The position numbers and the translations under genes were made by a program. From the NCBI GenBank assembly GCA_021846965.1, contig JAJZWA010000002.1:62001-126000 (forward strand): DNA of 64,000 bases, read 5' to 3'. Of the stretch, positions 1 to 64,000 are shown piece by piece. A model generated the notes under the pieces. It saw only the letters and a list, made by a program, of their open reading frames with translations, searched no databases and had not been told where the DNA came from. The stretch comes from Pseudomonadota bacterium (lineage in GTDB: Bacteria > Pseudomonadota > Gammaproteobacteria > Burkholderiales > Burkholderiaceae_C). The stretch's first letter is position 1, and each line of letters starts with the position of its first letter.

Positions 1-2
1 TC

Positions 3-164
3 AGCCTGGAAGTGCCCGAGGGCACCCCGGTGCGCCTGGCCGAGCGCGAGCATCGCGCCTGGCAGTGGCTGCCCTGGCGCGAGGCCGCGGCGCTGTGCTT
101 CTCGGCCTCGAACGCGCAGGCCATCGAACAATTGCCGCGCCGCCTGCGGCGGGAGCCGGGCTGA
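3..164 (+). CDS. Nudix hydrolase, C-terminal fragment (probable dihydroneopterin triphosphate diphosphatase)
   Basis: An open frame enters from the left edge and ends at a TGA that overlaps the ATG of the next gene (ATGA-type junction). Only the last 53 codons are present, including REHRAWQWLPWREA and a hydrophobic-aromatic tail followed by an AIEQLP-type segment. This resembles the C-terminus of NudB-type nudix hydrolases, where a 'W.W...EA' segment precedes the final helix; those enzymes remove pyrophosphate from dihydroneopterin triphosphate in folate synthesis. The nudix box itself lies outside the window, so the family call rests on the tail alone. The overlap with the endonuclease-family gene suggests one transcript running through clsB. 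Confidence 0.5.
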   Translation, partial: SLEVPEGTPVRLAEREHRAWQWLPWREAAALCFSASNAQAIEQLPRRLRREPG

Positions 165-1051
165 TGCATACGCGCCCTCCCGCCCGCGAATGGCCCCATG
201 CGCTGCGCGTGGCCTCCTACAACATCCACAAGGGCGTACTGGGGATGGGGCCGGCCAAACGCCTGCGCATCCACGCCCTGCAGGACGGCCTGCGCAGCCT
301 GGACGCCGATCTCGTGCTGCTGCAGGAGGTGCAGTTCGAACACAGGCGCCACGCGCTGCGCCTGGCCGGATGGCCCGAGCAGCCGCAGCACGAACTGCTG
401 GGACAGGGCCTGGGCATGTTCGCCGCCTATCACACGAACGCGCGCACCCGGCATGGAGAGCATGGCAACGCGCTGCTGTCGCGTTTCCCGATCCTGGGTG
501 TGTCGCACGAGGACGTGTCGGACCACCGCTTCGAGCAACGCGGCCTGCTGCACGTGCGCCTGGCCCTGCCGCAGGGCAGCGCGGGCGGAGCGCCGCCGCA
601 GGTGCTGCATTGCGTGGTGGTGCATTTCGGCCTGTTCCGCGGGGGACGCAAGCGTCAGATCGAGCGTCTGGCGGAATACCTCGCGCGCCATGTGCCGGCG
701 CAGGAGCCGGTGATCGTGGGGGGGGACTTCAACGACTGGCGCGGCGAACTCGGCGCCGAACTCGCCGCCTCGGGGCTGCTCGACGTGTCGGCCCGCGCTT
801 CGGCCAGCCTCGACCCGCGCCGTCCGCGCTGGCACCACCGCACGCGCACCTTTCCGGCGTGGCTGCCCCTGATGCCTCTGGATCGCATCTACGTGCGCGG
901 CTTCGCCGCGCACGGCCTGGGCCTGGGCTGGGGCGCCGACTGGGCGCGGCTTTCCGATCACGCGCCGCTGCTGGTCGACCTGACCGCGCTGCCGCAGGAC
1001 GCACCCCGCGTGCTGGGCAGGGGCGCCGCGCTGCGCGCCGCCCATGGCTAG
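164..1051 (+). CDS. Endonuclease/exonuclease/phosphatase family protein (YbhP-like)
   Basis: This 295-aa protein has the EEP fold of metal-dependent phosphodiesterases. Visible motifs are VASYNIHKG (Asn20), LLQEVQ (Glu55), GGDFNDW (about residue 188) and SDHAPLL near the C-terminus; these are the Asn, Glu, Asp/Asn and Asp-His catalytic and Mg-binding positions of the family. No signal peptide is evident. I chose the ATG at 164 because it overlaps the preceding stop and because an upstream in-frame ATG at 65 would lie inside the nudix gene. The stop overlaps the start of clsB by 8 bases. The same endonuclease/clsB pairing occurs in E. coli (ybhP-ybhO), suggesting a shared membrane-lipid role, but the substrate is unknown. 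Confidence 0.88.
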   Translation: MHTRPPAREWPHALRVASYNIHKGVLGMGPAKRLRIHALQDGLRSLDADLVLLQEVQFEHRRHALRLAGWPEQPQHELLGQGLGMFAAYHTNARTRHGEHGNALLSRFPILGVSHEDVSDHRFEQRGLLHVRLALPQGSAGGAPPQVLHCVVVHFGLFRGGRKRQIERLAEYLARHVPAQEPVIVGGDFNDWRGELGAELAASGLLDVSARASASLDPRRPRWHHRTRTFPAWLPLMPLDRIYVRGFAAHGLGLGWGADWARLSDHAPLLVDLTALPQDAPRVLGRGAALRAAHG

Positions 1052-2420
1052 CAGCAGCACGCGGCGCAGACGGCTGCGCGCGTGGTGGCGGCGCAATCTG
1101 CGCGCGCTGCGCGAAGGCAGCGGCGGCGAGGCCACGCCGCTGCGCACTCCCTGGCGCGACGGCAATTGCATCGAACTGCTGCCCCTGGGGCAAAGCCTGT
1201 TCCCGGCGCTGCTCCAGGCCTGGAGCGAGGCGCGCAGCAGCATCTGGGTGGAGACCTACATTTTCCACGACGACGCCACCGGCCTGGAGCTGGCCGAGGC
1301 GCTGATCGCGGCGGCGCGTCGCGGGGTGCAGGTGCGGGTCCTGGTCGACGGGCTGGGCTCGAATCGCTCGATTCCCACGCTGCGCCAACGCTTCGAGGCG
1401 GCAGGCGTGGAGTTCATGGTGTATCGCCCGTGGCGACGCTGGATCGACCTGCTGCAGCGCGGACACTGGAGACGCCTGCATCGCAAGATGTGCGTGGTCG
1501 ATTCGCGCGTTGCCTTTGTCGGCGGCATCAACCTGATCGACGACCGCTACGACATCCATCACGGCTGGAGCGAGCAGCCGCGCCTGGACTACGCGGTGCG
1601 CGTGCAAGGTCCGGTGGTGGCGCAGGTGCTGCGCAGCATGCGCCGGCTGTGGCTGCGCACGGTGGCCACGGGCAGCGTGCAGCGCGGCCTGCGGCGAGCC
1701 CCCGGTCCGCAGCTGCTGGGCTCGCAGGAGCAGCGCCGTCGCTACCTGGAGGAGCTGCGGGCCGCCGGCGTGCTTCCGGGCCGGCGCGCCGCTCGCGTGG
1801 CGGTCGCGGTGCCGCCCGCGGTGCAAGCCTGCCCCGGGGGAGCCGCCTCGCAGCGTGCCGCGCTGGTGCTGCGCGACAACCTGCTGCGCCGCCGCTCCAT
1901 CGAGCATTGCTATATCCAGGCCATCGACGAGGCCCGTGAGTCCGTGCTGCTGGTCTGCCCGTATTTCTACCCCGGGCAGGTTTTCCGGGAAAGCCTGAAG
2001 GCGGCCGCGTTGCGCGGCGTGCGGGTCAGCCTGCTGCTGCAGGGACGCGTGGACTACCGGGCCGCGGCCTGGGCCGCGCAGGCCCTGTACCGCGAGCTGA
2101 TCGACGCCGGCGTGCGCATCCATGAATACCAGCGGGCCTACCTGCATGGCAAGGTGGCCGTGATCGACGAGGCCTGGGCCACGGTGGGGAGTTCCAACAT
2201 CGATCCGCTGTCCTTGCTGGTCAACCGCGAGGCCAACGTGGTGGTGCGCGACGCGGGATTCGCCGCCGCACTGTCGCGCCATGTGCACGAGCAACTGCAC
2301 TGGTCCCTGCCCATCGACCACGCTCGCCTGCGCCAGCGCGTGGCGTGGTGGACCCGTCCCCTGGTGGGGGTCGCCGCGCGCCTGTTCATCGCGCTGGCCG
2401 GGGGAACGGGACGCTATTGA
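1044..2420 (+). CDS. clsB: Cardiolipin synthase B (phospholipase D family)
   Basis: This 458-aa enzyme has two phospholipase D HKD motifs: HRKMCVVD followed by FVGGINLIDD (His about 146) and HGKVAVIDE followed by VGSSNIDPLS (His about 368). ClsB-type enzymes make cardiolipin from phosphatidylglycerol and a second phospholipid at the inner membrane. Unlike ClsA, there are no two N-terminal transmembrane segments; the N-terminus is Arg-rich (RRRRLRAWWRR). A hydrophobic segment near the C-terminus (PLVGVAARLFIALAG) could help membrane association. The gene overlaps the endonuclease-family gene by 8 bases, so the two are probably translationally coupled. The assignment to the ClsB/YbhO branch is by motif arrangement and neighbour. 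Confidence 0.9.
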   Translation: MASSSTRRRRLRAWWRRNLRALREGSGGEATPLRTPWRDGNCIELLPLGQSLFPALLQAWSEARSSIWVETYIFHDDATGLELAEALIAAARRGVQVRVLVDGLGSNRSIPTLRQRFEAAGVEFMVYRPWRRWIDLLQRGHWRRLHRKMCVVDSRVAFVGGINLIDDRYDIHHGWSEQPRLDYAVRVQGPVVAQVLRSMRRLWLRTVATGSVQRGLRRAPGPQLLGSQEQRRRYLEELRAAGVLPGRRAARVAVAVPPAVQACPGGAASQRAALVLRDNLLRRRSIEHCYIQAIDEARESVLLVCPYFYPGQVFRESLKAAALRGVRVSLLLQGRVDYRAAAWAAQALYRELIDAGVRIHEYQRAYLHGKVAVIDEAWATVGSSNIDPLSLLVNREANVVVRDAGFAAALSRHVHEQLHWSLPIDHARLRQRVAWWTRPLVGVAARLFIALAGGTGRY

Positions 2421-2434
2421 CCCCCCGGGCGGGG

Positions 2435-2463
2435 TTCGCTTATTTCCAGGGGTCATAAGCGAA
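2435..2463. repeat. 8-bp perfect inverted repeat TTCGCTTA / TAAGCGAA
   Basis: TTCGCTTA at 2435-2442 is the exact reverse complement of TAAGCGAA at 2456-2463, with a 13-base spacer. It lies in the 92-base gap between clsB and the rhodanese gene. It could be an operator for a dimeric regulator of the sulfurtransferase-permease pair, or a weak hairpin at the end of clsB. No T-run follows, which argues against an intrinsic terminator. Confidence 0.5.
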
Positions 2464-2512
2464 TGCCAAAAGTGTCGTTCGTTCTCGTGTCGGCGCGCAT
2501 CAGAATGTCGCG

Positions 2513-3640
2513 ATGAACCTCTTGGCCTTTTCCCGTCGCGCGTCCTCCCGTCGCGCATCCTCCGGTCCCGCGTCCCCCCTTCCCGCGTCCCCCCTTCCCG
2601 CGCCTCGCGGCGATTCCCGGGCTCGCTTGCGGCGCCAGCTGGCGATCGCGGTCGCGATGGCCTCCTGGGCGCTGAGCCAGCCCTCGGGCGCGGCCCCCAC
2701 CGAGCACGGCGCTCCGGCCGGCGTGGCCGCCGAGGCGGCAGCGCAGGCGCCGGGCCCGCTGCTGCAGCCGGCGCAGTTGCAGGCCCTGCTGCAGCGCGGC
2801 GCCGCGCTGCGCATCGTCGACCTGCGCGACCCTGACGATTACGCCGCCGGCCACCTGCCCGGTGCCGTGGACGCCCCCTATGCGCGCTGGCGCTCGGGCG
2901 CCGCCAATCCCGGCAAGCTGCTGCCCGTGGAGCGTTTCGTGCACCTCGTGCGCAGCCTGGGCCTGCGGGACGGGGACCAGGTGGTGCTGGTGTCCGCCGG
3001 GGGTGATCCCACCGATTTCGGGGCTCCGGCACGCGTGTACTGGACCCTGAAGTGGCTGGGCATGCGCCATCTGTCGATCCTCAACGGCGGCATGCAGTCC
3101 TGGAAGGACGCCGGCCTGGGCGGCCTGCAGACGGCGGTGCCGCGGGTCGTGCCCTCGCATTTCGTGGCCCATCCGGACGCCGCGCTGCTGGCCACGCGCG
3201 AGCAGGTGCTGCAGGCGACGCGCGCGCCCGAGGCCTCGCGGGTGTTGCTGGATGCACGTCCCGTCGCCTTCTGGGAGGGCAAGGCCAAGGCCCCGGCGGC
3301 CGTGGAGCCGGGTACCATCGCCGGCTCGGTGGACTTCAACAACCTGCGCTGGTTCCCGCAAGGCGGCGGCGCGCTGCCGGCGCCCGCGGTGCTGCGGACC
3401 ATCGCCAGCGGCCTGCCGACGCAGGAGCAACAGGCCCGGCAGACCATTTCCTTCTGCAACACCGGGCACTGGGCGGCCACCAACTGGTTCGTCCTTTCCG
3501 AACTCCTGCATCGCCCGGGCGTGCGCCTGTACCCGGGTTCCATGGTCGACTGGTCGCGCCACGACGAGCCGATGACCCACGTTCCTTCCCGCAGCGATCA
3601 ACTATGGGCGCAACTCAAGCAGACCTGGCATTCCCGTTGA
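2513..3640 (+). CDS. Exported two-domain rhodanese-like sulfurtransferase
   Basis: This 375-aa protein has two rhodanese domains. The first (about residues 80-190) contains LRIVDLRDPDDYAAGHLPGA and the structural GGMQSWKDAG segment but lacks a catalytic cysteine, so it is probably inactive. The second (about 220-360) carries an active-site loop FCNTGHWAATNWF, with the cysteine expected to carry the persulfide. The N-terminus has an unusual Ser/Arg/Pro segment of five 15-bp repeats, then RARLRRQLAIAVAMASWALS, which reads as an Arg-rich signal sequence ending near SGAA; periplasmic location is inferred. The stop lies 37 bases inside the following permease gene, so the pair probably works together on thiosulfate or another sulfane-sulfur compound. 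The start is uncertain: an internal ATG at 2657 would remove the repeat but also most of the signal. Confidence 0.85.
   Translation: MNLLAFSRRASSRRASSGPASPLPASPLPAPRGDSRARLRRQLAIAVAMASWALSQPSGAAPTEHGAPAGVAAEAAAQAPGPLLQPAQLQALLQRGAALRIVDLRDPDDYAAGHLPGAVDAPYARWRSGAANPGKLLPVERFVHLVRSLGLRDGDQVVLVSAGGDPTDFGAPARVYWTLKWLGMRHLSILNGGMQSWKDAGLGGLQTAVPRVVPSHFVAHPDAALLATREQVLQATRAPEASRVLLDARPVAFWEGKAKAPAAVEPGTIAGSVDFNNLRWFPQGGGALPAPAVLRTIASGLPTQEQQARQTISFCNTGHWAATNWFVLSELLHRPGVRLYPGSMVDWSRHDEPMTHVPSRSDQLWAQLKQTWHSR
2531..2605 (+). repeat. 15-bp tandem repeat, five in-frame units
   Basis: Five consecutive 15-base units start at 2531, 2546, 2561, 2576 and 2591. They encode SRRAS, SRRAS, SGPAS, PLPAS and PLPAP. 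Units 1/2 and 4/5 differ by only one or two bases. The period is a multiple of three, so gain or loss of a unit would keep the reading frame. The array precedes the hydrophobic part of the signal sequence of the rhodanese protein. Confidence 0.85.
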
Positions 3641-4755
3641 GCGCGGCGCGCACACCCGGTGCGCGTTCCACCCAGGTCTTGCTGCTCGGGCTGGCGGTGG
3701 CGGGCTTCGCCGCCACCACCTGGCTGGTGGGCTGGCGCCAGGGCCTGCTCTGGTGCATTGGCGTGGGCCTGGGAGCGGCGCTGGCCGCCGGCAGCTTCGG
3801 GTTCACCACCGGATGGCGGGTGTGGATCACCCATCGCGACCCCACGGGCCTGCTCGCCCAGTTCCTCGCCATCGCCGTGTGCATGGTGCTGAGCGTGCCC
3901 CTGCTGGCCGCGCATCCCGAATTGCAGGGAGCCGACGGGCCCTTGTCCTGGAGCCTGCTGATCGGCTCCTTCGTGTTCGGCGCCTCCATGCAGATCGCCG
4001 ACGGCTGTGGCTCGGGCACCTTGTACAAGGCGGGGCTCGGGCATCCGGTGAGCCTGGCCGTGCTGCCGGCCTTCGTGTTCGGAAGCTTCGCCGGTTCGGC
4101 CCAACTGCCGGCCTGGCTGAGCCTGGGCGCGCTGCCGCCGGTGTCCCTGGTGCATCTGCTGGGCGCGGCCGGGACCCTGGCGCTCCAGCTTGGCGTGCTG
4201 GCCGTGCTCGCGGCGCTGCTGTGGCGCCTGCGACGCCCCGGCTCGCCGCGACGGTGGAAGGGCCCGGCGGTCTGGATCGCCGCGGCCGCGCTGGGCGTGC
4301 TGGGCGCGCTGAACCTGGTCGTGGCCGGGCAGCCCTGGGGCATCGTCTACGGCCTGGGCCTGTGGGGTGCGAAGATCGTGCAGGCCCTCGGAATCGACCT
4401 TTCGCACAATGCCTTCTACGGTCTGCCGGTGCAGCAGGCCCAGTTGCATGCGAGCGTGCTGGCCGACAACACCAGCATCACCGACCTGGGCATGCTGTTC
4501 GGCGCCTTGCTGGCCGCGCAGCGCGGCGGCAGGCTGTGCCCGAAGTTGCGCGTGCCGCCCCGGGCCTGGGTGGCATCGGTCGTGGCCGGGTTGCTGATGG
4601 GCTACAGCTCGCGCCTGGCCTTCGGCTGCAACGTGGGTGCCTATTTCTCGGGCATCGCCACCGGTTCCCTGCACGGGTGGGTCTGGTTCGCCTGCGCCTT
4701 CGCCGGCAGCCTGCTCGGCGTGCGCCTGCGCGAGCGCCTGGGCGTGGGAGTCTGA
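3604..4755 (+). CDS. YeeE/YedE family thiosulfate/sulfur-compound permease
   Basis: This 383-aa protein is strongly hydrophobic, with about nine to ten membrane segments. It has the two cysteine signatures of the YeeE/YedE (TsuA) family: DGCGSGTLYKAG in the middle and FGCNVGAYFSGIATGS near the C-terminus. In characterised members these cysteines line the path for thiosulfate across the inner membrane. The length is close to the family norm. The ATG at 3604 lies inside the end of the rhodanese gene (37-base overlap), which points to coupled expression. Pairing with a sulfurtransferase supports a sulfane-sulfur substrate, but which compound is moved cannot be read from the sequence. Confidence 0.88.
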   Translation: MGATQADLAFPLSAARTPGARSTQVLLLGLAVAGFAATTWLVGWRQGLLWCIGVGLGAALAAGSFGFTTGWRVWITHRDPTGLLAQFLAIAVCMVLSVPLLAAHPELQGADGPLSWSLLIGSFVFGASMQIADGCGSGTLYKAGLGHPVSLAVLPAFVFGSFAGSAQLPAWLSLGALPPVSLVHLLGAAGTLALQLGVLAVLAALLWRLRRPGSPRRWKGPAVWIAAAALGVLGALNLVVAGQPWGIVYGLGLWGAKIVQALGIDLSHNAFYGLPVQQAQLHASVLADNTSITDLGMLFGALLAAQRGGRLCPKLRVPPRAWVASVVAGLLMGYSSRLAFGCNVGAYFSGIATGSLHGWVWFACAFAGSLLGVRLRERLGVGV

Positions 4756-4757
4756 GC

Positions 4758-4976
4758 ATGCGACACGAGCGACCATCCTCCCTGTCCTGCCCGGCCCTGC
4801 GCAGACTGCGGGCCGCCTGGCGCGCCTGGCTGCTGTGGGCCGTGGTGCTGGTGTTGCTGGCCCTGGACTGGCACGCCAGCACGCCGCACCGCCGCTTCGA
4901 CGAGCCGATGCCGCTGGCCCTGGGCAACGGCCCGGCCGCCGATGCCGGCCATTGCTCGCTGGCGCCGACGCGCTAG
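4758..4976 (+). CDS. Small hypothetical single-span membrane protein
   Basis: A 72-aa frame starts two bases after the permease stop. It has a basic N-terminus (RHERPSS...RRLRAAWRAW), one hydrophobic segment (LLWAVVLVLLALDW, about residues 25-40) and a polar tail with a single cysteine near the end. I do not recognise the family. Its position immediately behind the YeeE-type permease suggests it belongs to that operon. The GC-rich background means such short frames can arise by chance. Confidence 0.42.
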   Translation: MRHERPSSLSCPALRRLRAAWRAWLLWAVVLVLLALDWHASTPHRRFDEPMPLALGNGPAADAGHCSLAPTR

Positions 4977-5075
4977 ACCGGCTTCCACGCGGCAAGATCC
5001 CCGCGACGGCCCCTTTTCGGGGGCGCGGGGCACGGCGGCGCTACAGTTGCGCCTTGCCAGCCCTGCGCCCACCCG

Positions 5076-5954
5076 ATGCTCGCCTACCGCCACGCCTTCC
5101 ATGCCGGCAACCCGGCCGACGTACTCAAGCACGTGGTCTTGCTGCGCGCGCTGCACCTGCTGCTGGCCAAGCCCAAGCCACTGAGCTACGTGGACACCCA
5201 CGCCGGAGCCGGCAGCTACCAGCTGGGCGAGCGCATGAGCCAGCGCCTGGCGGAATACATGGAGGGCGTGGGCCGACTGTGGCAGCGCGAGGACGTGCAG
5301 CATGCGCTGATCGATGGCAGCCGCGGCCAGCTGCCCGAGGCCGTGCTCGATTACCTGCGCGCGGTGCTGGGCCTCAATCCCGACGGCGCCCTGCGCATCG
5401 CGCCGGGCTCTCCGCTGCTGGCCGCCGGGCTGCTGCGCGCGGAGGATCCGATGCGCCTGTTCGAACTGCACCCCGCCGATTTCCGGGCCCTGCAGTCGGC
5501 CTTCGCCCGCCGGCGCCAGACCACGGTGCGTCAGGCTGACGGCTTCGCCGAGCTCCGATCGGTGCTGCCGCCTCCCTCGCGCCGTGCGCTGGTGCTGATC
5601 GATCCTTCCTACGAGCTCGACGCCGACTACGTTCGCCTGCTGGCGACCCTGCGCGACGCGCTGGAGCGTTTCGCCACCGGCGTGTACCTGGTGTGGTACC
5701 CGCTGCTGCAAAGCCTGGAGTCCCAGCGCATTTCCCGGCGCCTGCGGGCACTGGCGCCGGGCGCCTGGATGGACGCGCAATTGTGGACCACCCCGCCGCG
5801 CGCCGACGGCTTCGGCTTGATGGGCAGCGGAATGTTCGTGCTGAATCCCCCGTACGGCTTGCCGCAGGCGCTGCGCGAGGCCGGACCCTGGCTGGCCGAG
5901 GCCCTGGGGCAGGAAGGGGCGGGGCGCTTCGCGCTGGACGCGCATACGCCCTGA
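5076..5954 (+). CDS. rlmJ: 23S rRNA (adenine(2030)-N(6))-methyltransferase RlmJ
   Basis: This 292-aa protein begins MLAYRHAFHAGNPADVLKH, the hallmark N-terminus of RlmJ, followed by the SAM-binding YVDTHAGAGSY motif (about residues 38-48). The catalytic N6-adenine methyltransferase motif, usually DPPY, reads LIDPSYE here, a conservative variant. The C-terminus contains NPPYGLPQAL, as in the family. RlmJ methylates A2030 in helix 72 of 23S rRNA. It stands alone upstream of the glrK operon, about 100 bases after the small membrane ORF. Confidence 0.93.
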   Translation: MLAYRHAFHAGNPADVLKHVVLLRALHLLLAKPKPLSYVDTHAGAGSYQLGERMSQRLAEYMEGVGRLWQREDVQHALIDGSRGQLPEAVLDYLRAVLGLNPDGALRIAPGSPLLAAGLLRAEDPMRLFELHPADFRALQSAFARRRQTTVRQADGFAELRSVLPPPSRRALVLIDPSYELDADYVRLLATLRDALERFATGVYLVWYPLLQSLESQRISRRLRALAPGAWMDAQLWTTPPRADGFGLMGSGMFVLNPPYGLPQALREAGPWLAEALGQEGAGRFALDAHTP

Positions 5955-6015
5955 AGCCGGGGATAATGGCCCCGAGCGTGCCCAGGGGCGCGCCGCGCCC
6001 GGTCCGCCGTCGCCC

Positions 6016-7524
6016 ATGTCGCTGAAGTCTCCGTCTCCCCCCTATCCACGTTCCTTCCACGCCTTGCTGCTGGCCGCCTTCGCGCTGGTCATGCTGCCGC
6101 TGGTGGTGGGCATGCTCTACACGGCCTACGCGCAGCAGCGCCTGGCGCTGCAGACCCGCGAGGCGATCCGCATCACGGTGGACGTGACGCGCGCCACGCG
6201 CCAGGCCTCCGAGGACCTGTCGGCGCTGCAGCGCGCCGCGGGACAGTACTACGTGCTGCAGGACCCGCAGTTGCGCGTGGGCATGCGCGATGCGCATCAG
6301 GCCCTGCAAGGCGACTTGCGCACCTTGCGGACCATGCCCTTCGATGCGCAGGACCAGGCCCGGCTGCAGCGCATCGGCGTCGCGGAGGCCGCGCTGTACG
6401 ACGAGCTCGGCGGCGCCGGCCCGGCAGATCTGCCGCGATTCGATGCCTTCGCTCCGCGATTCGCCGCGCTGGCCGCGAGCATCGATCGCCTCCTGGGCGC
6501 CGGCAACCTGCTGGTGGATCGCCAGGTCGGCGAACTGGGGCGCCAGTCGCGCACGCTGCGCGCGGCGCTGCTGCTGCAGGCCGGGGCGGCCCTGCTGCTG
6601 TCGGCGCTCATCGCGGCCCTGCTGTCGTGGGTGCTCACGCGCCCGCTGCGCCAGATCGAGCAGGTCATCCGCAAGCTCGGCGCCGGGGATCTGCAGGCCC
6701 AGCCCCAGGTGCGCGGCCCGCGCGATCTGGTGCAGCTGGGCCATCAGCTGGACTGGTTGCGCAGGCGTCTGCGCGAGACCGACGAGCAGAAACAGCGCTT
6801 CCTGCGGCATGTGTCACATGAGCTGAAGACCCCGCTGGCCTCCCTGCGCGAGGGCGTCGAGCTCCTGCTCGACGGCGTGGCGGGGCCCCTGAGCGCGCAA
6901 CAGCGCGAGATCGGGACCATCATGCGCGGCAATGCCCGCGATCTCCAGCAGCGCATCGAGAACCTCATCGACTACAGTCGTGCGCAACGCCGCCTGGATC
7001 CCCTGGTGTCGGCCGGGGTGAACCTGAACGAATTGCTGGCCTCGCTCGTTCGTCGCAATGAGCTGGCGCTGCGGGCCAAGCATGTCGCCGTGCAGATCGA
7101 CGGCGAGGCTACCGCCCTGCAGGCGGACCAGGGCAAGCTCGACACCCTGTTCGAGAATCTGTTGATCAACGCCATGCGCTTCAGCCCGGCCGCGGGCGTG
7201 GTGCGCATCCGCCTGCGCGACGACGGCGAGGCCGTCACGGTCAGCATCAGCGACGACGGCCCCGGCGTGGCCGAGCAGGATCGGGAGCATCTGTTCGAGC
7301 CTTTTTTCCAGGGCATGCGCCAGCCCGCGGGCGCCGCCCCGGGCAACGGGCTCGGCCTGGCCATCGCACAGGAATACGCGGCGCTTCACGGCGGACAGAT
7401 CCGGCTTTGTGAAAAATCCGAAGGCAGCGGCGCCTGCTTCTGCGTGCGCCTGCCGCATCTGCACGACCCCGTCCCGCCCGCTTTCGCGGCGCCGGCCCGG
7501 AACCCCATGCCTTCCCGAACATGA
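6016..7524 (+). CDS. glrK: Sensor histidine kinase GlrK (QseE-like)
   Basis: This 502-aa protein has a first membrane segment (about residues 14-38), a periplasmic region of about 150 residues, a second membrane segment (about 188-212) and a HAMP linker. The HisKA box FLRHVSHELKTP gives phospho-acceptor His268. An ATPase domain follows with NLLINAMRFSP, DDGPGV and GNGLGLAIAQEY. The identification as GlrK/QseE rests mainly on context: the next two genes, each overlapping by four bases, encode a lipoprotein and a sigma-54 activator, the same order as qseE-qseG-qseF in enterobacteria. It should phosphorylate GlrR in response to an envelope signal. The gene starts 61 bases after rlmJ. Confidence 0.9.
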   Translation: MSLKSPSPPYPRSFHALLLAAFALVMLPLVVGMLYTAYAQQRLALQTREAIRITVDVTRATRQASEDLSALQRAAGQYYVLQDPQLRVGMRDAHQALQGDLRTLRTMPFDAQDQARLQRIGVAEAALYDELGGAGPADLPRFDAFAPRFAALAASIDRLLGAGNLLVDRQVGELGRQSRTLRAALLLQAGAALLLSALIAALLSWVLTRPLRQIEQVIRKLGAGDLQAQPQVRGPRDLVQLGHQLDWLRRRLRETDEQKQRFLRHVSHELKTPLASLREGVELLLDGVAGPLSAQQREIGTIMRGNARDLQQRIENLIDYSRAQRRLDPLVSAGVNLNELLASLVRRNELALRAKHVAVQIDGEATALQADQGKLDTLFENLLINAMRFSPAAGVVRIRLRDDGEAVTVSISDDGPGVAEQDREHLFEPFFQGMRQPAGAAPGNGLGLAIAQEYAALHGGQIRLCEKSEGSGACFCVRLPHLHDPVPPAFAAPARNPMPSRT

Positions 7525-8207
7525 TCCTCCTCGCGACATTCCCGCGCGCTTCGCGCCAGCTCTTGCGTGTGCTGCCCCTGGTGCTGGCCGTCTGCCTCGG
7601 CGCCTGCGCCGCGCCGCGACCAGGCGCCGGGCTGTCCGTGCCGCCGCAGGCGTCGGGCGCTCAGCGGGCCTCCGTCACGCAGCTTGGCGGCGCGCAGCTC
7701 CCGCCCCCGGCCGCTTCCGAGGCCGCCGCCCTGTCGCCTGACAGCGTCGAATTGCGCCCCGGAACCGGGCCCCTGGGCATGCAGGCCATCGCCGGGATGC
7801 TGCGCGAGGTCTCGGCCATGAGCCAGCCGGCCGCCAACCTGCGCCAGCAGCAATTGCAGGCGCTGGGCCCGCGGCGCCACCCGGAGCAGCGCCTGGAGCT
7901 GGCCTATCTGCTGATCGCGCGGGCCGCACCGACCAGCGAGGAGGCGCTGCAGGCACACGAATTGCTTGAAGGTCTGGACTTCCAGACCGAGGACCGCGCC
8001 AGCCGCCAGTTCATCCGCGTGCTGCAGCGCCTGAGCCGCCAGACCGTGGAGCTGGCGCAGGCCCGCGCCGACCTCGCGAAGGCGAACCACAAGGTCGCTG
8101 ACCTGGAGGACAAGATCGGCCAGATCAAGAACCTGGAGGTGCAATTGCAGAACCGTAGCCAGGAGCGCGCCCCGAAGCCGGTGCCGCCGAAGGGAGCCGT
8201 CCGATGA
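7521..8207 (+). CDS. Outer-membrane lipoprotein of the GlrK/GlrR system (QseG-like position)
   Basis: This 228-aa protein has a lipoprotein signal peptide with lipobox LGAC (LAVCLGACAAP, about residue 28). A Pro/Ala-rich linker and a helical C-terminal half follow; a coiled-coil-like stretch (about residues 165-215, VELAQARADLAKANHKVADLEDKIGQ) ends in a basic, Pro-rich tail. It sits between glrK and glrR with ATGA overlaps on both sides. In enterobacteria the gene in this place, qseG, encodes a lipoprotein that contacts the sensor kinase. Sequence similarity to QseG is not obvious to me, so the functional equivalence is inferred from position and lipoprotein nature. Confidence 0.8.
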   Translation: MILLATFPRASRQLLRVLPLVLAVCLGACAAPRPGAGLSVPPQASGAQRASVTQLGGAQLPPPAASEAAALSPDSVELRPGTGPLGMQAIAGMLREVSAMSQPAANLRQQQLQALGPRRHPEQRLELAYLLIARAAPTSEEALQAHELLEGLDFQTEDRASRQFIRVLQRLSRQTVELAQARADLAKANHKVADLEDKIGQIKNLEVQLQNRSQERAPKPVPPKGAVR

Positions 8208-9553
8208 GCGAGTCGTCCGCCAGCGTGCTCGTGGTCGACGACGACGCGGATTTGTTGCGCCTGCTCGACATGCGCCTGCGCTCGGCCGGCTTCCGGCCGG
8301 TGCTGGCGGGCAGCGGCGAGCAGGCTCTGGCACGCCTGGCCGTGGCACGCCCGCGCGCCGTCATCACCGACCTGCGCATGCCGGGCATGGACGGCCAGGC
8401 CCTGTTCGAGCGCATCCATGGCGCCGATCCCTCGCTGCCTGTGATCATCCTCACGGCCCACGGCACGATTCCCGATGCCGTGGCGGCGGCCCAGCGCGGG
8501 GTGTTCGGCTACCTCACCAAGCCCTTCGAGGCGACGGAGCTGCTGGACCTGCTGCGCCGGGCCGTGGGCGAGGGCGCGGCGGGTCAGCCCGCATCCGGCG
8601 AGCCGCGCCTGGCCGGCATCGTGACGGCCAGCCCGCTGATGGCGGCGCTGCTCGATGAAGTGGTGCTGGTGGGGGCCAGTCAGGCCAACGTGCTGATCCA
8701 GGGCGAGTCGGGAACCGGCAAGGAGATGCTGGCGCGGGCCGTGCACGAGGCCAGCCAGCGGCGTGGTGGGCCCTTCGTGGCCATCAACTGCGCGGCGATT
8801 CCCGAGGCACTGCTGGAATCCGAGCTGTTCGGGCACGTCAAGGGCGCCTTCACCGGCGCCGACGTGGCCCGCAAGGGCCTGTTCCAGAGCGCGGCGGGGG
8901 GCACGGTGTTCCTCGACGAGATCGGGGACATGCCGGTGGCCCTGCAGGCCAAGCTGCTGCGGGTGCTGCAGGAGCGCGAGGTCCGCCCCCTGGGCAGCCA
9001 GCAGGCGGTGCCGGTGGACGTGCGCATCGTGTCCGCCACCCACCGCGACCTGGAGGCCCTGATCGCCGAGCAGGCCTTTCGCGAGGATCTGTACTACCGG
9101 CTCAACGTGGTCAACCTGCACATTCCTCCGCTGCGCGAGCGCCGTGAGGATATCGCCGCGCTGGCGCAGCACTTCGTCAGCACCCTGGCGGCCAAGCATG
9201 GGCGCCATGTGGTGGGTTTCGCGCCCGACGCGATGGAGGCCCTGATGCGCTTCGACTGGCCGGGCAACGTACGCCAGTTGATGAACGTGGTGGAGCAATG
9301 CTGCGCCTTGTGCACGACGGTGCGCATCCCGGCCGCGCTGGTGTCGCGCGCCCTGCGCAACAAGCCGGTGGAGATCCTGAGCTATGCCGAGGCCAAGGAC
9401 CGCTTCGAGCGCGATTACCTGATCCAGCTGATGAAGCTCACCGCGGGCCAGGTGTCCGAGGCGGCGCGCCTTGCGCAGCGCAACCGCACGGAGTTCTACA
9501 GGCTGCTGCAGAAGCACGAGCTTTCGCCCGCGCTGTTCAAGCAGCCCGAGTGA
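8204..9553 (+). CDS. glrR: Sigma-54 dependent response regulator GlrR (QseF-like)
   Basis: This 449-aa protein has three domains. The receiver (about 1-125) carries Asp12-14 and phospho-acceptor Asp56 in ITDLRMPGMDG. The AAA+ domain (about 140-370) carries Walker A GESGTGKE, the sigma-54-contacting loop GAFTGAD, Walker B GTVFLDEIGDM and the arginine-containing FREDLYYRLNV. The Fis-type helix-turn-helix is at the C-terminus (about 410-445, AARLAQRNRTEFYRLLQKH). As an enhancer-binding protein it should activate -24/-12 promoters. Sites fitting the enterobacterial GlrR consensus (TGTC-N10-GACA) and a sigma-54 promoter lie directly downstream at 9596-9788, in front of a small exported-protein gene. 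It is translationally coupled to the lipoprotein gene. Confidence 0.93.
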   Translation: MSESSASVLVVDDDADLLRLLDMRLRSAGFRPVLAGSGEQALARLAVARPRAVITDLRMPGMDGQALFERIHGADPSLPVIILTAHGTIPDAVAAAQRGVFGYLTKPFEATELLDLLRRAVGEGAAGQPASGEPRLAGIVTASPLMAALLDEVVLVGASQANVLIQGESGTGKEMLARAVHEASQRRGGPFVAINCAAIPEALLESELFGHVKGAFTGADVARKGLFQSAAGGTVFLDEIGDMPVALQAKLLRVLQEREVRPLGSQQAVPVDVRIVSATHRDLEALIAEQAFREDLYYRLNVVNLHIPPLRERREDIAALAQHFVSTLAAKHGRHVVGFAPDAMEALMRFDWPGNVRQLMNVVEQCCALCTTVRIPAALVSRALRNKPVEILSYAEAKDRFERDYLIQLMKLTAGQVSEAARLAQRNRTEFYRLLQKHELSPALFKQPE

Positions 9554-9595
9554 CCCGGCGCCCCTGTCGCCGGGGGCGCCGGGAGGGGGCTGCCA

Positions 9596-9613
9596 TGTCG
9601 CTGCATGGCGACA
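9596..9613. promoter_or_regulatory. GlrR binding site 1 (perfect TGTC-N10-GACA)
   Basis: TGTC at 9596-9599 and GACA at 9610-9613 are separated by exactly ten bases, a perfect match to the consensus described for GlrR/QseF in enterobacteria. The site starts 43 bases after the glrR stop and is followed by an A-run. Its centre is 63 bp from site 2, six helical turns, so both dimers would face the same side of the DNA. Confidence 0.75.
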
Positions 9614-9658
9614 AAAAAGGTCTTTTGCGGCGCTGAGTTGGCCCGATGGGCCCCAAAG

Positions 9659-9676
9659 CGTCGGCGTGTGGCGACA
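9659..9676. promoter_or_regulatory. GlrR binding site 2 (CGTC-N10-GACA, one mismatch)
   Basis: CGTC at 9659-9662 and GACA at 9673-9676 with a ten-base spacer match the GlrR consensus at seven of eight half-site positions. The right flank (GGCGACAAAA) is the same in site 1, giving a direct repeat of the half-site with its A-tail. The centre is about 131 bases upstream of the predicted start of transcription, a usual distance for sigma-54 enhancers. Confidence 0.7.
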
Positions 9677-9740
9677 AAACCACCGTGCCGACCCCCTTCG
9701 ATCAGCTCCCGCAACCGGGCCCCGATCGGGGCTGCCAGGC

Positions 9741-9753
9741 CAACTTCTTGAAT
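9741..9753 (-). promoter_or_regulatory. Candidate IHF site between the GlrR sites and the sigma-54 promoter
   Basis: Read on the minus strand this is ATTCAAGAAGTTG. It matches the IHF consensus WATCAANNNNTTR at all but one of the defined positions. It lies in a locally AT-richer patch midway between GlrR site 2 and the -24 element, the place where IHF commonly bends DNA to bring an enhancer-bound activator to sigma-54 RNA polymerase. Confidence 0.5.
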
Positions 9754-9772
9754 TTGCTGTGGAAATCGGATC

Positions 9773-9788
9773 TGGCATGGCGGTTGCT
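9773..9788 (+). promoter_or_regulatory. Sigma-54 (-24/-12) promoter
   Basis: TGGCATGGCGGTTGCT has the invariant GG (9774-9775) and GC (9786-9787) with exactly ten bases between them, and matches the fuller consensus TGGCAYR-N4-TTGCW. Transcription should start near 9799, leaving a leader of about 60 bases before the ATG of the small exported-protein gene, with AGGGAG about nine bases ahead of that ATG. Confidence 0.82.
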
Positions 9789-9858
9789 TCAAGGGAGGAG
9801 CAGACCGGCCGACGGGCAAGTGCTCCGGCAGGAACCGCAACCGCAGGGAGTTCCGACC

Positions 9859-10101
9859 ATGACCCAGTTTCGCTTGAGGACCTTGACCATCGCACTGGCA
9901 GGCTGCTGTGCGTGGGCGGGTGCGCAGGCCGCGGGCATGCCCCCGGAGTCCGCCGCCGCGGCCGCGCAGCTCGAAGCCGAGGCGGCCGCCGCGCCGGCCC
10001 AGGCCAGCGCACAGGCGCAAGGGAGCGCCGGGCACGAGCATGGCGCGACCCATGGTTCCCCGGCGCAGGCCGCTCCAGCCGCGGGCGAAGGCATGCACTG
10101 A
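9859..10101 (+). CDS. Small exported Ala/His-rich protein, predicted GlrR-sigma-54 target
   Basis: This 80-aa protein has a clear export signal: RLR then TLTIALAGCCAWAGAQA. Two processing routes are possible, a lipobox LAGC (Cys16) or a signal peptidase I site after AQA (residue 24). The mature part is almost all Ala, Gln, Glu and Gly, with a histidine cluster GHEHGATHG and a C-terminal GMH, which could bind metal. I recognise no family. An AGGGAG ribosome site precedes the ATG. The gene is flanked by a sigma-54 promoter and a strong terminator, so it is a single-gene unit. Low-complexity Ala-rich frames can be chance in this GC range; the signal sequence, ribosome site, promoter and terminator argue that it is real. 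Confidence 0.75.
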   Translation: MTQFRLRTLTIALAGCCAWAGAQAAGMPPESAAAAAQLEAEAAAAPAQASAQAQGSAGHEHGATHGSPAQAAPAAGEGMH

Positions 10102-10163
10102 TCGCGCCACCCACATCGCCCGGCGGTGCATGCAGACACCGCAGGGCTTCCGATCCCCCCTTG

Positions 10164-10190
10164 GCCAAGCCGCGTGCTTGGCATTTTTTT
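10164..10190 (+). terminator. Intrinsic terminator of the small exported-protein gene
   Basis: GCCAAGC (10164-10170), loop CGCGT and GCTTGGC (10176-10182) form a perfect seven-pair stem followed by A and seven T residues. It separates the GlrR-controlled gene from the DEAD-box helicase gene. Confidence 0.9.
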
Positions 10191-10266
10191 GCCCGTCGCC
10201 CGCGTCTTCGGCCCATGGCGCCAGCGTGTGGCGCACAATGTCGAGCCAAGTCCCAGCTTCGTAGCC

Positions 10267-12231
10267 ATGCCCGACGTCGAATCCCAGTCCCCCGTCTCCG
10301 ACGGCCCGCCCTCCGAGCCGAGCCCAGGCTTTGCCGATCTCGGCCTTCCGGAGGCCCTGCTCAGCGCGCTGCGCGACGTGGGCTACGAAAGCCCCTCGCC
10401 CATCCAGGCGGCGACCATCCCGCCCCTGCTGGAGGGGCGCGACGTGCTGGGCCAGGCGCAGACCGGCACCGGCAAGACGGCCGCTTTCGCGCTGCCCATC
10501 CTGGCGCGCGTCGACCCGGCTCGCCGCGAGACCCAGGCCCTGGTGCTGGCGCCCACGCGCGAGCTGGCCATTCAGGTGGCCGAGGCCTTCTCGCGCTATG
10601 CCTCGCATCTGGGCGGTTTCCACGTCCTTCCCGTCTACGGCGGCCAGAGCTACACGCCGCAACTGGCGGCCTTGCGCCGGGGCGCCCAGGTCGTGGTGGG
10701 AACGCCGGGGCGCATCATCGACCATCTGGATCGAGGCACCCTCAAGCTCGACTCCCTGCGCCATCTGGTGCTCGACGAGGCCGACGAGATGCTGCGCATG
10801 GGCTTCATCGACGACGTCGAGCGCATTCTCGCCAGCACGCCGCCGCAGCGCCAGGTGGCGCTGTTCTCGGCGACCATGCCCGTGGCCATCCGCGCCATCG
10901 CCCAGCGCCACCTGCGCGAGCCGGCCCAGATCACCATCAAGGCGCGCACGCGCACGGCCTCCGGAGTGCAGCAGCGCTACTGGATGGTCAGCGGCATGCA
11001 CAAGCTCGATGCGCTGACCCGCATCCTCGAGGTCGAGACCTTCGAGGCGATGATCGTGTTCGCGCGCACCAAGATGGCCACCGAGGAGCTGGCCGAGAAG
11101 CTGGCGGCACGCGGCTTCGCCACCGCCGCGCTGAATGGCGACATCCAGCAGGCGCAGCGCGAGCGCACCGTGCAGCGACTGAAGGACGGCCAGGTGGACA
11201 TCCTCGTGGCCACCGACGTGGCGGCGCGCGGCCTGGACGTCGATCGCATCAGCCATGTGGTGAACTACGACATCCCGACCGACACCGAGTCCTACGTGCA
11301 CCGCATCGGGCGCACGGGGCGAGCCGGGCGCAGCGGGCAGGCCATCCTGTTCGTCACGCCGCGCGAGCGCTACCTGCTGCAGGCCATCGAACGTGCCACG
11401 CGCCAGCGCATCGAGCCCATGCAGCTTCCCAGCGTGGAGGCGGTGAACGACCGGCGCACCGCGCGCTTTTTCGAGCGCATCAGCGAGGCGCGCGAGCAGG
11501 ACGAGGCCTTGCGCCCCTACCTCGCGCTGGTCGAACGCTATGAGCGCGAGCACAACGTGCCGGCGCTGGAGATCGCCGCGGCCCTGGCCAGCCTGCTGCA
11601 GGGCGGCAAGCCGCTGCTGCTGGGAGCCGAGGAGCAGGCGGCGCGCGCGCACGCGGTGCGCGAGCCCTACCAGAGCCGCGCCGTGCGCGAGACCCGCGCC
11701 GCGGGCGAGACGCCCCGGCCCCGGCCGTCCCGACCCGCGCCAGCCGGCGCGCCGCGCAGCCTGGAGCAACTGGCCGAGCAGGCCTTGTCGGACTTCGAGC
11801 AATCCCGGGCCGCGCAGGAGGACGAGGAGTCGCCTCGACGCAGGCGTGGGCCCCCGGGCGCGCTGAGCACCTACCGCGTGGAGATCGGGCGCGAGCACGG
11901 CGTGGAGGTGCGCAACCTGGTGGGGGCCATCGCCAACGAGACCGGGATGGACAACAGCCGCATCGGCAACATCGCGATTCGGCGTGACTACAGCCTGGTG
12001 GAGCTGCCGGCCGACATGCCGCGCGAGGTGCTGCGCATGCTGCAGCGCCTGCGCGTGCTGGGACGCCCGCTGCAGCTGACCCCGGCCGACGAGGGCGCCG
12101 CGCCGGCGCCGCGTTCCGCGGGGCCGCGCGACAGGGCGCCTTCGCGCGCGGGCGCCGCGCCGCGGGCCCCGGCGCGTGCCGCCGCGCCGCGCGCGAAGGC
12201 CCCGGCGCCCAGGCGCAAGCACGAACGCTGA
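10267..12231 (+). CDS. DEAD-box ATP-dependent RNA helicase (DeaD/CsdA type)
   Basis: This 654-aa helicase has all core motifs: the Q-motif region (YESPSPIQAATIP), motif I AQTGTGKT, Ia PTRELAIQ, II DEAD, III SAT, V VATDVAARGLDV and VI HRIGRTGRAGR. After the two RecA domains (to about residue 380) comes a Gln/Arg/Ala-rich connector and a DbpA-type RNA-binding domain (about 535-612, YRVEIGREHGVEVRNLVGAI), then a basic Ala/Pro/Arg tail. This is the layout of DeaD/CsdA, which unwinds RNA in ribosome assembly and mRNA decay. I chose the ATG at 10267 because an earlier in-frame ATG (10126) would run through the terminator just upstream. Confidence 0.93.
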   Translation: MPDVESQSPVSDGPPSEPSPGFADLGLPEALLSALRDVGYESPSPIQAATIPPLLEGRDVLGQAQTGTGKTAAFALPILARVDPARRETQALVLAPTRELAIQVAEAFSRYASHLGGFHVLPVYGGQSYTPQLAALRRGAQVVVGTPGRIIDHLDRGTLKLDSLRHLVLDEADEMLRMGFIDDVERILASTPPQRQVALFSATMPVAIRAIAQRHLREPAQITIKARTRTASGVQQRYWMVSGMHKLDALTRILEVETFEAMIVFARTKMATEELAEKLAARGFATAALNGDIQQAQRERTVQRLKDGQVDILVATDVAARGLDVDRISHVVNYDIPTDTESYVHRIGRTGRAGRSGQAILFVTPRERYLLQAIERATRQRIEPMQLPSVEAVNDRRTARFFERISEAREQDEALRPYLALVERYEREHNVPALEIAAALASLLQGGKPLLLGAEEQAARAHAVREPYQSRAVRETRAAGETPRPRPSRPAPAGAPRSLEQLAEQALSDFEQSRAAQEDEESPRRRRGPPGALSTYRVEIGREHGVEVRNLVGAIANETGMDNSRIGNIAIRRDYSLVELPADMPREVLRMLQRLRVLGRPLQLTPADEGAAPAPRSAGPRDRAPSRAGAAPRAPARAAAPRAKAPAPRRKHER

Positions 12232-12252
12232 ACCACGCGCCGCGCGGGCAGC

Positions 12253-13488
12253 ATGCTCAATCGCCTGTGGCTCGGCCTGTTTCTGGTCGCCGCTGCGGCG
12301 GCCGCCGGGCGCTGGCTGATCGGCGGCGATGCCGGGGTGTTCGCCGCCATCGTGGCCAGCCTGTTCGCCATGGCGAAGCTGTCGGTGGACGTGATGGTGC
12401 TGTTGTTCGGCACCTTGACGCTCTGGCTGGGGTTGCTGGCCATCGCCGAGCGCGCCCAGCTGGTGCAGGCGATGGCGCGCGCGCTGGGCCCGCTGTTCTC
12501 CCGGCTGATGCCCGAGGTTCCCCGTGGACATCCCGCGCTGGGCCTGATCACCCTGAACATGGCGGCCAACATGCTGGGGCTGGACAACGCGGCCACGCCC
12601 ATCGGCCTGAAGGCCATGCGCGAGTTGCAGGGCCTCAATCCCAGCCGCGACACGGCGAGCAACGCGCAGATCCTGTTCCTGGTGCTCAACGCCTCGTCCC
12701 TGACCCTGTTGCCCGTGAGTATCTTCATGTACCGCGCGCAGCAGGGGGCCAGCGATCCGACGGTGGTGTTCCTGCCCATCCTGCTGGCCACCAGCGCGTC
12801 CACGCTGGTGGGCCTGCTCAGCGTGGCGCTGGTGCAGCGCCTGCCCCTGCGCGATGCGCGCGCGCTGGGCTGGATGGCCGCGGGCCTGCTGCTGTACGCG
12901 GCGGCGCTGGCCGGCCTGGCCTCGCTATCGGCCGCCGCCCTGGCGCGGGTGTCGGACCTGGCGGGCAACCTCATGCTGTTCGGCGTGATCATCGCCTTCC
13001 TGCTGGCGGGGGCCTGGCGCCGCGTGCCTGTGTACGAGGCCTTCGTCGACGGCGCGCGCCAGGGCTTCGAGGTGGCGCGTGACCTGCTGCCCTACCTCGT
13101 GGCCATGCTGTGCGCGGTGGGGGTGTTGCGCGCCTCGGGCGCGCTGGACATGTTGCTGCAGCTGCTGCGCTGGAGCGCCCAGCACGCCGGGCTGGATACG
13201 CGCTTCGTCGATGCGCTGCCCACCGCGCTGGTCAAGCCCTTCTCGGGCAGCGCGGCGCGCGCCATGCTGATCGAGACCATGCACCACGACGGTGTCGACA
13301 GCTTTCCGGCGCTGACCGCCGCCACCATGCAGGGCAGCACCGAGACCACCTTCTACGTGCTGGCGGTCTATTTCGGGGCCGTGGGCATCCGGCGCGTGCG
13401 CCACGCCGTGGCCTGCGCGCTGCTGGCCGACCTGGCCGGGGTGCTGGCCTCGATCGCGGTGTGCTACTGGTTCTTCGGCTCGCGCTGA
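12253..13488 (+). CDS. Nucleoside-recognition (gate) domain membrane protein, SpmA-SpmB fusion type
   Basis: This 411-aa protein has about nine membrane segments and two nucleoside-recognition 'gate' domains: an SpmA-like half (to about residue 200, with LITLNMAANMLGLDNAATP) and an SpmB-like half (about 230-405, with PTALVKPFSGSAARAML). In sporulating Firmicutes the halves are separate proteins; fused forms are common in non-sporulating Proteobacteria, where the role is unknown, perhaps transport of a small solute. The gene starts 21 bases after the helicase and converges on pilU. Confidence 0.85.
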   Translation: MLNRLWLGLFLVAAAAAAGRWLIGGDAGVFAAIVASLFAMAKLSVDVMVLLFGTLTLWLGLLAIAERAQLVQAMARALGPLFSRLMPEVPRGHPALGLITLNMAANMLGLDNAATPIGLKAMRELQGLNPSRDTASNAQILFLVLNASSLTLLPVSIFMYRAQQGASDPTVVFLPILLATSASTLVGLLSVALVQRLPLRDARALGWMAAGLLLYAAALAGLASLSAAALARVSDLAGNLMLFGVIIAFLLAGAWRRVPVYEAFVDGARQGFEVARDLLPYLVAMLCAVGVLRASGALDMLLQLLRWSAQHAGLDTRFVDALPTALVKPFSGSAARAMLIETMHHDGVDSFPALTAATMQGSTETTFYVLAVYFGAVGIRRVRHAVACALLADLAGVLASIAVCYWFFGSR

Positions 13489-13498
13489 ACCGCCGGGC

Positions 13499-14632
13499 TC
13501 AGACGATGGCCAGGTACTCGGTTCCGCTGGCCGGGTCGGCCTGATCGCGCTTGCTGTCGAGCTTGATGCGCAGGCGCAGGTCGTTGACCGAATCGGCATT
13601 GCGCAGCGCGTCCTCGTAGGCGATGGTGCCCTGCTCGTAGAGGTCGAACAGGGCCTGGTCGAAGGTCTGCATGCCCAGCTCGCGGGAGCGCCGCATGACC
13701 TCCTTGATCTCGCCGACCTCGCCCTTGAAGATGTGATCCGCGATCAGCGGGGAGTTGATCATCACCTCCACCGCCGCCACCCGGCCGCGCCCGTCCTGGC
13801 GCGGTACCAGGCGCTGCGAGATCATGGCGCGCAGGTTCAGCGACAGGTCCATCAGCAACTGCGAGCGGCGCTCCTCGGGGAAGAAGTTGATCATGCGGTC
13901 CAGCGCCTGGTTGGCGCTGTTCGCATGCAGCGTGGCCAGCACCAGGTGCCCGGTTTCCGCGAAGGCCACCGCGTGGTCCATGGTCTCGCGGTCGCGGATC
14001 TCGCCCATCAGGATCACGTCCGGGGCCTGGCGCATGCTGTTCTTCAACGCGGCTTCCCAGCTGTCGGTGTCGAAGCCGATCTCGCGCTGCGTGACGATGC
14101 AGTTCTTGTGCGCATGCACGAACTCGATCGGATCTTCGATGGTCACGATGTGCCCGCGGCTGTTCTCGTTGCGCCAGTCCAGCAGCGCCGCCATGGAGGT
14201 GCTCTTGCCGCTGCCCGTGGCCCCCACCAGCACCATCAGCCCGCGCTTGCTCATCGCCAGATCCTCGAGCACGCGCGGCAGCCCCAGGGACTGGATGGAG
14301 GGGAGCTCCTGGGGGATCACCCGCAGGACCAGGCCGACCCGCCCCTGCTGCACGAAGGCGTTGACCCGGAAGCGGCCGATGCCCGGCGGAGCGATGGCGA
14401 AATTGCACTCCTTGCTGCGTTCGAATTCGGCCGCCTGGCGCTCGCTCATCAGCGAGCGCGCGAGAGCCTGCGTGTGCTGCGCGCTCAGCGACTGCGCCGA
14501 CACGCGGTGCACCTCGCCGTCGATTTTCATCGCCGGCGGGAAATCGGCGGTCAGGAAGAGATCCGAGCCGCCGCGCTGTACCAGGCTGCGCAGCAGATCC
14601 TGGACGAATTTCGAAGCCTGGTCGCGTTCCAT
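13499..14632 (-). CDS. pilU: Type IV pilus retraction ATPase-like protein PilU
   Basis: This 377-aa secretion-type ATPase has Walker A VGATGSGKST, the Asp box TIEDPIEFVHAH, Walker B VILMGEIRDRETM and the His box VLATLHANSANQAL. Its N-terminus (RGGSDLFLTADFPPAMKIDGEV) and longer C-terminal tail match PilU rather than PilT. PilU assists PilT in retracting type IV pili, acting at the cytoplasmic face of the inner-membrane platform. It is the last gene of the minus-strand set pilT / cNMP-binding protein / pilU and ends 10 bases from the convergent gate-protein gene. Confidence 0.94.
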   Translation of the reverse strand: MERDQASKFVQDLLRSLVQRGGSDLFLTADFPPAMKIDGEVHRVSAQSLSAQHTQALARSLMSERQAAEFERSKECNFAIAPPGIGRFRVNAFVQQGRVGLVLRVIPQELPSIQSLGLPRVLEDLAMSKRGLMVLVGATGSGKSTSMAALLDWRNENSRGHIVTIEDPIEFVHAHKNCIVTQREIGFDTDSWEAALKNSMRQAPDVILMGEIRDRETMDHAVAFAETGHLVLATLHANSANQALDRMINFFPEERRSQLLMDLSLNLRAMISQRLVPRQDGRGRVAAVEVMINSPLIADHIFKGEVGEIKEVMRRSRELGMQTFDQALFDLYEQGTIAYEDALRNADSVNDLRLRIKLDSKRDQADPASGTEYLAIV

Positions 14633-14654
14633 GAGCGGGTTTCCTGGTACGGAG

Positions 14655-15299
14655 TCACGCCGAGCTGCCCACCGTCGGGGCTCCGAGCTTGCGCAGACGC
14701 AGCGAAAGGCGTCGTGCCAGCGAGCCGACGATACGCACCGCCGAGGCCGGGTCGCGCTCGATGAGTTCGTCGAGCACGCGGGCCTCCAGCACCGCGATTT
14801 CCGAGGGCCGCAAGGTGGTGCAGTAGGAGGCGCGCGGGCCGGCGTCGAGCAGCGACATCTCGCCCAGCACGCTGCCGGCGCGCGATTCGGTCAGGCGCAC
14901 GCGCTCTCCCCAGGGCTGCTGGCGGTCCACCGCGATCACGCCGTGCAGCACGACGAACATGAAACTGCCCTGTTCGTTCTGCTCGATGATGTCGCGGTCC
15001 GCATCGACGGACCAGAACTCGAAGTGGCGGGCGCACTTGTCCAGATCCGGGCCCGACAGACCGGTCATGAAACGATCCTGGGCCCACAATTCGCGCAGGC
15101 GCCTGGCCCCTGGCTCCTGCGGCAGGCGCCGCGCGCCCAGGGCGCGCGCGCGCTCCGGCCATCCGAGCAGGGCGCTCGCGCCGGCCGACGGATCGTGGAA
15201 CCCGGTGGTGAAGAACTGGGATTCGCGAAAGCCTTCGCGCTCGGCCGGGGCGTCGCCGTTGGGGCGTTGGGGTCGCAGGAAGTCCAGGACTTTTTTCAT
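14655..15299 (-). CDS. Cyclic nucleotide-binding domain protein between pilT and pilU
   Basis: This protein of about 214 aa has one Crp-type cyclic nucleotide-binding domain (about residues 85-195). Visible are the beta-barrel start (FWSVDADRDIIEQNEQGSF), a VVLHGVIAV strand, and a phosphate-binding-cassette-like GSVLGEMSLLDAGPRASY. No helix-turn-helix follows, so it is a sensor or adaptor rather than a transcription factor. I prefer the start MKKVLDFLRP at 15299; an ATG nine codons upstream (15326) is also open. Its place inside the pil operon suggests ligand-dependent control of pilus retraction. Whether cAMP, c-di-GMP or neither binds cannot be told. Confidence 0.85.
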   Translation of the reverse strand: MKKVLDFLRPQRPNGDAPAEREGFRESQFFTTGFHDPSAGASALLGWPERARALGARRLPQEPGARRLRELWAQDRFMTGLSGPDLDKCARHFEFWSVDADRDIIEQNEQGSFMFVVLHGVIAVDRQQPWGERVRLTESRAGSVLGEMSLLDAGPRASYCTTLRPSEIAVLEARVLDELIERDPASAVRIVGSLARRLSLRLRKLGAPTVGSSA

Positions 15300-15368
15300 G
15301 GCATCCGATGGAGGCTGTGGAGGCATCGGCCGCGGGGGGCGCGGCCCGGCGTGCGACTGCCTGGGACT

Positions 15369-16415
15369 TCAGCCGCCGGGGAAATTCTCCGGTTGCTTGG
15401 CCTTGCTGCGCGCCTCGGCCGGCGAGATCAGGCTGCGGCGCACCAGGTCGGAAAGATTCTGGTCCAGGGTCTGCATGCCGTGCGCCTGGCTGGTCTGGAT
15501 CATGGAGTACATCTGCGCGACCTTGTTCTCGCGGATCAGGTTGCGGATCGCCGGAGTGCCGATCATGATCTCGTGCGCCGCCACGCGGCCGCTGCCGTCC
15601 TTGAGCTTGCACAGGGTCTGGGAGACCACTGCGATGAGGGCTTCGGACAGCATGGCTCGCACCATGTCCTTCTCGGCCGCGGGGAACACGTCGATGATGC
15701 GGTCGATGGTCTTCGGTGCCGAGGAGGTGTGCAGGGTGGCGAACACCAGGTGGCCCGTCTCGGAAGCCGTCAGCGCCAGGCGGATGGTCTCCAGGTCGCG
15801 CATTTCGCCCACCAGGATCGAGTCCGGATCCTCGCGCAGCGCCGAGCGCAGGGCGTTGGAGAAGCTCAGGGTGTGCGGCCCGACCTCACGCTGGTTGATC
15901 AGGCACTTCTTGGATTCGTGCACGAATTCGATCGGATCCTCGATGGTGAGGATGTGGCCGTATTCGTTCTCGTTCAGGTGATTGACCATCGCCGCCAGCG
16001 TGGTCGACTTGCCCGAGCCGGTGGGGCCGGTCACGAGCACCAGGCCGCGTGGCTTGAGCGCCAGGTCGCCGAAGATCTTCGGGGCGTTGAGGTCGTCCAG
16101 CGAGAGGATCTTGCTCGGGATGGTGCGGAACACGGCGCTGGCGCCGCGCTGCTGATTGAAGGCATTCACCCGGAATCGCGCCAGGCCATTGATCTCGAAG
16201 GAAAAATCGACCTCGAAATATTCCTCGTAGTGCTTGCGCTGGACATCGCTCATGATGTCGTAGACCATCGCATGCACCATCTTGTGGTCCAGGGGTTCGA
16301 CGTTGATGCGTCTCACATCGCCGTGGACCCGGATCATCGGCGGTAGTCCGGCCGACAGATGCAGATCCGATGCGTTGTTCTTCACGCTGAACGCCAACAA
16401 CTGCGTGATATCCAC
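15369..16415 (-). CDS. pilT: Type IV pilus twitching motility ATPase PilT
   Basis: This 348-aa retraction ATPase starts VDITQLLAFSVKNNASDLHL, typical of PilT. It has Walker A GPTGSGKST, Asp box TIEDPIEFVHES, Walker B ILVGEMRDLETI and the His box VFATLHTSSAPKTI. The C-terminal AIRNLIRENK motif of PilT is present. I chose the GTG at 16415: a strong CAGGGGGA ribosome site lies just ahead, and the resulting length is normal for PilT, whereas longer upstream frames would run into the divergent yggS promoter region. Confidence 0.95.
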   Translation of the reverse strand: MDITQLLAFSVKNNASDLHLSAGLPPMIRVHGDVRRINVEPLDHKMVHAMVYDIMSDVQRKHYEEYFEVDFSFEINGLARFRVNAFNQQRGASAVFRTIPSKILSLDDLNAPKIFGDLALKPRGLVLVTGPTGSGKSTTLAAMVNHLNENEYGHILTIEDPIEFVHESKKCLINQREVGPHTLSFSNALRSALREDPDSILVGEMRDLETIRLALTASETGHLVFATLHTSSAPKTIDRIIDVFPAAEKDMVRAMLSEALIAVVSQTLCKLKDGSGRVAAHEIMIGTPAIRNLIRENKVAQMYSMIQTSQAHGMQTLDQNLSDLVRRSLISPAEARSKAKQPENFPGG

Positions 16416-16658
16416 TGCAATCCCCCTGGATTTCCGACAAGCCCGGACATCGTTTCGAGCAAATCCGGCTCGCCCAAATTTTCCTTTGCTTCCACCTGGG
16501 CAGACTGGACGCAGCTCGCCCGCGGTGGCTCTATAGTAAGGGCAGGGCATGGGGCCACGGCTCTTTGGCCGAAGCATGCCCGAGGCTTGTTGTTTCGTCC
16601 ATACGTCGCTGCCAGGGTCCGTCGTCGGTTCCCGGGCGCATTTTCCGCAAGAATTCCC
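16416..16658. promoter_or_regulatory. Divergent pilT / YggS-gene promoter region
   Basis: This 243-base gap separates the two divergent genes. It contains the pilT ribosome site and, on the plus strand, a -10-like TATAGT at 16532-16537. No convincing -35 hexamer stands 16-18 bases before it. I see no clear inverted repeat or terminator. Confidence 0.35.
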
Positions 16659-17405
16659 GTGATTCCAGATCGTGACGACAGCGCCGGCGGCCCCGCCGAG
16701 CGCCTGCGGCAGGTGCGCCTGCGCATCGAGCAGGCCGCGCGGGCGGCCGGGCGCGACGCCGCCGAGGTGCGCCTGCTGGCCGTGTCCAAGACCTTCAGCG
16801 CCGAGGCGGTGGCGGCGATGGCGGGCTGCGGGCAGGCCGAATTCGGCGAGAACTACGTGCAGGAGGGCGTGGCCAAGATCGCCGCGCTGCGCGCCGCGTG
16901 GCCGGCGCTGTGCTGGCATTTCATCGGCCCGCTGCAGAGCAACAAGACCCGCGACGTGGCAGCGTGCTTCGACTGGGTGCACAGCATCGACCGGCTCTCC
17001 GTGGCGCAGCGCCTTTCGGCCCAGCGCGGCTCGCCCGCGCAAGGCGACGTGCCGGCGCCGCTGCAGGTGTGCCTGCAGGTCAATATCAGCGGCGAGGCGA
17101 GCAAGAGCGGGGTGCGCCCCGAGGAGCTGCCCGCGCTGGCCCGTGAGGTCGCGCGCCTGCCGGGGCTGCGTCTGCGCGGGCTCATGGGCATCCCGGCCCC
17201 CGCGGTCGATCCGGCGGCGCAGCGCGCGCCCTTCGCGCGCCTGCGCGAGTTGCGCGACCAACTGGTCGCGCACCAGGGCCTGGCGCTGGACACCCTGTCC
17301 ATGGGCATGAGCGCCGACCTGGAGGCCGCCGTGCTCGAGGGCGCCACCATCGTGCGCGTGGGAAGCGCCCTGTTCGGCGAACGCCCGAGGCGGGCAGGGC
17401 CCTGA
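16659..17405 (+). CDS. YggS family pyridoxal-phosphate homeostasis protein
   Basis: This 248-aa protein has the family signatures VRLLAVSKTF (PLP lysine), FGENYVQEG, WHFIGPLQSNK, HSIDR, CLQVNISGEASKSG, LRLRGLMGIP and the C-terminal LSMGMSADLEAAV...VRVGSALFG. YggS/PLPBP-type proteins bind PLP without catalysing a reaction and buffer free PLP. I chose the GTG at 16659; it gives a family-typical length, and no ATG lies near the conserved N-terminus. It runs divergently from pilT, an arrangement common in Proteobacteria. Confidence 0.92.
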   Translation: MIPDRDDSAGGPAERLRQVRLRIEQAARAAGRDAAEVRLLAVSKTFSAEAVAAMAGCGQAEFGENYVQEGVAKIAALRAAWPALCWHFIGPLQSNKTRDVAACFDWVHSIDRLSVAQRLSAQRGSPAQGDVPAPLQVCLQVNISGEASKSGVRPEELPALAREVARLPGLRLRGLMGIPAPAVDPAAQRAPFARLRELRDQLVAHQGLALDTLSMGMSADLEAAVLEGATIVRVGSALFGERPRRAGP

Positions 17406-17456
17406 GATCCCGGGGCGCCTGTTGCGCGGCCTTCGCCGGCCGGCCAGCGGCCGCGC

Positions 17457-17852
17457 TCAGTCCGCCTCGTCGTGCAGTCGACGCAGGTCCAGGCCCAGGG
17501 CCTGCAGCTGCGCGGCCCAGCGCTGCGCCTGTTCCTCATCCAGCGCGCCCAGCGACTGCACCATGCGGCGCCAGTTGCCCGCCTGCTGCGGCAGCGCCGC
17601 GCAGTACAGCAGGCGCGAGCCGCGCTGCACGGCCAGCACGGGGAAATTCTCCGGCTCGAACTCTCCCAGCGCGTCGGACTGCGATTCCACGTCCACCCAC
17701 AGCCAGCGCGCGGCCGGCAGCAGCTGCTGCGACTGCAGGGCCAGATCGCGGAAAGCCTCGCGCCAGCCGCGGCAGATGCCGCACCACTGCGCGCACAGAC
17801 AGGCGACGATCCACTCGCCGGCCTGGGTCCCGGGCGTGCCCGCGGCCATCAT
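17457..17852 (-). CDS. Thioredoxin-like protein
   Basis: This 131-aa protein has a thioredoxin-type active site AQWCGICRGW (CxxC about residues 24-27) after a short hydrophobic strand, and the cis-proline region FPVLAVQRG (about residues 69-77). There is no evident signal peptide or membrane anchor, so a cytoplasmic disulfide reductase is likely. The CGIC pair differs from the usual CGPC, which would alter the redox potential. It starts 8 bases after the ettA stop on the same strand and probably shares its transcript. Confidence 0.82.
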   Translation of the reverse strand: MMAAGTPGTQAGEWIVACLCAQWCGICRGWREAFRDLALQSQQLLPAARWLWVDVESQSDALGEFEPENFPVLAVQRGSRLLYCAALPQQAGNWRRMVQSLGALDEEQAQRWAAQLQALGLDLRRLHDEAD

Positions 17853-17859
17853 CAGGGCC

Positions 17860-19524
<1,665 letters not shown>

Positions 19525-19627
19525 GGATTTGTTCGCGGAAAAGCTGAAGGGAGAAGGGGGCGGGCCGCGCCCGGCGGGCCGCCATGCGGGCACTGTAGCG
19601 CAAGCTGCCGGGCAGCCCGGGGCGGGT

Positions 19628-20200
19628 TCAGAAGGCAGCCATCGCCTGCGCGATCGGCCCGTCGCCGAGTTGCTCGCGCAGCAGCGCGAACATGCGCATG
19701 TCGTGGTAGGCACCTTTCCAGTAGGCAAACTGGCGCAGCACCGCCTCCTGCTCGAAGCCCAGCGCCTCGAGCACCTTGATGGAAGCCTGGTTGTCCGGCG
19801 CAGTCAGCGCGTTGACCCGGTTCAGGCGCATGGTGGCGAAACCATAGGCCAGCACCGCGCCGGCAGCTTCGCGCATCAGTCCGCGCCCCCAGTACTGGCT
19901 GGCCATGTCGTAGCCGAAGGACGCCATGTTGGTGGTCTTGTCCCAGAAGAACAGGCCGCAGGTCCCGATCATGCGCAGGCTGTCGGGCTCGAGCATCGCG
20001 AAACGGTCGTGATGCTTGAGGAAGAAGTCCAGCACGCGCTGCGCCTGCAGCAGGTCGGACAGCGTGTCCAGCTCGTAGTAGCGCGTCACTTCGGGCTGGC
20101 TGTAGATGCCCAGCAGTCCGGCAGCGTCCGTGGCCTGCAAGGGGCGCAGCAGCATGCGCTGCGTGCGCATGCTGCGCGTGGCGGAGTCGAATTCGAGCAT
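19628..20200 (-). CDS. GNAT family N-acetyltransferase (RimJ/RimL-like)
   Basis: This 190-aa acetyltransferase begins with TQRMLLRPLQATDA, typical of the RimJ/RimL branch. The acetyl-CoA-binding motif reads YWGRGLMREAAGAVLAYGF, followed by LNRVNALTAPDNQASIKVLEALGFEQEAVLRQ. The substrate may be a ribosomal protein N-terminus or a small amine, and the sequence does not decide. It lies 103 bases upstream of ettA on the same strand. The ATG at 20200 follows a GC-rich leader and fits the family's N-terminus. Confidence 0.88.
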   Translation of the reverse strand: MLEFDSATRSMRTQRMLLRPLQATDAAGLLGIYSQPEVTRYYELDTLSDLLQAQRVLDFFLKHHDRFAMLEPDSLRMIGTCGLFFWDKTTNMASFGYDMASQYWGRGLMREAAGAVLAYGFATMRLNRVNALTAPDNQASIKVLEALGFEQEAVLRQFAYWKGAYHDMRMFALLREQLGDGPIAQAMAAF

Positions 20201-20258
20201 GGGCACGCGGTGCGGGGGATCGAGGTCGGCGGGGCTCCATGGTAGTGCGCCGGCGCCC

Positions 20259-20289
20259 AAAAAAAGGCGGCGGGGACGCGCCCCGCCGC
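20259..20289 (-). terminator. Intrinsic terminator downstream of the HtrA-type protease gene
   Basis: On the minus strand a nine-pair GC stem (GCGGCGGGG / CCCCGCCGC, loop of five bases) is followed directly by CC and TTTTTTT. It lies about 120 bases after the protease stop and 60 bases before the acetyltransferase start, so it should end the protease transcript. Confidence 0.88.
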
Positions 20290-20411
20290 AATCGCTTGCC
20301 GCTCGCTTGAGGCCTGGCCGGTGCCACCCGGTCAGGAGATCCCGGGCGGCGCTTGCGGCGCCGTCCGGGGGTTGGGGCCCGCCAGGGCGGGCATGCGCCG
20401 GGAGGTCTGGT

Positions 20412-21890
20412 TCAACCCAGGTCCACCGGCACGAAGATGCGGGCGTGACCGCGCTGCACCAGCAGCGCCACGGTATTGCCGGCGGACTTGAGGATCGAGC
20501 GCACCTGCGCCACATTGCTCACGGGCTTGCCGTCGATGGCCAGCAGGATGTCGCCGGGTTGCACGCCGGCCTGCTCGGCGGGGCCCGAGACCCCTTGCAC
20601 CAGCAGGCCGTTGTGCACCTGCGCCTGGGCCTGCTCGGCGGCGTTGAGCGGGCGGACCTGCAGGCCCAGCCCGTGGCCGCTGGCGCTGCCGCCGGCGTCG
20701 GCCACCAGGGTGCCGTCGCTGAAGCTGCCGAGCGTGGCTTCCAGCGTGGACTGGCGATGATTGCTCCACACCCCCAGCTTGACCTTCTGGCCGGGTTGCA
20801 TCATGCCGATCATCATCGGCAGATCCGTCGAGTCGTTCACCGGCTGGCCGTTGACGCTGAGGATGATGTCACCGGCCTTCAGTCCGGCCTTGGCCGCCGG
20901 GCTGCCGTCGGACACCTGCGCCACCAGCGCGCCACGCGGATCGCGCAGGCCGAAGGAGTTGGCCAGTTGCTGCGTCACCGTCTGCACGGCGATTCCCAGC
21001 TTGCCGTGCTGCACCTGGCCATGCTCGATGATCTGGCGCGCCACGGCCTCGGCCACGTTGATCGGAATGGCGAAGGACAGGCCCTCGAAGGCACCGGTCT
21101 GGGTGAAGATCTGCGAATTGATGCCCACTACCTCGCCCTGGGTGTTGAACAGCGGACCGCCGGAGTTGCCGGGGTTCACCGCCACATCGGTCTGGATGAA
21201 GGGCACCATGCTGTCGTCGGGCAGGGCACGGCTCTTGGCGCTGACGATGCCCGCGGTGACGGTGTTGTAGAAACCATAGGGCGAGCCGATGGCCAGCACC
21301 CAGTCGCCCGGCTCGAGCTTGGACGGGTCGCCGACGCGCACCGTGGGCAGCCCGGTGGCATCGATCTTGAGCACGGCGATGTCGGTCTTGGCGTCACTGC
21401 CCAGGACCTTGGCCTTGTAGCTGCGCTGGTCGGTCAGCGTGACGGTGACCGACTTGGCGCCCTTGACCACGTGGGCGTTGGTCAGCACGAGACCGTCGGA
21501 ACTGATGATGAAGCCCGAGCCCAGACCTTCGGTCGGCACTTCGCGCGGGCCCTGGTTCTGGAATTGCTGGAAGAACTGGAAGAAGGGCGAGTTGCGCAGT
21601 TGCGGCGGAACCTGCGACATGTCGGCGCCGCCGGTGGTGGTGGTTTCGCCGCGCACGTTGATGTGCACCACCGTGGGGCCGAAGCGCTTGACGATGGAGG
21701 AGAAGTTCGGGCCGCCCACGGGCACCGCCTGCCCGACCGAGGCCGGCGGGTTGTTGAACAGCGGAAGGCTCTGGTGGTTGAGCTTCACCGAGGGCGCGCT
21801 GCCCGCGTAGCTGACCTGCCAGAGCGTGAGGCCGCCGAGGCTGAGGGCGACCGAGGCCGCGATCGCGGCGAGAAGTTTGGTGTTTTTCAT
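20412..21890 (-). CDS. Do-family periplasmic serine protease/chaperone (DegP/HtrA/MucD)
   Basis: This 492-aa protein has an uncleaved-anchor or signal segment (about residues 6-28), a trypsin-like domain with catalytic triad His140 (TNAHVV), Asp170 (TDIAVLKI) and Ser243 (NPGNSGGP), and two PDZ domains (about 275-365 and 390-480). It degrades or refolds misfolded envelope proteins in the periplasm. I chose the ATG at 21890 (MKNTKLLAAI) because AGGAG lies 10 bases ahead; the ATG eight codons earlier has no ribosome site. A strong terminator follows. The window does not decide between DegP, DegQ and MucD. Confidence 0.93.
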   Translation of the reverse strand: MKNTKLLAAIAASVALSLGGLTLWQVSYAGSAPSVKLNHQSLPLFNNPPASVGQAVPVGGPNFSSIVKRFGPTVVHINVRGETTTTGGADMSQVPPQLRNSPFFQFFQQFQNQGPREVPTEGLGSGFIISSDGLVLTNAHVVKGAKSVTVTLTDQRSYKAKVLGSDAKTDIAVLKIDATGLPTVRVGDPSKLEPGDWVLAIGSPYGFYNTVTAGIVSAKSRALPDDSMVPFIQTDVAVNPGNSGGPLFNTQGEVVGINSQIFTQTGAFEGLSFAIPINVAEAVARQIIEHGQVQHGKLGIAVQTVTQQLANSFGLRDPRGALVAQVSDGSPAAKAGLKAGDIILSVNGQPVNDSTDLPMMIGMMQPGQKVKLGVWSNHRQSTLEATLGSFSDGTLVADAGGSASGHGLGLQVRPLNAAEQAQAQVHNGLLVQGVSGPAEQAGVQPGDILLAIDGKPVSNVAQVRSILKSAGNTVALLVQRGHARIFVPVDLG

Positions 21891-21958
21891 GATGGCGTAG
21901 CTCCTGATGTGCAATCCAGGTGATTTCGATCCGGCACGATGACAGTGTGCGCCTGCGT

Positions 21959-21977
21959 GCTTAGGGCGGGCTTAAGG
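21959..21977. promoter_or_regulatory. Direct repeat with 11-bp period upstream of the protease gene
   Basis: GCTTAGGG (21959-21966) and GCTTAAGG (21970-21977) repeat with an 11-bp period, about 70-90 bases upstream of the protease start in the 288-base divergent region shared with the SIMPL gene. Such tandem half-sites are typical of OmpR/PhoB-family response regulators. No matching regulator gene is in the window, so this is only a candidate operator. Confidence 0.35.
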
Positions 21978-22178
21978 TCCGGCGCTCCTGGTCTGCACAA
22001 CCCCACGCAAGCAGCGTGAAGGCTTGAAGGCATGCCGCGGCAAGGCGTAGGGTTTGACCAGCATGGTGCACGCGATGGCATGTTCTGGGTGTTTGCCGCG
22101 CGTTACCCTGAGCTTGCCCGGGCCTGCATGCGCCGTGGGCCGGACGATCCTGTTCACGATTCTCACGAGGAGTTCCCG

Positions 22179-22922
22179 ATGCCGCTTCGCCCGATCGCCT
22201 TTCCCCCTTCCGCGCGCCGGGGCCTTGCCGGCCTGGTGCTGGCGCTGGGCGCGCTGGCCGTGCCCGTCTGGGCCGGGCAGCCAGCGCCCTCCGGCCTGCT
22301 GCAATTGCAGGCGCAGGCCAGCGCCGAGGTGGTGCCGGACCGCAGCGTGGCGAGCCTGGCCGCAGTCGCCCAGGGCGACGATCTCGCCGCCTTGAATGCG
22401 CAAGTGGCGCGACGCCTGGACGACGCGCTGCGCACCGCGCGTGCCACGCAGGGCGTGCAGGCCGCCACCGGCGAGGTTTCCACCCAGCCGCGCTATCGCG
22501 ACACCGGCGGCACGGTGCACCAGGAGGGCTGGACGGTCAGCGCCGAGCTGACCCTGCGCGCCGCCGACCCGAAGGTGCTGGGTGCGCTGCTGGGAGAACT
22601 GGGCGCGAAGCTGCAGCTGCAGTCGGTGCGCGGCGAGATGTCGGCGGCGCAGCGCCAGCATGAGCTCGACACTCTGGGCGCGCGCGCGATCGCCGCGTTC
22701 CGGGCACGCGCGCAGGCCGCCGCGCGCGAATTCGGCTATGCGGGCTACAGCTTGCGAGAGGCCCAGCTCAGCGGGCTGCAGGGGGTGGAGCCGCAGCCGC
22801 GACCCATGATGTTCCAGCAGGGCATGCTGGCGGCGCGCGCCGCGCAGCCGGCGCTGGCCCTGCAGCCAGGCAGCCGTGAGCTCAGCGTCAGTGTCAGCGG
22901 CAGCGTGCAGTTGCAGCGCTGA
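22179..22922 (+). CDS. SIMPL domain (DUF541) periplasmic protein
   Basis: This 247-aa protein has a signal peptide (hydrophobic AGLVLALGALAVPVWA, cleavage near VWA-GQ). The SIMPL/DUF541 pattern follows: LQLQAQASAEVVPDRSVASLAA, then STQPRYRDTGGTVHQEGWTVSAELTLRAADPKVLGALL, and a C-terminal SVSGSVQLQ strand. SIMPL proteins are periplasmic or outer-membrane proteins of unclear role, some linked to oxidative stress. ACGAGGAG precedes the ATG at 22179. It is transcribed away from the HtrA-type protease, which could suggest a shared envelope-stress response. Confidence 0.85.
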   Translation: MPLRPIAFPPSARRGLAGLVLALGALAVPVWAGQPAPSGLLQLQAQASAEVVPDRSVASLAAVAQGDDLAALNAQVARRLDDALRTARATQGVQAATGEVSTQPRYRDTGGTVHQEGWTVSAELTLRAADPKVLGALLGELGAKLQLQSVRGEMSAAQRQHELDTLGARAIAAFRARAQAAAREFGYAGYSLREAQLSGLQGVEPQPRPMMFQQGMLAARAAQPALALQPGSRELSVSVSGSVQLQR

Positions 22923-22932
22923 GGCCGCGCCC

Positions 22933-22962
22933 AGCCCGGGCCGCGGCGGGCCCGGCCGGGCT
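22933..22962. terminator. GC hairpin between convergent SIMPL and exporter genes
   Basis: AGCCCGG at 22933-22939 pairs with CCGGGCT at 22956-22962, with further pairing inside (GCC/GGC blocks). It lies in the 39-base gap between two convergent stops and would serve both strands. There is no T-run, so efficient intrinsic termination is uncertain. Confidence 0.4.
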
Positions 22963-24194
22963 CAGGCCGCGCCCGCGGCCGCGGCGCCCTGCGGGCGTGC
23001 CTTGGCCTGGTGCAGGTCGGGCAGCAGCGCCGCGAGCAGGCCGATCAGGGGCAGGAAGGAACACACCTTGTACACGCCGACGATGCCGATCAGGTCGGCC
23101 AGCTGGCCCAGGGCCGCGGCTCCGATGCCGCCGAGCCCGAAGGCCAGGCCGAAGAACAGGCCCGAGACGGCGCCCACGCGACCGGGCATCAGTTCCTGCG
23201 CGTAGACCACCATGGCCGGGAAGGCGGACGCCAGCACGAAGCCGATGATCGCGGTCAGCACCGCCGAGGTGCCCAGGCCCACGTAGGGAAGCGCGAGGGT
23301 GAAGGGCGCCACGCCGAGGATGGACACCCAGATCACGCGCTTGCGCCCGATGCGGTCGCCGATGGGCCCGCCCAGCAGGGTGCCGGCGGCCACCGCGGCG
23401 AGGAACACGAACAGGTGCAGCTGTGCGTCGCGCACGCTGACGTCGAAACGTTTTTGCAGGAAAAAGATCAGATAGGTGTTGATCGAGGCCAGGTAGAAGA
23501 ACTTGGAGAACACCAGGGCCATCAGCACCGCCATGGTGCGGCGCACGACCCCCGCATCCTGCGCCTGCACCGGCCTCGCGGCGGCGCGCTTGCGCACCAG
23601 GCTGAGGTGGTGACGCGCCCAGCGGCCCACCAGCGCCAGCACCACCATGCCCAGCAGGGCCGCGGCCGAGAACCAGGCGATGGAGTGCTGCCCGTGGCTG
23701 ACGATGATCGCCGCGGCCAGCAGCGGGCCGAGGGCGCTGCCGGCGTTTCCGCCCACCTGGAAGATGGACTGTGCCAGACCGTGCTGGCCGCCCGAGGCCA
23801 TGCGCGCCACGCGCGAGGATTCCGGGTGGAAGATCGACGAGCCCATGCCCACGCAGGCGGCGGCCATCAGCACGTGCGGGAAGCTGTCGGCGCGCGACAG
23901 CAGCAGCAGGCCGACGAAGGTAAAGCCCATTCCAACAGAAAGGGAATAGGGCCGCGGCTTGCGGTCGGCGAACAGGCCCACCAGCGGTTGCAGGATCGAC
24001 GCGGTGATCTGGTAGGTGAGGGTGATCAGGCCGATCTGCGCGAAGCTCAGGTGCAGGTTGCCCTTGAGCAGCGGGTAGATGGCCAGCATCAACGACTGCA
24101 TCATGTCGTTGAGCAGATGGGAAAGGCTGATGGCGCCGAGCACGGAATAGTGCGTGCGTTGCGGGGCGCCGGCCGAGGTGTCGGACGAGGACAT
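22962..24194 (-). CDS. MFS transporter, fosmidomycin-resistance (Fsr) type
   Basis: This 410-aa protein has twelve predicted membrane segments. The opening VLGAISLSHLLNDMMQSL is typical of the Fsr-like branch of the major facilitator superfamily, as is SILQPLVGLFADRKPRPYSL (loop 2-3 motif A region). E. coli Fsr exports fosmidomycin; the natural substrate of this group is unknown. I chose the ATG at 24194 (MSSSDTSAG) because residues upstream of it are not membrane-protein-like. It lies 95 bases downstream of the PfkB kinase on the same strand. Confidence 0.88.
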   Translation of the reverse strand: MSSSDTSAGAPQRTHYSVLGAISLSHLLNDMMQSLMLAIYPLLKGNLHLSFAQIGLITLTYQITASILQPLVGLFADRKPRPYSLSVGMGFTFVGLLLLSRADSFPHVLMAAACVGMGSSIFHPESSRVARMASGGQHGLAQSIFQVGGNAGSALGPLLAAAIIVSHGQHSIAWFSAAALLGMVVLALVGRWARHHLSLVRKRAAARPVQAQDAGVVRRTMAVLMALVFSKFFYLASINTYLIFFLQKRFDVSVRDAQLHLFVFLAAVAAGTLLGGPIGDRIGRKRVIWVSILGVAPFTLALPYVGLGTSAVLTAIIGFVLASAFPAMVVYAQELMPGRVGAVSGLFFGLAFGLGGIGAAALGQLADLIGIVGVYKVCSFLPLIGLLAALLPDLHQAKARPQGAAAAGAA

Positions 24195-24289
24195 GCTGGG
24201 GCGTACGGAGTGCGGGATCGTGCCTCGCGCCGCGGGCGCGGCGCAAAGGAAACACTGTACGCCGATCAGGGTTTTCCTGCCCGTGGCGC

Positions 24290-25240
24290 TCAGGCGGCCC
24301 GAGCCGTCTCCGGGGGTTCGCCGTAGGCCGAGCGGAAGTCCTGCAGGGCCTGGGCCAGGTCGGGGCTGTGGTTCTGCGGCCCGCTGCAGGCGACCTTGCG
24401 TGCGCCCAGCACATTGCCCAGACGGCAGGCATCGACCAGCGGCCAGCCGGCTTCCAGCGCCCACAGCAGTGCTCCGCGGAAGGCGTCGCCGCAGCCGGTG
24501 GGATCCACCACGCGCTGGGCCGCCAGGCCCGGCACACGGGTGCAGGCCCCTGCCTCGAACACATCGCAGCCCTGGGCGCCGCGCGTGACCACCAGGCCGC
24601 GCAGCTGTCCGGCGAGATGTTCCAGGCTCCAGCCGGTGCGTTCGGCGAGCATCGCCGCCTCGTAGTCGTTGACCACCACCCAGTCGGCCTGCCCGACGAA
24701 ATCGCGCAGCGCGGCGCCGTCGAACATGGGCAGGCCCTGGCCGGGGTCGAACACGAAGGGCAGGCCGGCCGCGGCCATCTGCGCCGCATGCTCGATCATG
24801 GCCTGGCGCCCGTCGGGTGCGATGATGCCCAGGCGCAGCCCGGGAAGCGCCGGCACCGGCTGCGTGTGGGCGAACTGCATGGCCCCGGGGTGGAAGGAGG
24901 TGATCTGGTTATCGTCGCGGTCGGTGACGATATGGGCCTGCGCGGTGTGGGTGTTCGGCACCACGCGCACGTAGTCGCGCCCGATGCCCAGGCTGTCCAG
25001 TCGTTGTTCGTAGCTCGCCCCATCCTCGCCCAGCGTGGCCAGCACCACGGGCTGTCCGCCCAGGCGGCGCATGGTGTAGGCGATGTTGCCGGCGCAGCCG
25101 CCGAAATCGCGCCGCAGTTCGGGCACCAGGAAGGACACGTTGAGCACATGGGCCTTTTCGGGCAGGATGTGCTCGGCGAAGCGCCCCTCGAACAGGGCGA
25201 TGGTGTCGAAGGCGAGGGAACCGCAGATCAGGCTGGACAT
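24290..25240 (-). CDS. PfkB family carbohydrate/nucleoside kinase (adenosine kinase-like)
   Basis: This 316-aa kinase has both PfkB signatures: an N-terminal GGCAGNIAYTMRRLGG (about residues 48-63) and the C-terminal catalytic DPTGCGDAFRGALLW, with Asp as the base. The IC-GSLAFDT start and the FEGRFAEHILPEKAH segment resemble the bacterial adenosine kinase/ribokinase branch often annotated as adenosine kinase. The true substrate (adenosine, ribose or another sugar) cannot be decided here. I chose the ATG at 25240 (MSSLICGSL), which starts directly before the first beta strand. Confidence 0.85.
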   Translation of the reverse strand: MSSLICGSLAFDTIALFEGRFAEHILPEKAHVLNVSFLVPELRRDFGGCAGNIAYTMRRLGGQPVVLATLGEDGASYEQRLDSLGIGRDYVRVVPNTHTAQAHIVTDRDDNQITSFHPGAMQFAHTQPVPALPGLRLGIIAPDGRQAMIEHAAQMAAAGLPFVFDPGQGLPMFDGAALRDFVGQADWVVVNDYEAAMLAERTGWSLEHLAGQLRGLVVTRGAQGCDVFEAGACTRVPGLAAQRVVDPTGCGDAFRGALLWALEAGWPLVDACRLGNVLGARKVACSGPQNHSPDLAQALQDFRSAYGEPPETARAA

Positions 25241-25322
25241 GGGCAAGTGAAGGCTGAAGAGGCAGGAATCAGCCCTCACTGTAGCGTCTGAGCGCCTGCC
25301 CCCGGCCGCGCCGACGGCCCGC

Positions 25323-25823
25323 TCAGCGCAGGGCCGCGAGCGCGGCGGAGTAGTCGGGCTCCTGGGCGATTTCCGGCACCAGTTCGCTGTGCAGCACGCG
25401 ATCGCCCTCGTCCAGCACCACGACCGCGCGCGCGGTCAGGCCGCGCAGCGGTCCGCTGACCATGTTCACGCCCCAGGCGTCGAGGAATTCCGGGTTGCGG
25501 AAGGTCGACAGCGGCAGCACGTTGTTCAGGCCCTCGACGGTGCAGAAGCGGTTGGCGCCGAAGGGCAGGTCCGCCGAAACCACCAGCACCACGGTGTTGT
25601 CCAGGGCCGAGGCCTCCTGGTTGAAATGCCGGGTCGACTGCGCGCAGGTCGGCGTGTCCAGCGAGGGCACGATGTTGAGCACCTTGCGCTTGCCGGCCCA
25701 GGCGTCCAGCCCCACCTCGGCCAGGCTCTTGTCGGTGAGTCGCATCGCCGGCGCCTTGTCGCCGCGCTTGGGCAGCGAGCCGCGAACTTCGACGGGGTTG
25801 CCGCGCAGGGTGATCTGGGCCAT
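25323..25823 (-). CDS. tpx: Thiol peroxidase Tpx
   Basis: This 166-aa atypical 2-Cys peroxiredoxin has peroxidatic Cys60 in [15 protein letters not shown] and resolving Cys94 in ANRFCTVEG. It also has the family's start [18 protein letters not shown] and the [15 protein letters not shown] segment. It reduces hydroperoxides using thioredoxin. The length is exactly typical. A GGAG ribosome site stands before the ATG. The gene is monocistronic as far as can be seen. Confidence 0.96.
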
Positions 25824-26016
25824 GGTTCGGGTCTCCGGGGTGGGGGAATGGGAATCCGAGGATGCTAGTGATTCGCATGCGCCGCCGGGCATCCGGCACC
25901 AATTCCCTTCAGAGTTTGTGGATATCACGCATGCGGGCGTGTCGTTCGCGAAAGGCTGCGCGCCGCCACTGCGGCAGGTCCGCGCCAGGCCGCGCTGCAG
26001 GGTGGGGCAGGGCATG
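25824..26016. other. Gene-free stretch upstream of tpx
   Basis: Between the tpx start and the tRNA terminator I see only the tpx leader, with its GGAG ribosome site. There is no confident promoter hexamer pair, repeat or small coding frame. Confidence 0.5.
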
Positions 26017-26057
26017 AAAAAAGCTCCGGGACGTTGAAGGACAACGTCGCGGAGCTT
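26017..26057 (-). terminator. Intrinsic terminator of tRNA-Ala
   Basis: On the minus strand AAGCTCCGCGACGTT and AACGTCCCGGAGCTT form a long stem with one small internal mismatch, followed by six T residues. It lies about 100 bases beyond the 3' end of tRNA-Ala on the same strand. Confidence 0.88.
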
Positions 26058-26159
26058 CCTGGATGCGAGCAGTCTGCGTGGCGAAAAATCCTGCAGCCTG
26101 CCGAACAAGCCCTGGACAAGCCGCTGCTTCTCGGCTTGATCAGGCGCTGGTCTTCGATG

Positions 26160-26235
<76 letters not shown>

Positions 26236-26306
26236 GAAGAAGCGAAATCATACACCACGGCAATCTCAGCCGGGAAGTCCCCCGGCCGGGAGTCCGGGAG
26301 CCCGTT

Positions 26307-27083
26307 TCAGGGCTGGCGCCGGCGGCGGAATACGCGCCGGGTTTCGCTGGAGGCCTCGGGCGCGTAGGCGTAGCCCTCGGAATCGAAGTCCACGATGGCC
26401 TGCGGGCGGTCGATGCGGTGCTCGATGATCCAGCGCGCCATCAGGCCGCGCGCGCGCTTGGCGTGCACGCCGATCACGCGCCAGCCCTTGGCATCGCCTT
26501 CCTGGAACACCACGTCGACCACGGGATGGCCGAGCGCGGCGGTGTCGACGGCGCGGAAGTATTCCTCGGAGGCCAGGTTCAGCAGCAGCTTGCTGCGATG
26601 CGAGCCCAGCTGCTCGCGCAGCGCCTCGGCGATGCGCTTGCCCCAGAAGGCGTAGAGGTCCCGCCCCGCGGGGTTGGCCAGGCGCGTGCCCATTTCCAGT
26701 CGATAGGCCTGCATCAGGTCCAGCGGGCGCAGCACGCCGTACAGGCCGCTGAGCATCACCACGTGGTCCTGCGCCCAGCGCAGCTGGGCGGGCGTCAGGT
26801 GCGCGGCGTCCAGCCCGGCGTAGACGTCTCCGGCGAAGGCGAGCAGGGCCGGGCGGCTGTTGTCGGCATCGAAGTCCCGCGACCACGCGGCGTAGCGCTG
26901 GGCATTGAGCAGCGCCAGCTTGTCGGAGATGCCCATCAGGCTGCCCAGCTGCGCGGGCGAGAGTTCGCGCAGGATCTCGATCAGGCGCGCCGAGTCGGGG
27001 ATGAAGCGGGGAAGGGTGGTGGGCAGCGGCGGGGTCGCGCTATCCATGTCCAGGGTCTTGGCCGGAGACAGGGCCAGCAGCAT
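26307..27083 (-). CDS. yaaA: Peroxide stress protein YaaA (DUF328)
   Basis: This 258-aa protein starts MLLALSPAKTLD, the invariant N-terminus of YaaA/DUF328. It also has LMGISDKLALLNAQRY, HVVMLSGLYGVLRPLDLMQAYRLEMGT, FWGKRIAE and LLNLASEEYF. In E. coli YaaA lowers free iron and limits oxidative DNA damage during H2O2 stress. Its neighbours (tpx on one side, the rubrerythrin redox module on the other) fit that role. It lies 21 bases downstream of the DUF3501 gene on the same strand and may be part of that operon. Confidence 0.95.
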   Translation of the reverse strand: MLLALSPAKTLDMDSATPPLPTTLPRFIPDSARLIEILRELSPAQLGSLMGISDKLALLNAQRYAAWSRDFDADNSRPALLAFAGDVYAGLDAAHLTPAQLRWAQDHVVMLSGLYGVLRPLDLMQAYRLEMGTRLANPAGRDLYAFWGKRIAEALREQLGSHRSKLLLNLASEEYFRAVDTAALGHPVVDVVFQEGDAKGWRVIGVHAKRARGLMARWIIEHRIDRPQAIVDFDSEGYAYAPEASSETRRVFRRRRQP

Positions 27084-27104
27084 CGGGAGGACCTCGGGTG
27101 GGGT

Positions 27105-27692
27105 TCAGTGGAGTGCGAAGTCGCGCATCAGCGCCTCGCGCAAGGGGCCGCTCAGGGCCTGGCGGGCAGTGTAGTGGCGGTGGTCGCAGCCCACGTGCAC
27201 GGCGGCCCCGCCGCGCATGGCCTCGATGGTCGTGGGGCTGAACTCGAAGCGCAGGAAATGCACCGCCGAGGTCTTGCCTGCGGTCTCGCGATCGAGGTCC
27301 TCGTCGGCCACGGCCGGCGTGCGCGGGCAGCCCTGCACGTCGACGTACAACTGATCCTCGATGCCGACCAGGCGCGCCAGCTCGCGCTTGCGCTGCTCGA
27401 CCTCGGGGAATTCGAGCAGCAGGGTGGCCTTCCAGTTGGTTCCGTCCGGAATCAGCGCCGCATAGGCGTCGATCTCCTCCTGGATGGCCTGCGGTTCGAA
27501 GATCTTCTCGATGCGCAGCATTTCCTGGATCTGGTAGCGGATGGTGCGCTCGTCCTCGAACTGCAGGCTCAGGTGCGCACCCAGATGCAGGGAGCGCAGC
27601 TTGCGATGGGGGATGATCTCGGCGCGCAGGCGCGCGCGTTCGCGTGCATAGGCCTCCAGGCCCAGCAGGCTTTCGGGAGTGGGCTTGCTCAT
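27105..27692 (-). CDS. DUF3501 family protein
   Basis: This 195-aa protein matches the DUF3501 pattern: an N-terminal LLGLEAYARERARLRAEII, then HLGAHLSLQFEDERTIRYQIQEMLRIEKIF, LIPDGTNWKATLLLEFPEVEQRK and HFLRFEF. It has a conserved HVGCDHRHY Cys/His segment near the C-terminus that may bind metal. The function is unknown. It is regularly found with a rubrerythrin and a GlpC-like Fe-S protein, as here (32 bases downstream of the Fe-S gene). I chose the ATG at 27692, which follows an AGGAA-type ribosome site. Confidence 0.88.
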   Translation of the reverse strand: MSKPTPESLLGLEAYARERARLRAEIIPHRKLRSLHLGAHLSLQFEDERTIRYQIQEMLRIEKIFEPQAIQEEIDAYAALIPDGTNWKATLLLEFPEVEQRKRELARLVGIEDQLYVDVQGCPRTPAVADEDLDRETAGKTSAVHFLRFEFSPTTIEAMRGGAAVHVGCDHRHYTARQALSGPLREALMRDFALH

Positions 27693-27724
27693 GCGTTCCT
27701 CATTCGATCCAGACGCCCGACGGC

Positions 27725-29074
27725 TCAAAGCCCGTAGGCCATGCGCAGCAGGGTCAGCGGGTGGGCCAGGCGGGGTTGCGAATCGCCGCCGAGCTCGGCC
27801 ACGCCCTGCGCGATGTGGTGTCCACCCAGGGGGCAGTCCGAGCCGATGTAGTCGGGATGGGCCGCGGCCATGGCCTTGAACACCGGCTTGCCGATCTTCA
27901 TGGCATCGGCGTGATGGGCCTTTTTCACGCCGTAGGTGCCGGCGTGTCCGGAACAGCGCTCGATGGTGGTGAACTCCAGCTGCGTGCTCTTGCCGACCAG
28001 GCGGAACATCTCCTCGGTCTTGCGCCCGATGTTCTGCACCCTTCCGTGACAGGGGATCTGGTAGGCCACGCGTCCCAGGGAATGCTGGAAATCCGTCTTG
28101 AGCAGGCCATCGCGGTGGCGGGCCATCAGGTACTCGAAGGGGTCCCACATGGCGTCGCGCACCGCGAGCACATCGGCATCGTCGGGGAACATCAGGGGCA
28201 GCTCCTGCTTGAACATCAACGTGCACGAGGGCACGCCGGCGAGGATGGCCCAGCCTTCCCGGGCGTAGCGCAGCAGCAGCGGGATATTGGCGCGCATGGC
28301 CCGCTCGACACCCTGCAGATCGCCGAGCTCGAGCTGCGGCATGCCACAGCACTTGTCCTTGCGCACCAGTTCGTAGGCGATGCCGTTGTGCTCCAGGACC
28401 TTGAGCAGGTCCAGGCCGATGCCCGGCTCGTTGTAGTTGATGTAACAGGTGGAAAACAGCGCCACCCGCCCCGGCGCGTGCTCCCCGTCCACCGGCTGGC
28501 TCACGCCCGAGGGCGGCGCGCTGCGGCGCAAGGTGCGCTCGGCCAGTTCGGGAAGCCAGGCCTTGCGGTCCACGCCCAGGGTCTTTTCCAGCACCGCGCG
28601 CGCCGCGGGTTGCCGGTTCACGGCGTTGACCGTCTGCACGACGACGGGAATGCCGGCCAGTTTGCCGTGCACGTCGGTGGCCGCCAGCGCACGACTGGCC
28701 AGCGGGACCTTGCCCTGGCGGAACTGGATGGCCTTGGCGCGCAGCATGGTGTGCGGGAAGTCCACGTTCCACGGATGCGGTGGCACGTAGGGGCACTTGG
28801 TCATGTAGCACAGGTCGCAGATGTAGCACTGGTCCACGACCTTCCAGTAATCGGCCTTGTCCACCGCGTCCAGTTCGCCGGTCGCGCCTTCGTCGATCAG
28901 GTCGAACAAGGTGGGGAAGGACTGGCACAGCGACACGCAGCGCCTGCAGCCGTGGCAGATCTCGAACACGCGCTCGAGTTCGGCCAGGCACTTGGCTTCG
29001 TCATGGAAGTCCTCGCCGCGCCAATCCAGCGGGTGGCGGGTGGGGGCCTCGAGATTGCCTTCGCGCGTGCTCAT
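27725..29074 (-). CDS. (Fe-S)-binding oxidoreductase, GlpC / heterodisulfide-reductase-like
   Basis: This 449-aa protein has two ferredoxin-type clusters: [16 protein letters not shown] (about residue 32) and [20 protein letters not shown] (about residue 75). Two CCG-type cysteine domains follow ([11 protein letters not shown] and [13 protein letters not shown]). This is the architecture of GlpC and HdrD-like electron-transfer subunits. No catalytic FAD partner is encoded next to it, unlike glpAB or lutB operons. It sits between rubrerythrin and DUF3501 genes, so it may supply electrons to rubrerythrin for peroxide reduction; this is inference. I chose the ATG at 29074 (MSTREGNLE); upstream in-frame ATGs lie in the spacer after rubrerythrin. 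Confidence 0.9.
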
Positions 29075-29159
29075 GGTGCAAGCCTCCGTGGCGGGCCGCC
29101 GGGCGCGGCGCGCTGCATGGGTGTTCGAGGCCCCTCGCGGCAGGCAGGGGCCGGGGGCT

Positions 29160-29582
29160 TCAATCCGCGAGAACGTCCAGCGCCTTCTGGTAGCGGTTGG
29201 CGTGGGAGCGCTCGGCCTTGGCCAGCGTGGCGAACCAGTCGGCGATCTCGTCGAAACCCTCGTCGCGGGCGGTCTTGGCCATGCCCGGGTACATGTCGGT
29301 GTACTCGTGGGTCTCACCCGCCACGGCGGCCTTCAGGTTGTCGCGGGTGGCGCCGATGGGCAGGCCGGTGGCGGGGTCTCCCACGGCCTCGAGGAATTCC
29401 AGATGCCCGTGCGCGTGGCCCGTCTCGCCCTCGGCGGTGGAGCGGAACAGCGCGGCCACGTCGTTCTGTCCCTCGATGTCGGCCTTGTTCGCGAAGTACA
29501 GATAGCGCCGGTTCGCCATCGATTCGCCCGCGAAGGCGTCCTTCAGGTTCTGCTCGGTCTTCGAGCCTTTGAGCGCAGTCAT
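29160..29582 (-). CDS. Rubrerythrin (diiron domain only)
   Basis: This 140-aa four-helix diiron protein has repeated ExxH/Exx motifs: [44 protein letters not shown] and [12 protein letters not shown]. It lacks the C-terminal rubredoxin domain of classical rubrerythrins, so electrons must come from another protein. The downstream Fe-S protein is the obvious candidate. It is the first gene of the minus-strand set rubrerythrin / Fe-S protein / DUF3501 / yaaA. The role is probably peroxide reduction or iron handling. Confidence 0.92.
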
Positions 29583-29766
29583 CGCCGTCTCCTGGTGCGT
29601 GGGTAGGGGGGTCGCGTCCCGCGGGCACCGCCCGGCAGGGCTCCGACTACTGTAGGCCGGGCTGCGCGACGGTGTCTAATGCAGCCTGTCAATGCCGCCC
29701 ATAGCCTGAACCTATGCCCGCATGCGCCTGCCGGGGCGGCAGTGCGCGCCCGCGAACCCCCCGATC

Positions 29767-30696
29767 ATGCAAGCAAGCCAGCATTCCACGCAGGGCGCCG
29801 AGGCGCCGCCGAGCATCGGTTTCATCGGCCTGGGCGCCATGGGCTGGCCCATGGCCGCGCGACTGCGCGCCGCCGGCCACCCCGTGGCCATCTGGGCGCG
29901 CAGCCCCGAGACCGCCAGGCGCGCGCAGCAGGCCGGGATGGCGCTCGCCGCCAGCGCCTGCGAACTGGCCGGGAGGGTGCAGGTGCTGGTGACCAACGTG
30001 ACCTCCACGGAGGACGTGGAACAGGTGCTGCTGGGTGCGCAGGGCGCCGTGCACGGCGCGCGCCCGGGCCTGCTGTGCATCGACCACAGCACCATGGCCC
30101 CGCGGGGGGCGCGGCACATCGCCGCCGAACTGGCCTTGCGCGACGTGGGTTTCGTGGATGCGCCGGTGTCCGGGGGCGAGCAGGGCGCGCGCGACGGGCG
30201 GCTGTCGATCATGGTCGGAGGCCGTCCGGAGGACTTCGAGCGGGCCCTGCCCCTGCTGCGCCTGCACGGACCCACGGTCACCTACATCGGTCCGCCCGGC
30301 AGCGGGCAGGTGGCCAAGCTGTGCAACCAGCTGGTGCAGGTGGTGACCATCCAGGGCATCGCCGAAGCCCTGCACCTGGCCGCCGCCGAGGGGGCGCCGC
30401 TGCAGCGCGTCCTGCAGGCGCTGAGCGCCGGTTTCGCGGGCAGCCGCATGCTGGACCTGATGGGCCCCAAGATGGCCGGACGCGACTTCGCCGCCGGCAT
30501 CCAGGCACGCCTGCATGCGAAGGATTTCGGGCTGCTCGCGCAGGCTGCCGCGCAGGCCGGGCTCGAACTGCCGGCGCTGCGCCTGGTGCAGGGGCAGTTG
30601 CAGGCCCTGATGCGTCAGGGTTGGGGGCAGGACGACACGAGTTCCCTGCTGCGGGTGCTGGAGCTGGAGCAGGCTGCGCAATCCGCGGCGGACTGA
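29767..30696 (+). CDS. NAD(P)-binding beta-hydroxyacid dehydrogenase (3-hydroxyisobutyrate dehydrogenase family)
   Basis: This 309-aa protein has the Rossmann motif IGFIGLGAMGWPMAARL, the substrate-binding DAPVSGGEQGARDGRLSIMVGG, and the catalytic lysine in GSGQVAKLCNQLV. A helical C-terminal domain has HAKDFGLLAQAA. Members oxidise 3-hydroxyisobutyrate, reduce tartronate semialdehyde or act on related acids; the sequence does not fix the substrate. I chose the ATG at 29767; an in-frame ATG at 29722 would add an unconserved extension. It is divergent from rubrerythrin across a 184-base gap. Confidence 0.88.
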   Translation: MQASQHSTQGAEAPPSIGFIGLGAMGWPMAARLRAAGHPVAIWARSPETARRAQQAGMALAASACELAGRVQVLVTNVTSTEDVEQVLLGAQGAVHGARPGLLCIDHSTMAPRGARHIAAELALRDVGFVDAPVSGGEQGARDGRLSIMVGGRPEDFERALPLLRLHGPTVTYIGPPGSGQVAKLCNQLVQVVTIQGIAEALHLAAAEGAPLQRVLQALSAGFAGSRMLDLMGPKMAGRDFAAGIQARLHAKDFGLLAQAAAQAGLELPALRLVQGQLQALMRQGWGQDDTSSLLRVLELEQAAQSAAD

Positions 30697-30874
30697 GCCG
30701 CCCGGCGCGCGCCCCGGTCCGGGCGCCGATACCTGGGTGGCAAGGCGGGCCTTGCGCCGCGGGGCCGGCGCCCGCGGCCTGCCGGGCCTACGATGAAATC
30801 GTCGCTTCTGGAGTTTCCATGCGACAGATTTCGCGGGTCCGTCCGGTTCGCCCGGTTCTGCCTTGCACTGCGAT

Positions 30875-30913
30875 CCGCGGGTTCTCGCCGCGGGTTCTCC
30901 CCGCGGGTGCTCG
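30875..30913. repeat. 13-bp tandem repeat, three units, upstream of the DUF11-like gene
   Basis: CCGCGGGTTCTCG (30875), CCGCGGGTTCTCC (30888) and CCGCGGGTGCTCG (30901) follow without spacing, ending 42 bases before the ATG at 30956. A 13-bp period would shift spacing rather than stay in frame, consistent with noncoding leader DNA. It lies just upstream of the signal-peptide repeat of the same gene. Confidence 0.85.
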
Positions 30914-30955
30914 GCGTCGGTGGGGCGCGGCCGGGGCCCGCGGCGGGATCGCGTC

Positions 30956-32350
30956 ATGAAACATGCATCGCTGTTGCGCGGGCTGCGCGGCGGGGCAAGG
31001 GCCCAGCGCCTGTTCGCCTGCCTGTTCGCCTACCTGTTCGCCTACCTGTTCGCCTGCCTGTTCGCCTGCCTGCTCGGGGGCCACTGGGGCATGCTCGCCC
31101 ACGCCGAGGCACCCACCCGGCCCGGTTCAGCGCCCTCACTCGGCGAGGTGCCCTGGGTGGTGACTGCCGGCACCCGGGCCCCGGTGCAGGGAACCGTGCG
31201 CTGCGTACCGGCAAGTGCGCAGCCGCAGGGCCGCTCCGCTCAGCCCGGCGCCGCATTGCGCGCTGACGCCATGGGCTATTGCAGCGGTACCGTGCGCTTC
31301 AGCTACGAGGCGCTGTGGTACCTGTCCGTGCGGGCGGCCGATATCGACGGGGTCGCCTGCACGTTCGCGCAGTGGTTCGTCGCCTGCCCGGTCCTGCTCG
31401 CGGTGGGGCAGTCGGCCCTCGTGACCACCGAGCTCGACGCCGGCCCCTATGCGCGCGGCACCAGCGAGGTGGCGGTGGGAGGGGTGGATCCGCCCGTCTA
31501 CCAGGGGCTGGAATTCCGCACCGAGGGCGGCCTGACGGTATCGCAGCCGCCGGCCCTGGTCGTCTCGGGGGTGGAGCGTTCCGGCGCCACGCAGTTGCGC
31601 GTGCAGGTCGACGGGCCCTCGGGCGCGCGCGACGTGCAGGTGATCGAGCAGTTGCCTCCGCTGCTCTCGGTCAGTTCCGACAGCCCGATCTGCCATTTCG
31701 ACTCCCTGCAATCGCGCCTGGCCTGCTCCTGGCCCAACATCGACCCCGGCACGACGGTCTCGGTGCCGATCCAGATCTCGGCGCCCACGAGTTTCCCGAC
31801 CAGCCAGGTCGGATCCCGATTGCAGGCATCCTCGGACCTGGGCTCGGCCAGCGCCTCCGCGTCCATCGTGGTCAGCGGCAGTCTGGTGGCCGGCGAGCAG
31901 TCGCTGCGTGCGCCCGCCCGCGTGGTCATGGGCTCGATCCTGCTGGACAACGTGTCCCTGCATGTCCTGCCCGGAGCTGCCGGAGCCCAGCCCCCGCCCG
32001 GAATCCCGGCGAGCTGGACCGTGAGCTTCTCCCCCGGGCTGCAGGTGCAAGGCGTCACGCCGGCGCAGGATTCGCTGGACATGGCCTGCAGCTATGGCGC
32101 CGACACCGTCACCTGCAGCGCGCCGCACTTCGCCAACGGCGAGGCCGAGGCCGGTGCCAATGCCAGCATCCAGCTGAGCGCCGTGCAGACGGGGCGACAG
32201 ACGGCCACCCTGAAGTGGGCAAGCACGCAGGGAGCCGGCAGCAGCTCGGTGAGCGTGCAGGTGTACTGGGACGAGGCCTCGCAGTCCGGGCAGGACGCCC
32301 CGGAGCAGGCACCGTCCGACCCGCAGGAACCGCGGGCCGGGCAGCGCTGA
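30956..32350 (+). CDS. Secreted/surface protein with two DUF11-like domains and a repeat-built signal peptide
   Basis: This 464-aa protein has a signal peptide whose hydrophobic core (residues 19-38) is LFAC/LFAY repeated five times, ending with an AHA-EA cleavage site (about residue 50). The mature part has a cysteine-containing N-terminal region (VRCVP, GYCSG, GVACTF, VACPVLL). Two Ig-like DUF11-type segments follow (about residues 204-308 and 332-438), each with a Cys pair (PICHFDSLQSRLACSW and DMACSYGADTVTCSA) likely forming a disulfide. The C-terminal tail is polar and acidic. DUF11 domains occur in large surface proteins; the role here is unknown. The start at 30956 is the last ATG before the signal core; an in-frame ATG at 30863 would cross the 13-bp repeats. 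Confidence 0.72.
   Translation: MKHASLLRGLRGGARAQRLFACLFAYLFAYLFACLFACLLGGHWGMLAHAEAPTRPGSAPSLGEVPWVVTAGTRAPVQGTVRCVPASAQPQGRSAQPGAALRADAMGYCSGTVRFSYEALWYLSVRAADIDGVACTFAQWFVACPVLLAVGQSALVTTELDAGPYARGTSEVAVGGVDPPVYQGLEFRTEGGLTVSQPPALVVSGVERSGATQLRVQVDGPSGARDVQVIEQLPPLLSVSSDSPICHFDSLQSRLACSWPNIDPGTTVSVPIQISAPTSFPTSQVGSRLQASSDLGSASASASIVVSGSLVAGEQSLRAPARVVMGSILLDNVSLHVLPGAAGAQPPPGIPASWTVSFSPGLQVQGVTPAQDSLDMACSYGADTVTCSAPHFANGEAEAGANASIQLSAVQTGRQTATLKWASTQGAGSSSVSVQVYWDEASQSGQDAPEQAPSDPQEPRAGQR
31010..31069 (+). repeat. 12-bp tandem repeat, five units, encoding the signal-peptide core
   Basis: Units CTGTTCGCCTRC start at 31010, 31022, 31034, 31046 and 31058, coding LFAC, LFAY, LFAY, LFAC and LFAC. 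The third base of the last codon is constant and the only variation is TGC/TAC. The array is in frame, so unit number would change the length of the hydrophobic core by four residues at a time. Confidence 0.95.
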
Positions 32351-32415
32351 GAACCGTGGCGGCCCGCCCGGTGGGGAGGCGCGCGGCGACCTGGGCCGGC
32401 GCGCGCCCCGCGAGC

Positions 32416-35157
<2,742 letters not shown>

Positions 35158-35358
35158 GGCAGGCTCCGTGAGGGGGGTCAGGGGTTGTTGTTCGAAAGGG
35201 CTGCCGGGCGCGGCGCGCAGGCAGCGGCCCGGGGGTGCGCCGCGCGCGCGCGGCCGTACCCGACCCGGATCGTGGGGCAAGCAGGCGTGGGCGAAACGGC
35301 AGCGGTCATCGGTCGAAACATCGGACAGGCCGCCGCCGCGGGTCGCGGACGGCGGCCC
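35158..35358. other. Leader and promoter gap of acnA
   Basis: This 201-base stretch lies between the MliC-like gene and acnA on the same strand. It holds GC-rich sequence with a CGCGCGCGCG run near 35245. I found no palindrome like the one at mdh/gntR, no terminator hairpin with a T-run, and no convincing promoter hexamers. Confidence 0.4.
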
Positions 35359-35829
35359 TTACTGGGCAGCCACCAGTTTGGTGGCGGTGATGGGATTGCA
35401 GTCGTCGGCCAGGCGCATCATGTCCTTCTTGTCGAACAACATGCTTTTCGCCGGGATCTGGATCATCACCAGGCCTGCCTTCTGGTCATCGAAGTGGTAG
35501 GCGCCGGTGGTCGTGGGTTTGCGCAGCAGCAGATAGTGGCGACCCTTCCAGGTCAGGTCGATGGCGTGGTCGTCCTTGCCCTCGATGCGCACGTCCATGC
35601 GCAGGCGGTCGCCGCAGATCATGCGGCCCGCCTTCATGGCGTAGCTGGGCAGGGGGTCGGCCTGCGCGACCACCGGGGCCGGAGGGGTCACGGTGGCCGC
35701 GACGGCGGCCGGCGCCTTGGTGGAGTGCGACGCGGCGTGCGCCGCCGGCAGGCCGACACTGGCACACAGGCCGATGCAGGCTGGCCACAGCAGGCGCGCC
35801 GCAAGACGGAAGGAAGGGGACGGATTCAT
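35359..35829 (-). CDS. Periplasmic protein with MliC-like (lysozyme-inhibitor) fold
   Basis: This 156-aa protein has a signal peptide ([20 protein letters not shown], cleavage after AHA), an Ala/Pro-rich linker, and a C-terminal domain of about 95 residues. That domain holds [39 protein letters not shown] and a closing CNPITA. The order 'C-G-[DE]..., L-W-K-G-..-Y-x-L, [ST]-x-G-A-x-Y' resembles MliC/PliC lysozyme inhibitors. The MliC motif is not perfect (the canonical SGxxY is TTGAYHF), so the fold is likely and the function only possible. Neighbours are acnA and mdh, which give no functional hint. Confidence 0.6.
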
Positions 35830-36050
35830 GATCAGCGGGCTCCGCAGCGGTGGGCGCCGCCAGCCGACGATGCATGCATCACCGCAGCGGCCGTGGCGAC
35901 AGGGACGTGGGGTGCCGGCGAGTGTATACCCCGCCCGGCGCCGTTTCCCCCCCTGGCGCGCAAGTCGTGACGATTTTTTTTCACGCCTTGGCCCTGACGC
36001 AACGATCCGGTCATGTTCCGGTGTCGATCCGCTGGCAGCCGCACCCGGGC

Positions 36051-37037
36051 TCAGAGCAGGTGCTTGACCCCGTCCTTCTCCTCCTGCAGTTCCGCCAGGG
36101 TCTTGTCCAGGCAGCTCTGGGAGAAGGCGTCGATGGGCAGGCCCTGCACGCGCTGGTACTGGCCGCCTTCGCAGATCACCGGCACGCCGAACATGGTCTC
36201 CTCGGGGATGCCATAGGAGCCATCCGAGGGAATGCCCATGGTCACCCAGCGGCCGTTGCTGCCCAGCACCCAGTCGCGCATGTGGTCGATGGCCGCGTTG
36301 GCCGCCGAGGCCGCGGAGCTCAGGCCGCGCGCCTCGATGATGGCCGCGCCGCGCTTGCCCACCGTGGGCAGGAAGGTGTTGCGGTTCCAGTCCTCGTCGC
36401 CGATGAGATCCTTCACCGGCTTGCCGTCGACGGTGGCGAAGCGCCAGTCGGCGTACATGGTCGGCGAGTGGTTGCCCCAGACGCAGAACTTCTCGATCGA
36501 GGACACCGGCTTGCCCAGGCGGGTGGCCAGTTGCGAGAGCCCGCGGTTGTGATCCAGGCGCAGCATGGCGGTGAACTGCCCCTTGGGCAGGTCGGGAGCC
36601 GACTTCATCGCGATGTAGGCGTTGGTGTTGGCGGGATTGCCGACCACCAGCACGCGGACGCTGCGCTTGGCCACGGCGTTCAGGGCCTTGCCCTGCGCCG
36701 TGAAGATCTGCGCATTGGCCGACAGCAGGTCACGGCGCTCCATGCCGGGGCCGCGGGGACGTGCGCCGACCAGCAGCGCGCAGTCGATGTCCTGGAAGGC
36801 GGTGTTCGGGTCGGAGTGCCCGGTCATCCCGGCAAGCAGCGGGAACGCGCAGTCATCCAGCTCCATCATCACGCCTTTGAGCGCCTTCTGGGCCTTTTCA
36901 TCGGGAATTTCCAGAAGTTGCAGAATCACCGGCTGATCCTTGCCGAGCATTTCGCCGGAGGCGATTCGGAACAGCAGGGCATAGCCGATCTGGCCGGCGG
37001 CGCCGGTCACGGCTACGCGCATGGGGGCTTTGGACAT
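36051..37037 (-). CDS. mdh: Malate dehydrogenase
   Basis: This 328-aa NAD-dependent malate dehydrogenase of the cytosolic-like bacterial type has the nucleotide fold [21 protein letters not shown]. Substrate arginines lie in [28 protein letters not shown] follows, and the catalytic His is in [12 protein letters not shown]. It oxidises malate to oxaloacetate in the TCA cycle. I chose the ATG at 37037 ([10 protein letters not shown]). It is divergent from the gntR-sdh-gltA set, with an 18-bp palindrome in the shared promoter region, so co-regulation is likely. Confidence 0.96.
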
Positions 37038-37203
37038 GGGGAACTCCGATTGAGGCCGTTGGAAAGCCGAGTCGGCCCGTGGGTGCGCGGGCCGGAGCCG
37101 GAACTGCGAGCGGGGCCGGTGCGCGGATCGCTCGCGCGCCTGCCCCCGATGCTGCATTGCAGGGCGCAGTGTAGGCAATGCGATGGGGTGCGTCAACGCA
37201 CTT

Positions 37204-37221
37204 ATGTCTTATATAAGACAT
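37204..37221. promoter_or_regulatory. Perfect 18-bp palindrome, probable operator of the GntR regulator
   Basis: ATGTCTTATATAAGACAT is identical to its reverse complement. It lies in the 225-base divergent gap between mdh and gntR, about 42 bases before the gntR start, in an AT-rich island of otherwise GC-rich DNA. A further half-site AGGACAT follows at about 37228. GntR-family dimers typically bind such short palindromes, and autoregulation plus control of mdh is the natural reading. Confidence 0.82.
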
Positions 37222-37262
37222 CTATTAGGACATACTGGACAGGCCGGCGCCGCTGTGCTGCA

Positions 37263-38045
37263 ATGCAGCGCATGGCCACGTCCGTTCCAGCCCCGTCCAG
37301 CGCGCCCGGTGCCGCCTCGGCGGCGCCGGTGTTCAGCCCGCTGTACCAGCAGATCAAGGCGCTGATCACCCGCGCGCTGCAGGAGGGGGAATGGAAGCCG
37401 GGCGAGCTGATTCCCAGCGAGGCGGAGCTGGCTACGCGTTTCGGCGTCAGCCAGGGCACGGTGCGCAAGGCCATCGACGAACTCGCCGCGGAGAACCTGC
37501 TGATCCGCCGCCAGGGGCGCGGCACCTTCGTGTCCACCCATCACGAGGCGCAGGTGAAGTTCCGTTTTCTGCGTCTGGTGCCCGACACCGAGAGCAGCCA
37601 GGGCCTGCGCATGGAACGCGAGTTCCTGGAATGCCACCGCGTGCGCGCTCCTTCGGAGGTGGTGCGCGCGCTGGGCATCCGCGCAGGCGACATGGTGCTG
37701 GAGATCCGGCGCATCCTGCGCATCGCCGGCGAGCCCGTGGTGTACGAGGACATCTACCTGCCCGCGGGGCCCTTCCGGGGCTTGACGGCCGAGCGCCTGG
37801 AGCGCAACCGCGGCCCCCTGTACGCGATGTTTGAATCCGAGTTCGGCACGCGCATGGTGCGTGCCGAGGAAAAGATCCGGGCGGTCAACGCCTCGGCGCA
37901 GGAAGCCGAGCTGTTGCGCGTGCCGGTGGGCCAGGCCCTGCTGTCGGTGGAGCGCCTGGCCTTCAGCTACGGCGACCAGCCGGTCGAGCTTCGCCGCGGC
38001 CTGTATGCCACCACGCATCACTACTACCGCAACGAACTCAGCTGA
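37263..38045 (+). CDS. GntR family transcriptional regulator of the TCA-cycle cluster
   Basis: This protein of about 260 aa has a GntR winged helix (about residues 25-95, LYQQIKALITRALQEGEWKPGELIPSEAELATRFGVSQGTVRKAI, then RRQGRGTFV) and a C-terminal UTRA ligand domain (about 115-255, MEREFLECHRVRAP ... YEDIYLPAGPF ... RAEEKIRAVNA). It is therefore of the HutC/UTRA subfamily, binding a small metabolite. It is followed at 86 bases by sdhC and is divergent from mdh, so it very likely controls these TCA genes. The start is either 37263 or the ATG three codons later. Confidence 0.9.
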   Translation: MQRMATSVPAPSSAPGAASAAPVFSPLYQQIKALITRALQEGEWKPGELIPSEAELATRFGVSQGTVRKAIDELAAENLLIRRQGRGTFVSTHHEAQVKFRFLRLVPDTESSQGLRMEREFLECHRVRAPSEVVRALGIRAGDMVLEIRRILRIAGEPVVYEDIYLPAGPFRGLTAERLERNRGPLYAMFESEFGTRMVRAEEKIRAVNASAQEAELLRVPVGQALLSVERLAFSYGDQPVELRRGLYATTHHYYRNELS

Positions 38046-38131
38046 GCGAGGGCCCCCGCCGCATGTCGCATGCTGCCGATGACCCATTCAAGCCATAAAC
38101 TCGCGTCATAACCCGAAGCGAGGCCAAGACC

Positions 38132-38545
38132 ATGCCAACCGTTCCCAAGACCGCAAGACCCGAGTTCCGCAACATCGGCCTCGGCGACATCGTCCGATAC
38201 CGCATGCCCCTGGCGGCCATCGTGTCGATCCTGCACCGCATCAGCGGTGCCCTGATGTTCCTGCTCCTTCCCGTCGTCCTGTGGGCCTTCGGCCTGAGCC
38301 TGCGCTCGGCGCAGGGCTTCGCCGACGTCGCCGCGGTGCTCGGCTCCTGGCCCATGAAACTGATCGGCCTGGCGCTGTTCTGGGGGCTGGCCCACCATTT
38401 CTGCGCCGGCATCCGCCACCTCGCCTCCGACATCTGCCCGAAGTTCGTGAGCAAGCAGGCCGGGCGCCGCAGCGCCGTGACGGTGCTGGTGGTCTCGCTG
38501 CTGGCCACGCTGCTGTTCGCCATCCACCTCTTCTCGGGAGCCTGA
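38132..38545 (+). CDS. sdhC: Succinate dehydrogenase cytochrome b556 subunit
   Basis: This 137-aa protein has three membrane segments (about residues 28-50, 68-90 and 112-134). The SdhC signature SILHRISGALMFL carries the quinone-site region, and the heme His lies in GLAHHFCAGIRHL. With SdhD it anchors SdhAB in the inner membrane, holds heme b and reduces ubiquinone. It is the first gene of sdhCDAB, two bases apart from sdhD. Confidence 0.94.
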   Translation: MPTVPKTARPEFRNIGLGDIVRYRMPLAAIVSILHRISGALMFLLLPVVLWAFGLSLRSAQGFADVAAVLGSWPMKLIGLALFWGLAHHFCAGIRHLASDICPKFVSKQAGRRSAVTVLVVSLLATLLFAIHLFSGA

Positions 38546-38546
38546 T

Positions 38547-38912
38547 ATGTCCGCAAGTGATTATGGATCCCACCGCCTGGTGGTGGGCGCGCACTACGGG
38601 CTTCGCGACTGGCTGGCCCAGCGCGTGACTGCCGTGGTGATGGCGCTGTACACGGTGTTCATGCTGGTCGTCGTCCTCTGGCCGGGCGCGATGGACTACG
38701 CGCGCTGGCAGGCGCTGTTCGCCAACGAGGCGACCAAGCTGTTCACCCTCGTGGCCCTGCTCGCGCTGCTCTACCACGTGTGGGTGGGCGTACGCGACAT
38801 CTGGATGGACTACGTCAAGCCCGTCGGGTTGCGACTGAGCCTGCAGGTGCTGACCATCGTGTGGTTGCTCGCCTGCGTCGGTGGTGCCGTGCAGGTTCTG
38901 TGGAGGGTTTGA
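38547..38912 (+). CDS. sdhD: Succinate dehydrogenase hydrophobic membrane anchor
   Basis: This 121-aa protein has three membrane segments. It begins GSHRLVVGAHYGLRDWLAQRVTAVVMALY, and has the heme-ligand His in LLYHVWVGVRDIWMDYVKP, as in SdhD of betaproteobacteria. It completes the membrane anchor of complex II. CGGGAG lies before the ATG. Confidence 0.93.
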   Translation: MSASDYGSHRLVVGAHYGLRDWLAQRVTAVVMALYTVFMLVVVLWPGAMDYARWQALFANEATKLFTLVALLALLYHVWVGVRDIWMDYVKPVGLRLSLQVLTIVWLLACVGGAVQVLWRV

Positions 38913-38915
38913 GCC

Positions 38916-40679
38916 GTGCAACTGAATCAACGCAAATTCGACGTCGTCGTGGTTGGCGCCGGGGGCTCCGGCCTGCGCTGCGCGCTGCAGCTGGCGCGCG
39001 CCGGCCTGGACGTGGCCGTGCTTTCCAAGGTGTTCCCGACGCGCTCGCACACCGTGGCCGCCCAGGGCGGCATTTCCGCCTCGCTGGGCAACATGAGCGA
39101 GGACAACTGGTACTGGCACATGTTCGACACCGTCAAGGGTTCGGACTACCTGGGTGACCAGGATGCCATCGAGTTCATGTGCCGCGAGGCGCCCAGCGCC
39201 GTGTACGAGCTGGAACACATGGGCATGCCCTTCGACCGCAACCCGGACGGCACCATCTACCAGCGCCCCTTCGGCGGCCACACGGCCAACCTGGGCGAGA
39301 AGGCCGTGCAGCGCGCCTGCGCCGCCGCCGACCGCACCGGGCACGCGCTGCTGCACACCCTGTACCAGCAGAACGTCGCCGCGCGCACCCATTTCTTCGT
39401 CGAGTGGATGGCGCTGGACCTGATCCGCGACGCCGAGGGCGAGGTGCTGGGCGTGGTGGCGATGGAAATGGAGACCGGCGAGGTCAGCGTGCTGCGGGCC
39501 AAGTCCACGGTGCTGGCCACCGGCGGGGCCGGGCGCATCTTCGCCGCCTCGACCAATGCCTACATCAACACCGGTGACGGCATCGGCATGGCCGCGCGCG
39601 CGGGCATTCCGCTGCAGGACATGGAGTTCTGGCAGTTCCACCCCACCGGCGTGGCCGGCGCCGGGGTGCTGATCACCGAGGGCGTGCGAGGCGAGGGCGG
39701 CATCCTGCTCAACGCCAACGGCGAGCGTTTCATGGAGCGCTACGCGCCCACCTACAAGGACCTGGCGCCGCGCGACTTCGTGTCGCGCTCGATGGACCAG
39801 GAGATCAAGGAAGGCCGCGGCGCGGGCCCGCACAAGGACTACGTGCTGCTCAAGCTCGACCACCTGGGGGCGGAAACCATCCACAAGCGCCTGCCCTCGA
39901 TCGCCGAGATCGCGCGCAAGTTCGCCAACGTGGACTGCACCAAGGAGCCGATCCCGGTGGTGCCCACCATCCATTACCAGATGGGCGGCATCCCGACCAA
40001 TATCCACAGCCAGGTGCTCACCGTCGGCGCCGACGGCAGCGAGCAGGTGGTGCAGGGCCTGTACGCCATCGGCGAGTGCTCCTGCGTCAGCGTGCACGGC
40101 GCGAACCGGCTGGGCACCAACTCGCTGCTCGACCTGGTGGTGTTCGGCCGTTCGGCCGGGCGCCACATCGCCGAGAGCGAGCGCGTGCGCGGCGCGCACA
40201 AGGACCTGCCGGCCGATTGCGCCGACGCGCCGCTGGCCCGCCTGGCCCGGCTCGAGTCCTCGCGCGACGGCGAGCCGATCCAGGACGTGGCCAACTCGAT
40301 CCGCGCCAGCATGCAGAAGCACTGCGGGGTGTTCCGCACCTCCGATCTGCTCAAGGAAGGCGTGGAGCAGATCGCGCAGATCGAGCAGCGCGTGCAGCAC
40401 ATCCACCTGAAGGACAAGTCCAAGGTGTTCAACACCGCGCGCGTCGAGGCGCTGGAGGTGGAGAACCTGATCGAGACGGCCAAGGCCACCATCGTGTCCG
40501 CCGAGGCGCGCAAGGAAAGTCGTGGCGCGCATTCGCACCGCGACTTCCAGGACCGCGACGACGCCAACTGGCTCAAGCACACCCTGTGGTTCCGCGACGG
40601 CAACCGCCTGGCCTATCGCGAGGTGCAGATGAAGCCGCTGACCGTGGAAACCTTCAAGCCCAAGGCGCGCACTTTCTGA
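38916..40679 (+). CDS. sdhA: Succinate dehydrogenase flavoprotein subunit
   Basis: This 587-aa flavoprotein has a GAGGSGLRCALQLARAG dinucleotide fold and the covalent FAD histidine His45 in TRSHTVAAQGG. The catalytic region includes QFHPTGVAGAGVLITEG and the Arg of SRSMDQEI. The TIHYQMGGIPTN and GECSCVSVHGANRLGTNSLLDLVVFG segments are present. It oxidises succinate to fumarate. The start is GTG at 38916, three bases after the sdhD stop, which gives the standard N-terminus. Confidence 0.97.
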   Translation: MQLNQRKFDVVVVGAGGSGLRCALQLARAGLDVAVLSKVFPTRSHTVAAQGGISASLGNMSEDNWYWHMFDTVKGSDYLGDQDAIEFMCREAPSAVYELEHMGMPFDRNPDGTIYQRPFGGHTANLGEKAVQRACAAADRTGHALLHTLYQQNVAARTHFFVEWMALDLIRDAEGEVLGVVAMEMETGEVSVLRAKSTVLATGGAGRIFAASTNAYINTGDGIGMAARAGIPLQDMEFWQFHPTGVAGAGVLITEGVRGEGGILLNANGERFMERYAPTYKDLAPRDFVSRSMDQEIKEGRGAGPHKDYVLLKLDHLGAETIHKRLPSIAEIARKFANVDCTKEPIPVVPTIHYQMGGIPTNIHSQVLTVGADGSEQVVQGLYAIGECSCVSVHGANRLGTNSLLDLVVFGRSAGRHIAESERVRGAHKDLPADCADAPLARLARLESSRDGEPIQDVANSIRASMQKHCGVFRTSDLLKEGVEQIAQIEQRVQHIHLKDKSKVFNTARVEALEVENLIETAKATIVSAEARKESRGAHSHRDFQDRDDANWLKHTLWFRDGNRLAYREVQMKPLTVETFKPKARTF

Positions 40680-40702
40680 TGCTCCAGCACACGGAGACCC
40701 TG

Positions 40703-41413
40703 ATGACCCGCAAGATGAAGTTTTCGATCTACCGCTACGACCCGGACCGCGATGCCCGGCCGTACATGCAGGACTACGAGGTCGAGCTGCAGCACAACGA
40801 CAAGATGCTGCTGGATGCGCTCATGCGCATCAAGGCCGATGTCGACGAGACCCTGGCCTTCCGGCGCTCCTGCCGCGAAGGCGTGTGTGGTTCCGACGGC
40901 ATGAACATCAACGGCAAGAACGGCCTGACCTGCACCACCAACCTGCTCACGCTGAAGGAGCCGGTGGTGCTCAAGCCCCTGCCCGGGCTGCCGGTGATCC
41001 GCGACCTGATCGTCGACATGACCCAGTTCTTCAAGCAGTATCACTCGGTCAAGCCCTACCTGATCAACGACACGCCGGCTCCGGAGAAGGAGCGGCTGCA
41101 GACGCCCGAGCAGCGCGAGGTGCTCAACGGCCTGTACGAGTGCATCCTGTGCGCCAGTTGTTCCACCTCGTGCCCGAGCTTCTGGTGGAACCCGGACAAG
41201 TTCGTCGGCCCGGCCGGCCTGCTGCAGGCCTACCGCTTCATCGCCGACAGCCGCGACGAGGCCACCGGGGCGCGCCTGGACGATCTCGAGGATCCGTACC
41301 GGCTGTTCCGCTGCCACACCATCATGAACTGCGTCGACGTGTGCCCGAAGGAGCTCAACCCTACCCGGGCCATCGGCAACATCAAGGACATGTTGCTGCG
41401 TCGCGCGGTCTGA
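40703..41413 (+). CDS. sdhB: Succinate dehydrogenase iron-sulfur subunit
   Basis: This 236-aa protein contains the [2Fe-2S] motif SCREGVCGSDGMNINGKNGL...C, the [4Fe-4S] motif CILCASCSTSCPSFWW and the [3Fe-4S] motif CHTIMNCVDVCPKELNP. It carries electrons from the SdhA flavin to quinone. I chose the ATG at 40703 because ACGGAG stands seven bases ahead; another in-frame ATG at 40679 overlaps the sdhA stop but has no ribosome site. Confidence 0.96.
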   Translation: MTRKMKFSIYRYDPDRDARPYMQDYEVELQHNDKMLLDALMRIKADVDETLAFRRSCREGVCGSDGMNINGKNGLTCTTNLLTLKEPVVLKPLPGLPVIRDLIVDMTQFFKQYHSVKPYLINDTPAPEKERLQTPEQREVLNGLYECILCASCSTSCPSFWWNPDKFVGPAGLLQAYRFIADSRDEATGARLDDLEDPYRLFRCHTIMNCVDVCPKELNPTRAIGNIKDMLLRRAV

Positions 41414-41420
41414 GAGCGTC

Positions 41421-41705
41421 ATGAACCCGGCCTCCGGCAGCCCCGAAAGTCCCGAGGAGCACGCCGCCGCCTTGCGCAGACTGCGCTGGCGCGCGCGACG
41501 CGGGCTGCTGGAGAACGACTTGATGTTCACGCGGTTTTTCGCCCGTCACGGCGATTCGCTCGACCCCGCGCGCACGGCGGCGCTGGGCGAATTGCTCGAA
41601 CTTGACGACAACACACTGCTGGCGCTGCTGCTCGGGCATATCGAGCCGCCGGCGCAGGCGCAGGCGGCGCAGCGCCTGGGCCTGCTCGACATGCTGCGCG
41701 ACTGA
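41421..41705 (+). CDS. sdhE: FAD assembly factor SdhE
   Basis: This 94-aa protein of the SdhE/Sdh5 family has the conserved RGLLEND (RGxxE) motif in RWRARRGLLENDLMFTRFF and a C-terminal LLELDDNTLLALLLGHIEP. SdhE promotes covalent attachment of FAD to SdhA. Its position eight bases after sdhB is the usual one in betaproteobacteria. Confidence 0.94.
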   Translation: MNPASGSPESPEEHAAALRRLRWRARRGLLENDLMFTRFFARHGDSLDPARTAALGELLELDDNTLLALLLGHIEPPAQAQAAQRLGLLDMLRD

Positions 41706-41756
41706 GCCGCGTCGCGCAGGAAGCGCGGCCGTCACCCCCAAACCCCGGAGCCCCCC

Positions 41757-43070
41757 ATGAAGCCTTCCGACGTCAAAGCCACGCTGTCCTTCTCCGACGG
41801 CGCGCCCAGCATCGAACTGCCGATCTACAAGGGCTCGGTCGGTCCGGACGTGATCGACATCCGCAAGCTGTACGGGCAGACCGGCAAGTTCACCTACGAC
41901 CCCGGCTTCCTGTCCACCGCCTCCTGCAATTCCGCCATCACCTACATCGACGGTGACAAGGGCGAACTGCTGTACCGCGGCTACCCGATCGAGCAGCTGG
42001 CCGTCGAGTGCGACTACATGGAGACCTGCTACCTGATCCTGTACGGCGAGCTGCCCAACACCGATCAGAAAGCCGACTTCGTGCGCCGCGTCACCCAGCA
42101 CACGATGGTCAACGAGCAGATGCAGTTCTTCCTGCGCGGCTTCCGTCGCGACGCCCATCCGATGGCCGTGCTGACCGGCCTGGTCGGCGCCATGTCGGCC
42201 TTCTACCCCGACTCCATCAACCTGAACGACGCCTCGCAGCGCGACATCTCGGCGATCCGCCTGATCGCCAAGATGCCCACGCTGGTGGCCATGGCCTACA
42301 AGTACAACATGGGCCAGCCGTACATGTACCCGCAGAACAACCTGAGCTACGCGGGCAACTTCATGCGCATGATGTGGGCCACGCCCTGCGAGGACTACGT
42401 GCCCAGCCCGGTGATCGAACGCGCGCTGGATCGCATTTTCATCCTGCACGCCGACCACGAGCAGAACGCCTCCACCTCCACCGTGCGCCTGTGCGCGTCC
42501 AGCGGCACCAACCCCTTCGCGGCCATCGCCGCCGGGGTCGCCTGCCTGTGGGGGCCGGCGCATGGCGGGGCCAACGAGGCCTGCCTGAACATGCTCTACG
42601 ACATCCAGGCCAACGGCGGCGTGGCCCGGATCGGCGAGTTCATCGAGAAGGTCAAGGACAAGAACTCCTCGGTGCGCCTGATGGGCTTCGGCCACCGCGT
42701 CTACAAGAACTACGACCCGCGCGCCAAGCTGATGCGCGAGACCTGCCACGAGGTGCTGGATGCGCTGGGCCTGCACGACGACCCGCTGTTCAAGCTGGCC
42801 ATGACCCTGGAGAAGATCGCCCTGGAGGACGACTACTTCATCCAGCGCAAGCTCTACCCGAACGTGGATTTCTACTCGGGCATCGTGCAAAAGGCCATCG
42901 GGGTGCCGGTGTCGCTGTTCACGGCGATTTTCGCCCTGGCGCGCACCGTGGGCTGGATCGCCCAGCTCAACGAGATGATTTCCGATCCCGAGTACAAGAT
43001 CGGGCGTCCGCGCCAGCTGTTCACGGGTTCGGCCACCCGCTCGGTGCTGCCCCTGGCCCAGCGGCCCTGA
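41757..43070 (+). CDS. gltA: Citrate synthase
   Basis: This 437-aa type II citrate synthase has catalytic histidines in [13 protein letters not shown] and [15 protein letters not shown] and the aspartate in YPNVDFYSG. The N-terminal domain contains [21 protein letters not shown], a hallmark of the hexameric Gram-negative type. It condenses acetyl-CoA with oxaloacetate. It is the last TCA gene of the set and is followed by a strong hairpin terminator. A GGAG ribosome site precedes the ATG. Confidence 0.97.
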
Positions 43071-43143
43071 GCCGGCCGTCGTCCGATGCGGGGTTCGGGC
43101 TTTCGGGGCCAGGCCCTGAGGGCCCGATAACCCCGCTAAAATC

Positions 43144-43183
43144 AAGGGTCTTGCCCGCGCCTCCAGGCGCGGCAGACCCTTTT
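43144..43183. terminator. Intrinsic terminator between gltA and leuC
   Basis: AAGGGTCT pairs with AGACCCTT, and an inner stem CCGCGCCT/AGGCGCGG extends it, giving a long hairpin followed by TTTT. It lies 74 bases after gltA and 35 bases before leuC, so it closes the sdh-gltA transcript. The arms with A and T ends would also work on the other strand. Confidence 0.88.
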
Positions 43184-43217
43184 CGTTTCTCCTGCGCCGC
43201 AAGCCGGCCCGACCGCG

Positions 43218-44618
43218 ATGGCACGCACGCTTTACGACAAACTCTGGGACGAGCACTTGGTGGACGTCGATTCCGACGGCACCGCGCTGCTGTACATCGA
43301 CCGCCACCTGGTGCACGAGGTGACCAGCCCGCAGGCCTTCGAGGGCCTGGAGCTGGCCGGGCGCAAGGTGTGGCGCATCAGCGCCAACCTGGCCGTGTCC
43401 GACCACAACGTGCCGACCACGAACCGGGGCGAGGGCATCGCCGATCCCATCTCGCGCCTGCAGGTCGACACCCTCGACCGCAATTGCGACGCGCAGGGCA
43501 TCACCCAGTTCAAGATGAATGACCGCCGCCAGGGCATCGTGCACGTCATCGGCCCCGAGCAGGGCGCGACGCTGCCGGGCATGACGGTGGTCTGCGGCGA
43601 CTCGCACACCAGCACCCACGGGGCCTTCGGCGCGCTGGCCTTCGGCATCGGCACCAGCGAGGTCGAGCATGTGCTGGCCACGCAGACCCTGCTGGCGCGC
43701 AAGATGAAGAACATGCTGGTGTGGATCGGCGGCAGCCTGGGGCCGGGCTGCACCGCGAAGGACCTGGCGCTGGCCGTGATCGGGCGCATCGGCACCGCCG
43801 GCGGCACGGGCTGCACCATCGAGTTCGCCGGTCCCGCGGTGCGCGCGCTGAGCATGGAAGGGCGCATGACCCTGTGCAACATGGCCATCGAGGCTGGCGC
43901 GCGCGCCGGGCTGGTGGCCGTGGACGAGACCACGCTGCGCTACATCCAGGGCCGGCCCTACGCCCCCACCGGGGTGGAATGGGACCAGGCCCTGCGCTAC
44001 TGGCGCGGCCTGCACTCCGACGCCGATGCCAGTTTCGACCTGCGCGTGGAGCTGGATGCCTCCAGCGTGCGTCCGCAGGTCACCTGGGGCACCTCGCCCG
44101 AGATGGTCGTGGCCATCGACGAGCGCGTGCCGGATCCGGAGAAGCAGCCGGATCCCGTCAAGCGCGCCGCCATGGAGCGCGCGCTCGAGTACATGAACCT
44201 GCAGCCCGGCAAGCCCATCGCCGACATCCGCATCGACAAGGTGTTCATCGGCTCCTGCACCAACTCGCGCATCGAGGACCTGCGCGAGGCGGCCAAGGTG
44301 CTGGCGGGCAAGCGCATCGCCCCGAACGTGCGCCTGGCGCTGGCGGTGCCGGGCTCCGGCCTGGTCAAGGCGCAGGCCGAGCGCGAGGGCCTGGACAAGA
44401 TATTCCTGGCCGCGGGCTTCGAATGGCGTGAACCGGGCTGTTCCATGTGCCTGGCCATGAACGCCGACCGGCTGGAGCCGGGCGAGCGCTGCGCCTCGAC
44501 CTCGAATCGCAATTTCGAGGGACGCCAGGGCCAGGGCGGCCGCACGCACCTGCTCAGCCCGGCGATGGCCGCGGCCGCGGCGGTGGCCGGCCATTTCGTC
44601 GACGTGCGAGGGGCCTGA
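43218..44618 (+). CDS. leuC: 3-isopropylmalate dehydratase large subunit
   Basis: This 466-aa aconitase-superfamily enzyme has Fe-S ligands in [13 protein letters not shown] and [10 protein letters not shown], plus [32 protein letters not shown]. With LeuD it isomerises 2-isopropylmalate to 3-isopropylmalate in leucine synthesis. The start follows the terminator by 35 bases, so leuCDB probably has its own promoter within that hairpin region or just before it. I saw no leucine-rich leader peptide. Confidence 0.97.
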
Positions 44619-44655
44619 GCCTACCGGGCCCTTGCCAACCAGGAAGCCAGTACCC

Positions 44656-45303
44656 ATGCAAGCCTTCACCGTGCACCAGGGCGTGGTGGTGCCCATCGAC
44701 CGTGAAAACGTCGACACCGACGCGATCATCCCCAAGCAGTTCCTCAAGTCCATCCGTCGCACCGGCTTCGGCCCCAACCTGTTCGACGAGTGGCGCTACC
44801 TGGACCACGGCGAGCCGGGGCAGGACCCGGCCTCGCGCCGGCCGAACCCGGACTTCGTGCTCAACCAGCCGCGCTATCAGGGCGCCAGCATCATGCTGGC
44901 GCGCAAGAACTTCGGCTGCGGTTCCTCCCGCGAGCACGCACCCTGGGCCATCGAGCAGTGGGGCATCCGTGCCCTGATCGGCTCGTCCTTCGCCGACATC
45001 TTCTTCAACAACTGCTTCAAGACCGGCCTGCTTCCCATCGTGCTGCCCGAGCACGAGGTGGCCCGCATGTTCGACGAGGTGGCGGCCTTCCCCGGTTATG
45101 CACTGACCGTGGACCTGCCGCGCCAGCGCGTGGTCAAGCCCGACGGCACCGAGCTGCCCTTCGAGATCACCGAATTCCGCAAGCACTGCCTGGTGGGCGG
45201 GCTCGACGAGATCGGGCTGACCCTGCGCAAGGCGGACAAGGTGCGTGCCTTCGAGGCCGAGCGCATCGCGCGCATGCCCTGGCTGGCCCACCGCATTCTC
45301 TGA
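44656..45303 (+). CDS. leuD: 3-isopropylmalate dehydratase small subunit
   Basis: This 215-aa protein has [20 protein letters not shown] at the N-terminus and [14 protein letters not shown], the swivel-domain substrate motif. It pairs with LeuC. I chose the ATG at 44656 (MQAFTVHQG), which matches LeuD length and N-terminus; the ATG eight codons upstream is probably in the leader. Confidence 0.96.
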
Positions 45304-45336
45304 ATTCCCCGGCCCATTTCCCAGAAAGCCAATCGC

Positions 45337-46431
45337 ATGAACATCGCAGTCCTGCCGGGCGACGGCATCGGCCCCGAAATCATCGAGCAGGCGATGCGCG
45401 TGCTCCAGCGCCTGCGCGCCGACGGCCTGAAGCTCGAATTCGAGTTCGCCGACGTCGGTGGCACCGCCTACGAGCGCCACGGACATCCCCTTCCCCCCGC
45501 CACGCTGGCGCTGGCGCAGCGCGCCGACGCGGTGCTGTTCGGCGCCGTGGGGGATCCGCGCTTCGACCGGCTCGAGCGCGCGTTGCGCCCCGAGCAGGCC
45601 ATCCTGGGCCTGCGCAAGAACCTGGGTCTGTTCGCCAACCTGCGCCCGGCGATCCTCTATCCGGAACTCGCGCAGGCTTCGTCCCTGAAGGCCGAGGTCG
45701 TGTCCGGACTGGACATCCTCATCGTGCGCGAACTCACCGGCGACATCTATTTCGGACAGCCCCGTGGGCGTCGGGATGCCCCCGACGGAGCCTTCGCGGG
45801 CCAGCCCGAAGCCTTCGACACCATGCGCTACAGTCGCCCGGAGATCGAGCGCATCGCCCACGTCGCCTTCCAGGCCGCGCGCACCCGCAAGGCGGCCGGG
45901 CATGCCGGGCGCGTGACCAGCGTGGACAAGGCCAACGTGCTCGAGACCTTCCAGTTCTGGAAGGACGTGGTGACCGAGGTGCATGCGCAGTATCCCGACA
46001 TCGAACTCGAGCACATGTACGTGGACAACGCGGCCATGCAACTGGTGCGCGCGCCCAAGAAGTTCGACGTCGTGGTCACGGGCAACATGTTCGGCGACAT
46101 CCTGTCCGACGAGGCCGCGATGCTCACCGGCTCCATCGGCATGCTGCCCTCGGCCTCGCTGAACGAGCAGGGCCGCGGCCTGTACGAGCCCTCGCACGGC
46201 TCGGCGCCCGATATTGCCGGGCGCGGCCTGGCCAACCCGCTGGCCACCATCCTCAGCGCGGCCATGATGCTGCGTTACTCCCTGGGCCAGCCCGAGGCCG
46301 CGCTGCGCGTGGAAAAGGCCGTGCGCGAGGTGCTGCGCCAGGGCCTGCGCACCGCCGACATCGCCGAGCCGGGCCAGGCCAGCGTGGGCACGGCGCGCAT
46401 GGGCGACGCCGTGGTCGCGGCGCTGGGCTGA
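45337..46431 (+). CDS. leuB: 3-isopropylmalate dehydrogenase
   Basis: This 364-aa enzyme has the start [18 protein letters not shown], the substrate loop [29 protein letters not shown], the VDKANVLE region and the dehydrogenase signature [19 protein letters not shown] with catalytic Asp. It oxidatively decarboxylates 3-isopropylmalate to 2-oxoisocaproate. It follows leuD by 33 bases and precedes asd by 49. Confidence 0.97.
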
Positions 46432-46480
46432 GCGTTCCCCAGGCATCCTCCGGTATCGGCAATCCAAGGACATCAACAAC

Positions 46481-47587
46481 ATGGCAAAGCAGCGTGTCGG
46501 CCTGGTGGGCTGGCGTGGCATGGTGGGTTCGGTGCTCATGCAGCGCATGCGCGCCGAGGGCGACCTCGATCTCATCGAGGCGGTGTACTTCTCGACCAGC
46601 AATGCCGGGGGCCAGGCGCCCGACGGCTCGGCGCTGCAGGATGCCTCCGACCTGGACGCGCTGCGCGCCTGCGACATCGTCCTCACCGCGCAGGGTGGCG
46701 ACTACACCAGCGCGGTGTTCGAGCCGCTGCGCGCGACCGGCTGGAAGGGGCACTGGATCGACGCGGCCTCCACGCTGCGCATGCGCGACGACGCGGTGAT
46801 CGTGCTGGATCCGGTGAACCGCCCGGTGATCGATGCCGCGCTGGCGCGTGGCGGGCGCAACTGGATCGGCGGCAACTGCACGGTCAGTTGCATGCTGATG
46901 GGCGTGGGCGCGCTGTTCAAGGCGGGTCTGGTCGAGTGGATGAGCTCGATGACCTACCAGGCGGCCTCCGGCGGCGGGGCGCAGCACATGCGCGAGCTGC
47001 TCACCCAGTTCGGCACCCTGAACGCCGCGGTGCGCGGCCTGCTGGACGATCCGGCCTCGGCCATCCTGGACATCGACCGCGGGGTCATCGACACCCAGCG
47101 CGCGCTGCCCGCGGCCGACACGCGCCATTTCGAGGTTCCGCTGGGAGGCAGCCTGATCCCCTGGATCGACAAGGACCTGGGCAACGGCGTGTCGCGCGAG
47201 GAGTGGAAGGGCGGCGCCGAGACCAACAAGATCCTGGGCCACGCCCAGCCCGTGCCGGTGGACGGACTGTGCGTGCGCATCGGCGCCATGCGCTGCCACA
47301 GCCAGGCGCTCACCTTCAAGTTGCGCCGGGACGTGCCGTTGACCGAGATCGAGGCCATGATTGCCGCCGATAACGAGTGGGTCAAGGTGGTTCCGAACAC
47401 CCGTGAGGCGAGCATGCGCGAGCTCACCCCGGTGGCGGTCACCGGCACGCTGGGGATTCCGGTCGGGCGCCTGCGCAAGATGGCCATGGGTCCGGAGTAC
47501 CTGAGTGCCTTTACCGTGGGCGACCAGTTGTTGTGGGGGGCGGCGGAACCGTTGCGCAGGATGTTGCGCATACTTTTGCAGGCTTGA
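46481..47587 (+). CDS. asd: Aspartate-semialdehyde dehydrogenase
   Basis: This 368-aa enzyme begins [18 protein letters not shown] (NADP fold). The catalytic cysteine lies in [13 protein letters not shown], and the C-terminal region has [20 protein letters not shown] with the catalytic His. This is the Gram-negative long form. It supplies aspartate semialdehyde for Lys, Met, Thr and diaminopimelate. Confidence 0.96.
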
Positions 47588-47823
47588 GCAGCATTCTGTC
47601 CGGCGGTCTTTCGGGGGCGCCGGTTTGCATGCGCGCCACGCCGATCCGGGGCGCAATGCCAATTCCTGCCGGTTTCCGCGGGACGATTGGTTACTATCCC
47701 ATGCGAAACCCCTGCAACGCAGTTTGCAATCAAGGGGATGGGGGCGTGCATTGAAGCGATGGATGAGCCTGCGGGCGGATTCGCACGCGTAGCCGGGCAA
47801 CCATGCAGATCAGGGGAAGCAAC

Positions 47824-50235
47824 GTGGCCAAATGGCGTCAAGCAATGGGTGTGGCTTGTCTGGCGGCACTGCCGGGAGCCGTACCGCTGGCCGGGGCCTT
47901 CGGCCTCGGGCATGTGGTGGTGCTGTCCACGCTCGGCCAGCCGCTGAGTGCGAACATCGAAATCACCCAGATCACCCCCGACGAGGCGCAGTCCTTGCGG
48001 GTCGGGGTCGCGCCGGATTCGATGTACGAGGCGCGTCACCTGAACTACAGCGACGCCTTGCAGGGGGCGACCGTCCTGCTGCGCCAGGACGCCTCCGGGC
48101 ATCCCTACCTGCACCTGAGCGGCACGCGCCCCGTGCACGAACCCTTCGTCGACCTGTTGCTGCGCGCCGACTGGTCGAGCGGGGAAATCACCCGCAACTA
48201 CACCCTGTTGCTGGATCCCCCGGGCTTCCGCGAACCCGGCGTGGCGCCCATCGCTCCGCGGGCGCCGGCGCCGCTGGCCCAGGCCGTGCAGCGCACCCTG
48301 CCGGCGCCGCACCCGAGTCCGGCTTCGCGCTCGGGCTACACCGTGCAGCGCGGTGACACCCTGTTCTCGATCGCACGCTCCTATGCGGGCGGCGAAGTGT
48401 CGCTGGACCAGATGCTGGCGGCCCTCTACAGCGCCAACCAGGGGGCCTTCATCGACGGCGACATCAACCGGCTGCGTGCCGGCGCCGTGCTGAAGGTGCC
48501 CTCGGCCCGCCAGGCCGACGCCCTCAGCGCCAGCCAGGCCCACCAGATCATCGTCGCCCACAGCGGGGATTTCGCCGCCTATCGCAGGCGTCTGGCCGAA
48601 CTCAGCCCGACCCAGGCCGGCGGCCATGCGCGCAGCATGCACGGCACGGTGCAGGCGCAGGTCCAGGAACCCGGCAATGGCGCCTCGGGCCCGCAGTCGC
48701 AGCTGCGACTGAGCCAGGCCGGGGCGGCCCTGCCGGGACAGACCGCCGAGGCGAACTGGATCGCCGCGCAGAAGCAGGCCGAAGCGCTGGCGGCCAAACT
48801 GGCGGCGGCGAAGGCCGACGTGGCCGCGCTGGCCAAGCTGGCGGCCAGCGCCAGCGCCGCGGCGCGCGCCATGCAGCCCGGTGCCGCGCCCGTGCCCCCG
48901 GCCTCGCAGGCCGCCCCCCATGCCTCGGCGGCTGCCGCCGCGGCCTCGGTGCCCGCGCGTCCGAGCGCTTCCGCCCCGGCCTCGGCCGCGGCGCGCGCCT
49001 CGGCCTCCGCGCCAGGCGCCACGGCCAGCCAGGCCGCCGCGGCCAGCGCGCCGCTGCATACCGCTTCGGCCGCTCCCAAGCCGGCGCCGGCGCAGCCGGC
49101 GGCGAAGCCCGGTGCCAAGCCGCACGAGCCGGCTGCGGAGCCGCATGGCTCGGGCGGCCTGTTCGGAGGCCTGCTGGCCAACCCGCTGCTGGCTCCTGCC
49201 GGGCTGCTGCTGGGCGTGCTGCTGGCCGGGTGGGCCGTGCTGCGGCGCCGCCGCGCCTCGGGAGGAGGGCAGGCCTCGGTGTTCGACAGCCACATGGGCG
49301 GAACCGACAGTTTCTTCGGCGCCAGCGGCGGCGAGCGCGTGGACACCAACAACAGCACCCTGGGCTCGTCGATGCAGTACTCGCCCAGCCAGGTGGAAAG
49401 CGTGGATGTCGACCCGGTGGCCGAGGCCGACGTCTACCTGGCCTACGGACGGGACCTGCAGGCCGAGGAGATCCTGAAGGAAGCCCTGAAGAACCATCCG
49501 GACCGCAATGCGGCCCGGCTCAAGCTGCTGGAGATCTACGCCAAGCGCAAGGACGCGCGTTCCTTCGAGCTGACCGCGGCCGAATTGTTCACCCGCACCG
49601 ACGGCACCGGCGAGGAATGGAAGAAGGTGCAGGAGCTCGGGCGCGGCCTGGACGCCGCCAATCCCCTGTACCACAACACCCAACCGCCCATGATGGGCAG
49701 TTCGGCGACCACCATCACCGGCGGGGATTTCGATGCCAGCCAGTCGGCGTCCACCGAGCCGGCGCCCACGATGCCGCCGACCGAGCTGCTGGCGGGCCTG
49801 CCCTCCCTGTCCGGCCTCGAAGAGCCGGCCGGCTCGGGTTCCGCGCTGGACCTGAGCCTGGATCTGGGGGGCGAGAGCGCCTCGCATCCCGCCGAGGCCG
49901 CCGCCGCTCCCGCGGCCGAGGAGCCCAAGGACATGGGGCTGGATTTCGACCTCTCGGCGCTGACCCTTCCGCCTGCCGCCGAGCCGGCCGCGCCGGCCGC
50001 GCCTTCGACGGCCAAGGAGCCGGCGCCGCTGGAGTTCGATCTCGGCCTGCCCCCGGTGGCCGAGCCGGCGCCCCCCGCGCCCGCGCAGGCGCTGGACACG
50101 CGCCTGGCGCTGGTGGAGGAAAGCCGCGCCATGGGCGACCTGGACACGGCGCGCCACCTGCTGCACGAGATCATCGCCGAGAGCGACGGCGAGACCCGCG
50201 CGCAGGCCGAGAAGCTGCTCGCGCAGCTGGGCTGA
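47824..50235 (+). CDS. fimV: FimV-like pilus assembly / polarity protein
   Basis: This protein of about 803 aa has a signal peptide (WRQAMGVACLAALPGAVPLAGAFG), the FimV N-terminal domain (about 20-130, VVLSTLGQPLSANIEI...), and a LysM domain for peptidoglycan (about 168-225, YTVQRGDTLFSIARSY). A long Ala/Ser/Pro linker leads to one membrane segment (about 455-472, LLAPAGLLLGVLLAGWAVL) followed by RRRR, then an acidic cytoplasmic part with TPR-like repeats (AEADVYLAYGRDLQAEEILKEAL) and the C-terminal FimV helix pair (LDTRLALVEESRAMGDLDTARHLLHEI). FimV is needed for type IV pilus function and cell-pole organisation, fitting pilT/pilU in this window. I prefer the GTG at 47824, with AGGGGAAG ahead; an ATG at 47803 is also open. 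Confidence 0.92.
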   Translation: MAKWRQAMGVACLAALPGAVPLAGAFGLGHVVVLSTLGQPLSANIEITQITPDEAQSLRVGVAPDSMYEARHLNYSDALQGATVLLRQDASGHPYLHLSGTRPVHEPFVDLLLRADWSSGEITRNYTLLLDPPGFREPGVAPIAPRAPAPLAQAVQRTLPAPHPSPASRSGYTVQRGDTLFSIARSYAGGEVSLDQMLAALYSANQGAFIDGDINRLRAGAVLKVPSARQADALSASQAHQIIVAHSGDFAAYRRRLAELSPTQAGGHARSMHGTVQAQVQEPGNGASGPQSQLRLSQAGAALPGQTAEANWIAAQKQAEALAAKLAAAKADVAALAKLAASASAAARAMQPGAAPVPPASQAAPHASAAAAAASVPARPSASAPASAAARASASAPGATASQAAAASAPLHTASAAPKPAPAQPAAKPGAKPHEPAAEPHGSGGLFGGLLANPLLAPAGLLLGVLLAGWAVLRRRRASGGGQASVFDSHMGGTDSFFGASGGERVDTNNSTLGSSMQYSPSQVESVDVDPVAEADVYLAYGRDLQAEEILKEALKNHPDRNAARLKLLEIYAKRKDARSFELTAAELFTRTDGTGEEWKKVQELGRGLDAANPLYHNTQPPMMGSSATTITGGDFDASQSASTEPAPTMPPTELLAGLPSLSGLEEPAGSGSALDLSLDLGGESASHPAEAAAAPAAEEPKDMGLDFDLSALTLPPAAEPAAPAAPSTAKEPAPLEFDLGLPPVAEPAPPAPAQALDTRLALVEESRAMGDLDTARHLLHEIIAESDGETRAQAEKLLAQLG

Positions 50236-50263
50236 GTCCCATGCACGGGAGAGCCGCGCGAGC

Positions 50264-51055
50264 ATGCGCATCGCGCTGGGGCTGAGCTACCGCGGTTGCG
50301 CCTACCAGGGCTGGCAGAGCCAGCCCGGTGGCGCCACCGTGCAGGACCGCCTGGAGCAGGCGCTGCGCGAGTTCACCGGCGCCTCGCTGCGCGTGGTGTG
50401 CGCGGGGCGCACGGATGCCGGCGTGCACGCCCTGCAGCAGGTGGTGCATTTCGACTCCCCGGTGCAGCGTGCGGCCCAGTCCTGGGTGCGCGGGCTCAAC
50501 ACCTTTCTCCCCCCCGACATCAGCGTGCTGTGGTCGCGCGAGCCGGGCGAGGGCTTCCATGCCCAGAAGAGCGCGCAGTCGCGGCGCTACCGCTATGTGC
50601 TGGTGCAGCATCCGGTGCGACCGGCACTGCTGCATGGCCTGGTGGGCTGGACGCATCACCGGCTGGACGCGCAGGCCATGCGTGAAGGCGCCGCGCATCT
50701 GCTCGGCGAGCATGATTTCACCTCCTTCCGCGCCAGTTCCTGCCAGGCGCGAAGCCCCTGCAAGACCCTGCACGGGATCGGCATCGCGCTGGCGCCGGAC
50801 GGGCGGACCTGGAGTTTCGACTTCCACGCCAATGCCTTTCTGCACCATATGGTGCGCAACATCATGGGCTGCCTGGTCGCCGTGGGCAGCGGGGCGCGCG
50901 ATCCTGCCTGGATCGCCAGGGTGCTGGGCGCGCGCGACCGCTCCGTGGCGGCGCCGACCTTCATGCCCGACGGGCTGTATTTCGCCGGGCCCGGCTATGC
51001 GGCACAATGGCCGATCCCGGCGCCTGTCCTGGATCTTCCCCACCTGCTGGCCTGA
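50264..51055 (+). CDS. truA: tRNA pseudouridine(38-40) synthase TruA
   Basis: This 263-aa synthase has the start MRIALGLSYRGCAYQGWQSQ, the catalytic Asp in CAGRTDAGVHALQQVVHFD, the RRYRYVLVQHP strand and FLHHMVRNIMGCLVAVG near the C-terminus. It makes pseudouridine at positions 38-40 of tRNA anticodon arms. It lies 28 bases after fimV and 23 bases before trpF, an order typical of betaproteobacteria. Confidence 0.96.
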   Translation: MRIALGLSYRGCAYQGWQSQPGGATVQDRLEQALREFTGASLRVVCAGRTDAGVHALQQVVHFDSPVQRAAQSWVRGLNTFLPPDISVLWSREPGEGFHAQKSAQSRRYRYVLVQHPVRPALLHGLVGWTHHRLDAQAMREGAAHLLGEHDFTSFRASSCQARSPCKTLHGIGIALAPDGRTWSFDFHANAFLHHMVRNIMGCLVAVGSGARDPAWIARVLGARDRSVAAPTFMPDGLYFAGPGYAAQWPIPAPVLDLPHLLA

Positions 51056-51078
51056 GTGCCGGCCTGAACGCCTCGAGC

Positions 51079-51741
51079 ATGCACCGAACCCGCATCAAGA
51101 TCTGCGGCATCACCCGTCCCGGCGACGCGGTGGAGGCGGCACGGGCCGGGGCCGATGCCATCGGCCTGGTGTTCTATCCGCCCAGCCCGCGCGCCGTGAA
51201 CTTGCGTCAGGCGCTGGAGATCGTGCGCGAACTGCCGCCGCTGGTCGGGGTGGTGGCGCTGTTCGTGCGTGCCGAGCCGCAAAGGGTGCGCGAGGTCATC
51301 GACGCGCTGCATCCCTCGCTGCTGCAATTCCACGGCGACGAGAGCGTCGAGGAGTGCGAGTCCTTCGGGCATCCCTACCTGCGTGCCCTGCGCATGCGCC
51401 CGGGGGTGGATTTGCTAGACTTGGGGGTCCGGCATGCGCATGCGCGCGGCCTGCTGCTGGATGCCTTCGTCGAGGGATTCGGCGGGGGTGGAGAGGTCTT
51501 CGATTGGTCACTCATTCCAACAAACGTCGGCAGTCCCATCGTTTTGTCTGGTGGGTTGCGTGCCGGAAATGTGGCGCAGGCGATCCTGCGGGTTCGCCCC
51601 TGGGCGGTTGACGTCTCTTCGGGCGTCGAATCCGCCAAGGGTGTGAAGGATGCCGCGGCGATGCGAGAATTCGTCGCCGCGGTGCGCGCGGCCGATGCCG
51701 CGGTGCAGCAAGCCGGTGGCGACCCGCAAGCGGGGCGCTGA
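51079..51741 (+). CDS. trpF: Phosphoribosylanthranilate isomerase
   Basis: This 220-aa TIM-barrel enzyme has RIKICGITRPGDA (catalytic Cys), ADAIGLVFYPPSPRAV, LLQFHGDESVEEC, the phosphate-binding PIVLSGGLRAGNV and WAVDVSSGVESAKGVKD with the catalytic Asp. It catalyses the Amadori rearrangement in tryptophan synthesis. I chose the ATG at 51079 (MHRTRIKICG), which starts one strand before the conserved motif. The start lies 23 bases after truA. Confidence 0.95.
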   Translation: MHRTRIKICGITRPGDAVEAARAGADAIGLVFYPPSPRAVNLRQALEIVRELPPLVGVVALFVRAEPQRVREVIDALHPSLLQFHGDESVEECESFGHPYLRALRMRPGVDLLDLGVRHAHARGLLLDAFVEGFGGGGEVFDWSLIPTNVGSPIVLSGGLRAGNVAQAILRVRPWAVDVSSGVESAKGVKDAAAMREFVAAVRAADAAVQQAGGDPQAGR

Positions 51742-51798
51742 GGCGCGCGGCGCCGGGCAGATGGCCAGGTCCCCTTGTCCAGCATCGCCGATTCCATC

Positions 51799-53024
<1,226 letters not shown>

Positions 53025-53028
<4 letters not shown>

Positions 53029-53867
53029 GCCGCATCGCATCGACCTTCGCGCGCCTCGCGCAGCAGGGGCGCAAGGCGCTGATTCCCTACGTGACGGCGG
53101 GCGACCCGGCGCCGGAGACCACGGTGGCCCTGCTGCATGCGCTGGTGAGCGCCGGCGCGGACATGCTCGAGCTGGGGGTGCCGTTCTCCGACCCGATGGC
53201 CGACGGCCCGGTGATCCAGCGCGCCAACGAGCGCGCGCTGGCCCGTGGCGTCAGCCTCGCCCAGGTGCTGCAGTGGGCGCGCGAGTTCCGCGCCGCCGAT
53301 GCCCGGACCCCGCTGGTGCTGATGGGCTACGCCAACCCGATCGAGCGCTTCGGGGTCGAGGCCTTCGTCGCATCCTGCGCGGACTGCGGCGTCGACGGCG
53401 TGCTGGTGGTCGACTACCCGCCTGAGGAAGCAGGCGAGTTCGCCGCGCGCCTGCGCGCCGCGGGCATCGATCCGATCTTCCTGCTCGCGCCGACCTCCAC
53501 CGCGCAGCGCATGGAACAGGTCGACCGCCTGGCCGGCGGCTATGTCTACTACGTCTCGCTCAAGGGCGTGACGGGTGCCGCGCACCTGGACGTGGCCCAG
53601 GTGTCGCAGCGCGTGGGGGAACTGCGCCGCCACGTGCACCTTCCGCTGGCCGTGGGTTTCGGCATCCGCGATGCGGCCGGCGCGGCCGCGGTGGCCGGCT
53701 GCGCCGATGCGGTGATCATCGGCTCGCGCATCATCGAGTTGATGGAGCACAGCGGCGACGGCGAGGCCCTCGCCGCCGCATCCGATTTCCTGCGCGGGGT
53801 GCGCGCGGCCGTCGACCGTGTGGCGGCCGGCTCCGGCAACCCGGCATTCGAGGAGGTTTCCCGATGA
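53025..53867 (+). CDS. trpA: Tryptophan synthase alpha chain
   Basis: This 280-aa TIM-barrel enzyme has [15 protein letters not shown], the catalytic Glu in [19 protein letters not shown], the catalytic Asp in [12 protein letters not shown], and the phosphate site [30 protein letters not shown]. It splits indole-3-glycerol phosphate. ATGA overlap with trpB and a four-base overlap with accD indicate a coupled transcript. Confidence 0.96.
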
Positions 53868-54739
53868 GTTGGCTCGAAAAACTGCTGCCCCCGAAGATCC
53901 AGCCCTCCGAGGCCGGCAGCCGGCGCCAGATGCCCGAGGGCCTGTGGCTCAAGTGCCCTTCCTGCGAGACCGTGCTGTACAAGACCGATCTCGAGCAGAA
54001 CCAGTACGTGTGTCCCAAATGCGCCCACCATATGCGCATCGGCGCGCGCCAGCGCCTGGATGCGCTGCTCGACGGCGAGGGGCGCTACGAGATCGGGCAG
54101 GAGGTGCTGCCCATCGACGCGCTGAAGTTCAAGGACAGCCGCAAGTACCCGGAGCGCCTGCGCGAGGCGCTGGAGACCACCCAGGAGACCGATGCCCTGG
54201 TGGTCGTGGGCGGCGCGATCCAGAGCGTTCCGGTGGTCGTGGCCTGTTTCGAGTTCGAGTTCATGGGCGGCTCCATGGGTTCGGTGGTGGGCGAGCGCTT
54301 CGTGCGCGGCGTCGACACCGCGCTGGAGCAGAAGGTGCCCTTCCTGTGCTTCACCGCCACCGGCGGTGCGCGCATGCAGGAAGGCCTGCTCAGCCTGATG
54401 CAGATGGCCAAGACCAACGCCGCGCTGGCTCGACTGGCCAAGGCGCGCATTCCCTACGTGAGCGTGCTCACCGATCCGACCATGGGCGGGGTCTCGGCGT
54501 CCTTCGCCTTTGTCGGCGACATCGTGCTGGCCGAGCCCAAGGCGCTGATCGGCTTCGCCGGGCCGCGGGTGATCGAGAACACCGTGCGCGAGAAGCTTCC
54601 CGAAGGGTTCCAGCGTTCGGAATTCCTGCAGCAAAAGGGCGCGGTCGACCGCATCGTCGACCGCCGTGAACTGCGCGGCGAACTCGCCCGCATGCTCGCC
54701 ATGCTGCAGCGACAGCCCGCCGATGCCGTCGTCGGCTGA
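53864..54739 (+). CDS. accD: Acetyl-CoA carboxylase carboxyltransferase subunit beta
   Basis: This 291-aa protein has a zinc ribbon with Cys31, Cys34, Cys50 and Cys53 ([10 protein letters not shown] ... [11 protein letters not shown]) and the carboxyltransferase core ([46 protein letters not shown]). With AccA it transfers the carboxyl group to acetyl-CoA for fatty-acid synthesis. It overlaps trpA by four bases and folC by 17. Confidence 0.97.
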
Positions 54740-56045
54740 GCGCGTCGCCGCGGCCGCCCCCATGGAACAGTGGGGGCTGGAGGAATGGCTGGATCACGCG
54801 CAGCGCCTGCACGCGCAGGCCATCGAGCTGGGGCTGGAGCGGGTGCAGCGCGTGCGCGAGGCCATGGGCCTGCGCCTGGACGCCACCGTGTTCACCGTCG
54901 GCGGCACGAATGGCAAGGGCTCCACCTGCGCCTTCATCGAGCAGGTGCTGCTGGCCGCGGGCTATCGCGTGGGCGTCTATTCCTCGCCGCACCTGGTGCA
55001 CTTCGAGGAGCGCTGCCGCATCGGCGGCGCGCCGGTCGACGCGCAGGCGCTGCCGGCACACATGCTGGCGGTCGAACGCGCGCGCAGCGGCCTGCAGCCG
55101 CCGGTGCCCCTGACCTATTTCGAGTTCACCACCCTGGCCATCCTGGACCTGCTCGCCGCCTCGCGACTGGATGCCGTCGTGCTGGAAGTCGGCATGGGTG
55201 GGCGACTGGACGCGGTCAACGTGATCGACGCCGACTGCGCGGTGGTCACCGGTGTGGCGCTGGACCACATGGAATTCCTCGGCCCCGACCGCGAGGCCAT
55301 CGGTTTCGAGAAGGCAGGCATCTTCCGGGCCGGCCGCAGCGCCGTGGTGGCCGACCCCGATCCGCCGCGCAGCCTGCTCGACCATGCCGAGGCGCTGGGC
55401 TTGCGGCTGTGGCGTGTCGGGCGGGATTTCGGCTGGAGCAGCGCGGACCGCCAGCAATGGGACTACCTGGGCCCCACGCGCAGGATTCCCGGCCTGGCCT
55501 ACCCGACGATGCGCGGTGTGCGCCAGTTGCGCAACGCCAGTGCCGCCCTCGCGGCGCTGGAAGCCGTGCGCGAACGCCTGCCGGTGAGCGCGCAGGATGT
55601 GCGCCTGGGCCTGGCCCAGGCCGAGCTTCCCGGACGTTTCCAGGTGTTGCCGGGCCAGCCGGCCGTGGTGCTCGACGTGGCCCACAATCCGGAAGCGGCC
55701 GCGGTGCTCGCCGAAAGTCTGGACGCGATGGGGTATTTCCCAAATACCCATGCAGTGTTTGGGGCTATGGCGGACAAGGATCTCGCGGGCATCGTGGCGG
55801 CGCTGTCGCCGCTGGTGCAGGTATGGCATCTGTGCGACCTGCCCACGCCGCGCGCAGCGACCGCGCAGCATCTGCGCGGCCTGCTGGCTCCGCAGGCGCG
55901 CGCGTCCTGCCACGAGTCGCCGCGCGCCGCGCTGGCCGACGCGCTGTCCCAGGTCCAGCCCACCGATAGAATCGTGGTTTTCGGCTCCTTCTTCACGGTC
56001 GGCGACGTGCTTGCGCAACGCGCGCAGCGCGCCGGCGGTTCCTGA
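54723..56045 (+). CDS. folC: Bifunctional folylpolyglutamate synthase / dihydrofolate synthase
   Basis: This 440-aa Mur-ligase-family enzyme has the P-loop [15 protein letters not shown], the folate-site [31 protein letters not shown], and [29 protein letters not shown]. The C-terminal domain contains [11 protein letters not shown]. It adds glutamate to dihydropteroate and folates. I chose the ATG at 54723, which overlaps the accD end; the domain proper begins near [12 protein letters not shown] ten codons further on. Confidence 0.94.
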
Positions 56046-56106
56046 AGCCGCCCGGCCCCTGGGCGGGGCGTGCCGAAGCCGCCCGTCCGCCGAGTCCACC
56101 ACATCC

Positions 56107-57008
<902 letters not shown>

Positions 57009-57012
<4 letters not shown>

Positions 57013-57590
57013 ACATCCTGGACTGGCTGTTGCTCGCGGGGCTGCTGCTGTCGGCCCTGGTGGGATTGCTGCGTGGTGCCGCCTACGAGCTGATCGCGCT
57101 GGGCGGCTGGTTCGCCGCCTTCGTGCTCGCCCACCTGTACGCCGCCTGGCTGGGCGCCTACCTGCTGGGCGGACTGGTGCAGCAGCCCGAGCTGCGCACC
57201 GCCCTGGCCTTCGTGGCCTGCTTCGTGCTCGTGCTGCTGGCCGCCGGCGTGCTGGCCACGCTGGCGCGCCTGCTGCTGCGCTCGACCGGGCTGGGCATGC
57301 TCGATCGCAGCCTGGGTGCCGTGTTCGGGGTGGTTCGCGGCGCGCTGGTCATCGTGCTGCTGGCATGGGCGGCCGGCTACACCCAGCTTCCCTCCAGCCA
57401 GGTGTGGCAAGGTTCGCTGCTGGCGCCGCTGGCCTCGGCGGGCGCCGCGCGTGTCGCTCCCTGGCTGCCCCTCGATCACGCAGGGGGTCGCCCAGGATGG
57501 GCCCGGAGCCCCTGGGGGAACGAGCGCCCCGGCCTCGAGGCCCTTCTTCCCGCGCCGGGCGCGAGCCTGCCCGCGGCCCGGGCGCGCTGA
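57009..57590 (+). CDS. cvpA: CvpA family membrane protein
   Basis: This 193-aa protein has four membrane segments. It begins NILDWLLLAGLLLSALVGLLRGAAYELIALGGWFAAFVLAHLYA, with the CvpA signature LIALGGW, and has LDRSLGAVFGVVRGALVIVLLAW in the fourth segment. CvpA is required for colicin V export in E. coli and otherwise linked to envelope homeostasis; the mechanism is unknown. It lies between the SPOR gene and purF, the classical cvpA-purF arrangement. Confidence 0.92.
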
Positions 57591-57635
57591 TCCCCGCGCG
57601 TCCATTCGTCTGCCTGACCCTGGAGTACCCGAATC

Positions 57636-59138
57636 ATGTGTGGAATCGTCGGCGTGGTCTCGAAGCAGCCCGTGAACCAGATGATCTACGACGCGCTGCT
57701 TCTGCTGCAGCATCGCGGCCAGGACGCGGCCGGAATCGTCACCGGACAGGGCGGCAAGCTGTACATGCAAAAGGCCCGCGGGATGGTGCGCGACGTGTTC
57801 CGCACGCGGACCATGCGCGCGCTGCCGGGCGATTACGGCCTGGGCCAGGTGCGCTATCCGACCGCCGGCAGCGCCGACAGCGAGGAGGAGGCCCAGCCCT
57901 TCTACGTCAACGCGCCCTTCGGGCTCGCACTGGCCCACAACGGCAACCTCACCAACACCGATACCCTGCGCAGCGAACTCGCGGGCGCGGACCACCGGCA
58001 CATCAACACCGGCTCCGACTCGGAGGTGCTGCTCAATGTGCTGGCGCGCGAACTCGACCTCGTCTCCGACGGCCTGCCCCTCAAGCCCGAGGATCTGTTC
58101 CGCGCGGTGCGTGGCGTGCACCGTCGCGTGCGCGGCTCCTACGCGGTGGTGGTGCTGATCGCCGGACACGGGCTGCTGGCCTTTCGCGACCCCTTCGGCA
58201 TCCGGCCCCTGTGCGTGGGCAGCAGCGAGACCGACGGTGTCATGGTGGCCAGTGAATCGGTGGCGCTGGAGGGCAACGGCTTTCGCCTGCTGCGCGACAT
58301 CGCGCCCGGCGAGGCCTTGTACGTGGACCTGCAGGGCAATATGCGCTTCGAGCAGTGCGCCGAGGCGCCGCGCCTGAATCCCTGCATTTTCGAGTTCGTG
58401 TACCTCGCCCGTCCCGATTCGGTGCTGGACGGCATCTCGGTGTACCAGGCGCGCCTGAACATGGGCGAGACCCTGGCGCAGCGCGTGATCTCGGTGATGC
58501 CGCCCAGCGAGATCGACGTGGTCATCCCGGTGCCTGAATCCAGCCGCCCTTCGGCCATGCAACTGGCGTGGAAGCTGGGGCGGCCCTACCGCGAGGGTTT
58601 CGTGAAGAATCGCTACGTGGGGCGCACCTTCATCATGCCCGGGCAGGCCGTGCGCAAGCGCTCGGTGCGCCAGAAGCTCAACGCCATCACCCAGGAATTC
58701 GACGGGCGCAACGTTCTGCTGGTGGATGACTCCATCGTGCGCGGCACCACGTCGCGCGAGATCGTGCAGATGGCTCGCGAGGCCGGGGCGCGCAAGGTGT
58801 ACCTGGCCTCGGCCGCGCCCCCGGTGCGCTATCCCAATGTCTATGGCATCGACATGCCCACCGCGGCCGAGTTGGTCGCGCATGGGCGCGACGTCGAGGA
58901 GATCCGCCGGCTGATCGGCGCCGATGCGCTGATCTACCAGGACCTGGAGGCGATGAAGCGCGCGGTGCGCCGCGTGCGCGCGGACATCGAAACCTTCGAG
59001 GCCTCCTGCTTCGACGGCTGCTACATCACCGGCGACGTGGACGCCGCGCTGCGCGGATCGCGCACGCAGGACTGCGACGCCCCGGGTGGCGGCATGCTCG
59101 CCTTGCAGGGCCAGGACCGCGAGGAGGCGCAATCGTGA
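57636..59138 (+). CDS. purF: Amidophosphoribosyltransferase
   Basis: This 500-aa enzyme begins MCGIVGVVS, with Cys2 as the glutaminase nucleophile. It has the glutaminase segment [27 protein letters not shown], the PRPP-binding [26 protein letters not shown], and [19 protein letters not shown]. It commits PRPP to purine synthesis. It overlaps metZ by four bases. Confidence 0.97.
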
Positions 59139-60370
59139 GCTCCCGCGCCGACGATCCCCGCGAGGACGCGCCGTCCTGGCACCCCGACACCGTGGCCGTG
59201 CGTGCCTCGGTGCCGCGCACGCCCTATGGCGAGCACAGCGAGGCGCTGTTCCTGAGCAGCAGTTTCGTGCAGCAGGACGCGCACAGTGCCGCCGCCCTCT
59301 TCGCCGGCGAAGAGGAAGGCTTCATCTATTCGCGGTTCTCCAACCCCAGCGTGGCTGCGATGGAAACCCGCCTGGCCGCGCTGGAAGGCGCGCAGGCGGC
59401 CATGGCCACGGCCAGCGGCATGGGCGCCATCACGCTGCTGATGCTGGGCCTGCTGCGCGCGGGCGACCATGTGGTGTGCTCGCGCTCGGTATTCGGCTCC
59501 ACCATCAAGCTCATCGGGGACGTCTTCGGCAAGTTCGGGGTCGAGACCAGCTTCGTCTCGCAGACCGACGTGCAGGAGTGGAAGACCGCGATGCGCCCGG
59601 GGCGCACGCGCCTGTTGTTCGCCGAGACGCCCAGCAATCCGCTGACCGAGGTCTGCGACATCGCCGCGCTGGCCGCGCTGGCCCATGACGGCGGGGCGCT
59701 GCTGGTCGTGGACAACTGTTTCTGCTCGCCCGCGCTGCAGCGTCCGCTGGAATTCGGCGCGGATATCGTGATGCACTCGGGCACCAAGTTTCTCGACGGC
59801 CAGGGCCGCACCCTGGCCGGTGCGCTGTGCGGCACCCGCGAGCTCATCGAGGGGCGCCTGCTGCCCGTGCAGCGCAGCGCGGGCATCAGCCTGTCGCCCT
59901 TCAATGCCTGGGTCGTGCACAAGGGCATGGAGACCCTGGCGTTGCGCGTGCAGGCGCAAAGCGCGCGGGCCCTGGAGCTGGCGCTGTGGCTGCAGCAGCA
60001 GCCCGCGGTGGCTCGCGTGCACTATCCCGGACTGGTGTCGCACCCCCAGCACGCGCTGGCCATGAAGCAGCAGTCGGGGCAGGGCGGCGCCGTACTGTCC
60101 TTCGACCTGCGCGCCGACCGTCCGGAGCAGGCGCGCGAGCGCGCCTTCGCGCTGATCGACGCCACGCGCCTGTGCTCGATCACGGCCAATTTCGGCGATA
60201 CCCGCACGACCATCACCCATCCGGCCAGCACCTCCCACGGGCGCCTCAGCGAGGAGCAGCGCGGTGCCGCCGGCATCGGCCAGGGGCTGATCCGCATCGG
60301 CGTGGGCCTGGAACACCCGACGGACCTGCAGGCCGATCTGGCGCCCGGCCTGCGAGCGGCCGGCGATTGA
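59135..60370 (+). CDS. metZ: O-succinylhomoserine sulfhydrylase
   Basis: This 411-aa cystathionine-gamma-synthase-family enzyme has [22 protein letters not shown], the PLP aspartate in [23 protein letters not shown], and the PLP lysine in [17 protein letters not shown]. The [18 protein letters not shown]-terminus is typical. The HSxTKxLDGQGR form and place behind purF are characteristic of MetZ, which makes homocysteine directly from sulfide and O-succinylhomoserine. The related MetB cannot be excluded by motif alone. Confidence 0.93.
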
Positions 60371-60404
60371 TCCAGGCTTCCAGCATCCCAGCTTCGCGCA
60401 CCCC

Positions 60405-61844
60405 ATGACCTCGACACCGGTACGTACCCGCTTCGCACCCAGCCCGACCGGCTTCATCCACCTCGGGAACATCCGCTCGGCGCTGTATCCCTGGGCCTTC
60501 GCGCGTCACCACGGCGGTCAGTTCGTGCTGCGCATCGAGGACACCGACACCGAGCGCTCGACCCAGGCCGCGGTGGACGTGATCCTCGAGTCCATGCAGT
60601 GGATGGGTCTGCACTACGACGAGGGTCCCATCTACCAGATGCAGCGCATGCAGCGCTACCGCGAGGTGCTGCGCCAGCTGGTCGAGGCGGGCCACGCCTA
60701 TCCCTGCTACATGAGCACCACCGAGCTCGACGCCCTGCGCGAGCGCCAGATGGCGGCCGGGCTCAAGCCGCGCTACGACGGAACCTGGCGTCCGGAGCCG
60801 GGCAAGACCCTGCCTACCGTGCCGCAGGGCGTGCAGCCGGTGCTGCGCTTTCGCACTCCCGCCCACGGCAGCGTGAGCTGGATGGATCGCGTCAAGGGCC
60901 AGGTCAGCTTCGACAACGCCGAGCTCGACGACCTGGTGATCGCGCGACCGGACGGAACGCCGACCTACAACTTCTGCGTCGTGGTCGACGACATCGACAT
61001 GCGCATCACGCATGTGATCCGCGGCGACGACCATGTCAACAACACGCCGCGCCAGATCCACATCTTTCGCGCACTGGGCAGCGAGCCGCCGGTGTACGCC
61101 CATCTGCCGACGGTGCTCAACGAGCAGGGCGACAAGCTGTCCAAGCGCAGCGGCGCGAAGAGCGTTCTGCAGTACCGCGACGAGGGGTACCTGGCCGATG
61201 CCATGGTCAACTACCTTGCCCGCCTGGGCTGGTCGCATGGCGACGACGAACTGTTCAGCCGCGAGCAGTTCGTGCAGTGGTTCGACCTCGATCACCTCGG
61301 CCGCTCGGCGGCCCAGTTCGACGGTGAGAAGCTCAAGTGGGTCAACGCCCAGTATCTGCGCGCGCTGGAGCCGCAGCGCCTGGCGCAGTTGCTGCGCCCC
61401 TTCCTGGAAGGCCTGGGGCTGCGAGAGCAGGGCGTGAGCCTGGAGGCGGCCGCGCTGTTGTTGCGCGAGCGCGCATCGACCCTGCTCGAGATCGCCGAGC
61501 TGTGCACGATGTTCTACGCCGAGCCGAAGCCCGATGCCCAGGCGCTGGAGCCACTGCTCACGCCGCAGGTGCGCGAGGCGCTGCGGGCACTGCTGGCAAA
61601 GCTGAAGCAACTTCCCCAGTGGGACGCCGCATCGGTGGGATCCGCGCTCAAGCAGGTGCTGGGCGAGCACAAGCTGAAGATGCCCCAGTTGGCCATGCCC
61701 CTGCGCCATCTGGTCACCGGACGCGGGCAGACTCCCTCGGTGGACGCGGTGCTCGCGCTGTTCGCCCGCGAGACGGTGATGCAGCGCTTGCGCGCCGGGC
61801 TCGAGGCATCGGGGCCGGGCAGCGAGGGCCAGCCGATGGCCTGA
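60405..61844 (+). CDS. gltX: Glutamate-tRNA ligase
   Basis: This 479-aa class I synthetase has [20 protein letters not shown] (HIGH-type motif), [14 protein letters not shown] at the start, [27 protein letters not shown], and KMSKS as [10 protein letters not shown]. The length and anticodon-binding domain fit discriminating or non-discriminating GluRS; which one depends on whether a glutaminyl-tRNA synthetase exists elsewhere. It lies 34 bases after metZ. Confidence 0.96.
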
Positions 61845-61878
61845 GCTGGCAGGAGCCAGCCTGTGGCGCTGATGCCAC
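61845..61878 (+). terminator. Double hairpin immediately after gltX
   Basis: GCTGGC-AGGA-GCCAGC (61845-61860, starting at the base after the gltX stop) is a perfect six-pair hairpin. GTGGC-GCTGAT-GCCAC (61863-61878) is a second. No T-run follows, only CGTTTCGG. It could protect the gltX 3' end or help termination. A -10-like TACAAT at 61888-61893 follows, without a clear -35. Confidence 0.4.
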
Positions 61879-62226
61879 GTTTCGGGTTACAATTACAGAA
61901 TGCGCCCGAGGGGAAGGTTCCGGGGCGAAGCCCTGGATCAGTGACCGTCCACCGTGACGGTACGACGTGACGGTACGAGGTACGCCGTAACGGTACGCCG
62001 TGAAAGTCCGTCCAGGGATTCGTCAGAGGAATTTCGCAGGATGAAAACTGGGCGGTGACGGGCAAGTGTACCTGGATGCGTCGGGTTGTCCATACCCCGC
62101 AGCCGGGAGGGGCTACAGCCCCGACTTGCCGGATCCGCGACCTTCCCGCGTGGTGCTGGCAGGTCCGCGCCTCGTGTCGCGCGGGGTCGGGCCGATGATG
62201 TTTCTGGCTTTTGAAAAGGGCGAGCC
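61879..62226. other. Gene-free region before the orphan 89-aa gene
   Basis: About 350 bases hold the 13-bp repeat array (61940-62011), a small hairpin GGGGCT-AC-AGCCCC (62109-62122) and the leader of the 89-aa gene. I see no tRNA-like fold and no coding frame with a ribosome site other than the orphan gene. A small RNA starting near the TACAAT is possible but unsupported. Confidence 0.45.
61940..62011. repeat. 13-bp tandem array with CGTGACGGTACG units
   Basis: Exact CGTGACGGTACG occurs at 61953 and 61966, CGTAACGGTACG at 61986, and degenerate versions at 61940 (AGTGACCGTCCA) and 61999 (CGTGAAAGTCCG). The spacing is 13, 13, 20 and 13; the 20 results from an extra GAGGTAC-like block. The units contain small odd palindromes (ACCGT-G-ACGGT; CCGT-A-ACGG), so each could also be a protein-binding site. 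Confidence 0.7.
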
Positions 62227-62496
62227 GTGGCGAAAACGACGACTACTACGCGCAAATCCGGGGATGTGGACACCAGCGAATCGGTGAGCACCAAGCCCCA
62301 GGCGTCCAAGCAGGCCCCCAATCCCTGGGATCTGATGATGGAGAACGCCGCGGAGGTCGCGTCGACCTTTCGCAAGCGCCCGCAGGTGAAGGTGTCCTCG
62401 CCGTGGCGCGAGGGTTTCGGGCGTCCTCTCTCGCAGCGTTCGCGCGAGATCTACGAGCACATCACGGCGAACAAGACCCGCCTGAAGCAGAAGTGA
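62227..62496 (+). CDS. Conserved-looking orphan protein of unknown function
   Basis: An 89-aa frame starts at GTG (62227), with AAAGGGCGAG ahead. The protein has a Thr/Lys/Ser-rich disordered N-terminus (about 1-35), then a compact PNPWDLMMENAAEVASTFRKRPQ segment, and ends with a basic helix-like REIYEHITANKTRLKQK. There is no membrane segment or signal. I do not recognise the family. Its codon use and amphipathic pattern look coding, unlike the shadow frames around it. It converges on pyrD with a strong hairpin between the two stops. Confidence 0.62.
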   Translation: MAKTTTTTRKSGDVDTSESVSTKPQASKQAPNPWDLMMENAAEVASTFRKRPQVKVSSPWREGFGRPLSQRSREIYEHITANKTRLKQK

Positions 62497-62501
62497 GGCG
62501 C

Positions 62502-62520
62502 CGGGGCCGCCGCGGCCCCG
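62502..62520. terminator. GC hairpin between convergent orphan gene and pyrD
   Basis: CGGGGCCGC (62502-62510) and GCGGCCCCG (62512-62520) are perfect reverse complements around one base, giving a tight hairpin in the 25-base gap between two convergent stops. Only TT follows on the plus strand. It probably acts for both genes. Confidence 0.55.
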
Positions 62521-62521
62521 T

Positions 62522-63550
62522 TCAGCACGTGCGGGCCAGGGCCTGGGCACATTCGTGCACCAGCCCCGGGCCGCGGTAGATCAGCCCGCTGTACAGCTGG
62601 ACCAGATCGGCCCCGCAGCGGCGTTTTTCCAGCGCATCGGCGGCGTCCATCACGCCTCCGGCTCCGATGATGGGGTAAGCCGGCCCCAGGTGCTCGCGCA
62701 GCAGCGAGATCACGCGATTGGCCGCTTCGCGCAGCGGGGCGCCGCTCAGGCCGCCGGCCTGCTCGGCGTGGGCCAGGCCTTCGACTCCGCGGCGCGAAAG
62801 GGTGGTGTTGGTGGCGATCACGCCATCCATGCCATGGCGCACCAGCGCATCGGCCAGCGCATGCACCTGCGGGTCCGCCAGGTCCGGCGCCACTTTCAGC
62901 AGCATGGGAACACGCCGTCCCTGTTCCTGGGCCAGGCGCTCGCGTACCTCGGCCAGGCCGCCCAGCAGGCCTTCCAGCGCGTCGTCGCTTTGCAGCTGAC
63001 GCAAGCCCGCCGTGTTCGGCGAGGACACGTTGACGGTCACGTAGTCGGCATGCTCATGCACGGCGCGCAGGCAGATCGCGTAGTCCTGCAGCGCCGATCC
63101 GATGGGCGTGGCGGCATTCTTGCCGATGTTCAGCCCCAGGGGTACCTCGCGGCGACTGCGCCGCACATTGCGCAGGAAGGCCTCCAGTCCCTGGTTGTTG
63201 AATCCCATGCGATTGATCAGCGCGCGCGCCTGGGGCAGCCGGAACATGCGCGGGCGCGGATTGCCGCCCTGCGCCAGCGGCGTGACCGTCCCGACCTCGA
63301 CGAAGCCGAAGCCCAGCGCCGCGAGGGCGTCGATGGCCTCGCCGTTCTTGTCCAGCCCGGCGGCCAGGCCGACACGGTTGGGAAAGTCCAGCCCCAGCAG
63401 GCGCACGGGATCGATCACCCGCGGCTGCGCGAGCAGCAGGCTCAGGCCGCACTGGTGCATCGTGCGCAGCGCACCAAGGCCGAGGTGGTGGGCGGCTTCG
63501 GGATCGAGCCGGAACAGCAGCGGGCGGATCAGCGCGTATGGCAGGGGCAT
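62522..63550 (-). CDS. pyrD: Dihydroorotate dehydrogenase (quinone), class 2
   Basis: This 342-aa enzyme has the class 2 N-terminal membrane helix region ([21 protein letters not shown]). Also visible are [63 protein letters not shown] (catalytic Ser), VIATNTT, and the flavin phosphate site [14 protein letters not shown]. It oxidises dihydroorotate using ubiquinone at the inner membrane. I chose the ATG at 63550 ([10 protein letters not shown]). It is divergent from rpiA. Confidence 0.96.
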
Positions 63551-63681
63551 CGCGTGGGAGGGCTGCAAGAGCCGGTCGGAGCAGCGGCGATAATAAGGGC
63601 TTTGTCTTCCCAGGCCACGCGCTGCGACTCGGCGCGTGCGACTTCCCTCCGCATTCCCCACCCTTTTCCCGGCAGGCTCGC
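63551..63681. promoter_or_regulatory. Divergent pyrD/rpiA promoter region
   Basis: This 131-base gap contains, on the plus strand, GATAAT at 63589-63594 as a possible -10 for rpiA; no good -35 stands in front of it. No operator-like palindrome is evident. Confidence 0.3.
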
Positions 63682-64000
63682 ATGACCCAGGACGAACTCA
63701 AACAGGCTGTGGCGCAGGCGGCGCTGCGTTTCGTGGTGCCCGGCGCCGTGATCGGCGTGGGAACCGGCTCCACGGTGAACCATTTCATCGACGCGCTGGC
63801 GGGAATCCGCGATCGCGTGCGCGCGGCGGTCTCGAGCTCCGAGCGCAGCACCGAGAGGCTGCGTGCCCACGGCATCGAGGTGCTGGACCTCAACGAGGTG
63901 GGGACCCTCGGGGTCTATGTCGACGGAGCCGACGAGATCGACCCGGGCGGGGCCATGATCAAGGGCGGCGGCGGCGCGCTGACCCGCGAGAAGATCCTCG
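63682..64000 (+). CDS. rpiA: Ribose-5-phosphate isomerase A, N-terminal part
   Basis: The gene runs off the right edge; 106 codons are visible. It has the start [13 protein letters not shown], the phosphate loop [26 protein letters not shown] and the catalytic [27 protein letters not shown], which contains the Asp-Gly-Ala-Asp-Glu and KGGGGA motifs of RpiA. It interconverts ribose 5-phosphate and ribulose 5-phosphate. Confidence 0.95.

Follow-up and report, generated by a model that had tools for sequence, protein, structure and literature searches.

Downstream of glrR, in the genus to which the analysed DNA belongs, a promoter of the GlrR/sigma-54 type precedes an RNA 3′ end of nearly constant sequence. 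The transcript between them probably has a dual output: a small protein for export and, from its C-rich 3′ end, a small RNA (sRNA), in a layout resembling that of cpxP and CpxQ. The enterobacterial GlrKR pathway exerts its effect through the small RNA GlmY (and rpoE). The present locus suggests that GlrR came to control an RNA a second time, in a different genus, where the RNA is unrelated and coupled to an exported protein. It would also provide a compact example of an mRNA whose 3′ end exists as an independent sRNA gene too, the coding part being present in some close relatives and absent from others.

The window (the whole stretch of 64,000 nucleotides that was analysed) carries the features listed in Table 1. 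GlrR (PRK15115) is the top NCBIfam model for the regulator encoded at 8204-9553, with a score of 570.5 bits that lies under the 763-bit cut-off of the model; the gene order and the DNA boxes favour this name. The 228-aa protein encoded at 7521-8207 had no match in Pfam or NCBIfam at E 0.001. For the IHF-like and promoter sites (9741-9753 and 9773-9788) we used the consensus strings WATCAANNNNTTR and TGGCAC-N5-TTGCW, respectively. The box consensus, TGTCN10GACA, is stated in PMC8745638. The terminator and the C-rich element in front of it (10155-10190) formed no part of the original prediction made on this DNA.

Table 1. Features of the glrR region, in window coordinates.
Feature	Position	Strand	Basis
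Sensor histidine kinase (glrK/qseE position), HAMP-HisKA-HATPase	6016..7524	+	ORF and Pfam matches; named from gene order
228-aa protein, lipobox-like N-terminus (qseG position)	7521..8207	+	ORF; putative QseG role from gene order
glrR: receiver, sigma-54 interaction, C-terminal region	8204..9553	+	Pfam, NCBIfam
GlrR-type box 1, TGTC-N10-GACA, perfect, TGTCGCTGCATGGCGACA	9596..9613	+	Direct reading
GlrR-type box 2, CGTCGGCGTGTGGCGACA, one mismatch, 63 bp from box 1	9659..9676	+	Direct reading
IHF-like site CAACTTCTTGAAT, one mismatch to reversed WATCAANNNNTTR	9741..9753	-	Consensus scan
Sigma-54 type -24/-12 promoter TGGCATGGCGGTTGCT, one mismatch to TGGCAC-N5-TTGCW	9773..9788	+	Consensus scan
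Predicted transcript, about 390 nt	9799..10190	+	Promoter and terminator; start placed from the -12 element
80-aa protein, putatively exported: signal peptide, AQAAGMP, Ala-rich tail	9859..10101	+	ORF; export predicted from N-terminus
Invariant C-rich linker CCCCCCTTG, predicted seed	10155..10163	+	Alignment, fold prediction
Terminator hairpin GCCAAGC-CGCGT-GCTTGGC, followed by an A and a T7 tail; putative 3′ end of the sRNA	10164..10190	+	Alignment

The promoter downstream of glrR

Taken singly, the elements of this promoter are not in excess in the window: boxes with at most one mismatch occur 15 times, against a shuffle mean of 16.2, and -24/-12-like sites with at most two mismatches 30 times, against 36.3 in shuffles. 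Since lone sites are at chance level, the weight rests on their combination. Among 5000 dinucleotide shuffles of positions 9554-9858, two boxes were obtained 9 times and a -24/-12 element 61 times, but both together never, nor did any shuffle yield a pair of boxes 63 or 64 bp apart. The other perfect boxes of the window (18285 and 52937) have no -24/-12-like site with at most two mismatches within 220 bp. For the IHF-like site, 2.5% of mononucleotide shuffles score equally well.

We searched for the regulator in 60 genomes, including that of the window, at E ≤1e-110. It was found in 38 of them, and is present in 26 of the 27 same-genus relatives, G016 being the exception. The window and these 26 relatives, all within the best 30 places of the search, make up the 27 genus loci considered below. 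Every one of the 27 displays at least one box and a -24/-12 element downstream of glrR, each with at most one mismatch. Two boxes are present in 22 loci, with a spacing of 63 bp in 18 and 64 bp in 4, and a single box in L102 and L106-L109. In 21 loci, an IHF-like site with no more than one mismatch was detected, 31-32 bp before the start of the -24 element in 19 and 44 bp before it in two (L100 and L101); the best IHF-like site of the remaining six has two or three mismatches. When the promoter pattern was searched across the genus, 46 matches were obtained in 26 of 28 genomes; many of these must be due to chance, because a reversed control gave 14. In the window's own genome the pattern occurs only at the position downstream of glrR, and among the 30 promoter-pattern loci that were read, paired boxes away from glrR were seen only in L120 and L128.

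Because of its conservation in all 27 genus loci, we take this promoter as settled: it is almost certainly real, and GlrR would be the protein that binds and activates it. The original prediction had described its parts, the perfect box, the one-mismatch box 63 bp away, the near-consensus IHF site and the -24/-12 element, and direct reading and scanning bear out each of them, with one mismatch in both the IHF-like site and the -24/-12 element. The comparison that it had proposed, scoring relatives for boxes and a -24/-12 element, turned out positive in all 27 genus loci.

The sigma-54 gene rpoN was found in 26 of the 28 genus genomes, including the near relatives G003, G006 and G008; it was not found in the window's draft assembly (G000) nor in G018. 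G000 does contain several genes for sigma-54 activators, and the missing rpoN is likely to correspond to an assembly gap.

Conservation of the RNA 3′ end

In all 27 genus loci, the promoter is followed by CCCCCCTTGGCCAAGC, a variable loop of 4-5 nt, GCTTGGC, an A (T in L103) and seven T. A search for the exact pattern CCCCTTGGCCAAGC-N3..8-GCTTGGC-N-T5 gave a single match in each of 27 of the 28 genus genomes, and none in 171 genomes outside the genus; the genus genome without a match is G016, where no glrR was detected either. Thirty of the 41 alignment columns are invariant, and variation is confined to the loop and flanks. All 351 pairwise comparisons show complete identity over the first 16 nt, whereas mean ungapped identity falls to 35% over the 36 nt upstream and 32% over the 30 nt downstream; at the fourfold sites of glrR, mean identity is 62%, with 5 invariant columns out of 126. 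No covariation is seen in the terminator stem across the 27 loci, the stem sequence being constant. That the stem never varies indicates a constraint on sequence going beyond the mere formation of a hairpin, and also explains why covariation gives no support. From this conservation, we consider it highly probable that a functional RNA 3′ end lies downstream of the glrR promoter.

The same element could instead belong to the next gene, deaD (start taken as 10267), and act as a regulator in its 5′ leader; it would then not be the end of a GlrR-controlled transcript. The deaD start is located 76 nt past the T-run in the window's genome; deaD lies close behind the element in 15 of the 27 loci, and 765 nt off in L114. 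However, 11 loci (L103-L113) have no deaD in the downstream DNA that was read, and there the element is unchanged, which leaves this explanation with very little probability.

Folding of the last 156 nt, or of the whole RNA where shorter, gives the C-run a mean unpaired probability of at least 0.5 in 22 of the 27 loci (0.92 in the window). It is predicted to be mostly paired in five (L095, L096, L104, L105 and L106), two of which, L095 and L096, also have no ORF for the exported protein (see below). In the six ORF-less genomes, the RNA is predicted to measure 68-142 nt. For L100-L102, folding of the RNA (70-75 nt) predicts a 5′ hairpin, the unpaired C-run and the terminator, a form in which it would resemble an Hfq-type sRNA.

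No Rfam match to the GlmY/GlmZ families was obtained in window positions 9500-10300 at E ≤1. Weak matches to SorX (E 0.41) and sX12 (E 0.54), below the gathering thresholds, were set aside. We also rejected RF02278 (S17/bdhR1) as the identity of the RNA: its covariance model has no match at the locus, and it is encoded by a separate gene of the same genome, on contig 73 (G000:C73:4218-4280). This gene was present in 25 of 25 genus genomes searched. In B. pertussis, S17 is described as an sRNA that depends on Hfq and is freed by RNase E; its C/U-rich 5′ end base-pairs close to ribosome-binding sites (PMC11722255). One clade of eight loci (L103-L110) carries GGTTGTTGTCTCCT immediately before the C-run and is thereby identical over 11 nt (TTGTCTCCTCC) to the RF02278 sRNA that the genus encodes at another place. 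For six of the eight clade members, an identity of this length was reached by 1 of 300 shuffles in three cases and by 0 of 300 in the other three. Four RNA ends from outside the clade have 7 nt in common with RF02278, a length that 25-62 of 300 shuffles reach and which is thus at chance level.

These data bear on how the RNA end might act. GlmY, the known output of GlrR/QseF, sequesters RapZ (PMC6075780 and PMC7073468), and the invariance seen here reaches into the hairpin stem, as might be expected if the RNA end were a decoy or a protein-binding RNA of the GlmY kind and not a base-pairing repressor. We consider this unlikely: the mostly unpaired C-run and the U-tail resemble a pairing Hfq sRNA, the anti-Shine-Dalgarno-like extension of one clade resembles RF02278/S17, and the GlmY family itself is unmatched in the region.

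Searching 399 genomes of the order with a covariance model of the 3′ end gave 67.9 bits for the window's own copy and 39.0 bits for the next match, and we do not claim homologues. Matches at E ≤0.05 were obtained in 98 of the 399 genomes, mostly starting at the hairpin. Twelve were inspected; several correspond to a C-rich stretch before a hairpin, and one or more fall in DNA that looks coding. A one-mismatch -24/-12-like site is present in one of the twelve and a one-mismatch box in four others, none having both. In five loci from other families of the order (L184, L188, L192, L194 and L196), CUCCCCCCUUGGCC-like stretches directly precede terminator-like hairpins, and may be either coincidental or an expression of a more general tendency of 3′ ends.

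The exported protein and the genomes without it

The original prediction placed an 80-aa exported protein behind the promoter. This part of it holds: the ORF is present, with export predicted from its N-terminus, and proteins with an N-terminal hydrophobic stretch and an A(A/G)GMP motif are encoded in 21 of the 27 genus genomes (the window and 20 of its 26 relatives). Thirteen of the 21 proteins were aligned, and six residues in A-x-A-A-G-M-P are invariant. Over the first 34 codons in seven close relatives, pairwise differences amount to 58, 66 and 155 at codon positions 1, 2 and 3, respectively; from this excess of third-position changes, the protein looks to be under selection over this part of its length.

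In six of the 27 genomes (L095, L096, L100, L101, L102 and L114) no such protein is encoded and the motif is absent. If the start has to lie beyond the promoter and the stop no more than 60 nt from where the C-run begins, none of the six has a complete ORF of more than four codons. L095, L096 and L114 do have longer frames; these read through the terminator and do not contain the motif. On the GlrR tree, absence of the ORF requires at least two separate changes by well-supported branches, whether as loss or as gain (the count of three changes for ORF presence takes in three outside rows). Among 150 family genomes, two of them from the genus (the window's own and G010), 21 had a match to the protein at E ≤0.01. 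The weak matches in the 19 genomes outside the genus revealed no convincing relative, the eight places read looking like chance frames or unrelated proteins. Defence-system models did not match the small protein.

One could suppose that the exported protein is the sole product and that the conserved 3′ element is merely a strong terminator. The AxAAGMP protein is indeed widespread, being encoded in 21 of 27 genomes, and its third-position excess among the seven relatives fits such a role. Nevertheless, six of the 27 retain promoter and terminator without the ORF, and termination as such calls for a stem and a U-run but does not require 16 nucleotides to be identical, among them six mostly unpaired C; we therefore find this explanation improbable. 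Since the protein is absent from six genomes that retain both the promoter and the RNA end, we regard the RNA as the conserved output of the locus. The original view that a protein simply takes the place of a small RNA is not supported, the strongest constraint being on an sRNA-like 3′ end found in all 27 loci, the six protein-less ones included.

Proposed mechanism, related systems and other candidate targets

In the dual-output reading, phosphorylated GlrR would bind the two boxes 63 bp apart, by analogy with the known QseF system, IHF would bend the DNA between boxes and promoter, and GlrR would activate sigma-54 polymerase at 9773-9788. The resulting transcript of about 390 nt would give rise to two products. 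The first would be the small exported protein with its conserved AxAAGMP signal-peptide junction. The second would be the 3′ end, AUCCCCCCUUGG with terminator hairpin and U-tail, probably released by RNase E and acting as an Hfq-dependent sRNA. This sRNA would repress translation by pairing of its C-rich linker with ribosome-binding sites rich in G; repression through such an anti-Shine-Dalgarno-type seed is, in our estimate, an evenly balanced proposition. In the six protein-less genomes, only the RNA would be made. The dual-output transcript may have a role in the envelope. On a broader view, a single genus would range from a coding mRNA of about 260-460 nt with an sRNA as its tail to a pure sRNA gene (down to about 70 nt), promoter and tail being kept. 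This would place a cpxP/CpxQ-like envelope arm of GlrKR between coding and non-coding, with the tail as a genus-specific sRNA family repressing mRNAs via its C-rich anti-Shine-Dalgarno-type seed; we give this broader view an even chance of being right.

The hfq gene is present in 27 of the 28 genus genomes, the window's own included. In silico searches for RNA targets, directed at G-rich start sites and glmS leaders, did not bring out a target. AAGGGGGGA before ATG gave at least 42 matches, distributed over 22 of 28 genus genomes; a reversed control, which ignores ordinary G-rich start sites, gave 12. Some of the 42 are the reverse strand of the 3′ element itself. The glmS search returned 21 places in 20 genomes; no pairing signal with glmS leaders was seen in 18 of 18 genomes, 56 of 200 shuffles being equally low in the best case.

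The CpxP protein is periplasmic, and glnA is under sigma-54 control with NtrC as regulator. According to PMC9438474, cpxP is a two-component-controlled mRNA of a stress-response protein, whose 3′ end, its most conserved part, is released as the Hfq sRNA CpxQ. The present locus differs in its sigma-54/GlrR-type control in place of CpxR, in the absence of the coding part from six of 27 genomes, and in that processing is here a prediction. GlnZ, from the glnA 3′UTR, is likewise an Hfq-dependent, RNase E-released 3′-UTR sRNA with a conserved seed (PMC9731577), features predicted for the RNA described here; its parent, in contrast, is a long enzyme mRNA. The glmY promoter of Enterobacteriaceae shares with ours the TGTC-N10-GACA boxes, IHF, sigma-54 and, as predicted here, an RNA output, and it also adjoins the kinase-lipoprotein-regulator locus (PMC6075780 and PMC8745638). 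By contrast, our promoter is downstream of glrR, a GlmY match is absent, and in most species of the genus the transcript carries a coding region for an exported protein as well. S17/bdhR1 of betaproteobacteria resembles the RNA end in its C/U-rich 5′ end, which pairs near ribosome-binding sites and lies beside a terminator (PMC11722255), such pairing being presumed here, and in the 11 nt common to the L103-L110 clade; unlike it, S17 has a sigma-A promoter and is a separate gene in the window's genome. Finally, CcaF1-CcsR of Rhodobacter couples a small protein and regulatory RNAs on one transcript via RNase E, as we propose for the GlrR transcript, but it comprises an RNA-binding DUF1127 protein, four RNAs and an RpoH promoter (PMC10253847).

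We also scanned 83 loci more widely (80, many of them with distant regulators, plus L115-L117), and in 22 of them found a pair formed by a box and a -24/-12 element, at a score inside the limit set. For eight named betaproteobacterial loci with a regulator at least 60% identical (L009, L010, L011, L012, L014, L015, L016 and L020), the pair is located just downstream of glrR in seven; in L016, the only pair is elsewhere, on the other strand. The next gene in the seven loci encodes a BON-domain protein in six and MdoG/OpgG in one, both of periplasmic type, and MdoG likewise occupies the position downstream of glrR in the family relative L116. The original proposal of envelope proteins as GlrR-driven products in betaproteobacteria is thus supported by position in seven loci, although the protein concerned varies by lineage. 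Among the literature matches listed, little was found on GlrKR output outside enterobacteria, and neither the titles nor the opening lines of the abstracts mentioned an sRNA or an exported protein next to glrR in betaproteobacteria.

The two paired-box promoters away from glrR, in L120 (G021:C2:599462) and L128 (G005:C92:3621), are second copies located upstream of a gene for a SEL1-like repeat protein (identified by eye), which suggests that this gene is a second GlrR target in their clade. On the minus strand of L009, L013 and L016, paired boxes and a -24/-12 element lie upstream of a bactofilin gene (recognized by Pfam in L009, by eye in L013 and L016), another candidate GlrR target.
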